Shown here piece after piece: positions 1 to 64,000 of a DNA stretch of 64,000 nt. Every line of letters starts with the position of its first letter. Position 1 is the first letter of the stretch. This DNA is from Dongia mobilis. Its GTDB lineage: Bacteria > Pseudomonadota > Alphaproteobacteria > Dongiales > Dongiaceae. The DNA lies in contig NZ_SNYW01000002.1 in assembly GCF_004363235.1 (NCBI RefSeq), forward strand, positions 1-64,000, written 5' to 3'. The notes under the pieces were generated by a model. That model was not told where the DNA came from, ran no database searches, and saw only the letters and a list, made by a program, of their open reading frames with translations. The translations under genes and the position numbers were made by a program.

Positions 1-1089
1 GCGCGGGTGGCGCTGGTGATGGGCAATGGCGCCTATGACAGCAGCATCGGCCGGCTGAAGAACCCGGTCAACGATGCCGAGCTGATGGCCGACACCCTGC
101 GTGCGCTCGGCTTCAAGGTGCGCCTGGTGACCGATGCCGACCAGAAGGAGATGAAGAAGGCGGTGCGCGATTTCGGTGCCGATCTGATGGCCGCCGGCAG
201 CGACGCCATCGGCCTGTTCTATTACGCCGGCCATGGCGTGCAGGTCGACGGCGTCAACTATCTGCTGCCGGTCGGCGCCCAGATCGAGAAGGAGGGCGAT
301 GTCGAGATCGAGGCCGTCTCGGCACAGAGCATCCTGGCGCAGATGGAGCACGCCCCCAACAACATCGACCTCGTCTTCCTCGACGCCTGCCGCAACAACC
401 CGATGACGCGCAGCTTCCGCTCGGGTTCGCGCGGCCTTGCCCGCGTCGACGCGCCGCGCGGCTCCTTCGTCGGCTATTCGACCGCACCCGGCGATGTCTC
501 GGTCGACGGCAATGGCGACAACTCGCCCTATACCCTGGCGCTCGCCGCCGAGATGCGCCGCCCCGGCGCCTCGATCGAGGAGGTGCACCGCTCGGTCCGC
601 ATCCGCGTGCTCGCCGAAACCAACAACGCCCAGACCCCCTGGGATTCCTCCTCCCTCACCGCCAATGTCGTGCTGATGCCAGCCGCTTCCGCGCCAAGCG
701 CCACAGCCGCGCCGGCGCCAACCGCCGCCCCGCAACCCGCACAGCAGCCGGTCCAGCTCGCCGCCCTGACGGAGCCGGCGGCGCCGTCGCAGCGCGGCAC
801 CGCCCTTCCGGTCGCGGCCGAGCTCAAGGGGTCGATCGAGCGCTATCTGGCCAATTCCAGCGGCAACAACAGCAATTACCGCTTCCTCGCCATCAATCCC
901 GCCGGCGACCGCATCGGCGTCTCGACCGCCTGCAAGATGCGCAAGAGTGCCTATGGCGGCTGGGGCGTCAACATCTGCAGCACGGAAGCCGAGGCGCGCT
1001 GGATCGCCCTTGAGAATTGCGGAAAGGATTGCCGCCTGATTTATCGCGGCGAGGAGAAGATCGGCGAGTTCGAGATCGAATGGCGCTAG
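1..1089 (+). CDS. Caspase-family (peptidase C14, metacaspase-like) protein, 5' truncated by window edge
   Basis: The frame is open to base 1, so the true start and any signal peptide lie outside the window. The visible 360 residues begin at the first core strand of a caspase p20 fold. The catalytic dyad is visible as His in YYAGHG (residue 76 of the visible part) and Cys in DACRNNP (residue 128). A Pro/Ala-rich linker (about residues 225-270) joins the protease to a C-terminal module of about 80 residues with several Cys, resembling DUF4189-like modules. Bacterial proteins of this type are usually exported, and their substrates are mostly unknown. The stop codon shares the tetranucleotide CTAG with the stop of the convergent transporter. 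Family call is firm; substrate and role are not known. Confidence 0.85.
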   Translation, partial: ARVALVMGNGAYDSSIGRLKNPVNDAELMADTLRALGFKVRLVTDADQKEMKKAVRDFGADLMAAGSDAIGLFYYAGHGVQVDGVNYLLPVGAQIEKEGDVEIEAVSAQSILAQMEHAPNNIDLVFLDACRNNPMTRSFRSGSRGLARVDAPRGSFVGYSTAPGDVSVDGNGDNSPYTLALAAEMRRPGASIEEVHRSVRIRVLAETNNAQTPWDSSSLTANVVLMPAASAPSATAAPAPTAAPQPAQQPVQLAALTEPAAPSQRGTALPVAAELKGSIERYLANSSGNNSNYRFLAINPAGDRIGVSTACKMRKSAYGGWGVNICSTEAEARWIALENCGKDCRLIYRGEEKIGEFEIEWR

Positions 1090-2282
1090 CGCAGCTTGAG
1101 TGTGAGGGCCAACCCCGCCGCTGCGGCGCAGATGCCGGCGATGACGAGGGCGGCACCCGACCAGCCGAGCGCGCCCTGGAACAACAGGGCCATCACGATC
1201 GGCCCCAGGAACACGCCGCAATTGCGCCCGGTCATCAGCACGCCATAGGCCCTTGCCCCGACCGGCACGCCGCCGCGCGCCAGATGGTGGGGCAGATGGA
1301 AGAAACAGGCCGGCGCCACGCCGGCGCCGATGCCATAGGCGATCAGCAGAGCGACACCGAACAGGCCGTCTGCATGGGGTGCCGCGAGCCAGACAAAACC
1401 CTGCAGCAGCAGGGCTGCGACGAGCGCCTTCATCAGGCCGAGGCCGCGCGCCAGCGCCCAGCCGGTCAGCACGTTGAACAGCATCACCACGACGACCGGC
1501 AGCAGATAGGCAAGGATCGCCGCCCGTGCTGCAAGACCCAGTTCGCCGGTGAGATATTTGGTGAGCCAGGTCATGAAGGCGAAGAATTGCAGCGACCAGA
1601 GCAGGAAGATGCCACCGCCGATGACGAGGGCACGATCGGGCCTTGCCTGCCGCGCAAGGGCCGACGACGAGGCGGTTGCAGCCGGCAGAGGCAACGCTGT
1701 GATGGCGCGCGGCCCCAGGTTATCGCGCAACAGAAAGCCGGCAAGGCCGAGCACGGGAATGAGCGCGAGGTTGGTCAGCCAGAGTGCCTGCCAATCGGCG
1801 CCGGCAAGCGCCAGCAGGCCGGCCACCAGCTGGCCGATCGGGATCCAGGCGGCGATGAGCCCGGTGACGAGGCCAAGATCGCGCCGGGCTGCACCGCGAT
1901 TGGCAATGACCGGGCCGATGAGGGCGAAGATGGCGAAGGTCAGCCCCTCGGCGCCGCGGGCCGTCAGCATCGCCGTCGCCGAATAGGGGGCGATGAGGCC
2001 GAGCAGGATGCCAAGGGCGGCGAAGACGAGGCCGGCGCCAAGCGCCTGGATGAGGGCGCGGCGGTCGAGCAACCGCCCGAGCGGTGCCGAGGCCAGCAAT
2101 CCGACCAGGGCAAAGACCGACATGAAGCCCGCTGCCACTTCGGCATCGTGGGGAAATTCGGCGAGGAAGGCCGGCAGGACCGGCGGCAGCTTGAACTGGA
2201 GGAAGGCGCCGAAGGCGCTGATGGCGACGCCCAGGATGACCACCCGCCAGCGCGTCACTTCCTCCTCAGACGTCATCGCCAC
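1086..2282 (-). CDS. MFS transporter
   Basis: A 398-residue hydrophobic protein with about 12 predicted membrane segments. It has the typical MFS loop 2-3 basic motif (GRLLDRRALIQ, about residues 68-78) and a long hydrophilic loop between segments 6 and 7. It fits the single-polypeptide permease layout of the cyanate/nitroimidazole-type (CynX/NimT) or sugar-phosphate-type branches, but I cannot name the substrate. Its stop overlaps the stop of the caspase-like gene in a convergent CTAG. It is probably a single-gene unit; the promoter should lie in 2283-2400. Confidence 0.8.
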   Translation of the reverse strand: MAMTSEEEVTRWRVVILGVAISAFGAFLQFKLPPVLPAFLAEFPHDAEVAAGFMSVFALVGLLASAPLGRLLDRRALIQALGAGLVFAALGILLGLIAPYSATAMLTARGAEGLTFAIFALIGPVIANRGAARRDLGLVTGLIAAWIPIGQLVAGLLALAGADWQALWLTNLALIPVLGLAGFLLRDNLGPRAITALPLPAATASSSALARQARPDRALVIGGGIFLLWSLQFFAFMTWLTKYLTGELGLAARAAILAYLLPVVVVMLFNVLTGWALARGLGLMKALVAALLLQGFVWLAAPHADGLFGVALLIAYGIGAGVAPACFFHLPHHLARGGVPVGARAYGVLMTGRNCGVFLGPIVMALLFQGALGWSGAALVIAGICAAAAGLALTLKLR

Positions 2283-2306
2283 TGCCCCTCCTGCGGGACC
2301 CGCCAG

Positions 2307-2345
2307 TTCTCGGGTCGGGTTCTCGGGCCGGGTTCTCGGGCGAGG
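2307..2345. repeat. Three 13-bp tandem repeats
   Basis: Three near-identical copies of TTCTCGGGYCGGG lie end to end (2307-2319, 2320-2332, 2333-2345, the last diverged). They sit 25-63 bp upstream of the MFS start, in the 289-bp gap before the MBL-fold gene. The rest of the gap holds no supported gene. They could be replication slippage or protein-binding iterons. Confidence 0.75.
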
Positions 2346-2571
2346 TCAAGGAACCCGGCCGGCGGGTACACCGCGGCCCATCCCGGCTTCTACATATATG
2401 AGACACACGATCGGCACCACACTGGGCGTGCCAAGGAATGACAAAGGCTTAATCGCCTTCTTTGCATTCGCCCCAAAGAATGCCATCATCCGGCCCGGAC
2501 CTCGGATGGGGGGCCGGTAGACCAGGGATGGCGGTAGTTTTGGCGGGGACGCCGCAAAGGGAACGAGTGTT

Positions 2572-3447
2572 TTGTCGCAATCTGGTGTTTCTTCGACCGC
2601 GTCCAGCAAGAGTCAATCTTCTTCGGGTCCGCTCTCCGTCCGCTTCTGGGGCGTGCGCGGCTCGATCGCCTGTTCGGGCCCCGAATATGTCCGCTATGGC
2701 GGCAACACCTCCTGCCTCGAAGTGCGCGCCGGTCCCCATGTCCTGGTATTCGATGCCGGCACCGGCATTCGCGGCCTCGGCCGCAAGCTGGCCGAGAATG
2801 GCGGGGCGGAGATCGACCTTTTCTTCACCCATACCCATATCGACCATGTGGTCGGCCTGCCCTTCTTCCAGCCGCTCTACCAGCCGCAAAGCCGCATCCG
2901 CGTCTGGGCGGGGCATCTGAAGCCGCATCGCACGCTGAAGGAATCGCTGGCCGGGCTGATGAGCGAACCCTTCTTCCCGGTCCCGCTCGAGATCTTCAGC
3001 GCCAAGCCCGACTACCACGATTTCATCGCCGGCGAGACATTGGAGCCGCGCCCCGGCCTCAAGGTGCGCACCTGCCCGCTCAACCATCCCAACGAGGCGA
3101 CCGGCTATCGCATCGACTGGGGCGGCAAGTCGATCTGCTATGTGACCGATTGCGAACACACGCCGGGGAAGCTGGACGGCGCCATCCTGGATCTCATCCG
3201 CGGCGCCGATCTGTTCATCTATGACTGCACCTATACGGAAGAGGAATTCCCGCGCTTCGCCGGCTGGGGTCACTCCACCTGGCAGGAGGGCGCGCGCCTT
3301 GCCGATGCCGCTGGTGCCCGGCAGCTGGTGATCTTCCACCATGATCCCGCGCATGACGACGAAATCATGGACGGCATCGCCGCCGCAGCCCAGGCGCAGC
3401 GTCCGGGCACCGTGGTGGCGCGCGAAGGCCTGGTGCTGACACCGTAA
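2572..3447 (+). CDS. MBL-fold metallo-hydrolase
   Basis: A 291-residue metallo-beta-lactamase-fold protein. The zinc motif HxHxDH is seen as THTHIDHVVG (about residues 86-95), with further metal ligands expected at the conserved H of CPLNHPNE and the D of YVTDCEHT. The N-terminal FWGVRGSI and GGNTSCLEV strings are typical of the group related to PhnP and 3',5'-cyclic-nucleotide phosphodiesterases. The substrate is therefore probably a phosphodiester, but this is inference. The start is a TTG preceded by AAAGGGA with about 9 nt spacing; no better ATG is in frame. The next gene begins 5 nt downstream, so the two are probably co-transcribed. Confidence 0.82.
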   Translation: MSQSGVSSTASSKSQSSSGPLSVRFWGVRGSIACSGPEYVRYGGNTSCLEVRAGPHVLVFDAGTGIRGLGRKLAENGGAEIDLFFTHTHIDHVVGLPFFQPLYQPQSRIRVWAGHLKPHRTLKESLAGLMSEPFFPVPLEIFSAKPDYHDFIAGETLEPRPGLKVRTCPLNHPNEATGYRIDWGGKSICYVTDCEHTPGKLDGAILDLIRGADLFIYDCTYTEEEFPRFAGWGHSTWQEGARLADAAGARQLVIFHHDPAHDDEIMDGIAAAAQAQRPGTVVAREGLVLTP

Positions 3448-3452
3448 CGCCG

Positions 3453-3977
3453 ATGCGCGACCTGGTTGTCAGGGCCGATGCGCCCGGGGCCACCACCGGC
3501 TGGGCCGAACTGGATGGCCGGCGCTTTCGCTGTGCGCTGGGGCACAGCGGCATCCGCGCCGACAAAACCGAGGGCGATGGTGCCACGCCGGTCGGCCGCT
3601 TTCCCTTGCGTTGCGTCTTCTATCGCGGCGAATTGCCGGCCACGCGCCTGCCGGCGACAGCAATCCGGCGCGATGACGGCTGGTGCGACGCCCCCGGCGA
3701 CATCGCCTATAACCGGCTGGTGCGCCTGCCCTATCCGGCAAGTTCGGAGGAGATGTGGCGCGCCGACCATCTCTATGACCGGGTGCTGGTGATCGGCCAC
3801 AATGACGATCCGGTGGTGCCGGGCCAGGGCAGCGCGGTCTTCGTGCATCTTGCCCATGACGATTGGCGCCCGACGCAAGGCTGCGTCGCCTTTGCCCGCG
3901 CCGATCTGGAGGAGATCCTCGACCGGTTGTCGCCGGAAGACCACGTCACCATCCTGGTGCCCGAGGACCGCGGGTAG
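3453..3977 (+). CDS. L,D-transpeptidase (YkuD) family protein
   Basis: A 174-residue protein carrying the L,D-transpeptidase catalytic signature: His in HNDDP/VFVHLAH and the nucleophile Cys in TQGCVAF (about residues 141-147). The family makes 3-3 cross-links in peptidoglycan or attaches proteins to it. No signal peptide is visible at the N-terminus, as in the short YkuD-only group of alphaproteobacteria, so export is not explained by the sequence. It lies 5 nt after the MBL-fold hydrolase gene in the same direction and converges on htpX with 13 nt between stops. Confidence 0.85.
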   Translation: MRDLVVRADAPGATTGWAELDGRRFRCALGHSGIRADKTEGDGATPVGRFPLRCVFYRGELPATRLPATAIRRDDGWCDAPGDIAYNRLVRLPYPASSEEMWRADHLYDRVLVIGHNDDPVVPGQGSAVFVHLAHDDWRPTQGCVAFARADLEEILDRLSPEDHVTILVPEDRG

Positions 3978-3990
3978 AGGCCGACGGGCC

Positions 3991-4971
3991 TCAGCCCCAG
4001 GGACCGCGCGTGCCGCGGTCGACGGTCGGGCGGCGGCCGCTCTGCGGGATCGAGGAGGCGCGGCTCGGCCGGCCCGAAGGCGGCGCCGGGCGCCGCTGCA
4101 GCGAGCCGCCTTCGGCTGCTGCAAATCCGCCGCCGGCTTCCATCGCCAGCAGGCGGTCGATGCGGTTCTGCACGTTGGGATGCGTGGTAAAGAGGCCGTC
4201 GCTGGCCCGCGCATGCAGCGGATTGATGATGAAGAGATGGGCCGAGGCGGGATTGGCTTCCGCCACCTGGTTGTCGATGACGGCGGCACCCCGGCTGATC
4301 TTGGCAAGGGCGGAAGCGAGCGCCCGCGGCTGGCCGCAGATCGCGGCGCCGATGCGATCGGCCTCGTATTCGCGGCTGCGGCTGATCGCCATCTGCACCA
4401 GCATGGCGGCAAGCGGGGCCAGCAGCATGACGGCCAGGCTGGCAATGGGGCCCAACGGATTGCTGCGGTCGTCGCGGCCGCCGGCGAGACCCGTGAACAT
4501 CAGCATATTCGCGAGCATGCCGATGGCGCCGGCAAGGACCGCGGTCATGGTCATGATGAGGGAATCGCGGTTCCTGACATGGGCGAGTTCATGGGCCATC
4601 ACGCCGGCCACCTCGTCGCGATTGAGGATGCGCAGCAGGCCGGTGGTGGCGGCGACGGCGGCGTTCTCCGGATTGCGGCCGGTGGCAAAGGCGTTGGGCT
4701 GCTCCTGGTCGATGATATAGACCTTCGGCATGGGCATGCCGGCGCGCTCTGCAAGGGCGGCGACGATCCGCTCCAGCTCATGCCCGTCTGCCGGGCGCGC
4801 GCCATACATCCGCAGGACGATCTTGTCGGCGTTCCAATAGGCGAAGAGGTTCATCGCCAGCGCGATGCCAAAGGCGATGACAATGCCGCCCTGGCCGCCG
4901 ACGACATAGCCGACAGCCAGAAAGAGGCCGGTCAATGCGGCCAGCAGCAAGGCGGTACGGGCGTAACCCAT
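3991..4971 (-). CDS. htpX: Zinc metalloprotease HtpX
   Basis: A 326-residue M48 protease of the inner membrane, active in quality control of membrane proteins. Two hydrophobic segments near the N-terminus (residues 4-25 and 29-45) precede the zinc motif HELAH, followed by two more membrane segments and the third-ligand region [12 protein letters not shown] 4971 is chosen because it opens directly into the first conserved membrane segment; the open frame extends further upstream but only into low-complexity sequence antisense to the next gene. The Pro/Arg/Ser-rich tail of about 45 residues after the conserved [10 protein letters not shown] string is an extension beyond the E. coli length. Confidence 0.93.
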
Positions 4972-5093
4972 GGATCGGCAAACCTCCGCAAGGCAACAAA
5001 AGTCTGTGACGCAGCCATAGATTGCCCCTGGACCGGCCCGAATCAAGATGCGCCGGGCCTTGACCGGGTGGCGAGGGGGCCTATCCTGGCCGC

Positions 5094-5333
5094 ATGACGG
5101 ATGAACCTGGAAATCCCGCACAGACGCCGCCCGAATCGACGCCGCCCGAATCGACGCTGGCCGAATCGACGCCGGCCGAGTTGCCAGCCAAACTCCCCGC
5201 CGACCCGGGTGCTGCTGCTGCCGCGGCGGCAAGGAAGCAGAATCCGCGCGAACCTGAATTCGGCGGACCGAGCGGCCCGGAACCGACGCGCTACGGCGAT
5301 TGGGAGCGCAACGGCCGCGTCAGCGATTTCTGA
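5094..5333 (+). CDS. Succinate dehydrogenase assembly factor 4 family (DUF1674) protein
   Basis: A 79-residue protein whose last 25 residues hold the family core: [20 protein letters not shown] ending in VSDF. Members of this family (SDHAF4/Sdh8) bind flavinylated SdhA and help assemble succinate dehydrogenase. The N-terminal half is a low-complexity Pro/Glu/Ser/Thr stretch built from a 15-bp tandem repeat and is probably disordered. It is divergent from htpX with about 120 bp between starts. No sdh genes are in the window. The assignment rests on the C-terminal motif. Confidence 0.87.
5124..5183 (+). repeat. Four 15-bp in-frame tandem repeats inside the DUF1674 gene
   Basis: Units start at 5124, 5139, 5154 and 5169. 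The first two are identical (ACGCCGCCCGAATCG), the third differs at two positions and the fourth is more diverged. Each encodes a five-residue T-P-P-E-S-like unit, so copy number can change without frameshift. Confidence 0.85.
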
Positions 5334-5436
5334 GGCGGCCCCCCCCTGCGGCTTTGGTGCCACAGGCCGGCGCCGGCAGGGGCGAGCCACGCGATTGTGA
5401 GTGGCAGCGGGTTGGCGGGGGACCTAGGTTGGGGCC

Positions 5437-6354
5437 ATGTCGAAAGCGTTCTTCCGTGCGGCGGCCCTGATCGCCTTCCTGGCCGGTTTTGGCGCCATGG
5501 CCCAACCGGACGCCGCCCAGGCCCAGAGCCCGGACAGCCTGGTCCAGCCCTTTTCCGGGCCGCAATTGTCGCCGGGCCAATCGCTACCCAACCAGCCGGG
5601 CCAGCCCCCGGCCCTGCCCGACGGGATTGCGCCCGATCCGGCCCATCTGGTGCCGCCGGCCCCGGCTGCGATCCTGCGGCCGCTCACGCTCGCCCGGCCG
5701 GTCGTCGTGGAGTTGTTCACCGCCGAGGGCTGCGCCACCTGCCCGACGGCGGACCAGAACCTGGCGGCTCTGGCCCAGCGGCGCGATCTCCTCGCCCTCT
5801 CCTATCACGTCGATTACTGGGACTATACCGGTTGGCGCGACCGGTTCGCCCGTCCCGACCATGCCGTGCGGCACCGGGCCTATACCCAGGCCATGGGCGA
5901 CAACATGGTCTATACGCCGCAGATCCTGGTGGCCGGCGCACTGCCGGTGCTGGGTTCGGATCGGGTGGCGATCGAAACCGCGCTGCGCGAGGCGCGCAAT
6001 CGCAAGGTGATGGCCGAGCCCGTCCTGACGAAGGACGGCGCCGGCGATATCGCGCTGCATTTGCCGGCGATGCCGCTGAAGGTGCCGGCCACCTTGTGGC
6101 TGGTCACCTTCTCGCATCGGGTCGAAAGCGACGTCACCGCCGGCGAGAACGAGGGACGGCGCCTGGTCAGCATCAATACCGTGCGCAGCATCCGCAAGCT
6201 GGGGCAATGGCACGGGCAGCGCCTGGTGCAATCGATCCGCCTGACCGACCAGGAACGCGCGGCCGCCCCGGATGGCTGCGCCATCATCGCCAACGAGGTC
6301 GAGTTCGGCCCGGTCGTCGCGGCCGGTGCCTGGCACGTCGCCGATCTGCAGTGA
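5437..6354 (+). CDS. DUF1223 thioredoxin-like secreted protein
   Basis: A 305-residue protein with a Sec signal peptide (residues 1-30, AQAQ before the probable cleavage). A proline-rich linker follows (to about residue 80), then the DUF1223 core VVELFTAEGCATCPTAD with a CxxC pair (CATC), placed as in thioredoxin-fold proteins. The conserved SYHVDYWDYTGWRD string follows. The family has no established reaction; a periplasmic redox role is an inference from the CxxC. The ATG follows a weak ribosome-binding region. The protein stands alone, convergent with olsA. Confidence 0.85.
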   Translation: MSKAFFRAAALIAFLAGFGAMAQPDAAQAQSPDSLVQPFSGPQLSPGQSLPNQPGQPPALPDGIAPDPAHLVPPAPAAILRPLTLARPVVVELFTAEGCATCPTADQNLAALAQRRDLLALSYHVDYWDYTGWRDRFARPDHAVRHRAYTQAMGDNMVYTPQILVAGALPVLGSDRVAIETALREARNRKVMAEPVLTKDGAGDIALHLPAMPLKVPATLWLVTFSHRVESDVTAGENEGRRLVSINTVRSIRKLGQWHGQRLVQSIRLTDQERAAAPDGCAIIANEVEFGPVVAAGAWHVADLQ

Positions 6355-6392
6355 TGGCGGGCCGGCCAACGCGATAGAATGAAAACTGCGGC

Positions 6393-7220
6393 CTAGCCGT
6401 CGGATCGCCCGGCCAGTGCCGCCGAGACTCCGCCCGACACCTTGTCGTAGCAATGCTGCGCCAGCGCCTTGCGCGAGCCGAAATCGGCGATCGTCACCAC
6501 CGGATGGAACTCGACCACCACGCGCACGCGCGGCAGGCGCACGAAGTTCCACAGATGTCCGCCCAGGGTCATGTCGCCATACCAGGCGAGATAGGGCCGG
6601 TGGCGATGACCCATCGGCAGTGCGCCAAGCCCCACATAGGCGACCGAAACCGGCTGCACGGTCAGCGGCTGGCCAGCCACCTCGCGCTCGGCCACGCTGA
6701 AAAGGGCCGAGCGGAACGGCAGCACGCGATTGCCGTCATTCGAGGTTCCTTCAGGAAACAGGATCAGGTCGTCGCCGAGTTCGAGCTGCCGCTGCAGGCT
6801 GTCGCGCTGGCGGTGCGTGGTGTGGCGGCGGCGGTCGACAAAGACGGTGCGCTGCATCTTCGATAGCCAGCCGAACATCGGCCAGCCCGCCACCTCGCTT
6901 TTCGCCACGAAGGCGCCGGTGATGAGCGAGCCCAGGATCGGGATGTCGAGATAGGAGCCGTGATTGGCAACGAACAGGGTCGGATGTCGCGGCGACGGCA
7001 TGCCGCGCATCTCGACGTCGATGCCGAGAATGCGGCAGGTGAGGCGATGATAGAGGCGCGGCAGCAGGAAGGAAGCGCGGCGGTGAAGCGGCAGCAGGCC
7101 AAGCTGCAGTGGCGAGAGGCTGAGGGTCATGCCGCCATAGGCGAGCAGCCTTGTCGCACCCCGGAGGCTCGACCCGGGATCGAGCTCGAAGCGGCGCGAG
7201 AGATGACGATTCCTCGCCAT
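6393..7220 (-). CDS. olsA: 1-acyl-sn-glycerol-3-phosphate acyltransferase, OlsA-type (lyso-ornithine lipid acyltransferase)
   Basis: A 275-residue PlsC-family acyltransferase. The catalytic motif appears as NHGSYLD (Nx4D-type HxxxxD: His and Asp about residues 91-96) and the substrate motif as FPEGTS. Membrane anchoring is likely through the hydrophobic N-terminal segment. It lies 11 nt downstream of olsB on the same strand. In characterised systems OlsB makes lyso-ornithine lipid and OlsA adds the second acyl chain, so the pairing supports the ornithine-lipid role over a general plsC. A housekeeping plsC role cannot be excluded by sequence alone. Confidence 0.82.
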   Translation of the reverse strand: MARNRHLSRRFELDPGSSLRGATRLLAYGGMTLSLSPLQLGLLPLHRRASFLLPRLYHRLTCRILGIDVEMRGMPSPRHPTLFVANHGSYLDIPILGSLITGAFVAKSEVAGWPMFGWLSKMQRTVFVDRRRHTTHRQRDSLQRQLELGDDLILFPEGTSNDGNRVLPFRSALFSVAEREVAGQPLTVQPVSVAYVGLGALPMGHRHRPYLAWYGDMTLGGHLWNFVRLPRVRVVVEFHPVVTIADFGSRKALAQHCYDKVSGGVSAALAGRSDG

Positions 7221-7231
7221 GGCGACCGCGA

Positions 7232-8050
7232 TCAGCCGTCGCCGCCGTAATCGGCGCGGGTATAGTGCTTCATGTACTTGTCGGTGACCTTTTCGGTCAC
7301 CACGACGATGGAGACATCGACCGTGCCGAATTCATGATCGATCACGGCCCCGTCGCCGACATAACCCGACAGGCGCAGATAGCCCTTGATGAGCGGCGGC
7401 AACGAGGCCAGCGCGCGCCTCTCGTCGATCTCGCCCAGGGGCATCATGTCCATATCGACATAGCGGTCGGGCACGGCGCGCGGACGGAACTCGGCCGGCG
7501 CCAGATGCCGGTGATGCAGATAGGAAAGGGCCATGCGGTGTGCCCGCGGATCGGTGCCGGGAAAGCTGGCGCAGCCGAACATGACCTCGACCTTGTGGAA
7601 GAGGATGTAGTCGGTGATGCCCTTCCACAGCAACTGCATCGCCATCTTGTTGCGATAGGCGGGATCGACGCAGGAGCGGCCCAGTTCCAGGATCTCGCCC
7701 GGCCGGCTCACCAGCGGCGCGATATCGTATTCGGCGATGGAGTAGAAGCGTCCGGCGCGCCTGGCCGCCTCGCGCCGCAGTAGCCGGTAGGTGGCGACGA
7801 TGCCCCTGACACCGGGACCGCGCGCGCGGTCCACCACGATCAGATGGTCGCAATAGGAATCGAACTGGTCGAAATCGCGGTGCAGGCGCCGCATTTCGGC
7901 GCTGGGGCGGGCACCGACCTCGTCGTAGAAGACGCGATAGCGCAATTCCTGCGCCGCCACGATCTCTGCCTCGGTCTCGGCGAGGCGCGCTTCCAGATCA
8001 CCGACGACGACATCGACCGGGCGCTCGCGACGGGCCGCCGCCACGATCAT
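7232..8050 (-). CDS. olsB: L-ornithine N-alpha-acyltransferase (GNAT fold)
   Basis: A 272-residue protein of the OlsB/acyl-homoserine-lactone-synthase-like GNAT group. Visible marks are QELRYRVFYDEVG (about residues 37-49), DHLIVVD, and the acyl-binding strand LELGRSCVDPAYRNK, followed by MFGCASFPG. OlsB transfers a 3-hydroxyacyl group from ACP to the alpha-amino group of ornithine, the first step to phosphorus-free ornithine lipids. It is followed at 11 nt by olsA and preceded at 30 nt by fur/mur, so the three may share a transcript. Annotation pipelines may call it only a GNAT or hemolysin-like protein. Confidence 0.87.
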   Translation of the reverse strand: MIVAAARRERPVDVVVGDLEARLAETEAEIVAAQELRYRVFYDEVGARPSAEMRRLHRDFDQFDSYCDHLIVVDRARGPGVRGIVATYRLLRREAARRAGRFYSIAEYDIAPLVSRPGEILELGRSCVDPAYRNKMAMQLLWKGITDYILFHKVEVMFGCASFPGTDPRAHRMALSYLHHRHLAPAEFRPRAVPDRYVDMDMMPLGEIDERRALASLPPLIKGYLRLSGYVGDGAVIDHEFGTVDVSIVVVTEKVTDKYMKHYTRADYGGDG

Positions 8051-8080
8051 TATCTGCCGCCCCTCATCACGCGCCTCCCA

Positions 8081-8569
8081 TTACGCGCCACCGCCGACGA
8101 TGCGCGGCTTGCCCTTCGGAATCTCGCTCTCGCCACTGCCGTTCTTGTCGATCGGCACGGCATAGAGTTCGAGCCGGTGACCGACCAGCTTGTAGCCGAG
8201 CTCGGCCGCGACGCGATGCTGCAGCTGCTCGATTTCGTTATTAGTGAATTCGATGACACGGCCGGACTGGATGTCGATCAAATGATCATGGTGGTCGTCG
8301 CGCGCCTCCTCGTAGCGGGCGCGGCCATCGCCGAAATCATGTCGCTCCAGGATGCTCGCTTCCTCGAACAGGCGCACGGTGCGATAGACCGTGGCCAGCG
8401 AGATGCCGGGGTCGATCTCGGCGGCGCGCTTGTGCAGCAATTCGACATCGGGATGGTCCTGGGCTTCGGACAGGACCCGGGCGATGATCCGACGCTGGTC
8501 GGTCATTTTCAGCCCTTTCTCGACGCAAAGAGTTTCAAGACGCGATGGCACGCTTTTCTCGCTGGTCAT
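8081..8569 (-). CDS. Fur-family transcriptional regulator (alphaproteobacterial Fur/Mur type)
   Basis: A 162-residue protein with an N-terminal winged helix (MTDQRRIIARVL; ATVYRTVRLFEE recognition region) and the C-terminal metal site HHDHLID. The CxxC pairs of enteric Fur are absent: the position usually CxxCG reads IDIQSG. That pattern is typical of alphaproteobacterial Fur/Mur, which sense manganese or iron. ATG 8569 is preferred to an upstream in-frame start because it opens the conserved region. A nine-base dyad AGACCGTCT lies 40 bp upstream and might be part of the control region. Confidence 0.88.
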   Translation of the reverse strand: MTSEKSVPSRLETLCVEKGLKMTDQRRIIARVLSEAQDHPDVELLHKRAAEIDPGISLATVYRTVRLFEEASILERHDFGDGRARYEEARDDHHDHLIDIQSGRVIEFTNNEIEQLQHRVAAELGYKLVGHRLELYAVPIDKNGSGESEIPKGKPRIVGGGA

Positions 8570-8906
8570 TGGTGCTTTCGACAATCCAGTAGATTTCGTC
8601 AGGTTATTAGACCGTCTGGTTAACAGTCCCCGTGACGGCAACCGGCCGGGCTCGCCCGGCAGGGGCCGCGATTCCGGTTTATCAGGCGCGACGCCGGATC
8701 ACCAGAAAAACAGGTACCCAGAAAATCAGGATTGCCGGCATGACGCCAGATGGAATCGGCGCAGCGCCCGGGAGCCACCAATTCCCCGCCAGTCCAAATG
8801 GCGGGGCGCCCAATTCGTTAACGTTGACGGCGGTACAGCGCGCGAAACCGGGTGGTTACCCGGGTAAGGGATCGGGCGCCGCGGAATTGGCGATGCCGAC
8901 GGGCGG
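8570..8906. other. Intergenic region between fur/mur and mucR
   Basis: This 337-bp stretch contains no supported gene. It should hold the fur/mur promoter at its left end (AT-richer stretch 8580-8630, with the dyad AGACCGTCT at 8609-8617). The 3' end signals of mucR lie on the right, including the hairpin at 8784-8806. Confidence 0.6.
8784..8806 (-). terminator. Hairpin downstream of mucR
   Basis: A perfect 8-bp stem CCCCGCCA / TGGCGGGG with a 7-nt loop, about 100 nt after the mucR stop. No U-run follows, so it may be an RNA-stabilising or Rho-linked structure, not an intrinsic terminator. Confidence 0.4.
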
Positions 8907-9401
8907 TCAGGCCCGCCGTGCGGTGCGGCGCTTGCCGGCCCCAGCTTTGCCGGACCCTGTCTTTGCCTTGCCGCTCGCCCGGCCGCCGGCCTTGCCGAGG
9001 CCGAATTCGCGCGCCAGCGAGGAACGCTTCTTGGCGTAGTTCGGCGCCACCATCGGGTAGTCCGCCGGCAGGCCCCATTTCTGCCGGTACTGCTCCGGCG
9101 ACATGTCATAGGCGGTCCTCAGATGCCGTTTCAGCATCTTCAGCTTCATGCCGTCCTCGAGGCAGATGATGTAATCCGGCGTGACCGATTTCTTGATGGC
9201 GACGGCGGGTTCACCGGCGGACTGGCCGGCATTGCCGTTGACCTGCGTGCTGCCGGGCCGCCCGAGCTGGGCCAGCGCCTGGCGGGTCTCGGCAATCAGA
9301 CGCGGGATGTCGGCCATCGCCACGGTGTTGTGTGACAGATAGGCGACAACGATCTCGGTCACCATCGGCAACAGCGGATCGTTCTGCGGCGCATCGGTCA
9401 T
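8907..9401 (-). CDS. mucR: MucR/Ros family zinc-finger transcriptional regulator
   Basis: A 164-residue protein. Residues 1-60 form the oligomerising N-terminal part (MVTEIVVAYLSHNTV). The C-terminal zinc finger begins CLEDGMKLKMLKRHL, with the first ligand Cys and His in the usual order. The conserved YRQKWGLPADYPMVAPNYA string follows. The basic Gly/Lys-rich tail is longer than in most members. MucR proteins bind AT-rich DNA and repress many promoters in a nucleoid-protein-like way, usually including their own. ATG 9401 has AAGGAAG about 9 nt upstream; the open frame extends upstream into sequence without family similarity. Confidence 0.92.
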   Translation of the reverse strand: MTDAPQNDPLLPMVTEIVVAYLSHNTVAMADIPRLIAETRQALAQLGRPGSTQVNGNAGQSAGEPAVAIKKSVTPDYIICLEDGMKLKMLKRHLRTAYDMSPEQYRQKWGLPADYPMVAPNYAKKRSSLAREFGLGKAGGRASGKAKTGSGKAGAGKRRTARRA

Positions 9402-9622
9402 CGGCTCGGCTTCCTTCGGCTGGAGAGATCGCGTCCGGCCGGCAGGCGCGGGGTAAGCCACCTGCCGAACCGGCCATGGCCGCCCGGGACTGAGCGGTGC
9501 CGGCACCGGTAAAACGCGGACTGGGCGGAAATTAGCCACAGCCCTCGGGAATGGCAATGAACGCCGCGTTATTTTTCAATATCTCACACCTATAACCCAA
9601 GTAATTCCGCGCAATTGAGGAG

Positions 9623-9636
9623 AATTACCGGTAATT
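9623..9636. promoter_or_regulatory. 14-bp perfect palindrome overlapping the rimI 3' end
   Basis: AATTACCGGTAATT is a perfect palindrome that includes the rimI stop. It sits at the edge of a 220-bp AT-rich stretch (9535-9640) upstream of mucR. MucR/Ros proteins favour AT-rich DNA, so an autoregulatory role is possible but unproven. Confidence 0.4.
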
Positions 9637-10128
9637 GTGCAGATGGCGCTCGAATAGCAGGGCGTCCTGGCCCGGTGCATAATAATCCCGGCGCAGCCCG
9701 CAGGGCGAAAAGCCGGCCTGGCGGTAGCAGGCGATCGCCGCCGGATTGGCGGCAGCAACCTCCAGCAGGACCCGTGCGGCGCCGGCCGCCGCCGCCATGG
9801 CGAGGAGGTCGTCGAGCAGCCGCCGGGCAATGCCGCGGCGCCGGCTGCCGGGCAATACGCCGAGCAGCAGCAACTCGACCTCGTCGCCGGTGGACAGCAT
9901 CAGCCCGAATCCGGCCGGTTCCGGCAGTTCGCCCGCCCCGCCGCCGGGCAGCGCGGCGATCAGCCCGAATGCCCCGGGAAGGGCCAGGATTTCGCCAAAG
10001 GATTGCGCCGACCATGGCCGGTCCCAGGGCGCGGTGAATGCGGCGCGATGAAGGGCGGCCAGCAGGGGGGCGTCGGCCGGCGCAATCAGCCGCTGCACCG
10101 GATGCGGCGCCATCGCGGGGCGAGTCAT
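9625..10128 (-). CDS. rimI: [Ribosomal protein S18]-alanine N-acetyltransferase RimI
   Basis: A 167-residue GNAT protein. The acetyl-CoA motif is visible as [19 protein letters not shown], followed by the RimI-like [15 protein letters not shown] string and a Tyr pair (DYYAPG) near the end. It acetylates the N-terminal alanine of S18 in enterobacteria. Its ATG overlaps the tsaB stop by 4 nt (ATGA), and this tsaB-rimI order is common, which supports the call over other GNATs. Confidence 0.88.
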
Positions 10129-10904
10129 GGTCGCGCCGCCCCGGACGGCGGCGCATCGCCCGCTGCAGGCGGCAGGGTGGCATCCGGTGCCCGCAGATAG
10201 ACCGGCAGTGCGGGCTGGCAATAGCGCCCGGCGGAATCGGCAGCGAGGGCGAGAATGGCGGCGGCGTCCGCCATCGCCGGCACCGCCTGAGCAGCACCGG
10301 GCAAGTCGCCCCCCAGCAGGGCACGGGCGGACGCGATGCCGTCGCCCAGCAGGACCGGCGGCGTCGCGCGTGCCAGCAGCGCGGACAGGGCGGTGGCATC
10401 CGCCAGGAGCGGCGGCTCGCGGAAGGTGAGATCAGGCGCCAGCCAGGCGGCAAAGGGCTCGGCCCGGCGGCTGTCGAGCAGGACCACGCAGTCGGTACCA
10501 CCCGGTTCACTGGCAAGTGCGGCGGCGCGGGCCGTCGCCTGGAAGCTGGATATGCCGATGACCGGCCGGTCGAGGGCGAGGCCGAGGCCGCGCGCCGTGG
10601 CGAGTGCGATGCGCAGGCCGGTGAAGCCGCCAGGGCCGATGCCCACGGCAATGGCGTCGAGATCGGCCATGGCGCAACCGGCCGCCTGCATGGCTGCGGC
10701 GATCATCGGCACCAGGGCGACGGCATGGCCGTGCTGCATGGCTCGGCTTTCCTGCGCCAGGAAATGCGGCGCGGCCGCAGTCAAACGGGCCAATGCCACG
10801 GAACAGGCGCCGCCCGCCGCATCCAGCGCCAGAACGAGGCTGCCCGGCGCCGGAACCGGCGGCTGGGCGGCCGCGCCACCCGTCATCTTCGCCGTCACCG
10901 GCAT
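10125..10904 (-). CDS. tsaB: tRNA threonylcarbamoyladenosine biosynthesis protein TsaB
   Basis: A 259-residue ASKHA-fold protein of the TsaD-TsaB-TsaE complex that makes t6A37 on ANN-decoding tRNAs. N-terminal [14 protein letters not shown] and the diagnostic [20 protein letters not shown] string (about residues 77-96) are clear. TsaB lacks the metal ligands of TsaD, as here. ATG 10904 is preferred because GAGGTGG lies about 8 nt upstream; another ATG is at 10886. Translationally coupled to rimI. Confidence 0.9.
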
Positions 10905-11113
10905 GTCACTGCCACCTCGCCGCCACCTTGCCAATTGCCATTCCGGGCCGTGCTTTGCTACCAGAGGGACTGCTCTCTGGAGGTTCAGCCGCCGGTGTTC
11001 CTTCCCTGGGGGTTTAGTGAGGCGCGCCGCGAAAGACAAGCCGGCCGGCCCGAACATGCCGATCCCGGGCTGGCACCCGGTGAGGCGCGCAATAACCGCA
11101 AGCAGGTTGGATC

Positions 11114-11665
11114 ATGAGCCTGGTCGAAATCACCGCGCCGGAATTCGATGTCGAGATCGCGCTCGCCTATGCGACAGCGGACAATCTGACCGGGGCCCCC
11201 ATTTATACCCGCCCCGTCTGCTACCTGCAGGAACAGGCGGCGGAACTGCTGCGCAAGGCCGTGCATCTTGCCGCTCCGCTTGGCCTGCGCTTCAAGATCT
11301 TCGACGCCTATCGCCCCGGCGAGGCGCAATGGCGCCTGTGGAATGCGCTGCCCGACCCGGAATTCATCGCCGATCCGCGCCGCGGCTCGCCGCACAGCCG
11401 CGGTGTCGCCATCGACCTCACCCTGATCGACGGGGCGGGACGCGAGCTTGAGATGGGGACCGGTTTCGATGCGGCGGTGCCGGCCTCGCATCACGCCTCG
11501 ACCGAGATCAGCGTCGAGGCCCAGCGCAATCGCTTCATCCTGCTTGGCATCATGATGGCGGCCGGCTGGGACAACTACAAGAACGAGTGGTGGCACTACC
11601 AGATGTTCAACGCGCGGGACTTCCCGCTGATCGACAATGCCGCGCTGCCAAAACCGATGATGTAG
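11114..11665 (+). CDS. ddpX: D-alanyl-D-alanine dipeptidase, VanX/DdpX type
   Basis: A 183-residue M15D metallopeptidase. Zinc and catalytic motifs are visible: SPHSRGVAIDLTL (SxHxxGxAxD, about residues 95-107) and the C-terminal EWWHY (about residues 157-161). The DAYRP string is also typical. No signal peptide, consistent with cytoplasmic hydrolysis of D-Ala-D-Ala. No vanH/vanA ligase or ddp ABC genes are nearby, so the likely role is recycling of peptidoglycan dipeptide and not glycopeptide resistance. Divergent from tsaB with about 210 bp between starts. Confidence 0.9.
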   Translation: MSLVEITAPEFDVEIALAYATADNLTGAPIYTRPVCYLQEQAAELLRKAVHLAAPLGLRFKIFDAYRPGEAQWRLWNALPDPEFIADPRRGSPHSRGVAIDLTLIDGAGRELEMGTGFDAAVPASHHASTEISVEAQRNRFILLGIMMAAGWDNYKNEWWHYQMFNARDFPLIDNAALPKPMM

Positions 11666-11687
11666 CGTTGCCGGCGCCGGCGCGCGG

Positions 11688-13781
11688 CTACGGGCGGGAG
11701 CGGGAACCGTGCCGCCGCGCCCGGCCGAGCCATTGCCGCAGGGCGACCAGCAGCATCAGTGCCACACCCACCAGCGTCGACGGGAGATGCGGCGCGATCA
11801 GCAGCAGGGCGGCAATCACCAGAAGCAGGCGCTCAAAACCGTAGAGCGGGCCGAACAGCCATTTCGAGACCGCCGCCGACAGCGACCAGATGCCAAGGAT
11901 GGCCCCAGTCACGGCCAGGGCGAATGCCTGCCAGGTGAAGCCGTCTGTCACCAGCAGCAGGGAGGGCGAGAAGGCGAAGACGAAGGGCACCAGCACCTTG
12001 CCCATGCCGAGGCGGAAGGCCGTATTGCCGGCCTTGAAGGCATTGGCGCCGGCGATGCCCGCGGCGGCATAGGCGGCAAGCGCCACGGGCGGCGTGATGT
12101 CGGCCAGCACGCCGTAATAGAAGACGAAGAAATGCGCCACCAACGGCTCGACGCCGAGCAGCCCCAGGATCGGCGCCGCCACCGCGACCATGATGATGTA
12201 ATTGGCGGTGGTGGGAATGCCGCAGCCCATGAGGACACAGACGATGGCCGTGAGCAGCAGCGTAAAAAGCAGCGTCAGCGTCGGCACCGACATCACGTCG
12301 AAGGGCAGGAAGGCGAGCAGCGCCGATATGCTGGTGGCCCATTCGGCGGCCAGGCCCGTGACCATATAGGCGATCTTGAAGCCGACGCCAGTCAGGGTGA
12401 CGACGCCGATCACGACGCCGACCAGTGCCGCCGCCGCCGTCACCGAGATGGATTGCTTGGCGCCCAGCACGAAACCCTCGAACACCCCATGCGCCGCCGC
12501 GCGCAACCCGTTGCGCCATCCGCCGGCAGACACGCTCTGCCAGATCAGTACGGCTATACAGGCGGTGATCGCCCAGAAGGCGGCAGCGAAGGGCGTGCGG
12601 CCGCTCAGCAGTACGCCGATCAGCAGCAGGAGCGGCAGCAGCGAGAGCCAGCCGGCCTTGAGGACGCGCCAGGCATTTGGAATCTCGTCCCGGCTGAGGC
12701 CGCGCAGGCCGAGGCGCTTGGCCTCGAGATGCACCTGCATCAGCACGCCGAAGAAATGCATGAAGGCCGGCACCAGGGCCGCCGTCAGGATCGTGGTGAG
12801 AGGCAGGCCGAGATACTCGATCATCAGGAAGGCGACGGCACCCATCACCGGCGGCGTGATCTGGCCGCCGGTGGAAGCAGCGGCTTCCACCGCCGCCGCG
12901 AAATGCCGCGGATAGCCGACCCGGATCATCGCCGGGATGGTGAGGGCACCGGTGGTCACCGTGTTGGCGATGGAGGAACCGGATATCGAGCCGAGCAGCG
13001 CCGAGGAAAGGACCGAGACCTTGGCCGGACCACCGGAATAGCGACCGGCCAGCGCCGAGGCCACATCGATGAAGAGCTGGCCGAGCCCGATCCTGGTCGC
13101 CATCACGCCGAACAGCACGAAATGAAACACATAGGTGGCGATGACACCGAGCGCCGTGCCGTAGATGCCCTGGCTGGTAAGATAGAGATGATTGACGATG
13201 TTGCTCCAGCTGGCGCCGGGATGCACCAGCACGCCCGGCATCGACTGGCCGAAATAGGCATAGGCGATGAACAGCAGCGCGATCACCGGCAGGGGCCAGC
13301 CCATGGAGCGCCGCGTCGCCTCGAGCAGGACCAGGATCAGGATGGTTCCCATGACGATGTCGATGGCCAGCGGATCGCCGACGCGGAAGGCAAGTTGGTC
13401 GTAGATCCAGGGCACGTAGAGCGCGGCGACGGCGCCGGCCAGGGCCAGCAGCCAGTCGATCAGCGGCAGCCCCAGCGGCGCCAGCAGGCCTGGTTTCGGC
13501 GCGCGGCGCGCGAAGGCGGAGAAACTGAGGAAGGCGAGGAACAGGGTGACGGCAAGGTGCAGGCCGCGATGCGTGGTGGCGCGCGGGATGCCGAACCCGG
13601 CGGTATAGAAGTGATAGCAGGAGAGCAGGAAGAGGATGAGGCCGGCCAGCACCGCCAGCGCCGGGCCGAGCTTGCGGAAGCGCAGCTCGGGATCGAATTT
13701 TTCCTCGATCTGCTGCAATTCGTCCGCGCTGAGGTGGCGGCTATCGTCCTGCTGCTTATCGTGCGGTAATTTTCGGGTCAT
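11688..13781 (-). CDS. TRAP transporter, fused 4TM/12TM permease (TAXI type)
   Basis: A 697-residue inner-membrane protein that fuses the small (DctQ-like) and large (DctM-like) TRAP subunits. About 16-18 hydrophobic segments follow a hydrophilic N-terminus of about 40 residues. The central region has the characteristic SGSSIANTVTTGALTIPAMI and STGGQITPPVMGA strings (about residues 255-300). A second GCGIPTTANYI string occurs about residues 515-525. TAXI systems move organic acids with an ion gradient; the substrate here is unknown. It follows the binding-protein gene by 52 nt containing a strong stem-loop. Confidence 0.93.
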   Translation of the reverse strand: MTRKLPHDKQQDDSRHLSADELQQIEEKFDPELRFRKLGPALAVLAGLILFLLSCYHFYTAGFGIPRATTHRGLHLAVTLFLAFLSFSAFARRAPKPGLLAPLGLPLIDWLLALAGAVAALYVPWIYDQLAFRVGDPLAIDIVMGTILILVLLEATRRSMGWPLPVIALLFIAYAYFGQSMPGVLVHPGASWSNIVNHLYLTSQGIYGTALGVIATYVFHFVLFGVMATRIGLGQLFIDVASALAGRYSGGPAKVSVLSSALLGSISGSSIANTVTTGALTIPAMIRVGYPRHFAAAVEAAASTGGQITPPVMGAVAFLMIEYLGLPLTTILTAALVPAFMHFFGVLMQVHLEAKRLGLRGLSRDEIPNAWRVLKAGWLSLLPLLLLIGVLLSGRTPFAAAFWAITACIAVLIWQSVSAGGWRNGLRAAAHGVFEGFVLGAKQSISVTAAAALVGVVIGVVTLTGVGFKIAYMVTGLAAEWATSISALLAFLPFDVMSVPTLTLLFTLLLTAIVCVLMGCGIPTTANYIIMVAVAAPILGLLGVEPLVAHFFVFYYGVLADITPPVALAAYAAAGIAGANAFKAGNTAFRLGMGKVLVPFVFAFSPSLLLVTDGFTWQAFALAVTGAILGIWSLSAAVSKWLFGPLYGFERLLLVIAALLLIAPHLPSTLVGVALMLLVALRQWLGRARRHGSRSRP

Positions 13782-13796
13782 GGCGAGGACAGTGCC

Positions 13797-13825
13797 GGAA
13801 CGGGACCGCGATGCGGCCCCGTTCC
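13797..13825 (-). terminator. Stem-loop between TAXI binding-protein and permease genes
   Basis: GGAACGGG (13797-13804) pairs with CCCGTTCC (13818-13825). An inner CCGC/GCGG pair surrounds a 3-nt loop, with one A:C mismatch. It starts 9 nt after the binding-protein stop and has no U-run. It probably stabilises the upstream mRNA or partly blocks readthrough into the permease gene. Confidence 0.6.
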
Positions 13826-13833
13826 TTCTGGCG

Positions 13834-14856
13834 CTATTTCAGCAACCCGGCTTCCTTGTAGAACCGCTCGGCACCCGGATGCAGCGGGATGCCGATTCCG
13901 TCGAGGGCGGTTTCCTTGACGATCTTCTTGCCCTTGGCGTGCCCGGAATCGAGCAGCTTGCGGGTGTTGTCGTTCCACAACGCCTTGGTGATGCCGTAGA
14001 CGAGGTCTTCCGGCTGGTCGGTGCTCGTGACCCATTGCGCGCCAACCGACAGGGTGGTGACGTCGCCATCGACCCCTTCATAGGTGCCGGCCGGAACCAG
14101 ATCGGCAGCGAAGAAGGGATATTTCTCGCGGATCTTGGCGGCGCTGTCGCCATCGATCGGCACCAGCGTTATCTGGTGCTGGCTGGCGAGTTCGGCGATG
14201 GCGCCGGCCGGGAATCCGCCGACGAAGAAGAACGCATCCATGGCACCGTCGCGCATGCGGTCCGCCGCCTGATCGGGCTTGAGGAATTCCGCCTGCACGT
14301 CGCTTTCGGCAAGGCCGTGGCCCTCCAGGATGATACGCGCATCGACCAGCGTGCCGGAGCCCGGCTCGTCCAGCGAAACGCGCTTGCCCTTGAGATCGGC
14401 GACGCTCTTGATGCCGGATTCGGCGCTTGCCACCAGATGGATGCTTTCGGGATAGAGATTGGCAATGGCGGCCAGTTTGCTGGCTGCCGGCTTGCCTTCC
14501 CAGATACCGGTACCGGTCTGCGCCCAGGTGGCGACATCCGACTGGGCAAAGCCTGATTCCAGCGTGCCGCCATTGATTGCGTTCACATTTGCGACCGAAC
14601 CATTGGAGGCCAGCGCCGAGGCGACGAGGCCGGGCACGCCGCACGAGCCGCCCTCCTCGCAGGGCCGCGATCCCGGCGGATTCGAGATCGCATTGGCGAT
14701 GAGGCCGCCGATCGGGTAGTAGGTGCCCGCCGTGCCGCCGGTGCCGATGCGGAAGAACTTCATGTCCTGTGCCTGGCCAACCCCTGCGGCGAGGCCGCCG
14801 GTGGCAAGGCCGATGGCGACCGCCACGCCCAGAATGGATTTGAATCGTCGGGTCAT
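13834..14856 (-). CDS. TAXI-family TRAP transporter solute-binding protein
   Basis: A 340-residue periplasmic protein with a signal peptide (MTRRFKSILGVAVAIGLATG, cleavage near AQA). The TAXI signature follows: FRIGTGGTAGTYYPIGG (about residues 33-49). The conserved CEEGGSCGVPGL, GKRVSLDEPGSGT and FFVGGFPAGAI regions also match the family. ATG 14856 is chosen because GGAG lies about 8 nt upstream and the signal peptide starts there. Forms a two-gene operon with the permease. Ligand unknown; related proteins bind glutamate or other carboxylates. Confidence 0.93.
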   Translation of the reverse strand: MTRRFKSILGVAVAIGLATGGLAAGVGQAQDMKFFRIGTGGTAGTYYPIGGLIANAISNPPGSRPCEEGGSCGVPGLVASALASNGSVANVNAINGGTLESGFAQSDVATWAQTGTGIWEGKPAASKLAAIANLYPESIHLVASAESGIKSVADLKGKRVSLDEPGSGTLVDARIILEGHGLAESDVQAEFLKPDQAADRMRDGAMDAFFFVGGFPAGAIAELASQHQITLVPIDGDSAAKIREKYPFFAADLVPAGTYEGVDGDVTTLSVGAQWVTSTDQPEDLVYGITKALWNDNTRKLLDSGHAKGKKIVKETALDGIGIPLHPGAERFYKEAGLLK

Positions 14857-15035
14857 TGCTTGTCTCCGATGTCTTGCGGGTTTTCTGTTGGTGGGTTTTG
14901 CTTCTGCCCATGCGGCGAGAGGATGCGCGGCAGGGTCGGATCGAGGCAGGGTCAGGGCCGGCCCGTCATCCATATGGCGGAGTTTAGGCGCCGGCCGAGT
15001 CCGCTGGCAAGCGCCGATCGCCCGGCAGGGGATGC

Positions 15036-15647
15036 CTAGGCGATCCTGCAGGCGAAGTCGAAATCGAGGCGCGGGTTCCGCGGGTGCAGGCGGCCGGGAT
15101 TGCCGTAGCCGAGATTGCACAGGAAGTTCGAGCGCCAAGCCGTGCCGGCGAAGAAGGCGGCGTCGACCTTCTCCCGGTCGAAACCCGACATCGGCCCGCA
15201 ATCGAGGCCCAGCGACCGTGCCGCCAGGATGAAATAGGCGGCCTGCAGCGTGCCGTTGCGCATCGCCGCCTCGTCGATCGCCTTCGGCTTGCCGGCGAAC
15301 CAGGAGCGCGCCTCCGGGTCGTGGAACTGGCTGGGCAGCTGTTCGTAGAATTCCATGTCCATGGCGAAGATCGCCGTCACCGGCGCAGCCATGGTCTTCT
15401 TGCGGTTGCCCGCGGCGAGGGCCGGCTCCAGCCTCGCCTTCGCTTCGGCGCCGCGCACGAAATGGATGCGCAGCGGCTGGCAGTTGCCGCTGGTGGGGCC
15501 GAGGCGCGCCAGGTCATAGACGGCGCGCAGGGTCTCGTCCGTCACCGGGCGGTCGAGGAAATGCGAATAGGTGCGCGCCTGGCGGAAGATGAGATCGAGG
15601 GCGATGTCGCCGGCGAGGCTCTCGGGCTTCTGGAAATCTGCCGTCAT
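15036..15647 (-). CDS. Nitroreductase-family protein, malonic semialdehyde reductase (RutE/HadB)-like
   Basis: A 203-residue FMN-dependent reductase of the RutE subfamily, close to RutE length (196). The diagnostic strings are [28 protein letters not shown] and [12 protein letters not shown], and the C-terminal [10 protein letters not shown]. RutE reduces malonic semialdehyde to 3-hydroxypropionate in uracil degradation. No rutABCDF genes are in the window, so the physiological substrate is uncertain. The start has a strong AGGAGAT about 5 nt upstream. Confidence 0.82.
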
Positions 15648-15719
15648 GGAATCTCCTGCGGATCGATCGGTGCCGGGCGCCCCTGCAACGGGCAGGACAG
15701 TATGTGCGGGGCAAACGGG

Positions 15720-15751
15720 AACGGGCGCCCGATCCATCCCGGGCGCCCGTT
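15720..15751. terminator. 12-bp perfect hairpin between nfuA and the nitroreductase gene
   Basis: AACGGGCGCCCG (15720-15731) and its exact complement (15740-15751) flank an 8-nt loop. Both genes around it run leftward; it lies about 70 nt after the nfuA stop. On the minus strand only short T clusters follow, so termination may be partial. The right-hand side on the plus strand is T-richer. Confidence 0.55.
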
Positions 15752-15822
15752 TCATTCTTCGCGTCGGCCAACGCCTTGGATCACCCCGGCGAGCAATGCG
15801 GGAGTCACGGCGATCCGGCCTG

Positions 15823-16374
15823 TCAGACCGGCCGGACTTCCAGCACTTCCGGCACGTAATGGCGCAGCATGTTCTCGATGCCCATTTTGAGGGTCGCGGT
15901 CGAGCTGGGGCAGCCCGAGCAGGAACCCTGCATGTGCAGATAAACCACACCGTCCTCGAAGGAATGGAACACGATGTCGCCGCCATCCTGCGCCACCGCC
16001 GGACGCACGCGGGTCTCGAGCAGTTCCTTGATCTGCAGGACGATCTCGTCATCCTCCTCGCCGCCGGCGGCGGGGGCTGCCATGCCGTCGCCAAGGAGGA
16101 TCGGCTGATTGGTGGTGAAATGCTCCATGATGATGCCGAGCAGGGCCGGCTTCAGCAGCGACCAGTCCTTGCCCTCGGCCTTGGTGATGGTGACGAAATC
16201 GCCGCCGAGGAAGACGCGCGCGACGCCGTCCACGGCAAACAGGCGCTGCGCCAGCGGCGAGCGTTCGGCGCCCTCGGGACGGGCGAAATCCGCCGTGCCT
16301 TCGCCCATGACCGCGCGGCCGGGCAGGAATTTCAGCGTCGCCGGATTCGGCGTCTCTTCGGTCTGGATGAACAT
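15823..16374 (-). CDS. nfuA: Iron-sulfur cluster carrier NfuA/NifU-like protein
   Basis: A 183-residue protein with an N-terminal Nfu_N domain ([18 protein letters not shown]) and a C-terminal NifU domain. The cluster-binding pair is CSGCPSS (about residues 156-162), and [10 protein letters not shown] is conserved. It delivers 4Fe-4S clusters to apoproteins. ATG 16374 begins the family-typical MFIQTEE. This gene often neighbours tsaB-rimI-fur in alphaproteobacteria; here about 5 kb of transporter and dipeptidase genes separate them. Confidence 0.92.
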
Positions 16375-16561
16375 GGCGGCTCTCCGCACGCTTTCGGGTC
16401 AATAGCTGCCCCAGAAGGTAATGCGGCGGGGTAGCACTTCAACCCTTATTTTTCTGTGCCTTAGCGGCTGATGGCCGCAACCGGGCAGTTTGCCGTCGCG
16501 GTTTCGCGAATCCGCCTGGATTGCTAGAGTGATGGAAGAGAAAGGTATTTGATCCCGTGCC

Positions 16562-17995
16562 ATGCCACCCCCATATCTCGGCGCGGGAAGAATCCTGATG
16601 GAATCGGCGGCGGCGGCTGGCCGGTGCTGCGGCGGACGAGAGATGGCGGCCAAGATCCAGATAGCCAATGACGATGATCTGAGCGACGGCCTGCTGCCGG
16701 CAGCGCGCGCGGGGGTGCAGGCCGCCGCCGCGGCGCTGCCTGCCGCCATGCCGCCCGTTCCGATGGTGGCCCGCGCCATGGCGGGCGAAGCCGCTTGTCT
16801 CGGCTGTCCCGCCGTCGAGGCCGCCTTCCAGTGGATGCTGGAGGAAGGCCGCCTGCTGCCCGATCTCGGCGAATTCGTCAGCGGCCTGGCCCTGCGCCTC
16901 AGCAAATGCGGCTTCCCGCTGCTGCGCTTCTTCGTCTCGGTGCGCACCCTGCATCCGCAGATCGCCGCCATCGGCTATGTCTGGAACAAGGGCGATACCC
17001 TGGCCAAGCGCGTCGCGCGCGACCATGCCGTGATGACCAGCCCGGAGTTCATCACCTCGCCCCTGCGCGTGCTCTACCAGGGCGAGGTGAACGAGATCCG
17101 CCGGCGCCTGACACCCGGGGCGGGGGCGGAGGCGGCCAACGATTTCCCCATCCTCGACGACATGCGCAAGCAGGGCGCGACCGATTACGCCATTTTCGCT
17201 ATCCGCCTGCCCGGCGGCGTGCGCTCCTCGGTCTCGATCGCCTCGGACGCGCCGGAGGGTTTCGCCGAGGCGCAGCTTGCGGCTTTCCGCACGCTCATCC
17301 CGCTGCTTTCGCTCATCATCGAGGCACGCGAATGGGCCTATATCGCCCGCTCGCTGATGCATGTCTATCTGGGTTCCAATGCCGGCGAGGCGGTGCTCTC
17401 CGGCCAGATCCAGCGCGGCGATGCCCGCACCATTGCCGCCGCCATCTGGTATTGCGATCTGCGCGGCTTCACCCAGATGTCGAACGAACTGCCGCGCGAC
17501 CTCGTCATCGCCACGCTCAATGACTATTTCGACACCGTGGCGCGGCCGGTGATCGCGCGCGGCGGCGAGATTCTGAAATTCATCGGTGACGCCATGCTGG
17601 CGATCTTCCCGATGCGCGACGACCTCGACCGCGACCGCAAGTGCCGGATCGCGCTGGACGCGGCGATGGCGGCGCTTGCCGGCCTGCGGGACCTGAACGA
17701 ACTCAGGATGGCGACCGGGCAGTCGGCCCTCAAGATCGGCATTGGCCTGCATGCGGGCTCGGTCTCATACGGCAATATCGGCGCGGCGCAGGGCGAGGAT
17801 GCCAGGCTCGATTTCACCGTGATCGGCCCCGCGGTCAATCTGGCCGAGCGGATCGAGACGCTCTGCCCCATACTCGACCAGCCGCTGCTCGCCTCGCGCC
17901 AATTCGCCTCGATCTGCGGCTCGACCCTCAAATATCTCGGCAGCCATCCCCTGCGCGGCTTCGCCGAACCGCAGGATGTCTTCGGCCTGCCATAG
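16562..17995 (+). CDS. Adenylate/guanylate cyclase (class III) domain protein
   Basis: A protein of up to 477 residues. The C-terminal 200 residues are a class III cyclase domain: the two metal aspartates are in WYCDLRGFTQMSN and ILKFIGDAMLAIF. The purine-selecting Lys is in EILKFIGD and the Asp in LDFTVIGPAVNLAERI, which favours ATP as substrate. The N-terminal 270 residues have no obvious domain; they resemble the region found upstream of many rhizobial cyclases and may be a sensor. No membrane segment is seen. The start is uncertain: in-frame ATGs occur at 16562, 16598 and 16643, none with an ideal ribosome-binding site. Confidence 0.85.
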   Translation: MPPPYLGAGRILMESAAAAGRCCGGREMAAKIQIANDDDLSDGLLPAARAGVQAAAAALPAAMPPVPMVARAMAGEAACLGCPAVEAAFQWMLEEGRLLPDLGEFVSGLALRLSKCGFPLLRFFVSVRTLHPQIAAIGYVWNKGDTLAKRVARDHAVMTSPEFITSPLRVLYQGEVNEIRRRLTPGAGAEAANDFPILDDMRKQGATDYAIFAIRLPGGVRSSVSIASDAPEGFAEAQLAAFRTLIPLLSLIIEAREWAYIARSLMHVYLGSNAGEAVLSGQIQRGDARTIAAAIWYCDLRGFTQMSNELPRDLVIATLNDYFDTVARPVIARGGEILKFIGDAMLAIFPMRDDLDRDRKCRIALDAAMAALAGLRDLNELRMATGQSALKIGIGLHAGSVSYGNIGAAQGEDARLDFTVIGPAVNLAERIETLCPILDQPLLASRQFASICGSTLKYLGSHPLRGFAEPQDVFGLP

Positions 17996-18147
17996 GATAC
18001 CGCGCCAACCTGTCGGGCGGGCCGGCCAGCCGCTTCATTCTCGAATCAACTCGATTTAGGTTAATGTGCGGACGTAGGTCCGGCCGACTGCGGTGGCGCC
18101 GCCACGCCCCCTTCCGCGGGACCCGGTGTCCCCGGCGCCGGCCGCCT

Positions 18148-19101
18148 TCAGATATGGGGCGCGATATAGGTTGGCCGGATGCCGGACCGGGCGATGCAGA
18201 TATCGACATCCAGCGCCTGCAGCACGCCGTGCTCGGTCACCAGCAGCGAGGCGATGCCGGCCGCGGCGGCACCCAGGATATCGGTGTGCAGCGTGTCGCC
18301 CACCATCAGCACCCGCTCGGGCGGGATGCCGGGGGGCAGGCTGCGAAGTGCCGCGCCGAAGGCATTGGCGAAGGGTTTGCCGAAGAACTCGGGGGCGAGG
18401 CCAAGCCGGTCGGCGAGGTCATGGGCATAGGCGCCCGATTCCAGCGACAGGTGCCCCTCGCGCGGCGCGACCAGATCGGGATTGCCGATCAGGAAGGGGC
18501 GCGGCCGGTCGGCGAGCGCCTGCGCCATCACCGCCTGGGCGGCGGCACTCCAGCCCTTGCTGCTGAGAAAGACGATGCCGTCCGCCCGGGCCGCCGTCGC
18601 CGCGTCGAAGGCGAGACATTTGCCGGGCAGTTCCGCGATCCCGGATTCGGGCGGCGCCGCCACCGCCCAGGTCCAGTCGCTGCCATAGGGTGCCATATGG
18701 GCCGCCAGGATGGCGCGGCTGCTGACGATCTGCCGCGGCTCGAGGCCGAAATCCATGCGCTCATACTTGGCAATCAGATCGCCATGGGCCGGCGTTGCCG
18801 CATTGGTCAGCACGACCACCTGCTTGCCGAGCGCCTTGAGGTGCGCAAGCCGCGAAGCCGCCACCGGCAGCGGCGTGTCGCCGACATTCAGCACGCCGAA
18901 GGAATCGAACAGGAAGGCGTCGAAATCCGCCTCCAGGTCGCCGAGATCGGCGACCTGGACACTGTCGGCGAGGCGTTGTTCCGGCCAGTGCGGCAGGCGC
19001 GCGCGGATTGCCTCATAGCGCCGGAACGCCCAGTCCGGCGTCGCCGCATCGGGCAGAGTGTCCGGGGCCGGTTCCGGCCTCGGCAGCGCGCCGCCGGTCA
19101 C
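18148..19101 (-). CDS. TIGR01459-type HAD-IIA phosphatase
   Basis: A 317-residue HAD-superfamily class IIA hydrolase. Motif I is DFDAFLFDSFGVLNVGD, motif II is VVLTNA, the Lys of motif III lies in EFFGKPFANAF, and motif IV is LMVGDTLHTDILGA. The family resembles NagD and pyridoxal-phosphate phosphatases; the substrate is unknown. GTG 19101 is preferred because it overlaps the phnE stop by 4 nt (GTGA), implying translational coupling; an ATG at 19134 would overlap phnE by 37 nt. Its place as last gene of a phosphonate/phosphate-ester importer operon suggests it dephosphorylates an imported compound (inference). Confidence 0.82.
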   Translation of the reverse strand: MTGGALPRPEPAPDTLPDAATPDWAFRRYEAIRARLPHWPEQRLADSVQVADLGDLEADFDAFLFDSFGVLNVGDTPLPVAASRLAHLKALGKQVVVLTNAATPAHGDLIAKYERMDFGLEPRQIVSSRAILAAHMAPYGSDWTWAVAAPPESGIAELPGKCLAFDAATAARADGIVFLSSKGWSAAAQAVMAQALADRPRPFLIGNPDLVAPREGHLSLESGAYAHDLADRLGLAPEFFGKPFANAFGAALRSLPPGIPPERVLMVGDTLHTDILGAAAAGIASLLVTEHGVLQALDVDICIARSGIRPTYIAPHI

Positions 19102-19925
19102 GTGATGGCCTGACGGACTTTGGCCGAGACCCACTCGGAGACCACGACCGTGCCGAGGATGACCAGGAAGATCATGGTCACCTGCGGCCAGGCCAGAACA
19201 TTGAGCGAGGCCTGCAATTGCAGGCCGAGGCCGCCGGCGCCGACCAGGCCGAGAATGGCCGATTCGCGAATGTTGATGTCCCAGCGGAAGACCGTGATGC
19301 CGCAGAAGGCCGGCAGAATCTGCGGCACGATGGCGTAATCCATGATCTGGCCGCGGCTGGCGCCGGTCGCCGTCACCGCTTCGACCTGAGAGACATCGAT
19401 CTCCTCGATCGCCTCATAGAGCAGCTTGCCGATGAAGCCGATCGAGCGCAGGCCGATGGCGACGATCCCCGCCAGCAGGCCGGGGCCGATGATGGCCACC
19501 AGCAGCAGGGCCCAGATGAGGGAGTTGATCGAGCGCGACGACACGATGATGAAGAGGGCAATGGGCCGCAGCAGCATGACACTGGGCGTGGTGTTGCGCG
19601 CCGCCAGGAAGGCGACCGGAACCGCCAGGATGACGCCGAGCAGCGTGCCCAGGGTCGCCATGTTGAGCGTGTCCCACAGCGGCAGCAGCAGCTTTTCGAT
19701 ATAGCCCCAGCGCGGCGGCAGCATGCGGCTGCCGATATCGACGGCCTGGGCCGGCGCGTCATGAACGAAGGCCCAGATCGTGGTCTCCGTCATCACCTGC
19801 CAGCAATAGACGAAGAGGGCGACGAGGCCGAGCCAGCCGGCCCAGAGGGCGAGGCGCGCCCGCGGCGTCCGATGCTGCCAGACCGGCTGGCCCGCGATTT
19901 TGCCGACCGGCATCACTGCACCCAT
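19098..19925 (-). CDS. phnE: Phosphonate-type ABC transporter permease PhnE (second copy)
   Basis: A 275-residue inner-membrane permease with about six membrane segments. The EAA-type loop is seen around GFIGKLLYEAIEEID and AVTATGASRGQIMDYAIVPQ. Conserved RSINSLIWALLLVAIIGPG is typical of PhnE. It overlaps the preceding phnE gene by 13 nt and the following phosphatase gene by 4 nt. Paired PhnE permeases probably form a heterodimer in this system. Confidence 0.9.
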   Translation of the reverse strand: MGAVMPVGKIAGQPVWQHRTPRARLALWAGWLGLVALFVYCWQVMTETTIWAFVHDAPAQAVDIGSRMLPPRWGYIEKLLLPLWDTLNMATLGTLLGVILAVPVAFLAARNTTPSVMLLRPIALFIIVSSRSINSLIWALLLVAIIGPGLLAGIVAIGLRSIGFIGKLLYEAIEEIDVSQVEAVTATGASRGQIMDYAIVPQILPAFCGITVFRWDINIRESAILGLVGAGGLGLQLQASLNVLAWPQVTMIFLVILGTVVVSEWVSAKVRQAIT

Positions 19926-20734
19926 TTGCGGATGTGGGAGGACGAATATTCCGACACCATCACGATGCCGATGATGATCAGCATGATGGCGCCGGCGGAA
20001 TCGTACTCATAGCGGTCGATCGAGGTATTGAGCGTCGCGCCGATACCGCCCGCGCCGACGATGCCGATGACTGCCGATTCGCGGAAATTGATGTCGAGGC
20101 GATAGAGCGAGAGGCCGATGAGGCGCGGCATCACCTGGGGCTGGATGGCATAGTTCACCAGCTGCCACCAGCCGGCACCGGTGGCGCGGATCGCTTCGGC
20201 CTGGGTCTCGTCGATATCCTCGATATCCTCGGCCAGCAGCTTGGAGAGGAAGCCGATGGTGGCGAAGCTCAGGGTCAGGAAGCCGGCAAACGGGCCGAAG
20301 CCGAACATCGCCACCAGCAGGATGGCGATGATCACCTCCTGGAACGAGCGGGACACGGCGATGATGGCGCGGCAGACAAGATAGATCCAGGCCGGCGCCA
20401 GGTTGCGTGCAGCGCCGATGCCGATCGGTACCGAAATGAGAATGCCGACCACCGTCGAGGTCACCGTCATGGTGAGACTCTCCACCAGGCCGACGGAAAT
20501 GTCGCGCCAGCGCGAGGTGAAGTCCGGCACCAGGAAGCCCTGGATGAAACGCCAGCCGCGCTCTAGCCCCTCATAGACACGCGACCAGTTGACCTCGACC
20601 GTGCCGACGGCAAGCACGAGATAGACCAGCGCCCCGCCATAGATGATCCAGCGCAGCAGCGGCGACTTGATGAGGAGTGGCGGCCGCTTCCAGTGTCGGC
20701 GCGGCAGGGATGCGGTGTTCGCGGCCGATGTCAT
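19913..20734 (-). CDS. phnE: Phosphonate-type ABC transporter permease PhnE (first copy)
   Basis: A 273-residue permease, homologous to the next gene. The hallmark strings are [21 protein letters not shown] and [20 protein letters not shown], and the coupling loop is [20 protein letters not shown]. About six membrane segments. ATG 20734 overlaps the phnC stop by 4 nt (ATGA), and the upstream extension of the frame has no family similarity. Membrane component of the PhnCDEE importer. Confidence 0.9.
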
Positions 20735-21558
20735 CTGGCCTCCGCCATCATCTCGCGGCGGCGCATCTCGGCGCGCGCGTCTTCCTCGTCCTCCTGCTCG
20801 GCGCGGCGCATCTGCGCCCAATCCTCCTCGCCATAGATTTCGGTCAGCACGGAATCATCGAGCCTGGACGGGGCGCCATCGAAGACGACGCGCCCGGCAC
20901 GCAGGCCGATGATGCGGTCGGTGAAGCCCTGCGCCAGCACGACGTCGTGGATGTTGATGATGGCGGCCAGGTTGCGCTCCTCGCAGATCTCCTTGATGAG
21001 GCGCATGATCTGGCGCGAGGTCTTGGGATCGAGCGAGGCAGTGGGCTCGTCGACCAGCAGCAATTCGGGATTCTGTTCCAGCGCCCGGGCGATGCCGACT
21101 CGCTGGCGCTGGCCGCCGGAAAGCGCGTCGGCGCGCTTGTCGGCATGGTCGGAGAGGCCGACGCGCTCCAGCAGCGCAAAGGCCGTGGCGACATCGGCTT
21201 CCGGAAAGCGGCGCATGAAGGAGCGCCAGAAGGGAACATAGCCGAGGCGGCCGGAGAGCACGTTCTCCATCACGGTCAGGCGTTCGACCAGGGCGTATTC
21301 CTGGAAGATCATGCCGATGCGCCGGCGCAGGACGCGCAATTCGCCGCGGGCTAGGCCCGTGATTTCGGTATCGCCGAGAAAGATCTGCCCGCCGGTCGGT
21401 TCGACCAGGCGGTTGACGCAGCGGATGAGGGTGGATTTGCCGGCGCCGGACGGGCCGATCAGGCCGACCACCTGGCCGGCCGGCACCTCGAAGCTGACCT
21501 CGCTCAGGGCGCGGTCGCCGGTCTTGTAGGTTTTGGTGAGCGAAACCAGGCGCAGCAT
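20731..21558 (-). CDS. phnC: Phosphonate-type ABC transporter ATP-binding protein PhnC
   Basis: A 275-residue ABC ATPase. Walker [10 protein letters not shown] (about residues 35-43), Q-loop [17 protein letters not shown], signature [15 protein letters not shown], Walker [13 protein letters not shown] and the H-loop IINIHDVV are all present. The C-terminal 30 residues are rich in Glu/Arg and not conserved. It energises import with the two PhnE permeases and PhnD. No C-P lyase (phnG-M) or phosphonatase genes are in the window, so phosphonate, phosphite or phosphate esters are all possible substrates. Confidence 0.93.
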
Positions 21559-21648
21559 GCTTGTTCCCTGTCGTCACGCCGGTCTTGTCGCCGGCTGGGG
21601 CTTTGGTGGTGCGATTATTGGCAGATCGAGGCGATGACGGAATCGGCC

Positions 21649-21681
21649 GGGCGCAACCGGCCGCTCTGGCCGATTGCGCCC
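21649..21681 (-). terminator. Stem-loop between phnD and phnC
   Basis: GGGCGCAA (21649-21656) pairs with TTGCGCCC (21674-21681). An inner CGGCC/GGCCG pair closes a 5-nt loop, with one mismatch between the two stems. It lies about 40 nt after the phnD stop, without a U-run. It probably shields phnD mRNA and lowers expression of the downstream ABC genes. Confidence 0.6.
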
Positions 21682-21718
21682 GCCGCAGGATCCATCCGGA
21701 CCCTAGCGCCCGCCGCCG

Positions 21719-22672
21719 TTACTGGCAGTCATAGGAGACGCCGGTCGCCTCGTCGATCTGCCGGATCACCGCCCAATTGTCCTTGAAGGTGATCGGGATG
21801 AACTGCGCCTCGCCCGATTTCGAGAACTCGGCCTCGAGCTTGGAGCCGGCCCATTTGAAGCCGAAGAAGGCTTCCTTGATCTTGTCCTGCAGTTCCGGCT
21901 TCAGATTGTGGGCGATGCCATAGCCCGTCGTCGGGAAGGTGTCCGATTTGTAGATCGTGACGATCTGCTCGGGCTTGACCACCTCGCGCTCCAGCATGCG
22001 CGCCATGACCGAATTGGCGATGGCGGCCGCCGGATAATCCTTGTTGGCCACACCCAGGATCGAATTGTCGTGCTTGCCGGAGAAGACCGGCTCGAAATCG
22101 GTTCCGGCCTCTAGCCCATAGACCGATTTCAGCAGGGCGGAAGGCGCCTTGAAGCCGGAATTGGAGGTTTCCGAGGTGAAGGCCAGCTGCTTGCCCTTGA
22201 TGTCCTCCGGCTTTTCGATGCCGGAGCCGGGATAGGTGATGATCTCCATCTCATAGCCGAAGGAACCGTCGGCCGAGGCCATCATGGTGAAGGGGCGGAA
22301 TCCGGCACAGGCCACCGCCAGCGGATTGGAGCCGGTATTGAAACCGGCGATATGCAGGCGCCCGGCGCGCATCGCCTCGATCTGGGCGGCATTCGACTGG
22401 ACCGGGAAGAACTGCACCTTCTTGCCGGTGACGCCTTCCATATGCGCCAGGAATTCCGACCAGACATCGGCATAGACCGCCGGATCCTCGACCGGCGTAT
22501 AGGCAAAGATCAGCGTATCCGGGTCGACCTGCTGCGCCGGATCGCTCGGGATATCGGCGATGAGGTCGCCATCGCTATCGGTAAACCGGCTGTCGAGCTT
22601 GAACTCGGCCTGGGCATTGCTGGCAAAAAGAGCGATGCCGAAGGCGGCAGCCAAAAGGGGCTTCAAGGTCAC
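21719..22672 (-). CDS. phnD: Phosphate/phosphite/phosphonate ABC transporter substrate-binding protein PhnD
   Basis: A 317-residue periplasmic binding protein with a signal peptide (MTLKPLLAAAFGIALFASNAQA). The family core is seen in LIFAYTPVEDPAVY, the ligand-loop region AGFNTGSNPLAV and KQLAFTSETSNSGFKAP. The S-T/S-N-S-G phosphate-binding loop is typical of PhnD/PtxB proteins. It is first in the leftward operon phnD-phnC-phnE-phnE-HAD. A Fur-box-like sequence lies 17-33 nt upstream. Confidence 0.9.
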   Translation of the reverse strand: MTLKPLLAAAFGIALFASNAQAEFKLDSRFTDSDGDLIADIPSDPAQQVDPDTLIFAYTPVEDPAVYADVWSEFLAHMEGVTGKKVQFFPVQSNAAQIEAMRAGRLHIAGFNTGSNPLAVACAGFRPFTMMASADGSFGYEMEIITYPGSGIEKPEDIKGKQLAFTSETSNSGFKAPSALLKSVYGLEAGTDFEPVFSGKHDNSILGVANKDYPAAAIANSVMARMLEREVVKPEQIVTIYKSDTFPTTGYGIAHNLKPELQDKIKEAFFGFKWAGSKLEAEFSKSGEAQFIPITFKDNWAVIRQIDEATGVSYDCQ

Positions 22673-22688
22673 TGCGTCTCTCCCTATC

Positions 22689-22705
22689 GAAAATCATTCT
22701 CATTT
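22689..22705 (-). promoter_or_regulatory. Fur-box-like sequence upstream of phnD
   Basis: On the phnD strand the bases read AAATGAGAATGATTTTC, which resembles the classic Fur consensus of NATAAT/ATTATN hexamers. It sits just before the phnD start codon. Only a resemblance; alphaproteobacterial iron control often uses other sites. Confidence 0.3.
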
Positions 22706-22801
22706 GTGGGCACGGGGCCATCGATAGTTGAGATCGATGACGTTTTTATTACAAGCAGAAATATGGTTCATGACATCCAGCCCTGCGGGCGCGTCGGACA
22801 A

Positions 22802-22871
22802 ATCCTCCAAATCATTCAGGAGGATGATGGAGTTAATTCGTTTTCGGTTAAGTATTCCTCCAGCGACCTAA
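22802..22871 (+). promoter_or_regulatory. Inverted repeat with sequestered Shine-Dalgarno and possible 14-residue leader peptide
   Basis: ATCCTCC (22802-22808) and GGAGGAT (22819-22825) are perfect inverted repeats with a 10-nt loop. The right arm contains AGGAGG just before an ATG at 22827 that opens a short frame (MELIRFRLSIPPAT, stop 22869-22871). It could be a leader upstream of the DUF1127 gene; it may equally be chance. Confidence 0.25.
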
Positions 22872-23043
22872 ATGGCTGGTTTCCGGTCCGGAATCCCGTT
22901 CTCTCGCGGCGTCCAGGCCCGATAGGGTCACCTTCGCCGGTGCTGGCACCGGAAAATCATGTTGCATTGCAGCAATTGTCAGACTATATACGTGGCGAGT
23001 TCTGGGAGGCTGCTGAACAATCCCATTTCAAGAGGACATGACC

Positions 23044-23268
23044 ATGCAGCTTCTGACCCTGATCCGGACCACCTGGCGCCGCTGGGCGGTGATGAGCGAA
23101 GTGCACCGCGAATTGTCGGCCTATAGCGAGCGCGAACTGGCCGATCTCGGCATCCGCCGTTCGGAAATCGCCGGCATCGCCCGCGAAGCCGCCGCCCGCA
23201 TCCAGCCCAAAATGATGAAGGCCGACCGCAAGGCCGGCACCTTCGCCAAGACCGCCGCGGCCAATTGA
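23044..23268 (+). CDS. DUF1127 (YjiS-like) small protein
   Basis: A 74-residue basic protein with the DUF1127 core: TTWRRWAVMSEVHRELSAYS followed by RELADLGIRRSEI (about residues 8-42). Small DUF1127 proteins in alphaproteobacteria include RNA-binding CcaF1 and others linked to phosphate or carbon metabolism. The start is decided by spacing: AGAGGA (23031-23036) lies 7 nt before ATG 23044 but only 1 nt before the in-frame ATG 23038. It is divergent from phnD. Confidence 0.88.
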   Translation: MQLLTLIRTTWRRWAVMSEVHRELSAYSERELADLGIRRSEIAGIAREAAARIQPKMMKADRKAGTFAKTAAAN

Positions 23269-23329
23269 ATAGCCTGCATGGCGCCCGATGGGCCGCGCCC
23301 TCCCTGGCGGACCAGCCTGGCGGTGCAGC

Positions 23330-24367
<1,038 letters not shown>

Positions 24368-24371
24368 TCAT

Positions 24372-24406
24372 CAAGAAGAAATGCCCCGGATCAAGTCCGG
24401 GGCATT
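24372..24406 (-). terminator. Intrinsic terminator of infC
   Basis: On the minus strand an 11-bp perfect stem (AATGCCCCGGA / TCCGGGGCATT) with a 5-nt loop is followed by TTCTTCTTG. It lies about 40 nt after the infC stop. The GCCCCGGA-TCAAG-TCCGGGGC core also resembles dispersed REP-like palindromes common in alphaproteobacteria. Confidence 0.8.
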
Positions 24407-24445
24407 GCCTGAAACACGCTGATGCTGGCCGATTGCTTTGGCGGC

Positions 24446-24988
24446 CTATTTCGGCGCAATCGTCATGATCATCTGGCGGCCTTCCAGCTTGGGATGGCTC
24501 TCCACCTTGATCAGTTCCTCGAGCTCGTTGCGCACGCGGTCGAGGACCTTGAGGCCCAGTTCCTGGTGCATCATCTCGCGGCCGCGGAAGCGCATGGTGA
24601 CCTTCACCTTGTCGCCCTCGCCGAGGAAACTGCGGATCGCGCGCATCTTCACCTCGTAATCATGGGTGTCGATGCCCGGGCGCATCTTGATCTCCTTGAC
24701 CTCGATCACCTTCTGCTTCTTCTTGGCCTCGTTCTTGCGCTTCTGCGCTTCGTATTTGAACTTGCCGTAATCGAGGATCTTGCAGACGGGCGGGGTCGCA
24801 TTGGGCGAGATCTCCACCAGATCGAGACCCACATCGGCCGCCATGGTGAGTGCCTCGCGGGTGGGGACGACGCCATACATCTCGCCGTCCTCCTTGACCA
24901 GGCGCACTTCGCGCACATTGATCTGGTGATTGACGCGGGGGCCCTGGTCACGGGCGGGCGCGTTCTCCTGGGTGGGTATCCTAGCTAT
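24446..24988 (-). CDS. infC: Translation initiation factor IF-3, apparent AUA start
   Basis: A 180-residue protein with the full IF-3 fold: N-domain [14 protein letters not shown] to [20 protein letters not shown], basic linker [18 protein letters not shown], and C-domain [16 protein letters not shown] to [14 protein letters not shown]. There is no in-frame ATG before the conserved core. The best start is ATA (24986-24988), 6 nt behind CAGGAG; this gives the normal IF-3 length. A GTG at 25060 would need a 24-residue extension and lies in a hairpin. Non-AUG starts in infC are known (AUU in E. coli) and serve IF-3 autoregulation. It follows thrS by 140 nt. Confidence 0.93.
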
Positions 24989-25128
24989 GGTCGGCTCCTG
25001 AAACTGTTGCTGTTGATGGCCTTCGCGGAAGTTCCGCCTTGAAGGCAAGGCACCCGCCACCTGGGTTCGGGCGGCGGGTGATTTGGTGGCATTATGCCAA
25101 ATTTATGGGCATTTCAGCAATGCCCCGC
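24989..25128 (-). promoter_or_regulatory. thrS-infC intercistronic leader with two hairpins
   Basis: The 140-nt spacer contains CACCCGCC/GGCGGGTG (25051-25058 with 25073-25080, perfect 8-bp stem). A compact GCGGAA-G-TTCCGC dyad lies at 25025-25037. The Shine-Dalgarno CAGGAG for the AUA start lies at 24994-24999. The structures could tune infC translation or partly terminate thrS transcripts. Confidence 0.5.
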
Positions 25129-27060
25129 TTAAACGGCACGATCGAGCGGCGAGCGCGCCTCCTCGGCAAGCACCCGGACCGCCTCGTCGAGGGGCAAGGT
25201 TTTCTGTCCTTCCTCACCCAGACGGCGGATGGCGACGGTCCCCGCTTCCTCGTCCCGCTTGCCGACCGCGATGATCGCGGGGATCTTGGCCAGGCTGTGC
25301 TCGCGGACCTTGTAGTTGATCTTCTCGTTGCGGCCGTCGAATTCCGTCACCAGACCGGCCCGGCGCAGCGCAGCCACCACCTTTTCCGCATAGGGGTTGC
25401 AGTCCGAGACGATCGAGCACACCACGGCTTGCGTCGGCGCCAGCCAGAGCGGGAACTTGCCGGCGTGGTGTTCGATCAGGATGCCGACAAAGCGTTCCAG
25501 TGAGCCGAAGATGGCGCGGTGCAGCATGACCGGCCGGTGCTTCTGCCCGTCCTCGCCGATATAGGAGGCATCCAGCCGCTCCGGCAGCACGAAATCGCAT
25601 TGCAGCGTGCCGCATTGCCAGTCGCGGCCGATGGTGTCGCGCAGCACGAATTCGAGCTTCGGCCCATAAAAGGCGCCCTCGCCCGGATTGAGCGTGAACT
25701 GGAGGCCGGCGGCCGTCGTCGCGGTCTTGAGCGCTTCCTCGGCCTTGTCCCAGATGGCATCCGACCCGGCGCGCTTTTCCGGCCGGTCGGAGAACTTCAC
25801 CCGCACGTCCTCGAAGCCGAAATCCTTGTAGACCGAGAGCAGGAAATCGCAGAACGCCCTGGTCTCGTCAACGATCTGGTCCTCGGTGCAGAAGATATGC
25901 GCGTCATCCTGGGTGAAGGCGCGCACCCGCATGATGCCGTGCAGCGCCCCGGACGGCTCGTTGCGGTGGCAGGCGCCGAATTCCGCCATGCGGATCGGCA
26001 GGTCGCGATAGCTCTTCAGCCCCTGGCGGAAGATCTGCACATGACCCGGGCAGTTCATCGGCTTCAGGGCCAGCTGCTTGGTCTTGTCCTCGTCATCCTC
26101 GATGACGAACATCGCCTCGCGGAACTTCTCCCAATGCCCCGATTTTTCCCAGAAGGAGCGGTCGAGGATCTGCGGCGTCTTCACTTCCTGATAGCCGTTC
26201 TGCTCCAGCCGCCGCCGGATATAGCTCTCGAGGCTGCGATAGAGGCGCCAGCCGCGCGGATGCCAGAAGATCGAGCCCACCGCCTCTTCCTGCTGGTGGA
26301 ACAGGTCCATCTCGCGCCCCAGGCGGCGATGGTCGCGCTTCTCCGCTTCTTCCAGCTGGTGGAGATAGTCCTTGAGCTGCTTCTCGTCGGCCCAGGCCGT
26401 GCCATAGACGCGCTGCAATTGCGGGTTCCTGGCATCGCCCCGCCAATAGGCGCCGGCCACCTTCATCACTTTGAAGGCCTTGCCGAGCTTGCCGGTGGAG
26501 GGGAGATGCGGCCCCGTGCAGAGGTCGAACCACTTGCCCTGGTGATAGAGCGAGATCTCCTCATCGGCCGGGATTTCGTTCACCCATTCCGCCTTGAAGC
26601 TTTCGCCCAGCGCCTTGAACCGTTTCACGGCCTCGTCGCGCGACACCACCTCGCGCGTGATCGCCTCGTCGCGGTCGACGATCTCCTTCATGCGCTGTTC
26701 GATCGCCTGGAAATCCTCCGGCGTGAACGGCTCGGCGCGATGGAAGTCGTAATAGAAGCCCGTCTCCGTCGCCGGCCCGAAGGTGATCTGGGTGCCGGGA
26801 TAGAGCTCCTGCACCGCCTCGGCCATCACATGGGCGGCGTCGTGGCGGATGAGGTCGAGCGCATCGGGATGGGTTCGGGTGACGATCTCGACCTGCGCAT
26901 CCTTGGTGATGACGGTCGCAAGGTCGCGGACCTTGCCGTCGAACTTGATGGCGAGGGCGGCCTTGGCCAGGCCAGGCCCGATGGCAGCGGCGAGCTCGGC
27001 GCCGGAAACCGGCCCCGGGAACGCGCGCTTGGCGCCGTCGGGCAGCGTGATCGTCAGCAT
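25129..27060 (-). CDS. thrS: Threonyl-tRNA synthetase
   Basis: A 643-residue class II synthetase. An N-terminal TGS domain ([14 protein letters not shown]) is followed by the editing domain with [10 protein letters not shown] (about residues 72-81). The catalytic core has [10 protein letters not shown] (zinc Cys and motif 2 region), [20 protein letters not shown] and the motif 3 region [13 protein letters not shown]. The C-terminal anticodon-binding domain starts near [14 protein letters not shown] 27060 has AAGGAAG about 3 nt upstream and begins the TGS domain; an alternative start 5 codons upstream lacks this. Followed by infC. Confidence 0.97.
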
Positions 27061-27179
27061 GACTTCCTTCTGCAAATGGCTGTTTTTGACCGATTCCGGG
27101 GCAAATTCGCCCGGAACCGCGGGACTTTAGGGGGATTCCGGGGCGTGTCAAGGCAAGCCGGACGAAGAATGGCCCGACT

Positions 27180-28592
27180 TCACGCCGCCAGCGGCAGACT
27201 GAGGGTGAATTTGGCGCCGCCGCCGGGATTGTCATCGATCTCGAGCCGCGCCTGGTGGGTCTCGGCGATGCGGTGAGCGATGGCGAGGCCCAATCCGGCG
27301 CCGCCGGCGCGGCTGTCGCGCTTCTTGTACTCGCCCTGCCAGAAGCGCTCGAACAGGCGGTGGCGCTCCTGCGGCGGAATGCCGGGCCCGCGATCGGCGA
27401 CGGTGACGCTGCCGGCGGGATCGACCGCGATCTCGACCTCGGTTCCTTCCGGCGTGAAGCGCAGCGCGTTCTCGACCAGGTTGCGCAGGGCTTGGTGGAT
27501 GGCATCCTTGTTGCCGCGCACGATCACCGGCTGCTCGGCGCCGCTGACGCCGACATCGCGGTGGAGGCGGATGGCCAGCGGCGCAAAGAGCGCGGCGAGG
27601 TCGACCGCGATCTCGGAAAGATCGGTCGTCTCCTTCGGGTCGACGGTCATGGATTGCAGCTGCGCCACGAGGAGAAGCTGGTTGACGAGGCGCGTCATGC
27701 GCGCGACGTCGCTTTTCAGCGTGTCGGTTGCCACCTGGCGCGGCAGGGTATCGAGATGCGCAGCGAGGATGGTGAGCGGCGTGCGGAGCTCATGGGCGGC
27801 ATCGGCCAGGAAGGCGCGCTGGGCCTGGAAGCCGCGGTCGAGGCGGTCGAGGGCGCTGTTGATGGCGAGCACCGGCTGCTGCAATTCGGTCGGCAGGTCG
27901 TTGAGCGGCAGGCGCAGGCTGGTCTGGTGCGGTCCGATGCGCGCGGCGCGGCGGCGCAGGTTTTCGAGCGGTCGCAGGGCCGAGCGCAGCGAAAGGGTCA
28001 GCGCCGCCACCAGCACGATGAGCAGCGGAATGCCGACCGGCACGAACTCGCCCAGCCATTCGTCGACCAGGGCATAAAGGCCGGAATCGGTCGGCGTCAG
28101 CACCTGGATCACCTGCAGGATGGCGCGCCGGCCCTCGATCCTGACGGCGCGCGAGATCAGGTAATAGCTGTTCTTGGAGGCGGGATCGAGCCACCAGGAC
28201 ATGTTGGTGGCACCGGGCGGCAGGTTGGCGAGGCCGTCCGGCACCCCGCGCCGGTCGATCGCCGAGAGCATGGCGGCATCGCCGGCGCGGCGGATTTCGC
28301 TGCCATCCGGCCAGCGCAGCACGAAGGAGACGATGGCCGGCAATTGGGCCGGGTCCACCGACCAGACGCCGTCCGATTCCTCGCGCACATAGTCGCGCAG
28401 GCTTTCGAAATTGCGCAGCAGGCTTTCATCGGGAATCTCGGTGTCGTCGGCCTGGGAGATCAGGAAGGTGGCAAGGCCGGAGGCGAAGAAGGCAAAGACG
28501 AAGACCGCCAGCAGGCGCACGGCGAGGCGCGCCTGCAACGAGGCGCTGCGCGGCCGGGGGGCGGCGTGCCGGGATTGTGCCTGGGGTGCCAT
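27180..28592 (-). CDS. Two-component sensor histidine kinase
   Basis: A 470-residue inner-membrane kinase. One membrane segment (about residues 24-46), a periplasmic sensor of about 130 residues, a second segment (about 186-206), and a HAMP-like linker lead to the HisKA domain with phospho-acceptor His267 in AHELRTPL. The ATPase domain shows NLVENALRFTP (N box), DRGPGIP (G1) and GAGLGLAIAHRI (G2). The domain order is that of QseC/PmrB-type kinases. It is 69 nt downstream of its response-regulator gene. The signal is unknown. Confidence 0.93.
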   Translation of the reverse strand: MAPQAQSRHAAPRPRSASLQARLAVRLLAVFVFAFFASGLATFLISQADDTEIPDESLLRNFESLRDYVREESDGVWSVDPAQLPAIVSFVLRWPDGSEIRRAGDAAMLSAIDRRGVPDGLANLPPGATNMSWWLDPASKNSYYLISRAVRIEGRRAILQVIQVLTPTDSGLYALVDEWLGEFVPVGIPLLIVLVAALTLSLRSALRPLENLRRRAARIGPHQTSLRLPLNDLPTELQQPVLAINSALDRLDRGFQAQRAFLADAAHELRTPLTILAAHLDTLPRQVATDTLKSDVARMTRLVNQLLLVAQLQSMTVDPKETTDLSEIAVDLAALFAPLAIRLHRDVGVSGAEQPVIVRGNKDAIHQALRNLVENALRFTPEGTEVEIAVDPAGSVTVADRGPGIPPQERHRLFERFWQGEYKKRDSRAGGAGLGLAIAHRIAETHQARLEIDDNPGGGAKFTLSLPLAA

Positions 28593-28661
28593 GGCTGGAA
28601 CCTAGCCCCGGCCACCGGCTTTCGTCCACCGGCCATGCAACCATGCCCACCGGGCAACGGT

Positions 28662-29336
28662 TCAGTTGCGGTCCATCACCATATAGCCGACGCCGCGCAC
28701 GGTATGGAGGTTGATGTCGGCACCCAGCGTGGTGAGCTTCTTGCGCAGACGCGAAACCAGCACTTCGAGGGCGTTGGAGCCGACCTCGTCGGAAAAGCGG
28801 TAGAGCCCTTCCTCGATGGCGCCGCGGCTTACCACCTTGCCGGGACGCCTGAGCAGGATTTCCATGAGCGCCAGCTCGCGCCGGGTCAGCGTCACCGGCC
28901 GCTCGTCGATGAGGAAGCTGGGGCCGACGGTATCGAGACAGATATTGCCGAGGACGAGCTGCACGCCCAGCGCCGCCCCCGGGCGCCGCAGCAGCGCCTT
29001 CACCCGCGCCACCAATTCCTCCATGGCGAAGGGCTTGGCGAGGTAGTCGTCCGCCCCGGCATTGAGGCCGCCGACCCGGTCGGAAAGACCGTCGCGGGCG
29101 GTGAGGATGAGGACCGGCGTCTGGTCGCCGAGGGCGCGCCGCTGTTTCAGGAAATCGAGCCCGTCCCCGTCAGGCAGGCCGAGATCCAGGATCACCGCGT
29201 CGAAGCCGCCGGCATCGAGCGCCGCCTGGGCGGCGGCGAGGTCGCCGACCCGGTCGATGACGAAACCGGAATCGCCCAGCCCCTTTTCCAGGAACTCGGA
29301 CAGGCGGTCATTGTCTTCGATCAGCAGCAGGCGCAT
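28662..29336 (-). CDS. OmpR/PhoB-family response regulator
   Basis: A 224-residue regulator. The receiver domain has acidic residues at LLIEDND, the phospho-acceptor Asp51 in VILDLGLPDGD, and the conserved Lys in YLAKPF. The C-terminal winged helix ends in ALEVLVSRLRKKL and GVGYMV. ATG 29336 begins the conserved MRLLLIEDN; the frame extends upstream without similarity. Forms an operon with the kinase downstream and is divergent from hrpB. Confidence 0.94.
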   Translation of the reverse strand: MRLLLIEDNDRLSEFLEKGLGDSGFVIDRVGDLAAAQAALDAGGFDAVILDLGLPDGDGLDFLKQRRALGDQTPVLILTARDGLSDRVGGLNAGADDYLAKPFAMEELVARVKALLRRPGAALGVQLVLGNICLDTVGPSFLIDERPVTLTRRELALMEILLRRPGKVVSRGAIEEGLYRFSDEVGSNALEVLVSRLRKKLTTLGADINLHTVRGVGYMVMDRN

Positions 29337-29509
29337 CGGCGACTTCCGGACGGGTTGGCGCGGCTCGGATCTCCTCCGCAATGGTCACCCTCTTACGTTT
29401 TCCGTCTGACAGGAACCTGACAATGGGCGCATCGGCCCGGCTGCGCAAGGACCTGTCTGCAGCCGGGCCGCGGCTGGACAAGAACCGGGGCGGCCCTTAC
29501 ACCCCGGGC

Positions 29510-32014
29510 ATGTCCGCACCTGCCCCAGACGAACCGGCCGATCTGCCGATCACGCCCTTGCTGCCCGCCATCCGGGAGAGCCTGGCGCGGCAGCCCAATC
29601 TGGTCCTCGAAGCCCCGCCCGGGGCCGGCAAGACCACCTTGGTCCCGCTGGCCCTCCTCGCTGCAGCCCCGCCCGAGAACAGCTGGCGCGGCGACGGCCG
29701 TATCATTGTCCTCGAACCGCGGCGCCTGGCAGCACGGGGTGCGGCGCATCGACAGGCCGCCCTGCTCGGCGAAGCGGTCGGCGAACGCGTCGGCTATCGC
29801 GTGCGGCTTGACCGGAAGATTGGCCCGCGGACCCGGATCGAATGCGTCACCACTGGTCTTTTCCTGCGCCAGCTGCAGGGGGATCCCGGCCTCGAGGGCA
29901 TCGCCGCCATCCTGTTCGACGAATTCCACGAGCGCAGCGTCGATGCCGACCTCGCCCTCGCCTTTGCCCTCGAGGCGCAGGCCAGCCTCAGGCCGGATCT
30001 GCGCCTTGTCGTCATGTCGGCGACCCTCGATGGCGGCGCCATCCAGCGCCTGATGCCGGGTGCCGCGCGCCTTGCCAGCGAGGGCCGCGCCTTTCCCGTC
30101 GCGACCCATCATCTGGGCGACGACAATGCGACCTGGATCGAGAAGCGCATGGCCGCCGCCATCCGCCAGGCGCTCGGCGAAACCAAGGGCGATGTGCTGG
30201 CCTTCCTGCCGGGCCTTGCCGAGATCCGCCGCACGGAACGCGAATTGGGGGCGATCGCCGGCACCGTGATCCTGCCGCTGCATGGCGACCTGCCCATGGC
30301 TGAACAGGACCGCGCTATCCGCCCCGACGGCCAGGGCCGGCGCAAGATCGTGCTCGCCACCAGCATCGCGGAAAGCTCGCTCACCATTGCCGGCATCACC
30401 TGTGTTGTCGATAGCGGCCTGCGCCGGGTGGCGCGATTCGACCCCGCCACCGGCATGACACGCCTGGTGACAACCAGGGTGTCGCTGGCGAACGCGGACC
30501 AAAGGCGCGGCCGTGCCGGGCGATTGGGGCCCGGCACCTGCTATCGGCTGTGGAGCGCCAACAGCGAACGCGCGCTGAGCGCGCAGCCGGTGCCGGAAAT
30601 CCTCGAAGTGGATCTGGCGCCGCTGGCGCTGGAGCTTGCCGCCTGGGGCATCGAGGATGCGGGGTCTCTCGCCTTGCTCGATCCGCCGCCGGCGGGTGCG
30701 CTTGCCCAGGCGCGCGAATTGCTGCGCGAGCTGGGTGCCCTCGATACCGCCCATCGCATCACCGCCCATGGCCGGGCGATGGCGGAACTGGGCATGCATC
30801 CGCGCCTCGCCCATATGCTGATTGCCGCCAAGATGCGCGGCCTCGGCGCGCTCGCCTGCGACATCGCCGCTATCTTGAGCGAGCGCGATCTCATCGCCGG
30901 CCATGCGCGCAGCGCCGATCTCGGCGAGCGCCTCATGCTGCTGGAAAGCCAAGGCGGCGATCGCGCGGCGCGGGAGCGCATCAGGCAATCGGCCCGCGAC
31001 TGGCGACGGCAGATAAATGTGGCGGCGGACGAAGCCCGGCCGCGTTCGGCGGCGGGCAGCGTGGTGGCGCTGGCCTATCCCGACCGCCTCGCGCAGCAGC
31101 GCGGCGGGAGCGGTCATTACCGCCTGGCTTCCGGACGCGGCGCGATCCTCAGCGAGAGCGATCCCCTGGCCCGGGAGCCCTACCTCGCCGTGGCGACCCT
31201 CGATGCCGGCGCCACCGAGGCGCGCATCTATCTCGCCGCTCCCATTGCCCTCGCCGAGATCGAAGCGGATTTCGAGGCCCTCATCGTGACGCGCGACAAT
31301 GTCGCCTGGAACGGCCGCGCGGAAGCGGTGGAAGCCAGGCGCGAACGGCGCCTGCTCGCCCTCGTGCTGGAGGAAAAGCCGCTGCAGAAGCCGGACCCGG
31401 GCCTCGCCCGCGCCGCCATGCTGGCAGGCATCCGGCAGATGGGCCTGCATGTGCTGCCCTGGAACGATGGCGCGCTGAACCTCCGCGCCCGCGTCGCGTT
31501 CTTGCGGCAGGCGCTACCTGAAGAAAGCTGGCCGGACTGGTCGGATAGCGCCCTCCTCGCCACGCTCGAGGTCTGGCTGGCACCGCAGCTCGACGGCGTG
31601 ATGCGCCGCGCCCATCTTGCCCGGCTCGATCTCCACGCCGCCCTTATCGATGCGCTCGGCTGGCAGCAGCGCCAGGCGCTCGACAGGCTGGCGCCCACCC
31701 ATCTCGCCGTGCCCTCGGGCTCACGGGTGGCGCTCGATTACAGCGATCCGGCGCGGCCCGTTCTCGCCGTGCGCCTGCAGGAGATGTTCGGCGCCACCGA
31801 AACGCCGCGCGTGGCCGGCGGGCGCGTGCCGGTCCTCCTGCATCTGCTCTCGCCGGCGCGGCGCCCGGTGCAGGTAACGCAGGATCTGGCCAGCTTCTGG
31901 ACCGGCTCCTACAAGGCGGTGAAGGCCGATTTGAAGGGCCAATATCCGAAGCATTACTGGCCCGACGACCCGCTGATCGCCGAACCGACGGCCCGGGCCA
32001 AGCCGCGGCGATGA
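29510..32014 (+). CDS. hrpB: ATP-dependent helicase HrpB
   Basis: An 834-residue DEAH-box helicase-like protein, matching HrpB length. Motif I is PPGAGKTTLVPLAL, motif II is FDEFHER (a DEFH variant normal for HrpB), motif III is MSATLD, and motif VI is QRRGRAGR. The HA2-like and HrpB C-terminal domains follow, with LDYSDPARPVLAVRLQEMFG and YPKHYWPDDP at the end. ATG 29510 precedes the family N-terminus; upstream in-frame starts give low-complexity sequence overlapping the divergent promoter. The cellular role of HrpB is poorly known. Confidence 0.93.
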   Translation: MSAPAPDEPADLPITPLLPAIRESLARQPNLVLEAPPGAGKTTLVPLALLAAAPPENSWRGDGRIIVLEPRRLAARGAAHRQAALLGEAVGERVGYRVRLDRKIGPRTRIECVTTGLFLRQLQGDPGLEGIAAILFDEFHERSVDADLALAFALEAQASLRPDLRLVVMSATLDGGAIQRLMPGAARLASEGRAFPVATHHLGDDNATWIEKRMAAAIRQALGETKGDVLAFLPGLAEIRRTERELGAIAGTVILPLHGDLPMAEQDRAIRPDGQGRRKIVLATSIAESSLTIAGITCVVDSGLRRVARFDPATGMTRLVTTRVSLANADQRRGRAGRLGPGTCYRLWSANSERALSAQPVPEILEVDLAPLALELAAWGIEDAGSLALLDPPPAGALAQARELLRELGALDTAHRITAHGRAMAELGMHPRLAHMLIAAKMRGLGALACDIAAILSERDLIAGHARSADLGERLMLLESQGGDRAARERIRQSARDWRRQINVAADEARPRSAAGSVVALAYPDRLAQQRGGSGHYRLASGRGAILSESDPLAREPYLAVATLDAGATEARIYLAAPIALAEIEADFEALIVTRDNVAWNGRAEAVEARRERRLLALVLEEKPLQKPDPGLARAAMLAGIRQMGLHVLPWNDGALNLRARVAFLRQALPEESWPDWSDSALLATLEVWLAPQLDGVMRRAHLARLDLHAALIDALGWQQRQALDRLAPTHLAVPSGSRVALDYSDPARPVLAVRLQEMFGATETPRVAGGRVPVLLHLLSPARRPVQVTQDLASFWTGSYKAVKADLKGQYPKHYWPDDPLIAEPTARAKPRR

Positions 32015-32030
32015 GCACATTTTCTCAATT

Positions 32031-32042
32031 GTCATCCCCCGC
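32031..32042. repeat. Dispersed 12-mer, copy 1
   Basis: GTCATCCCCCGC occurs here and at 35535-35546, both just after a rightward gene. Similar GTCATCCCCGC elements are common dispersed intergenic repeats in proteobacteria. Two copies in the window only, so the repeat-family call is tentative. Confidence 0.4.
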
Positions 32043-32094
32043 GGAGGCGTGGGAACCACGAGTTGCTCTCTACAAGTCGCGCTGAAATTCGTGT

Positions 32095-32117
32095 ATGGCC
32101 CGCCTGAAGCGGGCCAT
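32095..32117 (+). terminator. Hairpin downstream of hrpB
   Basis: ATGGCCCGC (32095-32103), 5-nt loop CTGAA, and GCGGGCCAT (32109-32117) form a perfect 9-bp stem 80 nt after the hrpB stop. No U-run follows. It may be a REP-like palindrome or a weak terminator. Confidence 0.5.
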
Positions 32118-32211
32118 CACACAAAAGCAGACGAGAACTGGCGCGTGCATTGCGCCCTACCCTTGCCGCATTCCCCCGCCAATGCTACGCCCGCGGGCAA
32201 AGGAGCAATCC

Positions 32212-33270
32212 ATGTACAGCGAATCCGATCTGCAATCGGCGGTCGATGCGGGCATCCTGCCGGCCGAAACCGCCGAGGCCTTCCGCAACCACGTCGCCAG
32301 CCAGCGCGCGACACCGCTGGTCGACGAGGAGAATTTCCGCCTCTTGACCGGCTTCAACGACATCTTCGTGGTGATCGCGCTCGCCTTGCTGCTGGCCGCG
32401 ATCAGCTGGATCGGCAGTTCGGTGGCGCCGGCGCTGGGCTCCTTCCTGGTGGCGGTGGCGAGCTGGGGCTTGGCCGAATTCTTCACGCGGCGGCGTCGCA
32501 TGGCGCTGCCCAGCATCGTATTGCTGCTGACTTTCGTCGGCAGCGTCGCCAGCGCCGGCCTCGATGTTCTGTCGCCGACCGAATCGGGCTGGCTGATGCT
32601 GGACTGGGTAAATTCGCTCCCGGCAACCACCGTCGCCGGCACGGGTCTGGCCGTCGCGATCGCCGCCGCGGCGCATTGGTTCCGCTTCCGCGTGCCCATT
32701 ACCATCGCGGCCGGCGCGGTGGCCGTCATCCTGCTGCTGATCTCGCTGCTGCTGATCCTGGTCCCGGCTCTGCATGATCAATTGGGCTGGCTGGCCTTCG
32801 CCGGCGGCATCGCCCTCTTCGCCTTAGCCATGCGCTGGGACATGGCTGATCGCACCCGCCAGTCGCGGCGCTCCGACGTCGCCTTCTGGCTGCACCTCGC
32901 GGCAGCGCCGATGATCGCCCATCCCGTCTTCGCTTCGCTCGGCGTCTTTGTCGGAAATGTCGGTACGCTCCAGGCGGTGGCGGTTGTCCTGCTCTATGCC
33001 CTCATCGCCATTGTCTCGCTGGCGATCGATCGCCGGGCACTTCTGGTCTCGTCGCTGGCCTATGTACTCTATGCCATCAGCGTCCTCTTCGAGACCTTCG
33101 GCGGGCTTGGCCCGAGTGCGGCATTGACCGCGCTCGTCATCGGCTCAGCCCTGCTGCTGCTCTCTGCCTTCTGGCACAAGGCGCGGCGCCTCGTCATGGC
33201 GCCCTTGCCGCAGGGGTTGAAGGACAAGTTGCCGGTGCTGGACCGCACGTTGCCAGCAAAAACGGCCTGA
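32212..33270 (+). CDS. Polytopic membrane protein (DUF2157-like)
   Basis: A 352-residue protein. A hydrophilic N-terminal segment (about residues 1-45, MYSESDLQSAVDAGILP) is followed by about ten hydrophobic membrane segments arranged in pairs. A basic loop RRRR lies near residue 90. The organisation recalls the DUF2157 family, but I cannot confirm it by eye. The start has a strong AAAGGAG 7 nt upstream. It converges on the aminotransferase, whose terminator lies directly after this stop. No function can be proposed from sequence. Confidence 0.72.
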   Translation: MYSESDLQSAVDAGILPAETAEAFRNHVASQRATPLVDEENFRLLTGFNDIFVVIALALLLAAISWIGSSVAPALGSFLVAVASWGLAEFFTRRRRMALPSIVLLLTFVGSVASAGLDVLSPTESGWLMLDWVNSLPATTVAGTGLAVAIAAAAHWFRFRVPITIAAGAVAVILLLISLLLILVPALHDQLGWLAFAGGIALFALAMRWDMADRTRQSRRSDVAFWLHLAAAPMIAHPVFASLGVFVGNVGTLQAVAVVLLYALIAIVSLAIDRRALLVSSLAYVLYAISVLFETFGGLGPSAALTALVIGSALLLLSAFWHKARRLVMAPLPQGLKDKLPVLDRTLPAKTA

Positions 33271-33303
33271 AAGAAAAACGCCCCCGGGTTCTCCCGGGGG
33301 CGT
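33271..33303 (-). terminator. Intrinsic terminator of the aminotransferase gene
   Basis: On the minus strand an 11-bp perfect GC-rich stem (33278-33288 with 33293-33303, 4-nt loop) is followed by TTTTTCTT. It sits 26 nt after the aminotransferase stop. On the plus strand no T-run follows, so it is directional for the leftward gene. Confidence 0.88.
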
Positions 33304-33328
33304 CATCGCCTAGCAAGACGTTCGGACT

Positions 33329-34780
33329 TTAGCCCTTGTAATGCCCCTCGGCCCTGAGATCGGCCATGGTCGCCTCGATGCCCTGGCGCAGCAGCGAGAC
33401 CAGTTCGTCCACCTCTTCCTTGCTGAGGGTCAGGGGCGGCGAGATGATGTTGAGCGCACCCAGGGGCCGCACGATCAAGCCTAAGCGCTCGCAATGGTCC
33501 GAGATGCGCTTGCCGATATTGACCTCTTCAGGGAAGTGGTCGCGCGTCGCCTTGTCCATCACGTTCTCGACGCACATCATGAAATTGTGGCCGCGCACAT
33601 TGCCGACGATGGGCAGCTCCAGCAGCGTGCCCAGCTGCTGCTCGAGATAGGGGCCCATCTTGCGCACATGGCCATTGAGGTCCTCGCGCTCCATCAGGGC
33701 GATGTTGGCAAGGGCCGCCGCGCAGGCGACCGGATGGCCGGAATAGGTATAGCCGTTGGTGAACCAGCCATCGGGATCCGCGGCACTCATGGCGTCATAG
33801 ATGCGTTCGGAGAAGATCACGGCGCCCAGCGGCTGGTAGCCGGAGGTGAGGCCCTTCGCCGTCACGATCATGTCGGGGACGATGCCGAAAACATCCTGGC
33901 TGGCAAAGAAATGGCCGAGGCGGCCGAAAGCCGTCACCACTTCGTCCGAGACATAGAGGATGTCGTGGCGGTGGCAGAGTTCCAGCGAGCGCTGGTGATA
34001 GCCCTTTGGCGGCACGATGACGCCGCCGGCGCCCATCACCGGCTCGGCGAAGAAGACGGCGATGTTGTCAGGTCCCACTTCCAGGATCTTCGCCTCCAGC
34101 TCGTCGATCAGATAGTCGCAGAATTGCTGCTCGCTCATGCCCTTGCCGATGCCGTTCGGCAGCACTTCATGCGCCCGGTAGAAGTTCGGCGATGAAACGT
34201 GATGCACCAATCCTTCCACGAAGTGCAGATAGGGCGAGCGGTCGGCGGGACGGCCGGTGATCGAGCCGGTCAGATAGGTCGAGCCGTGATAGGCGTCGAC
34301 GCGGCTGATGATCTGCTTCTTCGACTTCTTGCCGCGCCTGGCGTGGTAGTAATGCGCGATGCGCACGGCGGTGTCGTTGGCGGTCGAGCCGCCGCAGGTG
34401 AAGAAGACCTTGTTGAGATCAGCGGGCGCCAACGAGGCGAGCTTCGCCGCCAGTTCCGCCGCCGGCACGTTGGTGGTATCGACGAAGGGGTTGAAGAAGG
34501 CCATGCGCAGGGCCTGGGCCGAGATCGCGTCGACGATTTCGCGCCGGCCATAGCCGATATTGACGCACCAGAGGCCGCCGATGCCGTCGAGATAGCGCTT
34601 GCCGGAGAGATCATAGACATAGGCGCCCTCGGCCCGCCCCATCACCAGCGAACCATCCTTCTTGAACGAGTCGAAATGGGTCCAGGGATGGACGAAATGG
34701 TCCTTGTCCTTCTGCCAGATATCCTTGGGATCGACCTGGTCCAGGCTGGCGATGGCAAGGTGGTTGGCAGGGCTGCCCAT
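33329..34780 (-). CDS. Class III (omega) aminotransferase
   Basis: A 483-residue PLP enzyme. Substrate-domain strings FDSFKKDGSLVMGRAEGAYV and DGIGGLWCVNIGYGRREI occur near the N-terminus. The phosphate-cup GGSTANDTAVRIAHYYH, cofactor Asp/Val region YVSDEVVTAFGRLG, and Schiff-base Lys in VTAKGLTSGYQPLGAVI (about residue 298) are clear. It resembles omega-amino acid:pyruvate and putrescine/taurine-type transaminases; donor not assignable. ATG 34780 has GGGAGAAAC upstream. It is divergent from a TetR gene with a perfect inverted repeat between, which probably controls it. Confidence 0.93.
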   Translation of the reverse strand: MGSPANHLAIASLDQVDPKDIWQKDKDHFVHPWTHFDSFKKDGSLVMGRAEGAYVYDLSGKRYLDGIGGLWCVNIGYGRREIVDAISAQALRMAFFNPFVDTTNVPAAELAAKLASLAPADLNKVFFTCGGSTANDTAVRIAHYYHARRGKKSKKQIISRVDAYHGSTYLTGSITGRPADRSPYLHFVEGLVHHVSSPNFYRAHEVLPNGIGKGMSEQQFCDYLIDELEAKILEVGPDNIAVFFAEPVMGAGGVIVPPKGYHQRSLELCHRHDILYVSDEVVTAFGRLGHFFASQDVFGIVPDMIVTAKGLTSGYQPLGAVIFSERIYDAMSAADPDGWFTNGYTYSGHPVACAAALANIALMEREDLNGHVRKMGPYLEQQLGTLLELPIVGNVRGHNFMMCVENVMDKATRDHFPEEVNIGKRISDHCERLGLIVRPLGALNIISPPLTLSKEEVDELVSLLRQGIEATMADLRAEGHYKG

Positions 34781-34807
34781 GATGTTTCTCCCGATTCCGC
34801 GCAATGG

Positions 34808-34840
34808 CGCTATAATTGGATAGAGAAAAATATTATAGTG
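34808..34840. promoter_or_regulatory. Probable TetR operator in the aminotransferase/tetR divergent promoter
   Basis: CTATAAT (34810-34816) and ATTATAG (34832-34838) are perfect inverted repeats with 15 bp between; one more C:G pair extends the dyad outside. The stretch is AT-rich and contains TATAAT-like -10 sequences on both strands. It lies 30-60 bp from both start codons, a usual place for a TetR operator. Confidence 0.6.
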
Positions 34841-34873
34841 GTTTCAAATTTACAGTCAATCCAGGAGATGCCG

Positions 34874-35518
34874 ATGGCCGAAGGCGGCTTGCGTGAACGG
34901 CAAAAAGAGAAGCGAAAACAAGCAATTATGGTCGCAGCCGCGCGCCTCTTCCAGGAGCAGGGGTTCAACGCCGCCTCGATGGAGGATATCGCCGCAGCTG
35001 CCGAATTGTCGGTCGGCACGGTCTACAACTACTTCAAGTCGAAGGCCGAAATCGGGCTCGCCATCTACCAGGCCGACCGCGATCTGGTGCAGGGGGCGAC
35101 CGACAAGGTGATCGCCAACCCGCCCGCGGACCCGGTCGATGCCATCTGCCGCATGATGGAGACCGATTTCGAGACCGAGGTCGGCTATCTCGACCGCGCC
35201 GTCTGGTCGGCGCTGTTCGGCGCCTCTTTCACCGACCAGTCGAGCCTATCCAATGCCTTCGTCTCGGACGAATTGATGCGGGTCGACCAGTTCCGCAAAC
35301 TGCTGCAGGTCCTGGCGGCGAAGGGAAAGATCGACGCCGCGGCCGATCTTGATGCGGCCGCCGAGATGCTGGGGGCGCTCAACCTCTGGTATTTCATGCG
35401 CTGGCTGGCCGGCCTGCAATCCGGCACGGGCGATGCCGCTCACGCGATTCTGAGCGCCGAAGGCCGTGCCGCCCTGAAGCGGCACATCACCCAATTGACG
35501 CGCGGGTTGCTGGCCTGA
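34874..35518 (+). CDS. TetR/AcrR-family transcriptional regulator
   Basis: A 214-residue repressor-type protein. The N-terminal helix-turn-helix is RLFQEQGFNAASMEDIAAAA followed by LSVGTVYNYFKSKAEI (about residues 24-59). The C-terminal ligand domain is unassigned. The start is set by spacing: AGGAG lies 6 nt before ATG 34874, while the in-frame ATG 34868 directly abuts it. Divergent to the aminotransferase gene, which it likely regulates together with itself. Confidence 0.92.
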   Translation: MAEGGLRERQKEKRKQAIMVAAARLFQEQGFNAASMEDIAAAAELSVGTVYNYFKSKAEIGLAIYQADRDLVQGATDKVIANPPADPVDAICRMMETDFETEVGYLDRAVWSALFGASFTDQSSLSNAFVSDELMRVDQFRKLLQVLAAKGKIDAAADLDAAAEMLGALNLWYFMRWLAGLQSGTGDAAHAILSAEGRAALKRHITQLTRGLLA

Positions 35519-35533
35519 TCGCACCGACCCTGC

Positions 35534-35563
35534 TGTCATCCCCCGCCTGCGCGGTCCATGACA
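35534..35563. repeat. Inverted repeat after tetR, containing dispersed 12-mer copy 2
   Basis: TGTCAT (35534-35539) and ATGACA (35558-35563) flank a GC-rich centre that includes GTCATCCCCCGC, also seen at 32031-32042. It lies in the 73-bp convergent gap between tetR and fdsD and could act as a bidirectional 3' end signal. Confidence 0.45.
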
Positions 35564-35591
35564 ACGAGGACAAGGATGAAGTAGGACGCCC

Positions 35592-35846
35592 CTACGCGCT
35601 CTCTTTGAGATGCGGCTGTTCGGCGGCGAGTTTCTCGAGCGCGGTGCGGGCGAGCGGCTTCAACCCGGCGCCGCCCGCTGCGAGATGGGCGAAGATGCCG
35701 CGGCGCATGCGCGGGTCCCAGAATTTCCGGATATGGGTGGCGACACCCTCCACGCCCTCGGCCTCGGGATAGCCCTGGAAAAAATCGGCGATCTGGTTCG
35801 CCATCCGCACCAGCGTGTCGCTGCCGCCTGCGTGATCGTTGCTCAC
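35592..35846 (-). CDS. fdsD: NAD-dependent formate dehydrogenase subunit delta
   Basis: An 84-residue protein with the FdsD pattern: LVRMANQIADFFQGYP (about residues 12-27) and HIRKFWDPRMRRGIFAHL (about 39-56), then a short Leu-rich tail. The small subunit is needed for a stable FdsABG complex in related organisms, though its exact role is unclear. It overlaps the fdhD stop by 4 nt (ATGA) and is the last gene of the fds operon. Confidence 0.92.
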   Translation of the reverse strand: MSNDHAGGSDTLVRMANQIADFFQGYPEAEGVEGVATHIRKFWDPRMRRGIFAHLAAGGAGLKPLARTALEKLAAEQPHLKESA

Positions 35847-36715
35847 TGTCTGCTCTCCATGTCGATGCGCTCACCATGGGCGACGACGAGGAGCGAATCC
35901 TGCCGCGCCAGGGCCGCGAGGGTGAGGTTGTTGGCCTGCGCCAGGCGCCGCGCCATCAAGGTCGGCGCAGAGACCGCGACCAGCACGCGAATGCCGGCGA
36001 CGATCGCCTTCTGCGCCATTTCGACCGAGCAGCGGCTGGTGATGAGGGCAAAGCCGGAAGCGGGGTCGATCCCGGCGGTGACGAGCGCGCCAATCATCTT
36101 GTCGAGGGCGTTGTGGCGGCCGACATCCTCGCGCAGCAGGCGAAGATTGCCGTCACGGTCGCAGAAGGCGGCGGCGTGGAGGGCGCGGGCCTCGGCGTTC
36201 CACACCTGTGCCGCGGGCAGGGCGGCGAGGCCCCGCTCGATCGCCGCCAGGGCGACCCGATCGCCGTCCGGCTGGCTGCCCTCCGGCAGAACCGGCAGGT
36301 CGCGCGCCACTTCCTCCAGGCTGTCGATGCCGCAGAGGCCGCAGCCGGTGCGACCCGCCAGGGTGCGGCGCCGCTCCTTCAGGCGCCAGAATCTCTCGGC
36401 GGCGAGCTCGATCTGCAGCTCGATGCCCTTTTCATGTGCGATCGCCTCGACCGCGCGGATCTCGTCGGCCTTGTCGATGATGCCTTCGCAAAGCGAGAAG
36501 CCGCGGGCGAAATCCTCGAGATCGGCCGGGCTTGCCATCATCACGGCATGACTGACGCCGTTATAGACCAGCGCCACCGGCACTTCCTCGACCAGGGGGT
36601 CGAGGCGGTCGAACTGCCTGCCGTCAAAGGTAAGCTGGCGCAGCCGCACGGGCGCCACGACCGGCGGCAAGGCGCCCGCCAAATCCCTGCCCCCGTCCTG
36701 CGGCCTGGTCTTCAT
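35843..36715 (-). CDS. fdhD: Formate dehydrogenase accessory sulfurtransferase FdhD/FdsC
   Basis: A 290-residue protein that delivers sulfur to the molybdenum cofactor of formate dehydrogenase. The sulfur-relay Cys pair lies in the CGLCGIDSLEE string (about residues 142-152). The core regions EVPVALVYNGVSHAVMMASP and VGRHNALDKMIGAL are typical. It begins 3 nt after fdsA and overlaps fdsD by 4 nt. Start is an ATG giving MKTRPQDGG, followed by a non-conserved 40-residue lead. Confidence 0.93.
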   Translation of the reverse strand: MKTRPQDGGRDLAGALPPVVAPVRLRQLTFDGRQFDRLDPLVEEVPVALVYNGVSHAVMMASPADLEDFARGFSLCEGIIDKADEIRAVEAIAHEKGIELQIELAAERFWRLKERRRTLAGRTGCGLCGIDSLEEVARDLPVLPEGSQPDGDRVALAAIERGLAALPAAQVWNAEARALHAAAFCDRDGNLRLLREDVGRHNALDKMIGALVTAGIDPASGFALITSRCSVEMAQKAIVAGIRVLVAVSAPTLMARRLAQANNLTLAALARQDSLLVVAHGERIDMESRQ

Positions 36716-36718
36716 CCG

Positions 36719-39556
36719 CTATTCGGCCGCCCGGTTGATGCGGCGCGCGGCGTCACGGAACAGGGCATAGTCGCGCTGCCATTCCGACTGCATGTTGGAG
36801 AGCCGCACCTCGACCGCCGTCACCTTGTATTCCGGGCAGTTGGTCGCCCAGTCGGAAAAATCCGTGGTGATGACGTTGGCGCCGGTGCCGACATGGTGGA
36901 AGGTGGTGTAGACGACACCTGGCTGCATGCGCTCGGAGATGACGGCCTTCAGCGTGGTCTCGCCGACGCGGCTCATGACCGAGACGTTGTCGCCCTCGCG
37001 GATGCCGCGCTGCTCGGCGTCGTGGGGATGGATCTCCAGCACGTCCTCGGGGTGCCAGGCGACATTGTGGGTGCGCCGGGTCTGCGCGCCGACATTGTAT
37101 TGGCTGAGGATGCGCCCGGTGGTGAGCAGGAGCGGGAAGCGCGGGCCGACCTTTTCCTCGGTCGGCACGAATTCGGTGATCATGAAGCGGCCCTTGCCCC
37201 GCACGAATTTGCCGATATGCATGGTCGGCGTGCCCTCGGGTGCCGCGTCGTTGCAGGGCCATTGCACCGAGCCCTTCTCCTCTAGCAGCGCATAGGAGAC
37301 GTTCTTGAAGGTGGGCGTCAGCGCGGCGATCTCGTCCATGATCTCGCTGGGGTGGTTGTAATGCATCGGATAGCCCAGCGCGTTGCTGAGCATCATGGTC
37401 ACCTCCCAATCGGCATAGCCGGGGGCAGGCGGCACCGCGCGGCGGACGCGGTTGATGCGCCGCTCGGCATTGGTGAAGGTGCCGTCCTTTTCCAGGAAGG
37501 TGGTGCCGGGCAGGAAGACATGGGCGTAATTCGCCGTCTCGTTCAGGAAGATGTCCTGCACGACGACGCATTCCATGGCGGCAAGGCCCGCCGTCACATG
37601 CTTGATATTGGGATCGCTTTGCGCGATGTCCTCGCCCTGGATGTAGATGCCCTTGAAGCTGCCGTCGATGGCGGCATCCAGCATGTTGGGGATGCGCAAG
37701 CCCGGCTCCGGATCGAGGGTGACGCCCCAGGCCTGGTTGAACTGTTCGCGCACATCGTCGGTCGAGATGTGGCGATAGCCCGGCAGCTCGTGCGGGAAGG
37801 AACCCATGTCGCACGAACCCTGGACGTTGTTCTGCCCGCGCAGCGGATTGACGCCGGCACCGACATGCCCGACATGGCCGGTCGCCATGGCGAGGTTCGC
37901 CATGCCCATCACCATGGTCGAGCCCTGGCTGTGCTCGGTGACACCGAGGCCGTAATAGATGGCGGCGTTCTTGACGCCGGCATAGAGCCGGGCAGCGCCG
38001 CGTACATCCGCCGCCGGCACGCCAGTATATTGCTCGAGCGCCTCGGGCGAGTTGCGTTCCTCGGCGACGAAGGCACGCCAGCGGTCGAATTCCATTTTGT
38101 CGCAGCGTTCGGCGACATAGGCCTCGTCGACCAGGCCCTCGGTCACGATGACATGCGCCATCGCGTTGATGATGGCGACATTGGTGCCGGGCCTGAGCGG
38201 CAGGTGATAGTCCGCCTTGATATGCGCCGATTTGACGAGGTCGATGCGGCGGGGATCCACCACGATCAGCTTCGCCCCCTGGCGCAGCCGCTTCTTCATG
38301 TGGCTGGCGAAGACCGGATGGCCGTCGGTCGGGTTGGCGCCGATCACCATGATGACGTCGGCTTCCCGCACGGAATCGAAATTCTGCGTGCCGGCCGAGG
38401 TGCCGAAGGTCTGCGACAGGCCATAGCCGGTGGGCGAATGGCAGACGCGGGCGCAGGTATCGACGTTGTTGACGCCGAAGCCGGCGCGGATCAGCTTCTG
38501 CACCAGATAGGTCTCTTCATTGGTGCAGCGCGAGGAGGTGATGCCGCCCACCGCACCCTTGCCGTATTTCGCCTGGATGCGCTTGAATTCGTTGGCGGCG
38601 TGGCCGATCGCTTCCTCCCAGCTGACCTCGCGCCAGGGATCGGTGATCTTTTCGCGGATCATCGGCTTGGTGATGCGGTCCTTGTGGGTGGCATAGCCCC
38701 AGGCGAAGCGGCCCTTGACGCAGGAATGGCCGTGATTGGCCTCGCCATCCTTGTAGGGCGTCATGCGCACCACCTCGGTGCCGCGCATCTCGGCCTTGAA
38801 CGAGCAGCCCACCCCGCAATAGGCGCAGGTGGTGACCACGGAATGCTCCGGCTGGCCCGCCTCGATCACGGTCTTTTCCATCAGCGTTGCGGTCGGGCAG
38901 GCCTGCACGCAGGCGCCGCAGGAGACGCATTCGCTGCCCAGGAAATCTTCTTTCTGCCCGGCCGAGACGGTCGAGGCAAAACCGCGGGAATCGATGGTCA
39001 GGGCGAAGGTCCCCTGTACTTCCTCGCAGGCGCGCACACAGCGCGAACAGACGATGCATTTCGAGGCATCGAAGGTGAAATAGGGATTGCTCTCGTCCTT
39101 CGCGGCATCGAGATGGTTCTCGCCCGCGAAGCCGTAGCGCACCTCGCGCAGGCCGACGACACCCGCCATGTCCTGCAGCTCGCAATCGCCATTGGCGGCA
39201 CAGGTCAGGCAGTCGAGCGGGTGGTCGGAGATATAGAGCTCCATGATGTTGCGGCGGAGCTTCGAGAGCTTGCCGGTCTGGGTCCAGACCTTGAGCCCGC
39301 TCTCGACCGGCGTGGTGCAGGAGGCCGGCGTACCGCGCCGCCCCTCGATCTCGACCGCACAGAGGCGGCAGGAACCGAAGGCCTCGAGGCTGTCGGTGGC
39401 GCAGAGCTTCGGGATCTTGGTGCCGAGCTCCATCGCCGCGCGCATGATCGAGGTGCCCTCCGGCACGGTGATCTCCTGCCCGTCGATGGAGAGCGTCACC
39501 ATCCTGGCGGAGAGACGGATCGGCGTGCCGTAATCGGTTTCCTTGATCAGGGTCAT
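36719..39556 (-). CDS. fdsA: NAD-dependent formate dehydrogenase subunit alpha (molybdopterin)
   Basis: A 945-residue cytoplasmic catalytic subunit. The N-terminus is a 2Fe-2S ferredoxin domain (CRLCAVEIEGRRGTPASC). A His-Cys cluster region (DHPLDCLTCAANGDCELQD) and two 4Fe-4S motifs (CIVCSRCVRACEE; CVSCGACVQACPT) follow. The CAYCGVGC cluster then opens the bis-MGD core. The Mo ligand is Cys, in VDTCARVCHSPTGYGL, so no selenocysteine is used. ATG 39556 starts at MTLIKETDYG; the frame is open far upstream but only antisense-like sequence precedes it. Formate oxidation electrons pass to FdsB/FdsG. Confidence 0.96.
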   Translation of the reverse strand: MTLIKETDYGTPIRLSARMVTLSIDGQEITVPEGTSIMRAAMELGTKIPKLCATDSLEAFGSCRLCAVEIEGRRGTPASCTTPVESGLKVWTQTGKLSKLRRNIMELYISDHPLDCLTCAANGDCELQDMAGVVGLREVRYGFAGENHLDAAKDESNPYFTFDASKCIVCSRCVRACEEVQGTFALTIDSRGFASTVSAGQKEDFLGSECVSCGACVQACPTATLMEKTVIEAGQPEHSVVTTCAYCGVGCSFKAEMRGTEVVRMTPYKDGEANHGHSCVKGRFAWGYATHKDRITKPMIREKITDPWREVSWEEAIGHAANEFKRIQAKYGKGAVGGITSSRCTNEETYLVQKLIRAGFGVNNVDTCARVCHSPTGYGLSQTFGTSAGTQNFDSVREADVIMVIGANPTDGHPVFASHMKKRLRQGAKLIVVDPRRIDLVKSAHIKADYHLPLRPGTNVAIINAMAHVIVTEGLVDEAYVAERCDKMEFDRWRAFVAEERNSPEALEQYTGVPAADVRGAARLYAGVKNAAIYYGLGVTEHSQGSTMVMGMANLAMATGHVGHVGAGVNPLRGQNNVQGSCDMGSFPHELPGYRHISTDDVREQFNQAWGVTLDPEPGLRIPNMLDAAIDGSFKGIYIQGEDIAQSDPNIKHVTAGLAAMECVVVQDIFLNETANYAHVFLPGTTFLEKDGTFTNAERRINRVRRAVPPAPGYADWEVTMMLSNALGYPMHYNHPSEIMDEIAALTPTFKNVSYALLEEKGSVQWPCNDAAPEGTPTMHIGKFVRGKGRFMITEFVPTEEKVGPRFPLLLTTGRILSQYNVGAQTRRTHNVAWHPEDVLEIHPHDAEQRGIREGDNVSVMSRVGETTLKAVISERMQPGVVYTTFHHVGTGANVITTDFSDWATNCPEYKVTAVEVRLSNMQSEWQRDYALFRDAARRINRAAE

Positions 39557-39569
39557 GGGCTTTACTCCG

Positions 39570-41129
39570 TCACTCCGCCGCGGCCTTGGCCGTCGGGCGG
39601 TTGAAATCTTCCGGGAAATGGCGGACCGCACTCTGCACCGGGAAGGGGGTGAGGCCACCCAATGCGCAGAGCGAGCCATCCAGCATGGTGTCGCAGAGAT
39701 CGGCCAGCAGCGCCTTGTTCTTGTCCGGCTCGATGCCGTCGCGGATCCGGTCCAGCACCTCGACGCCGCGGGTCGAGCCGATGCGGCAGGGCGTGCACTT
39801 GCCGCAGGATTCGACGGCGCAGAATTCCATCGCGAAGCGCGCCTGGGCCAGCAGGTCGACGGAATCGTCGAAGACGACGATGCCGCCATGGCCCAGCATG
39901 CCCTTGGCCGCGGCCATGGCCTCGTAATCCAAGGGCGTGTCGAGCAGCGCCTCGGGGAAATAGGCGCCCAGTGGTCCACCCACCTGTACCGCGCGGAGCG
40001 GCCGGCCGCTTGCCGTGCCGCCGCCGAAATCATCGATCGCCTGGCGCAGCGTGATGCCGAAGGCCTTCTCGACCAGGCCACCATATTTGATGTTGCCGGC
40101 CAATTGCAGCGGCATGGTGCCGCGCGAGCGGCCCATGCCGAAATTCTGGTAGAAGGCCGCCCCCTTGTCGAGGATGGTCGGCACGGCGGCGAGCGAGAGC
40201 ACGTTGTTGATGACGGTGGGCTTGCCGAAGAGGCCCTTGAGGGCCGGCAGCGGCGGCTTTGCCCGTACCATGCCGCGCTTGCCCTCGAGGCTTTCCAGCA
40301 GCGAGGTCTCCTCGCCGCAGACATAGGCGCCGGCGCCCAGCCGCGCCTCGAGCTGGAAGACGCGGCCGGAACCGAGGATATCGGGGCCGAGGAAGCCCGC
40401 CCGATTGGCCTCGCGGATCGCATCCTGCATGCGCTGGAAGGCGTGCGGATATTCGCTGCGGATATAGATGTAGCCCATGGTGGCACCGACGGCGATGCCG
40501 GCGATGGTCATGCCCTCGATGAGGAGATAGGGATCGCCCTCCATCACCATGCGGTCGGCGAAGGTGCCGCTGTCGCCTTCGTCGGCGTTGCAGACAATGT
40601 ATTTCTGGTCCGAACCGGCGCCCAGCACGGTCTTCCACTTGATGCCGGTGGGGAAGCCGGCGCCGCCGCGGCCGCGCAGGCCGCTTTGCGTCACTTCCTC
40701 GACGATCGCCGCCGGTTCCATGCCGAGCGCGCGGCGCAGGCCCTTATAGCCGTCATGGGCCTCGTAATCGGCAAGGCTCAAGGGGTCGATGATGCCGCAG
40801 CGCGCGAAGGTCAGGCGCTCCTGGTTCTTGAGATAGGGGATTTCCTCGGGCCGGCCGAGATGCAGCTTGTGCCCGGCCTTGCCCTCGAGGCACCCGGCTT
40901 CGAGCAGCGGCTTCACATCGGCCGCGCTGACCGGGCCATAGGCGATGCGCCCCTGCGACGTCACCACTTCGACCATCGGTTCCAGCCAGAACAGGCCGCG
41001 GCTGCCGTTGCGCACGATCTCGATGTCGAGGCCGCGCGCCTTCGCCTCGACCTGGAAGGCGCGCACCACCGCGTCGGCGCCGAGCGCCAGGGCGGCGGAA
41101 TCACTGGGAATGTAAAGACGGGTCGCCAT
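39570..41129 (-). CDS. fdsB: NAD-dependent formate dehydrogenase subunit beta (NuoF-like)
   Basis: A 519-residue subunit that reduces NAD. An N-terminal thioredoxin-like segment of about 100 residues is followed by the NuoF core. The core has SGLRGRGGAGFPTGIKW (NAD/FMN loop), YIVCNADEGDSGTF, YVCGEETSLLESLEG and the 4Fe-4S motif ESCGKCTPCRIGS (about residues 424-436). Its ATG shares one base with the fdsG stop (TGATG), so translation is coupled. Ends 13 nt before fdsA. Confidence 0.95.
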   Translation of the reverse strand: MATRLYIPSDSAALALGADAVVRAFQVEAKARGLDIEIVRNGSRGLFWLEPMVEVVTSQGRIAYGPVSAADVKPLLEAGCLEGKAGHKLHLGRPEEIPYLKNQERLTFARCGIIDPLSLADYEAHDGYKGLRRALGMEPAAIVEEVTQSGLRGRGGAGFPTGIKWKTVLGAGSDQKYIVCNADEGDSGTFADRMVMEGDPYLLIEGMTIAGIAVGATMGYIYIRSEYPHAFQRMQDAIREANRAGFLGPDILGSGRVFQLEARLGAGAYVCGEETSLLESLEGKRGMVRAKPPLPALKGLFGKPTVINNVLSLAAVPTILDKGAAFYQNFGMGRSRGTMPLQLAGNIKYGGLVEKAFGITLRQAIDDFGGGTASGRPLRAVQVGGPLGAYFPEALLDTPLDYEAMAAAKGMLGHGGIVVFDDSVDLLAQARFAMEFCAVESCGKCTPCRIGSTRGVEVLDRIRDGIEPDKNKALLADLCDTMLDGSLCALGGLTPFPVQSAVRHFPEDFNRPTAKAAAE

Positions 41130-41644
41130 CAGCTTTTCCCTCCGGTGAGGTCGGCGATGATGGCGTCGAAGCGCGCCGGCGTGACCCTGGCGTGCAATTC
41201 GCCATCCACCATCAGGGCGGGCGAGCAGGCGCAGAGGCCGAGGCAATAGACCGCCTCGAGGGTGAAATTGCGGTCGGCGCTGGTGGCGCCGAACTCGGCC
41301 TTCAGGCGTTTGGCGACATGCGTCTCGAGGGTCCGCCCGTCCATCGACTGGCACGCCTCGGCACGGCACACCTTCACCACATGCCGCCCGGCGGGTTCCT
41401 TGCGGAAATCATGGTAGAAGCTGATGACGCCATGCACCTCGGCCCGGGAGAGGTTGAGCTCGTCGGCGATGATCGGCACGGCCTCCGCATCGACATAGCC
41501 GAAATGCTCGTTGAGGGCGTGCAGGATAGGGAGCAGGGCCCCTTCCAGATTGCGGTGCTCCTGGACGATGCCGCGGGCCGCATCCCTGTCCCAGGGATTG
41601 CCAGCGGACTTGTTTGGGGACCTCGCGGCGGCTAATCCCGACAT
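41129..41644 (-). CDS. fdsG: NAD-dependent formate dehydrogenase subunit gamma (NuoE-like)
   Basis: A 171-residue 2Fe-2S subunit. The NuoE pattern VCRAEACQSMDG with the second Cys pair in YCLGLCACSPALMVDG is complete. The N-terminal helical part (EGALLPILHALNEHFGYVD) fits too. ATG 41644 begins MSGLAAARS after GGGAGG; spacing is about 12 nt, so an upstream in-frame start at 41677 remains possible. First gene of the leftward operon fdsG-fdsB-fdsA-fdhD-fdsD. No fdsR-type regulator gene is adjacent. Confidence 0.93.
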   Translation of the reverse strand: MSGLAAARSPNKSAGNPWDRDAARGIVQEHRNLEGALLPILHALNEHFGYVDAEAVPIIADELNLSRAEVHGVISFYHDFRKEPAGRHVVKVCRAEACQSMDGRTLETHVAKRLKAEFGATSADRNFTLEAVYCLGLCACSPALMVDGELHARVTPARFDAIIADLTGGKS

Positions 41645-41715
41645 CGGCGTTTTTTCCTCCCGGCAATGCGGCGACATGGAACCAGGGAATTCCTAGCCAT
41701 TTTGCGCCCAAGGCG

Positions 41716-41733
41716 GTGTCGCTGCAGCGACAC
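41716..41733. promoter_or_regulatory. 18-bp perfect palindrome in the fds promoter region
   Basis: GTGTCGCTGCAGCGACAC is fully self-complementary, 72-89 bp upstream of fdsG ATG. It is a good candidate operator for the formate dehydrogenase operon; the binding protein is unknown. Confidence 0.55.
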
Positions 41734-41787
41734 TCAAGAGAGTAAATCCGTACAAGGCCTATGGTTCAAATTGGATCGGGTTATATC

Positions 41788-41808
41788 TTGATAAACAAAA
41801 TTTATCAA
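41788..41808. promoter_or_regulatory. AT-rich inverted repeat in the fds promoter region
   Basis: TTGATAAA (41788-41795) and TTTATCAA (41801-41808) are perfect inverted repeats around CAAAA, about 145-165 bp upstream of fdsG. The composition stands out from the GC-rich surroundings. It may be an activator site, or an element at the 3' end of the upstream GNAT gene (stop at 41838). Confidence 0.5.
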
Positions 41809-41837
41809 AAATGGCGATTCCAGGGCATTTCCGGGAA

Positions 41838-42374
41838 TCAACCTGTGGCCGATGCGGGCCCCGATACATCGATCCCGAAGCTGACCGGGTAAATTATCCT
41901 GCCTTTATGGCCATTTAATGCGCCCGGCTGCAATTCCAGGCCCATGAAGGCCTCGCCCTGGAAGGGGGCCTGGAACCCCGCCGTCAGCGCCGCCCGGAAG
42001 CCGAAGCGCGGATAATATTGCGGATGGCCGAGGACGATCACCGCCGCCCAGCCACCTTCCCGCGCCGCTGCCAGGCCGGCCTCGATAAGCGCACTGCCGA
42101 TGCCGCGCTTCTGATAGGCCGGGGTAACGCCGACCGGCGCCAGTGCCAGGGCCGGGATCGCCCGCCCGTCCACCTCGACGGTCAGCGGCGAAAACAGGAT
42201 ATGGCCGACCGGCTCGTCGTCGAGCCGCGCCAGCAGCGAGATGGCATCGAGGCCGTCGGCGACGAGGGCGGCCACCAGTTTTCCCTCCGCCGGCCCGCCG
42301 AAGGCCGCGTCATGAATTTTTCTGATGGCGGGCAGATCCGCCGCTTCCGCCTTTCTGATCCGCATTCTTCCCAT
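41838..42374 (-). CDS. GNAT-family N-acetyltransferase
   Basis: A 178-residue acetyltransferase. The N-terminal strand RIRKAEAADLPAIRKIHDAA, the acetyl-CoA loop APVGVTPAYQKRGIGSALIE (about residues 84-103) and the HPQYYPRFGF string are typical of the YhbS-like GNAT group. The substrate is unknown. Start choice lies between ATG 42374 and ATG 42365. The start is divergent from the nitrilase-family gene with about 50 bp between, so the promoters overlap. Confidence 0.85.
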   Translation of the reverse strand: MGRMRIRKAEAADLPAIRKIHDAAFGGPAEGKLVAALVADGLDAISLLARLDDEPVGHILFSPLTVEVDGRAIPALALAPVGVTPAYQKRGIGSALIEAGLAAAREGGWAAVIVLGHPQYYPRFGFRAALTAGFQAPFQGEAFMGLELQPGALNGHKGRIIYPVSFGIDVSGPASATG

Positions 42375-42421
42375 ATAGGTTGGCGATCGCCCGCGCCCAA
42401 ACGGAATCGGACCCTGCCCGC

Positions 42422-43204
42422 ATGCGCCTTGCCCTCTACCAGAACGACAGCAAACCGAGCGATGTCGCCCACCAGCTGGCATCGCTGCGCCGCGTCGCCC
42501 GCGACCTCCGGGGCGAGGCCGATCTGCTGGTGACGCCCGAGCTCTTTGCCAGCGGCTATCGCCTGCCGCCGGCCGAACTGCAGCGCCTTGCCGAGCCGGC
42601 GGCGGGGCCTTTCGTTGGCGCCCTTGCCGACATCGCGCGCGAGGCCGGTCTTGCCATCCTGTGCGGCTTTCCCGAGCGCGATGGCGCGCTGGTCTTCAAC
42701 AGCGCCATCGCCATCGGCCGCGACGGCGCGACCCTCGCCCTCTATCGCAAGCTGCACCTGCCGAGCGATGACGAGCGCGCCGCCTTTGCCGCGGGCGGGC
42801 GCATCGTTACCTTTGACCTGCTGGGATTCCACGTGGCGCCGCTGATCTGCTACGACATCGAATTTCCGGAAGCGGCGCGCGCCTGCGCGCGGGCCGGCGC
42901 CGAGCTCATCCTGGTGCCGACGGCGCTCCGCCGCCACTGGCACGAGATCGCCCGCCAGGTCATCCCCGTCCGCGCCCGCGAGAGCGGCGCCTTCCTCGCC
43001 TATTGCAATTTCGCCGGCAGCGAGAGCGACTGGGATTACGCCGGCCTCTCCTCGATCTGCGGGCCCGATGGCGCTGTGCTCGCGCTGGCGGGCGAGGCCG
43101 AAGGCGTCATCGTCGCCACGCTCAACCACGGCGCGGTGGCTGCGGCCCGGGCGCGCCTGCCTTATCTGAGGGATTGCCGGTTCGGCGTGAGCGGGCCGGA
43201 CTGA
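42422..43204 (+). CDS. Carbon-nitrogen hydrolase (nitrilase superfamily)
   Basis: A 260-residue amidohydrolase. The catalytic Glu is in LLVTPELFASGY (about residue 42), the Lys in YRKLHLP (about residue 112) and the nucleophile Cys in PLICYDIEFPEAAR (about residue 144). Members hydrolyse amides or carbamoyl groups in the cytoplasm. The closest described groups are aliphatic or omega amidases and R-stereoselective amidases; the substrate here is open. ATG 42422 begins MRLALYQND, a usual family start. Confidence 0.9.
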   Translation: MRLALYQNDSKPSDVAHQLASLRRVARDLRGEADLLVTPELFASGYRLPPAELQRLAEPAAGPFVGALADIAREAGLAILCGFPERDGALVFNSAIAIGRDGATLALYRKLHLPSDDERAAFAAGGRIVTFDLLGFHVAPLICYDIEFPEAARACARAGAELILVPTALRRHWHEIARQVIPVRARESGAFLAYCNFAGSESDWDYAGLSSICGPDGAVLALAGEAEGVIVATLNHGAVAAARARLPYLRDCRFGVSGPD

Positions 43205-43220
43205 AAACCGGCACCGCCGC

Positions 43221-46200
43221 TCAATTCGCCGGGTGGCGCCCGAGACTCTTCGCCATGACGAGATAGAGCTTGCCGACATCGGCGGTGATGAGGGCGGCAT
43301 TCAACACCGCCTCGGGATCGGCCTTGGCGGATTGCGTCAGCAGATCTTCGAACTTCCGCAGGTAGCGGTCGACCAGATCCTTGAAGCGCTCGTCGCGGCC
43401 ATAGCGCTGCTCGATCGCGGGAACGATGTACGAATCCTTCCCCTTGAACAGGCGCCGCGCGAAGATCGAGCGGTCGCCGTCGCGATAGCGCTTCCACACA
43501 TCCTCCGGCACTTCGCTGTCGAGCAGGTTCTGGATGTCGATGGCGAGGCCGTTCAGCTCCTCGATCATCACCGAAGCCGCGCGCAGGAAGGCGTCGCGGG
43601 TCGAGCTGTTCTGGGTATCGCGCAGCTTGTCGATGCGCTCGAGCGCCAGCTGCGAGGTCTTGGCAAGCTCCAGGCTCTGGCCCTTGAACGCATCGCCCAG
43701 TTCCACCGCCTTGGCCTGGGCCTGGTCGAGGGCGCGGCCGAAGCCTTCCGCCTGACGCTCGAAGCTCTGCCCGATGGTGGCGACGCGGGCGGCGGCGTTC
43801 TCGGCGGCGCGGCTCATTCCCTCGATGCGCTTGTCGATATCACTGCCGAGGCCGGCCAGGTGCTGGTTCATCCTGGCCGCCGCCTGGGCCAGCGCCTCGA
43901 CCTGGCGGTTCAGGATCTCGCTGGCCTGCTGCGCCTCGCCGCGCGCACCCTCGGCGCTGGCCTTGGCGGCAAGCGTCGCATCGTTGAATTCCTGCGCCTG
44001 GGCGCGCAATTGCTGGCGTACCTCCTCGGCCACGTCGCGTACCCGGCCGGAGAGGTCGGAAAGCTCGGTCACCTGCTCGGCCACCGCCGCCTTGATGCCG
44101 CCGACATCCTGCGTCGCCTTCCGCGTGACCTGCGCGAGCGCCTCGGCGGTGGCGCGGATCAGCTCGATCGATTCCTTCACCTGGCGGCTGCCCTCGCCGG
44201 TGGTGCTGCGCAGGGTCTCGGCCAGGGTCTGCGCCGAGATGTTGAGGGTGGAGAGCTGGTTCTGCCCTTCCTTGCCGATCGCCGCCACCTGTTCGATGCG
44301 CTGGCCCAGCGTCACGTTGAGCTGCTGCTGGCGCGACACCGCCTGGTCGGCGATGGTGGCGAGGATCTCGGCCTGGGCGCCCAGCGCCTTGCCCATCTGG
44401 TCGAGCTTGTCGCGCGCCATATCGGAGGCGTCCGCCAATTGTCTGGCATGGGCCTCGTAGAGGCTGGTGAGCTCGCTGGTGCGCCGCCCGCCCTCGTCCG
44501 CCGCCGCCTTGAGTAGCTGGTCCTGGCGCGTCACCTCGGCTGCTAGTCCGCCGGCCTTCTCGATGGCGCGGGCGGCCAGTTCCTCCATGGCGAGGAAGCC
44601 GGCGCGCAACTGTTCCTGCAGCTGGCCGGCAGCACCCGTCGCCTTGGCCGCCGCCCCTTCGAGACTTTCCGCCTCGCCATGCAGGATGGTGCCGATCAGC
44701 TTTGCCTCGATCTCGATCTTCTGCGTCGCCTCGGACAATTCGCCGATGCGCGCCTGCAGGCTGTCCCTTACCTCGTCGGTGGCGCCGCGTGTGCGGGCCA
44801 GGGCCGCAGCGAGCTCGTCATTCTGGCGCATGAGGTTCTCGCCCAGCGCGATCGCCGCCGCCCCCGCCTCCTCGGTCGCGGCCTTCAGGTTGGCGGCGTT
44901 GCGCTGCACGATGGATTGCAGCGCATCGGCGAGATCGCCCGCCTGGCGCTGCATCACGCGGCCGGCTTCCTGGGCGCGGTCGCTGATGTCGAGGCCGGCG
45001 CTCCTGGCGAGATCGGCCTGTTGCGCCAGCGCGTCGCGCATGGCCAGCGCCACATCGGTCGCCTGTTCCGCCGCCTTGCCGAGCGTCACCGCCTGGTCGG
45101 CGGCATTGGCATGCAGCTTCTCGCTGAGGCTCGCGAGATCGGCGAGGCGCCGCTCCAGGTCGAGCTGCTGCTCGGCGAGGCGCGTGCGCAGGGTATCGGC
45201 GCTCTTCTCGCCGGCCAGCGCCAGCGCCTGGGTCTGCTCGCCGGTCAGTTGGGCAAAGCGGGTGGTGGAATCGACGATCATGGCAGCAAGGTTCTCGGCC
45301 TGGACCCGGGCTGCCGCACCCAGACCCTCGGTCTGCTGCACGGCAGTTGCCGCCGCCGCCGCGATCTCCTGCGCCTGCAGGCGGAGCGCCCCGGCGAAAT
45401 GCTCGGCGGCATCGCGCGAGGCTTCGATCAGCTCGTCGCGCTGGCGCTCGGTGACGCCTTCCAGCGCCGCCGTCCGCGTCGCCACCATTTCCGCAGCCGC
45501 CAGGAATTCGTCGGCCTGGCGGCGGAGGATATCGCGGAAACCTTCCGCCGCCGCCTGCGCGGCCTCGATCAACTGGTCGCGATGGCTGAGGATGGTGCCG
45601 TCCAGCGCCGTGGTGCGGTTGATAAAGGTCTGGGTCAGTTCCTCCATGTTCGACATCTGGCGGTCGATCTCGCCCTTGAGATTGGTGACATGCGTATCGA
45701 GTTCGGCGCGGATCTCGCCAGCCGCCTGATGACCGATCTCGGCAAGGCGCCCGCGCTGGTCGCGGATGGTGTCGTCGAGCACCCGCGTCTTCGCCACCAC
45801 GGCATCCATGTTGTCGACGAGGGCGCTTTCGTTCTCGCGCAGGCGCTGCGCCAGGCGCTCGGCAGCGCGGTCGGCGGCCTGTTCCAGCACATGGCCCTGC
45901 TGGTCGATGGTCGTGCCGAGGCGACGGCTGGCATTGTCCTGGGCATCGGCCAGGGTGTCGAGGCGATCCTCCTGGCGTTTCAGCAGCTCGCCGAAATGGG
46001 CGGCATGGGCCTCGGCCGCCTCGTCGAGATGGCGGCTGGCGGCGGCCAGCGCCTGCAGGCTGGTGGTCTGGCGCACCTCGCCCAGGGCGTTCAGCTCCTC
46101 GAGCTTGAGGATCTCGGCATCGATCTCTTCGCGGAGGCGAATGGCGGCGGCATTGGCCGCTTCCGACAGGCGCCCGCGCTGGCCCTCGACGAGGGCGACC

Positions 46201-48227
46201 AGCCGCGCCGTCTCGGCATCGGTATGGCCGGCGGTGGTCTGGATGTCCTTGACCATCTCGCCGAATCGCTGCGCGATATGCTCGCCGAGGCGCGCGGTGG
46301 TTTCCTGGAAATTGGTCGCCTCGGTGCGGAGCGCGCTCTTCGCTGCCTGGTTCTGCTCGGTGATCTTGTCGATGAGCGCCCTGACCAGCGCGCCGCTTTC
46401 GCCGGCCATGTGGTCGAGGGCGTGGCGGAACTGGGTCGAGGCCATGAGGGCGGCATTGGTCAGGCGCTCGGCCTGGTGGCGCGCGGTCTCCTCCAGCGCC
46501 GCATTGTCCTTGCCGGCCTGCGCCGCCGCCTCGCCGATCACCTCGCCGACCCGCGCCAGCGAGGCGGTGAACTCGCCCGAGAGGACGTTGGCGGCGGCGA
46601 TGGCGCGGTCGCCCTCCTCGCGCATCTGGCGCTGGATCTCGGCGGTCCGGCGCATCACCTCGCCGACCGTCGCGGTGGCCGTGGCCGAGACCAGCTCGTG
46701 ATGGCGGCGCAGCGTGCCGGCGAAGCGCTCGGCGCTGGCATCGGCCTGCTCGTGCATCTCGCGGGCCTGGCGCTCGAGGGCGGTCAGCACCGCCTGCATG
46801 CGCGCCTCGCTGGCGGACGCGACCTCGTCGAGGCGCGCCTGCTCGGCCGTCGCCTGGTTTGCCAACTGTGTTGCCGCATTGGCCGTGGCGGCGGCAAAAG
46901 CGGCCTGCTGCTCGGCCAGTTTCTCGCCCAATTCGCGATAGCGCTGGGCGGCGCGTTCCTCGGCCGCCTGGATGCCGGCGACCTCGCCAGCGATTTCGCT
47001 GTGCATCACGGCGAAGGCATCGGTGGTGCGCTGGGCAAGGCGCGCCGCCTGGGCGGCCAGAGCCGCCTGCAATTCCTCGCCGGCATCGACGGCCTGGGTC
47101 TTGGCGGCATTGATGCTCTGCAGCTGGCGCGCCAGCTGCTCGGTCATCGCGGTGGCATGGCGCTGCGCCGCCTCGGCCGCCTCCTCGGTGGCGCGGCGCA
47201 GGCTCTCGGCATGGGCCGCGGCACCGCGCTCGCCGGCGGCGGTGGCGGCGGCAATGTCGGCGCCGATGCGGTCGAGCTGCGCCTCGATGGCGGCACTGGC
47301 GCGGCCGGTGATCTCGTCGATGGCGGCCAGCTGCCGGTCGCCCGCCTCGCCCAGGATGCGGGCATCGCGCCGCGCCGCTTCGCCGGCCTCGTCGATGCGG
47401 CGCATCACCTGCAGCATCTCGTTGCGCAGGCCGAGCGCCGCCTTGTCCACCGTCTCGGCCGAGATTTCGGCCTGGCGTTCGACCGCGTCGCGGAGATCGG
47501 CGGCATGGTCGACGATGCGCTCGAGGATGGCGGCGATTTCCCCGCGCTTGGCCTCGAAGGCGGCGACGACGCGGTCGGCCGATGTAGTGGCAATCCGGTC
47601 GAGCGCCTCGCTCTCGGCCGCACTCGCCTTGGCCAGCATCGCCTCCTGCTCGCCCAGCGCCTGCTGCATCGCGGCCAGCATCTGGCGCTGTGCCTTCAGC
47701 TGTTCGTCGATCGAATCCGATTGCGCGCGGGCAGCACCCGCCGCCTCCATCAGGTCGATGCGCTGGCGGCGGAAGCGTTCCTCGATCTCGGCCAGGGCGC
47801 CGGCCGCCTCTTCCGAGGCGCCGCGCAGTTCGACGGTCTGGCGGCGGATCGCCTCGGCGATGGTGGCGACGCGGGTCTCGGCCTGCGGATTGGGATAGGT
47901 GAGGAGATTGAGCTGCTGGCCGAGGAGGGCCGTCTGCCGCTCCAGATCGCGGCCGCGCGCAATATAGGCGATCACGATCCAGGCAAAGGCGGCGGGCGCC
48001 ACGAAGGTGATGATGATGGCGGCCAGTTCCGCCGGCAGCAGGTCGCGCAGATTCTCGAAGCCGACCGAATCCGAGATGTGCCAGCCATAGATGCCGACCC
48101 AGCCCAAGGTGATGAGGCTGCCCAGCAGGGTCGCCCATCTGTGGTAGCGGGCGTTGAGATCCTGCTGATTGACCAGCGGACGCGCCGGTGCCTTGCCCGG
48201 CTCTCCCTTGCCGTCCCCCTTGCCCAT
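43221..48227 (-). CDS. Giant membrane-anchored coiled-coil protein of unknown function
   Basis: A 1668-residue protein. Two hydrophobic segments near the N-terminus (about residues 31-51 and 65-90) are followed by about 1450 residues of Ala/Glu/Gln/Arg-rich helix without prolines or breaks, clearly coiled coil. A compact non-repetitive C-terminal domain of about 120 residues follows, beginning near STRDAFLRAASVMIEEL and containing EVPEDVWKRYRDGD. No Cys occurs, and Trp occurs only near both ends. Residues 773-1018 contain a repeat with 47-residue period. The layout recalls polarity or scaffold proteins such as TipN of Caulobacter and the signalling helices of chemoreceptors, but no catalytic or MCP hairpin motif is seen. 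Start ATG 48227 is preferred to GTG 48239. It converges on the nitrilase gene. Confidence 0.85.
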   Translation of the reverse strand: MGKGDGKGEPGKAPARPLVNQQDLNARYHRWATLLGSLITLGWVGIYGWHISDSVGFENLRDLLPAELAAIIITFVAPAAFAWIVIAYIARGRDLERQTALLGQQLNLLTYPNPQAETRVATIAEAIRRQTVELRGASEEAAGALAEIEERFRRQRIDLMEAAGAARAQSDSIDEQLKAQRQMLAAMQQALGEQEAMLAKASAAESEALDRIATTSADRVVAAFEAKRGEIAAILERIVDHAADLRDAVERQAEISAETVDKAALGLRNEMLQVMRRIDEAGEAARRDARILGEAGDRQLAAIDEITGRASAAIEAQLDRIGADIAAATAAGERGAAAHAESLRRATEEAAEAAQRHATAMTEQLARQLQSINAAKTQAVDAGEELQAALAAQAARLAQRTTDAFAVMHSEIAGEVAGIQAAEERAAQRYRELGEKLAEQQAAFAAATANAATQLANQATAEQARLDEVASASEARMQAVLTALERQAREMHEQADASAERFAGTLRRHHELVSATATATVGEVMRRTAEIQRQMREEGDRAIAAANVLSGEFTASLARVGEVIGEAAAQAGKDNAALEETARHQAERLTNAALMASTQFRHALDHMAGESGALVRALIDKITEQNQAAKSALRTEATNFQETTARLGEHIAQRFGEMVKDIQTTAGHTDAETARLVALVEGQRGRLSEAANAAAIRLREEIDAEILKLEELNALGEVRQTTSLQALAAASRHLDEAAEAHAAHFGELLKRQEDRLDTLADAQDNASRRLGTTIDQQGHVLEQAADRAAERLAQRLRENESALVDNMDAVVAKTRVLDDTIRDQRGRLAEIGHQAAGEIRAELDTHVTNLKGEIDRQMSNMEELTQTFINRTTALDGTILSHRDQLIEAAQAAAEGFRDILRRQADEFLAAAEMVATRTAALEGVTERQRDELIEASRDAAEHFAGALRLQAQEIAAAAATAVQQTEGLGAAARVQAENLAAMIVDSTTRFAQLTGEQTQALALAGEKSADTLRTRLAEQQLDLERRLADLASLSEKLHANAADQAVTLGKAAEQATDVALAMRDALAQQADLARSAGLDISDRAQEAGRVMQRQAGDLADALQSIVQRNAANLKAATEEAGAAAIALGENLMRQNDELAAALARTRGATDEVRDSLQARIGELSEATQKIEIEAKLIGTILHGEAESLEGAAAKATGAAGQLQEQLRAGFLAMEELAARAIEKAGGLAAEVTRQDQLLKAAADEGGRRTSELTSLYEAHARQLADASDMARDKLDQMGKALGAQAEILATIADQAVSRQQQLNVTLGQRIEQVAAIGKEGQNQLSTLNISAQTLAETLRSTTGEGSRQVKESIELIRATAEALAQVTRKATQDVGGIKAAVAEQVTELSDLSGRVRDVAEEVRQQLRAQAQEFNDATLAAKASAEGARGEAQQASEILNRQVEALAQAAARMNQHLAGLGSDIDKRIEGMSRAAENAAARVATIGQSFERQAEGFGRALDQAQAKAVELGDAFKGQSLELAKTSQLALERIDKLRDTQNSSTRDAFLRAASVMIEELNGLAIDIQNLLDSEVPEDVWKRYRDGDRSIFARRLFKGKDSYIVPAIEQRYGRDERFKDLVDRYLRKFEDLLTQSAKADPEAVLNAALITADVGKLYLVMAKSLGRHPAN

Positions 48228-48360
48228 GAAACGTTCCACCGCCTGCTGCCTGAAGCTGCCCGGCGCGACACCGGCGCCGATCCCCGTGGCGGAACACTAA
48301 GCCATTGGCGAAACACGCGCAAATCCGGAGTGGTCAGCGCTGGCGCGGCGCGGCAGGCGG

Positions 48361-48900
48361 TTATCTGGCGCCGCGCTCGCCGCGGCCCAGATCCGACCTG
48401 CCCTGGCCATAGGTCCAGGGCTGGACGCCGTCGCGCGTCACATACCAGGGCGGCCCTGCCTCAGGCCCGCGACGATCCTGGCCCCGATGTTGCCAGTCGT
48501 TTTTTTGCCAGCCTTGCTGCCAGCCGTGGTTCAAGCCATGCCCCCATGGCCGGTTGTCCTGCCACCAGTCGCTGTGCAGCGAACCCCGATTCCACGACCG
48601 ACGGTCCCGCCAGCCGTCGTGGCGATTGAGGTATTCGGTGAGATAGGCCTGGTACTCGTTGCGGCTGAGGCGCTTCTTCGGCACGCCCTGCAGCCGGTCA
48701 TAGCCATGGTCCCGGGCAAAATCCCATTCCTGGGCGCTGATCCTGCCGTCGCGGTTGCGATCGACCAGGAACCAGGTCTGGCGCTTGTTGTAGATCGCGT
48801 TGTCGTGGCCGGCCGCGGCCGGTTGGGCCAGTGCGGCGGTGCTGCCCAGCAGCATGGCAAGGGCGAGGGACAAGCGGCAAAGCCGGGTTGTGATCGGCAT
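48361..48900 (-). CDS. Secreted EF-hand protein
   Basis: A 179-residue protein with a Sec signal peptide (MPITTRLCRLSLALAMLLGS, cleavage near ALAQ). A single canonical EF-hand loop DRNRDGRISAQEW (about residues 47-59) is present; the paired second hand is degenerate (KKRLSRNEYQAYL). The C-terminal 90 residues are Trp/Arg/Gly/Gln/His-rich low-complexity sequence. Probably a periplasmic or surface calcium-binding protein. It lies upstream of the giant coiled-coil gene on the same strand, about 130 bp apart. Confidence 0.75.
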   Translation of the reverse strand: MPITTRLCRLSLALAMLLGSTAALAQPAAAGHDNAIYNKRQTWFLVDRNRDGRISAQEWDFARDHGYDRLQGVPKKRLSRNEYQAYLTEYLNRHDGWRDRRSWNRGSLHSDWWQDNRPWGHGLNHGWQQGWQKNDWQHRGQDRRGPEAGPPWYVTRDGVQPWTYGQGRSDLGRGERGAR

Positions 48901-49047
48901 GATGAAGCCCCGTTCCTGAAGCGGCGGCCGGGATGGCGCGCCGACAGGAAGTCACACGGCGGCGGCGCGCCGACCCGGCGCCGCCCGCCCATCACGAACC
49001 GGTGAGGAGCCTGATCTCGGCTGGCCGATAGCCGGGCGGCCGATACC

Positions 49048-51201
<2,154 letters not shown>

Positions 51202-51312
51202 GACACCTTCCTCCAGCCGCTCGATTCTTGTGATGCCGCAGTGCAGCATTTTCCACAAGCTAGCAGAGGATTTGGGGCCAAGTCCAGTCGGGTGCCCCCT
51301 TCGCAACCCGGC

Positions 51313-52383
51313 CTATTGCCGCGTCAGGTGCAGGATCTTGTCCGCGCCATTGTCGGTCGAGAGATAGAGCGAACCGTCGGGTGCCACGGCGATGGCACGC
51401 AGGCGGCCGAAGGAACCGTCGATCAGGATTTCGTGGCTCCTCACCTCTTCCCCCTCGATATCGACGCGGTAGAGCCGTCCCGTCTTCAGCGTGACGAAGA
51501 GGATGTCGCCCTGCCATTCCGGGAAGGCATCGCCCCGATAGAAGACGAGATCGGAAATGGCGATGGTGCCGCCCCTGGTGAATTCGGCCTTGGCCGCGCG
51601 GTAGCCGGCGATGCCCGGGCAGGCATCAACGCCCTTGCAGCGCGGCCAGCCGTAATTGCCGCCCTTCTCGATCAGGTTCAATTCGTCCTGGGTGTCGGGG
51701 CCGTGTTCGGTCGACCACAGCGCGCCGTCAGCCGGGTTGAAGGCGAGGCCCTGCGGGTTGCGGTGGCCGAGTGACCAGATCGGCGAACCGGTGAAGGGAT
51801 TGTCGGCCGGCACCGTTCCATCGGTGCGCAAGCGGAATATCTTGCCGGCCATCGAGCGCGGATCCTGCGCCGCCTGGGCCTCGGTGGCATCGCCCATGCT
51901 GGCGAAGAGATGGCCGTCGGCGGCCACCGCGACGCGGCAGCCATTGTGCCACATGGCACCGGGCAGATCGTCGAGCAGGACCTGCTCGCCGCCCAGCGCA
52001 TCGCCCTGGAGCGCGAAGCGCGACAGGCGATTGCCCGGCCCCAGCAGCGAGCCGGTGGAATAGCAGAGATAGAGCGCGCCACTGGCGGCAAAGTCGGGAT
52101 CGAGGGCAAGGCCCATCAACCCCGCTTCGGCACGCGCCCGGACCTCGGGCAGGCCGGAGAGACGCGTCAACTCGCCGCTGCCGGGATCGATCCGGTTGAG
52201 GCGCCCGGGCCGCTCGGTGACATAGAGCGCACCATCCGGCGCCACCGCGATCGACCAGGGATGATCGAGCCCGTCGGCCAGGGTCTCGACGCGGAATTCC
52301 GGGCGCGCCCAGGCAGCGGGCGAGAGCAGCAGGCTGCAAAGCAGGGCAAGGGCGGCCGCCTGCGGCAGGTTACTTCTGGTCAA
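51313..52383 (-). CDS. PQQ-dependent sugar dehydrogenase-like protein (soluble, YliI/Asd type)
   Basis: A 356-residue periplasmic beta-propeller with a signal peptide (MTRSNLPQAAALALLCSLLL, cleavage near AWA). Conserved strings LDHPWSIAVAPDGALYVTER, HNGCRVAVAADGHL and GHRNPQGLAFNPADGALWSTEHGP match the soluble aldose dehydrogenase family that binds PQQ. The substrate is not predictable. It lies 110 bp upstream of the mutase gene on the same strand and is divergent from the PAS gene. Confidence 0.9.
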   Translation of the reverse strand: MTRSNLPQAAALALLCSLLLSPAAWARPEFRVETLADGLDHPWSIAVAPDGALYVTERPGRLNRIDPGSGELTRLSGLPEVRARAEAGLMGLALDPDFAASGALYLCYSTGSLLGPGNRLSRFALQGDALGGEQVLLDDLPGAMWHNGCRVAVAADGHLFASMGDATEAQAAQDPRSMAGKIFRLRTDGTVPADNPFTGSPIWSLGHRNPQGLAFNPADGALWSTEHGPDTQDELNLIEKGGNYGWPRCKGVDACPGIAGYRAAKAEFTRGGTIAISDLVFYRGDAFPEWQGDILFVTLKTGRLYRVDIEGEEVRSHEILIDGSFGRLRAIAVAPDGSLYLSTDNGADKILHLTRQ

Positions 52384-52589
52384 GATCGCGTCTCCTCGAC
52401 TGTGTGGCGAAAGTGGTTTGGTTGACCAGATAGCTGGGGCAGCGGCGGCGGGAGATCAAGCGCCCGGCCCCGGTTTCAAGGATCATGTTCCTTGACAGCG
52501 GCATCATCCTGCCGCCGGGTGCCGAATCCCTTGCCATTTAGGGGGCCCCCGTGCAGTAAGGGCGACAGCATCAATCTGGAGCGCATCGC

Positions 52590-53090
52590 GTGACTCAGTA
52601 CGACCTGCCGGGCCACCCGGCAGCTGACTACCCCCGGACCACGACCACCGACTTTCTCGATCGCTGCGCGCCGCTCCTGCGCAGCTTCTACGAATATTGG
52701 GACGGGAAACGCTGCGGCAGGCACATGCCATCCCGTGCCGATCTTGATCCCGCCGAGATGAAGCCCTGGCTTGCCGGTATCATCCTGGTCGACGTGGCCG
52801 AGCATCCGCGCCGGCTGACCTATCGCCTGGTCGGCACCAACTCGGTCGACCTGCGCCAGCGCGACGTCACCGGCAAGGCGATCGAGGAAGGCTATTTTGG
52901 CGAATCGCTCGCCGCGGTGCTGGAAAACTACCGCATCGTGATCGAGGAAGGATCGCTGGTCTACGACTGGTCGGCGACACCCTCCGAGAATGGCCTGCCG
53001 CACCGCTCGGAGACCCTGCTGCTGCCGCTGTCGAACGACGGCAGGACGGTCGACAAGGTCATCGTCTACATGGAGACGGAGCGGTTCTGA
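52590..53090 (+). CDS. PAS-domain (PAS_5-like) protein
   Basis: A 166-residue single-domain protein. The pattern DLDPAEMKPWLAGIILVDVA, RLTYRLVGTNSVDLRQRDVT and GKAIEEGYFG matches the small alphaproteobacterial PAS_5 family. No effector domain is attached, so it may act through a partner or as a ligand sensor. The start is GTG 52590; the ribosome-binding site (GGAG about 13 nt upstream) is weak. The PAS gene converges on the unknown gene at 53104. Confidence 0.78.
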   Translation: MTQYDLPGHPAADYPRTTTTDFLDRCAPLLRSFYEYWDGKRCGRHMPSRADLDPAEMKPWLAGIILVDVAEHPRRLTYRLVGTNSVDLRQRDVTGKAIEEGYFGESLAAVLENYRIVIEEGSLVYDWSATPSENGLPHRSETLLLPLSNDGRTVDKVIVYMETERF

Positions 53091-53103
53091 GGAGCCGCAC
53101 CGT

Positions 53104-53619
53104 TCAAAGCCGCATCAGCTCGTCGATCTGCGCCTGGTCGATGACGTTGCGGTCGCCATGGATCACGGCCGAGGCCTTGCCGATGAGGTCCTGCAGATTC
53201 TGCGAGGCGCGCGTCGCCACGAAGCGCAGCTGTTCCTCGTCGCCCTTTTCCACCAGTTCGCCGAGGCGGTCGACCGAGATCGCCACCAGCCGGTTCATCT
53301 CTTTCACCAGGCGGTCGAAGGGCTTCTTGTACTGAGGCGGCGACCAGGGATAGGCGTCGATCGCCAGTTCCTTGTCGGCGATGCCGGAATTGCGGAAATG
53401 GTCCTCGTAGGAGAGCGGCTGCCAGGCGCGGCAATCCTCCAGGCATTCCGGCGCATCCGGCACCAGTTCCAGCAGCATGACGATTTCGTTGACATGGTTG
53501 AGATAGTCGGTGGCGAGCAGCGTCAGGTCGTTGACATTGGAGCCACGCGCCCGTTCCCGCAGCGCCTCGTAGCGGGCGACGCGGTCGTTGAGCGAGATCC
53601 TGTCCTTGCCGGCAACCAT
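53104..53619 (-). CDS. Uncharacterised protein
   Basis: A 171-residue, largely helical soluble protein that I do not recognise. It has no signal peptide or membrane segment. Aromatic-rich strings (RAWQPLSYEDHFRNSG, DAYPWSPPQYKKPFDRL) stand in the middle, with two Cys (ECLEDC) spaced by three residues. The C-terminal third is a predicted amphipathic helix pair. ATG 53619 gives MVAGKDRISLND; an upstream in-frame start adds 18 residues. Its codon pattern fits the neighbouring genes, so it is probably real. Confidence 0.65.
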   Translation of the reverse strand: MVAGKDRISLNDRVARYEALRERARGSNVNDLTLLATDYLNHVNEIVMLLELVPDAPECLEDCRAWQPLSYEDHFRNSGIADKELAIDAYPWSPPQYKKPFDRLVKEMNRLVAISVDRLGELVEKGDEEQLRFVATRASQNLQDLIGKASAVIHGDRNVIDQAQIDELMRL

Positions 53620-53699
53620 GGCGCCACTTCGCCGCCAAACGGGGGATTCGTCAAGTAATCCAGTGGCAAACACAGGTTTGGGCGGTCTGGCCCGGGGGT

Positions 53700-55544
53700 T
53701 CAGGCCACGGCAAGGCGCAGGAAATCCGTGGCCTGGTCGAAGCCCTTGAGAAGGGCGCGGTCAGCGATCAGCTTTTCCGTCGCCCGATAGGGCGCCAGCA
53801 GCGGCGCCACGGCGGGGTCCTCGGCGATCTCGCGCGAGAGCACGATCTCGCCCCCCGCACTCTGGCCCTGCAGGCGCGCCGCCAGATTGACGGTCGAGCC
53901 GAAATAGTCGAGCCGGTCGTTGAGCGTCACCACGATGCTGGGGCCCTGGTGCAGGCCGAGCTTGATGGCGATCGCCCCGCTGGCTGGTTCCCGGCTGGCG
54001 GCTTCAAGATGGGACTGGTTCCAGCTACCGATGCGCCGCTGCATGTCGAGCGCGGCGGCAAGGCCATCCTGCGGCCGGGCGAAGGCCGCCATCACCGCAT
54101 CGCCGATGGTCTTGACGATGGCGCCGTCATGCGCGCGCACGATCTCAGCCATGAAGGCAAAATGTTCGCGCACCAGGTGATAGGCGGCGGCATCACCGAT
54201 GCGTTCATAGAGTGCCGTCGAGGCCTGCAGGTCGGAGAACAGCAGGGTGACACGGCCGATCGCCACCTCGTCGCCGGGGCGCAGCACGTCCTCGGAAAAG
54301 AGATCGCGGAAGGCCTGCAGCGCGGTGACTCGGTCGGCGGTGAGGCAATCGGCGACCCAGTGGCGGCTTTCGATCACGGCGATGCGCGGCCTGGCTGAAT
54401 CATTGACGAAGTCGAGCTGGCCGGAGGCGCCCGGTGCGCCGGCGCTTATGTCGTCGGCTGCGATCACCAGGGTTGGAAAGGCAGCGCCATCATGGTCGAT
54501 GTCGCATTGCCCGCCCGGTTCCAGCGTGCGCAGGCGATAGGGCCCGGGCGGCAGGTGTCCCGGCAGGCTGCGGCGCGCACCCGGGGCGAGATGGATCTGC
54601 GCCATCACATGCGGCACCGACATCGGCCCCCACAGGCAATACTCGCCCGAGACGATTTCGCGGATCGCCGGGGCGGGTCGGAAGCTGGCCTCGACATTCT
54701 TCGCGAAATCGCGGTCATAGGCGATGTTGCAGGAGGGGCAATGCGCGCCGCTGGGCAACTGGTCGAGCCCGCCCGCCCAGGCCTTGGCAACGCGGCAGCG
54801 CGGGCAGAGCAAATCCCAGCGCAGATCCAGAAGACCCGCCTTTACCGCCTGCAGGCAAAGCTCGATGGCGTGGCGCGCAGGTACCGCCCAGTCCCGCGCC
54901 AGCGCCAGCGGCCGCACATGCCAGAGATCCACCTCCTGCGCGTTCATCAGGTGATCGGCCAGGCGCCGGGCAAGGCCGTGGCCATGGGGCGTCGCCTCGA
55001 TGGCCGCCACCGCGCGGGCCGCCAGGGCCAAGGCGCCCGCGGTCGGGCTGGGGGCGTCATAGCTGAAGGGCGTCGCTCGCTCACCGCCGGCGAAGGCATC
55101 GGCTTCCTGCGCGAGGCGGGCGAAGGTCCGGCCCGAGGCGTCGAAGAACCGGGTGGCGAGAATGAGCCGCCCCAGAAAATTGCGGGGTGCCGCCGCGAGG
55201 GTATAGGTGCCGCGCGATCCGCCGCTGGCGGGATCGGGGGCTAGGTCGAAACGCGCGCTGAGCTGCGCGATCGGCCCGCTCGAGAAATCGCGCACATGCT
55301 CGAAGAACTGGCCGGTCACCCAGTTGACCGGCCGCTCCTGCCATTTCAGCCGGAAGGGTCCCATGCGGGCCGCGGCGAAATAGGCGACGGCGCCGTCGGG
55401 GCCTGGAATCTCGGTGATCTGCTGGCGCGGCAGGCCGGCCGCCTCGTTGAAGCGCGCCGTATCGGCGACCAGCGGCCAGATCGCCTCGGGCGGATGGTCG
55501 AAGCGCCATTGCCAGGTTTTGGATTTCAGGCCCTGCATCACCAC
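53700..55544 (-). CDS. DUF5939-type adenylate/guanylate cyclase with SRPBCC-like N-terminus
   Basis: A 614-residue multidomain protein. Residues 1-145 look like an SRPBCC/START-type fold (WRFDHPPEAIWPLVADTARF). The DUF5939 middle region follows with a zinc-ribbon pattern, CPRCRVAKAWAG and HCPSCNIAYD (about residues 246-280). The C-terminal class III cyclase domain has metal Asp in LFSDLQASTALYERIG and TIGDAVMAAF. The Lys in IVKTIGD and the Asp in RLDYFGSTVNLAARL suggest ATP use. No membrane segment. The combination suggests a ligand-sensing soluble cyclase. Confidence 0.87.
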   Translation of the reverse strand: MVMQGLKSKTWQWRFDHPPEAIWPLVADTARFNEAAGLPRQQITEIPGPDGAVAYFAAARMGPFRLKWQERPVNWVTGQFFEHVRDFSSGPIAQLSARFDLAPDPASGGSRGTYTLAAAPRNFLGRLILATRFFDASGRTFARLAQEADAFAGGERATPFSYDAPSPTAGALALAARAVAAIEATPHGHGLARRLADHLMNAQEVDLWHVRPLALARDWAVPARHAIELCLQAVKAGLLDLRWDLLCPRCRVAKAWAGGLDQLPSGAHCPSCNIAYDRDFAKNVEASFRPAPAIREIVSGEYCLWGPMSVPHVMAQIHLAPGARRSLPGHLPPGPYRLRTLEPGGQCDIDHDGAAFPTLVIAADDISAGAPGASGQLDFVNDSARPRIAVIESRHWVADCLTADRVTALQAFRDLFSEDVLRPGDEVAIGRVTLLFSDLQASTALYERIGDAAAYHLVREHFAFMAEIVRAHDGAIVKTIGDAVMAAFARPQDGLAAALDMQRRIGSWNQSHLEAASREPASGAIAIKLGLHQGPSIVVTLNDRLDYFGSTVNLAARLQGQSAGGEIVLSREIAEDPAVAPLLAPYRATEKLIADRALLKGFDQATDFLRLAVA

Positions 55545-55613
55545 ATCCTACGCGATCCCGATACGCGGCGGCAGCGGGCCCGGATTTCAGGGGACCGATT
55601 TCAGGTGCCTGAA

Positions 55614-56864
55614 TCAGGCCTGGGCCTGGGCCGGGAACTCGAACAGGGCGCGGAAAGCGGGTTCGGCGACGATGCCGCTGGGCACGATGCCGTCGGTCTT
55701 CAGCCGGTCGCAATCGACCCCGGTGAAATCGGTCTCGCCGAAGCGGCAGCCGGTGAGGCGGATGGGAAATTCGCGCGTCATGCCGTTGGGCAGATGCGCC
55801 ACCTGCATCTTGAGGTCGGCGCCGGTGAAGCGGGTGCGGTGCAGGATGGTACCGGCCAGATTGGCGCCCCGGAGATCGGCCTCGCTGAAATTGGCGGCGG
55901 TGAGATCGGCGCCGGTGAAATCGGCAAGGTCCAGGATGGCGCGGCTGAAATTGCTGGCACGCAGGCGCGCATGCAGGAAGACCGCGGCGCTGAGATTGCG
56001 GCCGGAGAAATCGATGCCGGAAAGATCGCGGCCCGAGAAATCGGCGCGCGTGCCGATGGCGCCGTTGCTTTCCACCCATTGCTCGTGGGCCAGCACCAGA
56101 TCGGCGATTTTCAGCGCCGCCTCGGCCGAATCGTCGACCGAGATCGCCTCCGTGAGGTCGAGATTGGTGTAGCTGGCCAGTTCCAGTTCGACACCGTGGA
56201 TATTGGCATCCTTGAGGATGGCGCCATCCAGTTTCGCGCCGGCAATGGCGGCCCGGTTGAGCCTGGCGCCGGTCAGGTTGCAGCCCTTCAGATTGGCGCC
56301 GCGGAGATCGGCATCCTTCAGGGACGAGCCGGAGAAATCCGCCGCGGAGAGATCAGCATTCCTGAGGATGGCGCCGGAAAGATCAGCCTTGCGCACAACG
56401 GCGGCGTGCAGCTTGGCGCCTTCCAGATTGGCGCGCGTCATGCCGGTATGCTCGCTGCTGGTGATGACCTCGTTGCGCTCGGCGGGCCGGGCATTCCCGT
56501 CCACGCTGACCATCAGGGATCCATCGCGGAAATCGGCGCCGGAGAGCAGCGCCTCGCTGAAATCGGTGCCCTGCAGGAAGGCGCCGCGGAAATCCGAGCC
56601 ACGGCAATCGGCCTTGACCAGGATGGAACCGGCCAGGCTGGCGCCGAAGAAATCGACCTCGTCCACCTTGGCGCCGGTCAGGTCGCAATTGAGGATCTGC
56701 ACGCCGGTGAGTTTGGCCTTGCTGAGGACCACGCCCGGGAGGCCGAAACGCTCCAGCAGCACGAGCGACAGGTCGCCGCGCTTGCCGCCTTTCTCCTGCC
56801 TGAGCCAGCGCCGGTGCGCCAGCAGCAGCGCGCGCAGCACGTCGATCTCGATCGCTTCGGCCAT
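55614..56864 (-). CDS. Pentapeptide-repeat protein
   Basis: A 416-residue protein made largely of A(D/N)Lxx pentapeptides (for example ADLSGAILRNADLSAADFSG), which fold as a right-handed quadrilateral beta-helix. The module 'xLAHxxWxxxxGxxGxxADLSxxxL' appears twice, near residues 12-40 and 235-262, so the protein is an internal duplication. Such helices can mimic DNA (as in Qnr) or act as scaffolds; nothing here shows which. ATG 56864 is preferred over 56888. The next leftward gene is the DUF5939 cyclase, 69 nt away. Confidence 0.88.
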   Translation of the reverse strand: MAEAIEIDVLRALLLAHRRWLRQEKGGKRGDLSLVLLERFGLPGVVLSKAKLTGVQILNCDLTGAKVDEVDFFGASLAGSILVKADCRGSDFRGAFLQGTDFSEALLSGADFRDGSLMVSVDGNARPAERNEVITSSEHTGMTRANLEGAKLHAAVVRKADLSGAILRNADLSAADFSGSSLKDADLRGANLKGCNLTGARLNRAAIAGAKLDGAILKDANIHGVELELASYTNLDLTEAISVDDSAEAALKIADLVLAHEQWVESNGAIGTRADFSGRDLSGIDFSGRNLSAAVFLHARLRASNFSRAILDLADFTGADLTAANFSEADLRGANLAGTILHRTRFTGADLKMQVAHLPNGMTREFPIRLTGCRFGETDFTGVDCDRLKTDGIVPSGIVAEPAFRALFEFPAQAQA

Positions 56865-56947
56865 CTTTCCCCACCCCCGCTGCAACATTCAGGGCAAAAG
56901 GACCCTGCGTCATTGGGTTATGGCCGAGATTTAATGTGATCTAGGGT

Positions 56948-56983
56948 TAAAAATTTCTAAATCACTGCAAAAGCTAATTTTTA
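56948..56983. promoter_or_regulatory. AT-rich inverted repeat upstream of the pentapeptide gene
   Basis: TAAAAATT (56948-56955) and AATTTTTA (56976-56983) are perfect inverted repeats with 20 bp between, in a distinctly AT-rich 80-bp stretch. A second palindrome GGATAATTATCC lies at 57002-57013, touching the ppk2 stop. These could carry the promoter of the pentapeptide gene and end signals of ppk2. Confidence 0.45.
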
Positions 56984-57012
56984 GGTCCCTGAAATGTCAC
57001 GGGATAATTATC

Positions 57013-57948
57013 CTAAGCCGGTTTGCGACGGCGCCTGGATGGCGCCTTTGCCGACTCCGCCGCCAGCAACCGGGCGGCATCGCGCGCGGCCCGGGCGCGT
57101 TCCGGTCCGACCGTGGGGAAGGCCAGTTCCATGCTCTCCAGCGCTTCGATGGCGATGGCCGCCACCACCAGGCGGGCATAGGCCTTGTTGTCGGCCGGCA
57201 CCACGAACCACGGGGCGGCGCGTGTCGCCGTCGCCTGGATGGCCGATTGATAGGCGGCCATGAATTCCGGCCAGCGCTGCCGGTCGCGGAGATCGTCCGG
57301 CGAGAATTTCCACATCTTGTCGGGATCCTCGATCCGCGCCAACAGGCGGTTCTTCTGCTCCTCGCGCGAGATGTTGAGAAAGATCTTGCGAATGACCGTG
57401 CCGCTTTCCGTGAGGTGGCGTTCGTGATCGGTGATGGCACGCATGCGGTCCTGCCAGATGCCGGATGACTGGCAGTGCTGGGGCAGGCGCTGCGAGGCCA
57501 GGTAATGCGGATAGACGCGCACCGCCACCACCTCCTCGTAATAGGAGCGGTTGAAGATGCCGATGCGCCCGCGGCGCGGCAAAGCGAGGTTGCAGCGCCA
57601 GAGGAAGTCGTGCTCCAGCTCGACACCTGCCGGCGGCTTGAACGAGGTCACGTCGACACCCTGCGGATCGATTCCCGACATGACATGCTTGATGGCGCCG
57701 TCCTTGCCCGCTGCATCCATGCCCTGAAGGATGAGGAGCAGCGACCAGCTGGCTTCCGCATGCAGGCGTTCCTGCAGCGCCGAGAGCTTCCTGCGCCCCT
57801 GCTGCAGCAGATCCTCCGCCTGCTCCTTCTGCAGGCTCGCCGCCTGTTTCGACAGGGTCGGAAAATCGGCCAGGCGAAAGCCGCGTCCGCTGCTGACGCG
57901 ATAGGGGGCGATGAAGGCGCTGACCCGTTCCGTTGTCACTTTCACCAT
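57013..57948 (-). CDS. ppk2: Polyphosphate kinase 2 family protein
   Basis: A 311-residue PPK2-domain kinase. Walker A is LILQGMDAAGKDGAIKHVMS (about residues 71-90). The Walker B/lid region is GRIGIFNRSYYEEVVAVRV (about 126-144), with the lid RMRAITDHERHL. The single-domain size and SWSLLLILQGMDAAGKDG pattern fit class I/III PPK2 that phosphorylate nucleotides from polyphosphate. The C-terminus ends in a Lys/Arg-rich tail. It follows the quinone reductase gene by 12 nt on the same strand, perhaps a joint unit. Confidence 0.92.
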   Translation of the reverse strand: MVKVTTERVSAFIAPYRVSSGRGFRLADFPTLSKQAASLQKEQAEDLLQQGRRKLSALQERLHAEASWSLLLILQGMDAAGKDGAIKHVMSGIDPQGVDVTSFKPPAGVELEHDFLWRCNLALPRRGRIGIFNRSYYEEVVAVRVYPHYLASQRLPQHCQSSGIWQDRMRAITDHERHLTESGTVIRKIFLNISREEQKNRLLARIEDPDKMWKFSPDDLRDRQRWPEFMAAYQSAIQATATRAAPWFVVPADNKAYARLVVAAIAIEALESMELAFPTVGPERARAARDAARLLAAESAKAPSRRRRKPA

Positions 57949-57960
57949 GGTGATCCCCCT

Positions 57961-58947
57961 TCAATCAATCATGACGACGATATTGCCGATCTGCCGCCCG
58001 GCCTCGACCGTTTCATGGGCGGCGGCGATCTCGGCCAACGGGAAGGCGGCGGCGATAGTGTGGGTCAATAGATCTTCCGCCAGCAGCGCATCGACCGCCG
58101 CAAGCGCGCGCTGGCGCAACGAAAGCGGCTGGTTGTAGACGATGAAAAAGCGATAGCCGATATTGCCGATGATGGAGGCGGAAAAACTCACCTCCGCCTC
58201 GCGCCGGCTCGAGCCATAGACCACGACGAGGCCGTAATCGGCCACCACCCGGGGCAGCCAGCCGATATTGCCGGCCAGATCGACCTCGATCACGCGGGCG
58301 ACGCCCCGGCCGCCGGTCGCCTGCAGTACCGCCGCCACCACATCCTCGGCCTTGCGGTCGATGACGCAATCGGCACCGGCGGCTTTGGCATGCGCTGCCT
58401 TCTCCGGCGAGCTCACGGTGGCGATGACGCGGGCGCCCTTCAGTTTTGCCATCTGCACGGCGTAATGGCCGACGGCACCCGCGCCGCCCTGTACCAGCAC
58501 CCAGTCGCCGGCGGCGATGCCGCCATCGGTCTCGATCGCCTGCCAGGCAGTGAGGACCGGAATGCCGAGACAGGCGCCGGTCGCAAAATCGGCATTGTCG
58601 GGAAGCGCTACGGCCTGGCTGTCCGGCAGCGCCACCAGCTCCGCCGCCGTGCCGAAGGCGCGCTGCCAGCGTGCGTTCCACAGCCAGACCCGTTTGCCGA
58701 TGCGGCTCTGCGCGACACCTTCACCCACCGCGATGATGGTGCCGGCGCCATCGCTATGCGGGATGATGCGGGGATATTCGTTGGCAGCACTGCCGGTCCC
58801 GAGGCGCATCTTGACGTCGGATGGATTGACGCCGCTGGCCGCCACCCGGACCAGCACCTCGCCCGGGCCGGGCGCGGGATCGGGCAAGGCGCCCAGCTGC
58901 AGCACTTCGCGCGCCGGTCCCAGCCGGTCGTAAAAGGCAGCCCGCAT
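57961..58947 (-). CDS. NADPH:quinone reductase-like zinc-independent MDR oxidoreductase
   Basis: A 328-residue medium-chain dehydrogenase/reductase. The N-terminal GroES-like domain has VLVRVAASGVNPSDVKMRLG. The Rossmann nucleotide motif is VQGGAGAVGHYAVQMAKLKG (about residues 140-159), and IEVDLAGN follows. The zinc ligands of alcohol dehydrogenases are absent, as in quinone reductases. The start is placed at ATG 58947 (MRAAFYDRLG) behind GGGGGA. Ends 12 nt before ppk2. Confidence 0.9.
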   Translation of the reverse strand: MRAAFYDRLGPAREVLQLGALPDPAPGPGEVLVRVAASGVNPSDVKMRLGTGSAANEYPRIIPHSDGAGTIIAVGEGVAQSRIGKRVWLWNARWQRAFGTAAELVALPDSQAVALPDNADFATGACLGIPVLTAWQAIETDGGIAAGDWVLVQGGAGAVGHYAVQMAKLKGARVIATVSSPEKAAHAKAAGADCVIDRKAEDVVAAVLQATGGRGVARVIEVDLAGNIGWLPRVVADYGLVVVYGSSRREAEVSFSASIIGNIGYRFFIVYNQPLSLRQRALAAVDALLAEDLLTHTIAAAFPLAEIAAAHETVEAGRQIGNIVVMID

Positions 58948-59056
58948 GCATCCCCCCATCACAGAATTGTCGTTGCGCCATGGCCCGACCGGGCCAAGGC
59001 GAGCCTAGCCGAGGCGACGCCCGGGTGATAGTCTCCGCCGCCGAATCGGGGACCAG

Positions 59057-59725
59057 ATGCGCGCACTCCATCATTTTTCCTTGCAGCCGCAATCGCGCCG
59101 AATCCGCATCCAGTTGCGCGAGAAAAAAATCGACGTCGATCTGGTGGCGGAACGGCCGTGGGAGCGGCGCGAGGAGCTGCTGCGCCTCAACCCGGCGGGC
59201 GAGACACCGGTCCTGGTGGAAGATGGCGGTCTCACCGTCGTCGGCGCACAGGTCATCGGCGAATACCTGGAAGAGGTCTATCCGGAAAGCCCGCTGCTGG
59301 GCGGGGACGCGCGTGCCCGCGCCGAAACGCGCCGTCTCGTTGCCTGGTTCGACGACAAGTTCGAGCGCGAGGTGACGCGCAACCTGCTGCACGAGAAGAT
59401 GCTGCGGCGCCTCTACGGCCAGGGCGGACCGGATTCCGGCGCGATTCGCGCCGGCAAGGCCAATATCCGCATCCATCTCGACTACATCGCCTGGCTGACC
59501 GAACGCCGCAACTGGCTGGCTGGCGCGCAGTTCAGCCTGGCCGACATCGCCGCGGCGGCGCAGCTATCGGTCATCGACTATATGGGCGATGTCGATTGGG
59601 AATCCTTCCCCGAGGCCAAGCACTGGTATGCCCGGGTGAAATCGCGCCCCAGTTTCCGGCCGATCCTGGCCGATACCTGGCCCGGCACCCAGCCGCCGCC
59701 CCATTACGCCGATCTGGATTTCTGA
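59057..59725 (+). CDS. fzlA: Glutathione S-transferase-fold protein, probable cell-division protein FzlA
   Basis: A 222-residue GST-fold protein. The N-terminal thioredoxin-like half is MRALHHFSLQPQSRRIRIQL to ETPVLVEDGG, with Trp35 in ERPWERR; the helical C-half has the RRLYG region. It ends in PPPHYADLDF. That C-terminal tail matches what I recall of FzlA, an essential FtsZ-binding GST homologue in Caulobacter whose extreme C-terminus is required for function. The downstream SDR gene pairing also resembles fzlA regions of other alphaproteobacteria. A plain GST is the alternative. The glutathione-contact Ser/Tyr of true GSTs is not obvious. Confidence 0.65.
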   Translation: MRALHHFSLQPQSRRIRIQLREKKIDVDLVAERPWERREELLRLNPAGETPVLVEDGGLTVVGAQVIGEYLEEVYPESPLLGGDARARAETRRLVAWFDDKFEREVTRNLLHEKMLRRLYGQGGPDSGAIRAGKANIRIHLDYIAWLTERRNWLAGAQFSLADIAAAAQLSVIDYMGDVDWESFPEAKHWYARVKSRPSFRPILADTWPGTQPPPHYADLDF

Positions 59726-59732
59726 GCGCGCT

Positions 59733-60509
59733 TCAATTGGCGTTGATGTCGATCTTCTCCAGCAGGCGCTGGGCCTCGGCAGCGGCGGCGCTGGCGGGGG
59801 CAAGTTCCAGCACCTTCATGAGATCGGCACGGGCCGCATCCTTGTCATTGAGCGCGGCATGGAGGCGGCCACGCTGCAGCAGGGCCTCGGGCAGGTCCGG
59901 CGCCAGGGAAAAGGCCTTGTCCAGATTGTCGGCGGCCAGTTCCGGCTCCTCGAGATCGATATAGGTCGAGGCGCGGAAGACATAAATGTCGGGACGTTGC
60001 GGGGCGAGATCGCTCGCCGCGTTGAGGTCGTCCAGCGCCTCGAACAGCATGCCGCTCTCGCCATAGAGATTGGCGCGGTCCAGCAGCAGCTCGACATTCT
60101 TCGGCGCGAGCTTCAGCCCCTCGTTGAGATCATGCAGGGCCAGCTGCTCCTTTCCGGCGAGGCGCCAGGCATAGGCCGCCTGGGCGAAGGTCTCGGAAGC
60201 AAGTGGCGCCTTCACCTGGGGCAGGGTCTGGGCGATGTTCTCCAGCAGCAGGGCGGCATCGTCATAGCGCTGCAGGCCGATCATGGCGAGGGCCTGGCAA
60301 TGCCGCGCCGCATCGCCGCCCTTCTGCTTTTCCCATTCGATCGCACTTTCCAGGGCCGCCGCGGGATCCTGGTTCACCAGGACCATGCAGGCATCGTAAT
60401 GCTGGCGGTGCTCGGCCTCGGACATTTCCGCCCTTGCCGGGAGCGATTGCGCCGGGAGGGACGCGGCAACCAGCAAGGCGGCAAGCAGGGAAAGCCCGAT
60501 GATGCGCAT
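59733..60509 (-). CDS. Secreted tetratricopeptide-repeat protein
   Basis: A 258-residue protein with a signal peptide (MRIIGLSLLAALLVAASLPA, cleavage near ARA). About five TPR-like units follow from residue 55, for example AAYAWRLAGKEQLALHDLNE and LDKAFSLAPDLPEALLQRGR. It probably acts as a periplasmic scaffold. A Cys pair (CMVL, HCQAL) lies before the repeats. It converges on fzlA with 7 nt between stops. Confidence 0.85.
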   Translation of the reverse strand: MRIIGLSLLAALLVAASLPAQSLPARAEMSEAEHRQHYDACMVLVNQDPAAALESAIEWEKQKGGDAARHCQALAMIGLQRYDDAALLLENIAQTLPQVKAPLASETFAQAAYAWRLAGKEQLALHDLNEGLKLAPKNVELLLDRANLYGESGMLFEALDDLNAASDLAPQRPDIYVFRASTYIDLEEPELAADNLDKAFSLAPDLPEALLQRGRLHAALNDKDAARADLMKVLELAPASAAAAEAQRLLEKIDINAN

Positions 60510-60601
60510 GGTTGATGTTTCCGACTCTGGCCGCTATGGCCTGAAGGGAGCAGACAAGGCGGCTCTTTTGATGGGGCGCGCGGCGGGGATTTGCAAGGGC
60601 C

Positions 60602-61534
60602 ATGACGGAAAGCAGCCAGCCACAGATGCGTGAAGCCGCCGCCCCGGCGAAAACCGGCGCGGCGGCGCAGCCGCCTGGACACCTCTTCTGTTTCGGCCTT
60701 GGCTACAGCGCGCGCCGGCTCGCCGACAGATTGCTGTCGGCTGGCTGGCGCGTCAGCGGCACCTGCCGGTCGCCGGAAAAGAGGCAGGCGCTCGCCCGGG
60801 CCGGTATCGCGGCGGAAATCTTCGACCGGGAGCATCCGGTGCCCGACCTTGCGCGACATCTCGCCGCGGCGACGCATCTCCTCTCCTCGGTGCCGCCGGA
60901 CGGGGCGGGCGATCCCGTGATCGATCTGCACCGCGCCGAGATCGATGCCGCGGCACCGCATCTGGCCTGGATCGGCTATCTTTCCACCACCGGGGTCTAT
61001 GGCGATCGCGGCGGCGCCTGGGTCGACGAGCAGAGCGACCTCAGCCCCAGCGGCGAACGCGGCCGGCGGCGGCTTCTGGCCGAACGGGCCTGGGCCGCGC
61101 TCGCCCAGCCGGCGCATCTCTTCCGCCTGGCCGGCATCTACGGTCCCGGTTCCTCGGCTCTCGATACGGTGCGCGAGGGGCGCGCCCGGCGCGTGGTGAA
61201 GCCGGGCCAGGTCTTCAGCCGGATCCATGTCGATGACATCGTCAACGTACTGACGGCCTCGATGGCGCGACCCAACCCGGGTGCGGCCTATAACGTCTGC
61301 GACGACGACCCGGCGCCGCCCGCCGATGTCATTACCTTCGCCTGTACGCTTCTGGGCGTGGCACCGCCGCCGGAAGTGCCCTATGAAAGCGCCGATCTGT
61401 CGCCCATGGCGCGCAGCTTCTATGACGACAACAAGCGCTGCCGCAACGACCGCATCAAGCACGAACTGGGCGTCACCCTCGCCTATCCCGACTATCGCAC
61501 CGGCCTCAGGGCGTTGCTCGGCGCCGGTTATTGA
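60602..61534 (+). CDS. NAD-dependent epimerase/dehydratase-like SDR (YeeZ-type)
   Basis: A 310-residue extended SDR. The Rossmann motif is CFGLGYSARRLADRLL (about residues 28-43), and the active-site region is YLSTTGVYGDRGGAWVDE with Ser/Tyr in register (YxxxK is degenerate: the Lys position reads Arg). Substrate-binding FRLAGIYGPGSSALD follows. The YeeZ-type family has no settled substrate. The 3' end overlaps the alpha/beta hydrolase gene by 7 nt on opposite strands. Confidence 0.87.
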   Translation: MTESSQPQMREAAAPAKTGAAAQPPGHLFCFGLGYSARRLADRLLSAGWRVSGTCRSPEKRQALARAGIAAEIFDREHPVPDLARHLAAATHLLSSVPPDGAGDPVIDLHRAEIDAAAPHLAWIGYLSTTGVYGDRGGAWVDEQSDLSPSGERGRRRLLAERAWAALAQPAHLFRLAGIYGPGSSALDTVREGRARRVVKPGQVFSRIHVDDIVNVLTASMARPNPGAAYNVCDDDPAPPADVITFACTLLGVAPPPEVPYESADLSPMARSFYDDNKRCRNDRIKHELGVTLAYPDYRTGLRALLGAGY

Positions 61535-62511
61535 AGGCGCGACAATTCCTCGACCGCCAGCATCAGCCGGTCGAGATCCTGCGGCCGGCTGAGGCGATGA
61601 TCGCCGTCCTTTATAAGGGTGACGACCACGTCACTGCCGGCCAACTGGCGCGCCGCGCGCAACGAGACTTCGAACGGCACGTCCTGATCCGCCTGGCCGT
61701 GCAGCAACCGCACCGGCACGGTCAGCGGAATGGTGCGGCCGAGCAGCAGATGCCGCCGCCCGTCCTCGATCAGGTCGCGCGTGATGACATAGGGTTCGTC
61801 GGCATAGGCGGAAGGTTCCTCGACGCGGCCGTCGCGGACGAGTTGCGCCTGCATCGCCGCATCCATCTTGGCCCACATCAAATCCTCGGTGAAATCCGGG
61901 GCCGCGGCGATGCCGATCAATCCGGCGACACGATCAGGCCGCGCCAGCGCGCAGAGCAGCATCAGCCAGCCGCCCATCGACGAACCGACCAGAATCTGCG
62001 GTCCCTCGGTGAGTTGGTCGATCACGGCGAGCGCATCGTCGCGCCAGCGGCCGATGGTACCGTCGACGAAGCGGCCCGATGACTGACCGTGGCCGCGGTA
62101 ATCGAATCGCACGAAGCCGCGCCCTGTTGCGGCGCAGTAGGCCTCAAGCGCCATCGCCTTGGTGCCGGTCATGTCGGACGCAAAACCGCCAAGGAATACG
62201 ATCCCCGGCTGACTCGTTCTTACTGCATTATTTCCGTGCGCGCCCAAGTCGTTGGCGGCGCGCAGGCGGCGATGATAGGCGATGCGCACGCCGTCGCCGT
62301 GTTCGAGAAAGCGTGGCGCACTTGCACGCGGGCTAGCGGAATCGGCAAGTGGCCGCACCGGTTCGGCTTGCAAAAGATGTGCTTGCCCTGATAATGGGTC
62401 CCTGCGTCGGATCGGGACGGCGGCTGGCGCCGAAGATGACAGGGGCGGCAGCACATGATCCGGCAACGGAGTTCCAGCGGTCGGTCGGTTTTTTCGTGAC
62501 GGCATAGGCAA
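61528..62511 (-). CDS. Alpha/beta hydrolase
   Basis: Up to 327 residues. The catalytic core from about residue 85 has the oxyanion region FLGGFASDMTG, FDYRGHGQS, the nucleophile elbow LVGSSMGGWL (about residues 177-186), Asp in LHGQADQDVPF and His in GDHRLS. It resembles ABHD10-like serine hydrolases. The first 65 residues are Pro/Arg-rich and unconserved, and ATG 62511 lies only 19 bp from the start of the divergent glycosyltransferase gene, so the true start is probably further in. No clear alternative ATG exists; a GTG or TTG would be needed. Confidence 0.85.
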   Translation of the reverse strand: MPMPSRKNRPTAGTPLPDHVLPPLSSSAPAAVPIRRRDPLSGQAHLLQAEPVRPLADSASPRASAPRFLEHGDGVRIAYHRRLRAANDLGAHGNNAVRTSQPGIVFLGGFASDMTGTKAMALEAYCAATGRGFVRFDYRGHGQSSGRFVDGTIGRWRDDALAVIDQLTEGPQILVGSSMGGWLMLLCALARPDRVAGLIGIAAAPDFTEDLMWAKMDAAMQAQLVRDGRVEEPSAYADEPYVITRDLIEDGRRHLLLGRTIPLTVPVRLLHGQADQDVPFEVSLRAARQLAGSDVVVTLIKDGDHRLSRPQDLDRLMLAVEELSRLQ

Positions 62512-62529
62512 GGCTCTCCCGGATCAGAG

Positions 62530-63735
62530 ATGTCAATCGACACCGTTTCCGCGCTTCCTCCTTACACCACCACGGCCTTCGAAAAAAAGGCGCCTGCCAT
62601 ATTGCAGCTGGTGCCGCATTTCGACGGCGGCGGTGCGGCGCGACTGGCGCTGGAATATGGTGCGGCGATTCAGGCGGCCGGCGGCCAGACCTGGATCGGC
62701 TACGAGCAGGCCGCCGCCTCGACCCACGAGTTGAGCCGCTTCGGCATTCGCGGCATCGAGATGAAGCTGGCGAGCCGCAACCCGCTGACCGGTTTCAACG
62801 TCGCGCGTCGCGTCGCGCGTTTCGCCGCCGAGAGCAAGATCGACATCATCCACGCCCAGAGTGCCAGCCTGGCCGTGATCGGCCATGCCGCCGCCAAGCG
62901 GGCCGGCTGCCGCCTGGTCACCACCTTCCATGACGGGCCGGGCAGCGTCGCCGCCTTGAGCAAGCGCGCCCGCCAGGCTTTCCTCGAATCCGATCTGGTC
63001 ATTACCCTCTCGCATGTGACGGCGGACGAGATCGCGCGCGCGCTGCCGGCGCTGGCATCGCGCCTCAGCGTGGTACCCTTCGGCATCGACCTCACCCGTT
63101 TCGATCCCGGCCAGGTGACGGCGCCGCGCGTGGTGCAATTGGCCAACCAATGGCGCGTGCCCGACGACATTCCGGTCATCATGGCGCCGGCCACCTTCCA
63201 GCGCGGCAAGGGTCATTCCCTGCTGCTGGAGGCGCTGGCCCAGATCCGCGACCTCGATCTGCGCTGCATCCTGGTGGGACCGGATCCGGATGGCGGCGTC
63301 TACCGCAAGCAATTGGAGCGCGAGGTGGCGGCACACCAGCTGCAGGACCGGGTGCTGATCGCCGAGGACGTGCGCGACATGCCGGCCGCCCTGATGCTGG
63401 CCGATCTGATCGTCGCCCCCTATCTGGAGCCCGCCACCTATAACCGCGTCCTGATCGAGGCCCAGGCCCTCGGTCGCCCGGTGGTGGCGAGCGATTTCCC
63501 GGCCGCGCGCGAGGTGCTGGACGGCTCCTCCATGGCCTGGCTGACGGCGCCGGGCGATGCCCAATCCCTCGGCTGGGCGATCCGCGACGCCCTGGCCCTG
63601 CCGCTCGACGAACGGGAGGCTCGTACCCCGCAGGTGATCGAGAATCTGCGCCCGCGGGCCGATCGCGACGTGATGGCGGCCCAGGTGCTGAGCCTCTACA
63701 ACTCGCTCCTGATGGACGCCCACCAGGCGGCGTGA
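62530..63735 (+). CDS. Glycosyltransferase family 4 protein
   Basis: A 401-residue GT-B enzyme. The N-domain starts LQLVPHFDGGGAARLALEYG, typical for sugar acceptor-side sequences. The C-domain has VPFGIDLTRFDPG, APATFQRGKGHSLLLEAL (GT4 core), LVGPDPDGG and the EX7E region EPATYNRVLIEAQALGRPVV. It transfers a sugar from a nucleotide donor to a lipid or polysaccharide acceptor, presumably in envelope synthesis; the specificity is unknown. The AG-rich sequence just upstream of ATG 62530 is a modest ribosome-binding site. Confidence 0.92.
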   Translation: MSIDTVSALPPYTTTAFEKKAPAILQLVPHFDGGGAARLALEYGAAIQAAGGQTWIGYEQAAASTHELSRFGIRGIEMKLASRNPLTGFNVARRVARFAAESKIDIIHAQSASLAVIGHAAAKRAGCRLVTTFHDGPGSVAALSKRARQAFLESDLVITLSHVTADEIARALPALASRLSVVPFGIDLTRFDPGQVTAPRVVQLANQWRVPDDIPVIMAPATFQRGKGHSLLLEALAQIRDLDLRCILVGPDPDGGVYRKQLEREVAAHQLQDRVLIAEDVRDMPAALMLADLIVAPYLEPATYNRVLIEAQALGRPVVASDFPAAREVLDGSSMAWLTAPGDAQSLGWAIRDALALPLDEREARTPQVIENLRPRADRDVMAAQVLSLYNSLLMDAHQAA

Positions 63736-63925
63736 CGGCGCCACATTTCTGTCGCCCCCAAACCTGTCGCGCGCCTGACTAAACCCCTGATTCGGCGCCT
63801 GATTTCGCCGAAATTTCACCGCCGCGCCCCATTCCCGCCACCTTTTCCGGCGACCTTCCCCGCATCGCAAGCGCCACGGCCCGCTCAATCGGGAAGGCGG
63901 CGCCAGGACCCAAGGGGAATGCCCA

Positions 63926-64000
63926 TGCAGCTGCTCCGCCAGACTTTCTATTTCCTGCGCCATGGCGAGACCGACTGGAACCGCATCGGCCTGGTCCAGG
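63926..64000 (+). CDS. Histidine phosphatase family protein, 3' end beyond the window
   Basis: Only the first 25 codons are visible. They contain the phosphatase signature FYFLRHGETDWN, with the phosphohistidine in RHGE. The start is set by spacing: AAGGGGA (63913-63919) lies about 6 nt before ATG 63926, while ATG 63920 directly abuts it. The product could be a phosphoglycerate mutase-like or alpha-ribazole phosphatase-like enzyme. Confidence 0.88.

Follow-up and report, generated by a model that had tools for sequence, protein, structure and literature searches.

A membrane-tethered coiled-coil rod protein of Dongia mobilis, a likely relative of the polar proteins TipN and RgsE/GPR

What might a very long helical rod tethered to the membrane do in a bacterium? 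The question is raised by a gene of Dongia mobilis in the window (the whole 64,000-nucleotide stretch of DNA analyzed here; Table 1), whose product has a single match in its own genome. An earlier note, made from the DNA letters, described a cysteine-free, 1,668-residue coiled-coil protein with two hydrophobic N-terminal segments, tryptophan near both ends, a 47-residue repeat and a novel C-terminal domain, and suggested a TipN-like rod attached to the membrane. The composition agrees with this description: cysteine is absent, tryptophan is found solely at residues 31, 43, 49, 83, and 1578, and the stretch from residue 121 to 1545 has no proline, tryptophan, or cysteine and contains 22.5% alanine, 9.8% leucine, 10.5% glutamate, 8.2% glutamine, and 9.1% arginine. 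The layout is an N-terminal transmembrane hairpin, about 1,440 proline-free helical residues, and a compact C-terminal domain (CTD). The two hydrophobic segments, read from the sequence at residues 33–51 and 69–90, lie inside a conserved module. Scanning the 1,668-residue protein against Pfam and NCBIfam yields nothing above or near the curated cut-offs, and SMC, kinesin, or chemoreceptor domains are absent at E 0.1, which excludes an identity of this kind and is in line with the note, to which no SMC or chemoreceptor feature was visible.

Table 1. Features of the rod-protein locus in the window.
Feature	Coordinates	Strand	Description
Rod-protein gene	43221..48227	-	Complete, ATG start, 1,668 aa (coding 48227-43224)
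Conserved N-terminal module, residues 35-120	47868..48125	-	Predicted transmembrane hairpin (~33-51, 69-90) and juxtamembrane segment; iterated profile
Rod, residues 103-1540	43608..47921	-	Helical repeat, charge-free hydrophobic seam; period 3.618
Rod part A, residues 103-1180	44688..47921	-	Pitch 3.618 (47/13 = 3.615) with a local 47-residue repeat
47-residue repeat stretch, residues 773-1018	45174..45911	-	Self-match at offset 47
Rod part B, residues 1211-1540	43608..44597	-	Pitch 3.573 (25/7), as in most of the family
C-terminal domain, residues ~1545-1668	43224..43595	-	Helical, not in Pfam; A1 alignment, hhalign, AF2
Small protein, one EF-hand-like stretch (below Pfam cut-off)	48361..48900	-	Upstream neighbor
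Methylmalonyl-CoA mutase	49048..51306	-	Pfam PF01642 E 1e-239
Carbon-nitrogen hydrolase	42380..43204	+	Convergent neighbor, Pfam PF00795 E 1e-43

The CTD is conserved on its own, as seen in the A1 alignment, and the last 129 residues of the protein have matches in 25 of 41 relatives (own genome counted). The profile A1, built from 24 CTD rows, matches 153 of the 387 genomes of the class and leaves 234 unmatched; a profile search with residues 1545–1668 in alphaproteobacterial genomes is what the earlier note had proposed. Among 397 genomes drawn from the phylum, A1 matches 108, all of which belong to the same class or nearer. Most matched class genomes carry one copy and a few carry two or three, and one row (L073) has a CTD identical to that of Methylobacterium bullatum. 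In 40 proteins that were read out, the domain terminates no more than about 15 residues from the stop, and the listed CTD-bearing open frames are mostly ~330 to 2,872 aa long. As in TipN and GPR/RgsE, the CTD of the window protein is located at the extreme end of the chain. An orphan-protein reading is ruled out because the CTD family is found across the class. The domain is thus not peculiar to this protein, and its novelty stands in the sense that it is absent from Pfam, where the best match to any of the 24 members has an E of 0.0048. DUF7403 (PF24136) gives weak matches to 11 of the 24, the window member reaching 14.6 bits against a cut-off of 27. Sequence search of the PDB with the CTD profile yields no relative (best E 0.078). 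AF2 models have six helices both with the window row leading (pLDDT 69) and with an Ochrobactrum row leading (pLDDT 90, pTM 0.84); neither matches a PDB entry in Foldseek at E 0.001, and the best Z values of the VIA structural comparison (weaker model, 7.4; better model, 3.4) lie within helical-fold noise.

Two relatives connect the CTD to characterized proteins. In S. meliloti Ak57 (CP090106.1), tblastn with the window CTD finds a match with 36% identity and E 2e-19 in a CDS of 2,089 aa, annotated as "kinesin" without support here. The length of 2,089 aa equals the one published for RgsE, a homologue of GPR (PMC7327166), by which the CDS can be identified as RgsE; GPR is counted in the family because it is published as a homologue of RgsE. 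Comparison of A1 with the Rhizobiales CTD profile in hhalign gives a probability of 99.9 and E 1e-34 (a single comparison). In the CTD tree, the Rhizobiales rows and RgsE form a separate group of 17 rows (98/99) that does not include the window protein, which is grouped with four of its five congeners (99/91, in a tree of few columns and many open forks). The family of genome G231 was tried as the center of the Rhizobiaceae and rejected: 30 of 199 genomes have weak matches, in open reading frames of 314–625 aa, and the number of genera points to Rhodobacteraceae.

The second relative is found in the Caulobacteraceae (family f57), which are marked by the solved Caulobacter MipZ at 66% identity; none of the other listed matches exceeds 52%. 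Two of the 75 searched genomes of the genus, G466 and G485, encode a MipZ that is 100% identical to the solved protein over 260 residues. At E 0.01, A1 finds one match each in 67 of 119 Caulobacteraceae genomes, covering 21 of 21 genera, with 52 of 119 unmatched. The protein of G466 has 882 aa if translation begins at the first ATG, the 19th codon of its open frame, and carries hydrophobic segments ahead of the coil. TipN is printed with a length of 882 aa (PMC13170164) and described with two N-terminal transmembrane segments and a coiled coil (PMC9178275). Genome, length, and layout suggest that the G466 protein is TipN; tblastn of this candidate against plasmids gives no match. The CTD of this TipN group aligns to A1 with a probability of 98.9 and E 1e-17 over 113 columns, and to the Rhizobiales CTD with a probability of 96.6 and E 7e-10, each in a single hhalign comparison with Caulobacteraceae rows that had been found with A1.

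The N-terminal module leads to the same set of proteins. An iterated profile grown from window residues 20–125 alone, in which residues 35–120 form the conserved part, matches all 7 Caulobacteraceae, 70 of 80 named Rhizobiales (with some of the sequences truncated upstream), and 40 of the 43 other rows, the window and five Rhizobiales-type rows among these. A core profile built without Caulobacteraceae and Rhizobiales rows matches 44 of 85 Rhizobiales-type rows at E <1e-3 and 72 at E 10; RgsE is matched at 1.5e-6, and 4 of 7 Caulobacteraceae rows are reached at 5e-5 to 3e-3. At E 10, this core profile misses a Sphingomonas row and the three TipN rows, which are of C. vibrioides grade. The latter three are matched at 4e-6 to 7e-6 by a profile that lacks such rows, with other Caulobacteraceae rows as bridge, and the Sphingomonas row is missed by all three N-terminal profiles. 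Among 10,098 open reading frames, none from outside the family is matched by the N-terminal profiles at E 10. Hence, the hairpin and juxtamembrane segment of the TipN and GPR/RgsE family are found in the window protein, the TipN rows being connected via intermediates and the Sphingomonas row not being reached.

These profile matches at both ends place the window protein, as judged from sequence, in an alphaproteobacterial family that contains TipN and RgsE/GPR. The TipN-like membrane-tethered rod that the earlier note had proposed is supported, and the homology of both ends to TipN and RgsE/GPR makes the likeness more than an analogy. In the literature, GPR was described in one sentence as "with similarity to" TipN (PMC8546619), and TipN was termed "analogous" to GPR (PMC13170164). 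The searched titles and abstracts do not name the common terminal domain or the series of helical pitches described below; the common CTD, its reach, and the pitch series are apparently new, although an earlier statement is possible. TipN and GPR have each been investigated on their own, in two different model bacteria. With a domain in common at either end of the chain and usually a single copy in a genome, pole choice would become open to direct testing.

Between the two ends, the protein has a long phase-coherent rod, as in TipN and GPR/RgsE. Over the whole rod, the period of 3.618 reaches a power of 48.8 (7.6 for the 95th percentile of 60 shuffle maxima) with a coherence of 0.67. Power is 67 for the rod minus its last 360 residues, with local lag-47 identity of up to 0.249 in part A, and 33 for part B, with lag-25 identity of 0.18–0.21. 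Segments of 240 residues starting at 241, 361, 721, and 841 have the top lag-47 identity (0.21–0.25), and in those starting at 1081 and 1201 lag 25 leads (0.21 and 0.18). The repeat was evaluated by mean BLOSUM62 scores against 200 within-22-residue shuffles and 200 shuffles that keep the helical phase. Lag 47 has a z of 9.2 and 8.3, respectively, and the best 47-residue self-match, which starts at residue 866, scores 96 against null maxima of 65 and 71; chance is excluded as the source of the repeat by these shuffles, and the repeat seen in the earlier note holds. Lag 25 is stronger (z 11.8 and 9.1), and a stricter class-keeping shuffle leaves lags 47, 25, and 36 at z 3.2, 3.4, and 3.3.

The identity lags of highest z are 25, 47, 36, 94, 11, 98, 69, 72, and 58. 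Units of 25, 36, 47, 58, and 69 residues correspond to 14 + 11k (two heptads plus k hendecads) and to 7, 10, 13, 16, and 19 turns; lag 94 is 2 × 47, lag 72 is 25 + 47, and lag 98 falls outside the series. This series explains the step of 58 residues that had been read as 47 + 11 with an inserted hendecad. Of the proposed anchors at residues 773, 820, 878, 925, and 972 (TID, TIR, TIL, VTE, and AAR), the pair 878/925 is clear by eye and the one at 972 is weak. From coiled-coil geometry, 25/7 would be slightly left-handed, 47/13 straight, and 11/3 right-handed, and a rise of 0.1485 nm per residue would give a rod length of up to ~210 nm. On a helical wheel, hydrophobic residues make up 67% of one 40-degree bin, 32–37% of its neighbors, and 5–18% elsewhere, and the center of this seam carries no charge; the seam of RgsE is narrow as well.

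The members of the family differ in how these parts are combined. RgsE/GPR (2,089 aa; 2,115 aa in Agrobacterium) resembles the window protein in its hairpin module, giant proline-poor rod, and CTD. It differs by a proline-rich linker preceding the CTD, a divergent Hpt gene adjoining, and a rod of 1,651 instead of 1,438 residues in RgsE, with a pitch of 3.656 (3.632–3.666 in 16 RgsE/GPR-type rows; 11/3 = 3.667) compared to 3.618. The apolipoprotein A1/A4/E repeats of PF01442 share a long amphipathic helix and 11-residue content with the window rod. However, they exceed the curated cut-off in 3 of 3 named Rhizobiales proteins scanned and match no stretch of the window protein at E 0.1, where lags 25, 47, and 36 dominate and lag 11 is weaker. 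With no PF01442 match, another pitch, and another CTD group, the window protein is not a GPR orthologue proper. TipN is like the window protein in that hairpin module and CTD are homologous over their whole length, the coil is alanine-rich, and each matching genome has one match. In contrast, its rod has ~430 residues compared to ~1,440, a proline-rich tail of ~150 residues precedes the hairpin, and a proline-rich linker precedes the CTD, which is 22% identical to the window CTD in the profile alignment; the TipN pitch of ~3.594 is weakly defined (power 16).

The gene neighborhood varies across the family. Besides the genes in Table 1, formate dehydrogenase-like genes, whose plasmid matches are all below 80% identity, are located near the window rod gene, and no polarity or division genes are found beside it. 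Of 49 loci compared, 9 have the mutase cluster close to the rod gene, 8 of these upstream and on the same strand. In 65 of 123 loci, an Hpt gene adjoins the rod gene, mostly divergently (Rhizobiales, several other families, and a Sphingomonas replicon, with many Methylobacterium near-copies). The S. meliloti copy is above the Pfam Hpt cut-off and the Sphingomonas copy below it; when 16 of the 65 are aligned, the latter and its tree neighbor L070 lack the AHxLKG histidine. MlaD, MlaE, ABC, and auxiliary-lipoprotein genes lie downstream of the rod gene in 12–14 of 49 loci (14 for the MlaD cluster; the ABC cluster is wider), with one example per cluster confirmed by Pfam. Within the flanks compared, the Hpt and Mla groups include neither the window nor the seven Caulobacteraceae loci. 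Searched with an Hpt profile, the genome of the window yields only a weak match that contains a stop, and G001 yields no match. In G424, an Hpt relative is encoded ~13–15 kb away from the rod gene; G466 and G485 encode theirs at other genomic sites.

Taken with the described roles of its relatives, the rod gene is probably this lineage's member of the TipN/RgsE-GPR family and would most likely encode a membrane-tethered polar scaffold or landmark, its location being deduced from the homologues. TipN reaches the new pole via the septum or division site, binds ParA, and recruits TipF (PMC9178275). GPR has two transmembrane segments and ~1,700 residues of helix and forms a ring at the growth pole (PMC8262873), and Brucella abortus RgsE is located at the new pole (PMC9938171). 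By analogy, the hairpin would anchor the window protein in the inner membrane and leave its two ends cytoplasmic. Chains may associate via their narrow hydrophobic seams in an almost straight coiled coil whose far end carries the CTD, which might bind partners or other rods there. Brought from the division site, the rods would gather at the new or growing pole as a landmark that could hold chromosome-partition, flagellar, or envelope-growth proteins. The tip domain has neither a Pfam family nor a clear PDB match, though GPR fails without its C-terminal 221 residues: their deletion is reported to block complementation, and a tag placed at the C-terminus is reported to be harmful to GPR (PMC8262873). 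A deletion of 332 residues still allows paired foci to form and retains more function (PMC8262873), so that the tip is not needed for the GPR ring; the C-terminal region would thus matter in GPR, though not for ring formation. Counting against the polar-scaffold reading are that homologous ends can serve other sites, that the window gene has no polarity or division neighbors, that PF01442 is not matched, that the core N-terminal profile misses the TipN and Sphingomonas rows, and that genomes unmatched by A1 are found in the Caulobacteraceae (52/119) and the class (234/387).

Other roles may be weighed against the polar scaffold. Architecture and CTD as in RgsE/GPR and a similar rod length (1,438 and 1,651 residues) would also fit a growth-pole organizer in the strict GPR sense, i.e., a ring at one pole that directs zonal peptidoglycan and membrane synthesis. 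We regard this as unlikely: the own genome encodes MreB (E 6e-150), whereas MreBCD is reportedly absent from Rhizobiales (PMC8546619), which makes a TipN-like landmark role likelier than a GPR-like role in polar growth. Moreover, the pitch is 3.618 and not 3.66, and PF01442 is not matched. RgsE homologues are reported in Emcibacterales and Rhodospirillales, and Krol et al. describe the non-Rhizobiales orders with RgsE homologues as having no other Rgs homologues and raise a different role there (PMC7327166).

The PF01442 matches of Rhizobiales members and the Mla-type operon (MlaD, MlaE, ABC, and auxiliary lipoprotein) near the gene in Rhizobiales and three other families could instead indicate an amphipathic helix that lies along the inner membrane like an apolipoprotein and is coupled to phospholipid transport, with no free coiled coil. 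This seems improbable for the window protein, as the Mla clusters leave out the window and a narrow face with a charge-free center is more consistent with a paired coil than with a broad face for lipids; the seam of RgsE is narrow too. Since poles come from septa, a septal or nucleoid-anchoring rod might look like TipN, which itself passes through the division site (PMC9178275), and RgsE interacts with TolQ and RgsS (PMC7327166). Yet RgsE and GPR are reportedly absent from the septum (PMC7327166), and a division-site protein of this kind is very improbable.

The earlier note had also suggested that the rod measures distance. Open frames of 1,691–2,029 aa in its genus-mates (six genomes; a seventh is truncated by a contig end) and blocks of 272 and 51 residues that some members of the genus have and others lack argue against a fixed ruler, and this reading was set aside. 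Among 16 pairs of close relatives above 45% identity out of 55, five gap lengths were judged independent (323 = 272 + 51; 120 = 80 + 40), leaving out gaps of 1–10, one of 47, and two placements of 51 with flanks below 45% identity. At a pitch of 3.62, lengths of 272, 51, 225, 80, and 40 each deviate by 0.05–0.15 turn from an integral number of turns (for these five, the mean cosine is 0.76, with p 0.006 if phases were uniform).

Across the family, pitch forms a series. With class cuts of our own choice, 99 rods were classed on the CTD tree (101 rows, two without a value; the rod of L256 is too short): 61 have a pitch <3.603 (mostly 3.55–3.59; 25/7 = 3.571), 23 a pitch of 3.61–3.635, and 15 a pitch ≥3.64 (11/3). 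The classes cluster on the tree, with 10 changes compared to a shuffled mean of 34.5, a difference inflated by near-copies. Whole-rod coherence is 0.50–1.04, with ~1.0 in many 25/7 rods of up to ~1,400 residues (L283). The last 330 residues are distinct: in 10 of 10 examined members of the window's family they peak at 3.567–3.576 and the remainder at 3.618–3.627. In RgsE they are likewise nearer to 25/7, and RgsE and eight RgsE/GPR-type rows have peaks of 3.594–3.630 compared to 3.645–3.666; L212 has 3.600 compared to 3.633.

A tentative account of this series is one ancestral alphaproteobacterial polar rod, with hairpin, 25-residue-repeat coil, and helical tip, of which TipN and GPR might be divergent outcomes. 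The seam would have been kept while length, in near-whole-turn blocks, and pitch, by hendecads added to 7 + 7 (25, 36, 47, 58, and pure 11), were retuned independently, taking the coil from slightly left-handed through straight to right-handed. The 330 residues next to the tip would keep the old 25/7 pitch here, and the rod would be a mechanical component under selection for its twist. Nature offers in this series very long coiled coils with similar ends and different twists, in which one could ask if a bacterial scaffold is sensitive to the handedness of its supercoil. Of 14 proteins in the window's family, 12 have a lag-47 identity enrichment of 1.41–1.69; genus g5 accounts for the other two, with 1.11 and 1.24. 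Outside the family, enrichment is at most 1.38, except for L212 at 1.58, and a 58-residue repeat is found in L273, L212, and L268 (enrichment 2.19–2.56).

The GPR/RgsE-type genes of the rod family, to which the membrane-anchored coiled-coil protein of the window belongs, are adjoined by a small Hpt phosphotransfer gene, mostly in divergent orientation, at the Sinorhizobium meliloti locus that carries RgsE (L296) and at 64 other loci, with hosts in the Rhizobiales and several other families. This suggests that the Hpt protein is a candidate phosphorelay partner of the rod protein. The phosphate-accepting histidine is lost in the Hpt copies of Sphingomonas (L297) and of L070, its neighbor in the tree. 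A public record annotates S. meliloti RgsE as 'kinesin', and the 3.7 Mb replicon bearing it is labeled plasmid pSymB, yet contains housekeeping genes (folP, petA); both the annotation and the plasmid label look wrong.

Two further kinds of gene recur at rod-gene loci: Mce-type phospholipid transport genes, next to the rod gene on its downstream side, and methylmalonyl-CoA mutase, which is found near the rod gene at eight loci besides the window, from several families. An adenylate/guanylate cyclase with DUF5939 is also encoded in the window.

Coordinates and loci of rod-gene neighbors and other features
Feature	Location	Strand	Position relative to rod gene
Small Hpt phosphotransfer gene	L296:2087-2455	minus	adjoining
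RgsE gene	L296:3073-9342		
Methylmalonyl-CoA mutase gene	window 49048-51306		upstream
MlaD/MlaE/ABC ATPase/auxiliary-lipoprotein genes	L066, L071, L073-L076, L129, L137, L138, L187, L199, L205, L211, L216		downstream
Cyclase gene	window 53700-55544		

In the genus-rich family of genome G231, proteins weakly matching the rod-family C-terminal domain occur in 30 of 199 genomes (loci L218-L247). Most comprise 314-460 residues, with single proteins of 535 and 625, and these short proteins are perhaps a reduced branch of the rod family.
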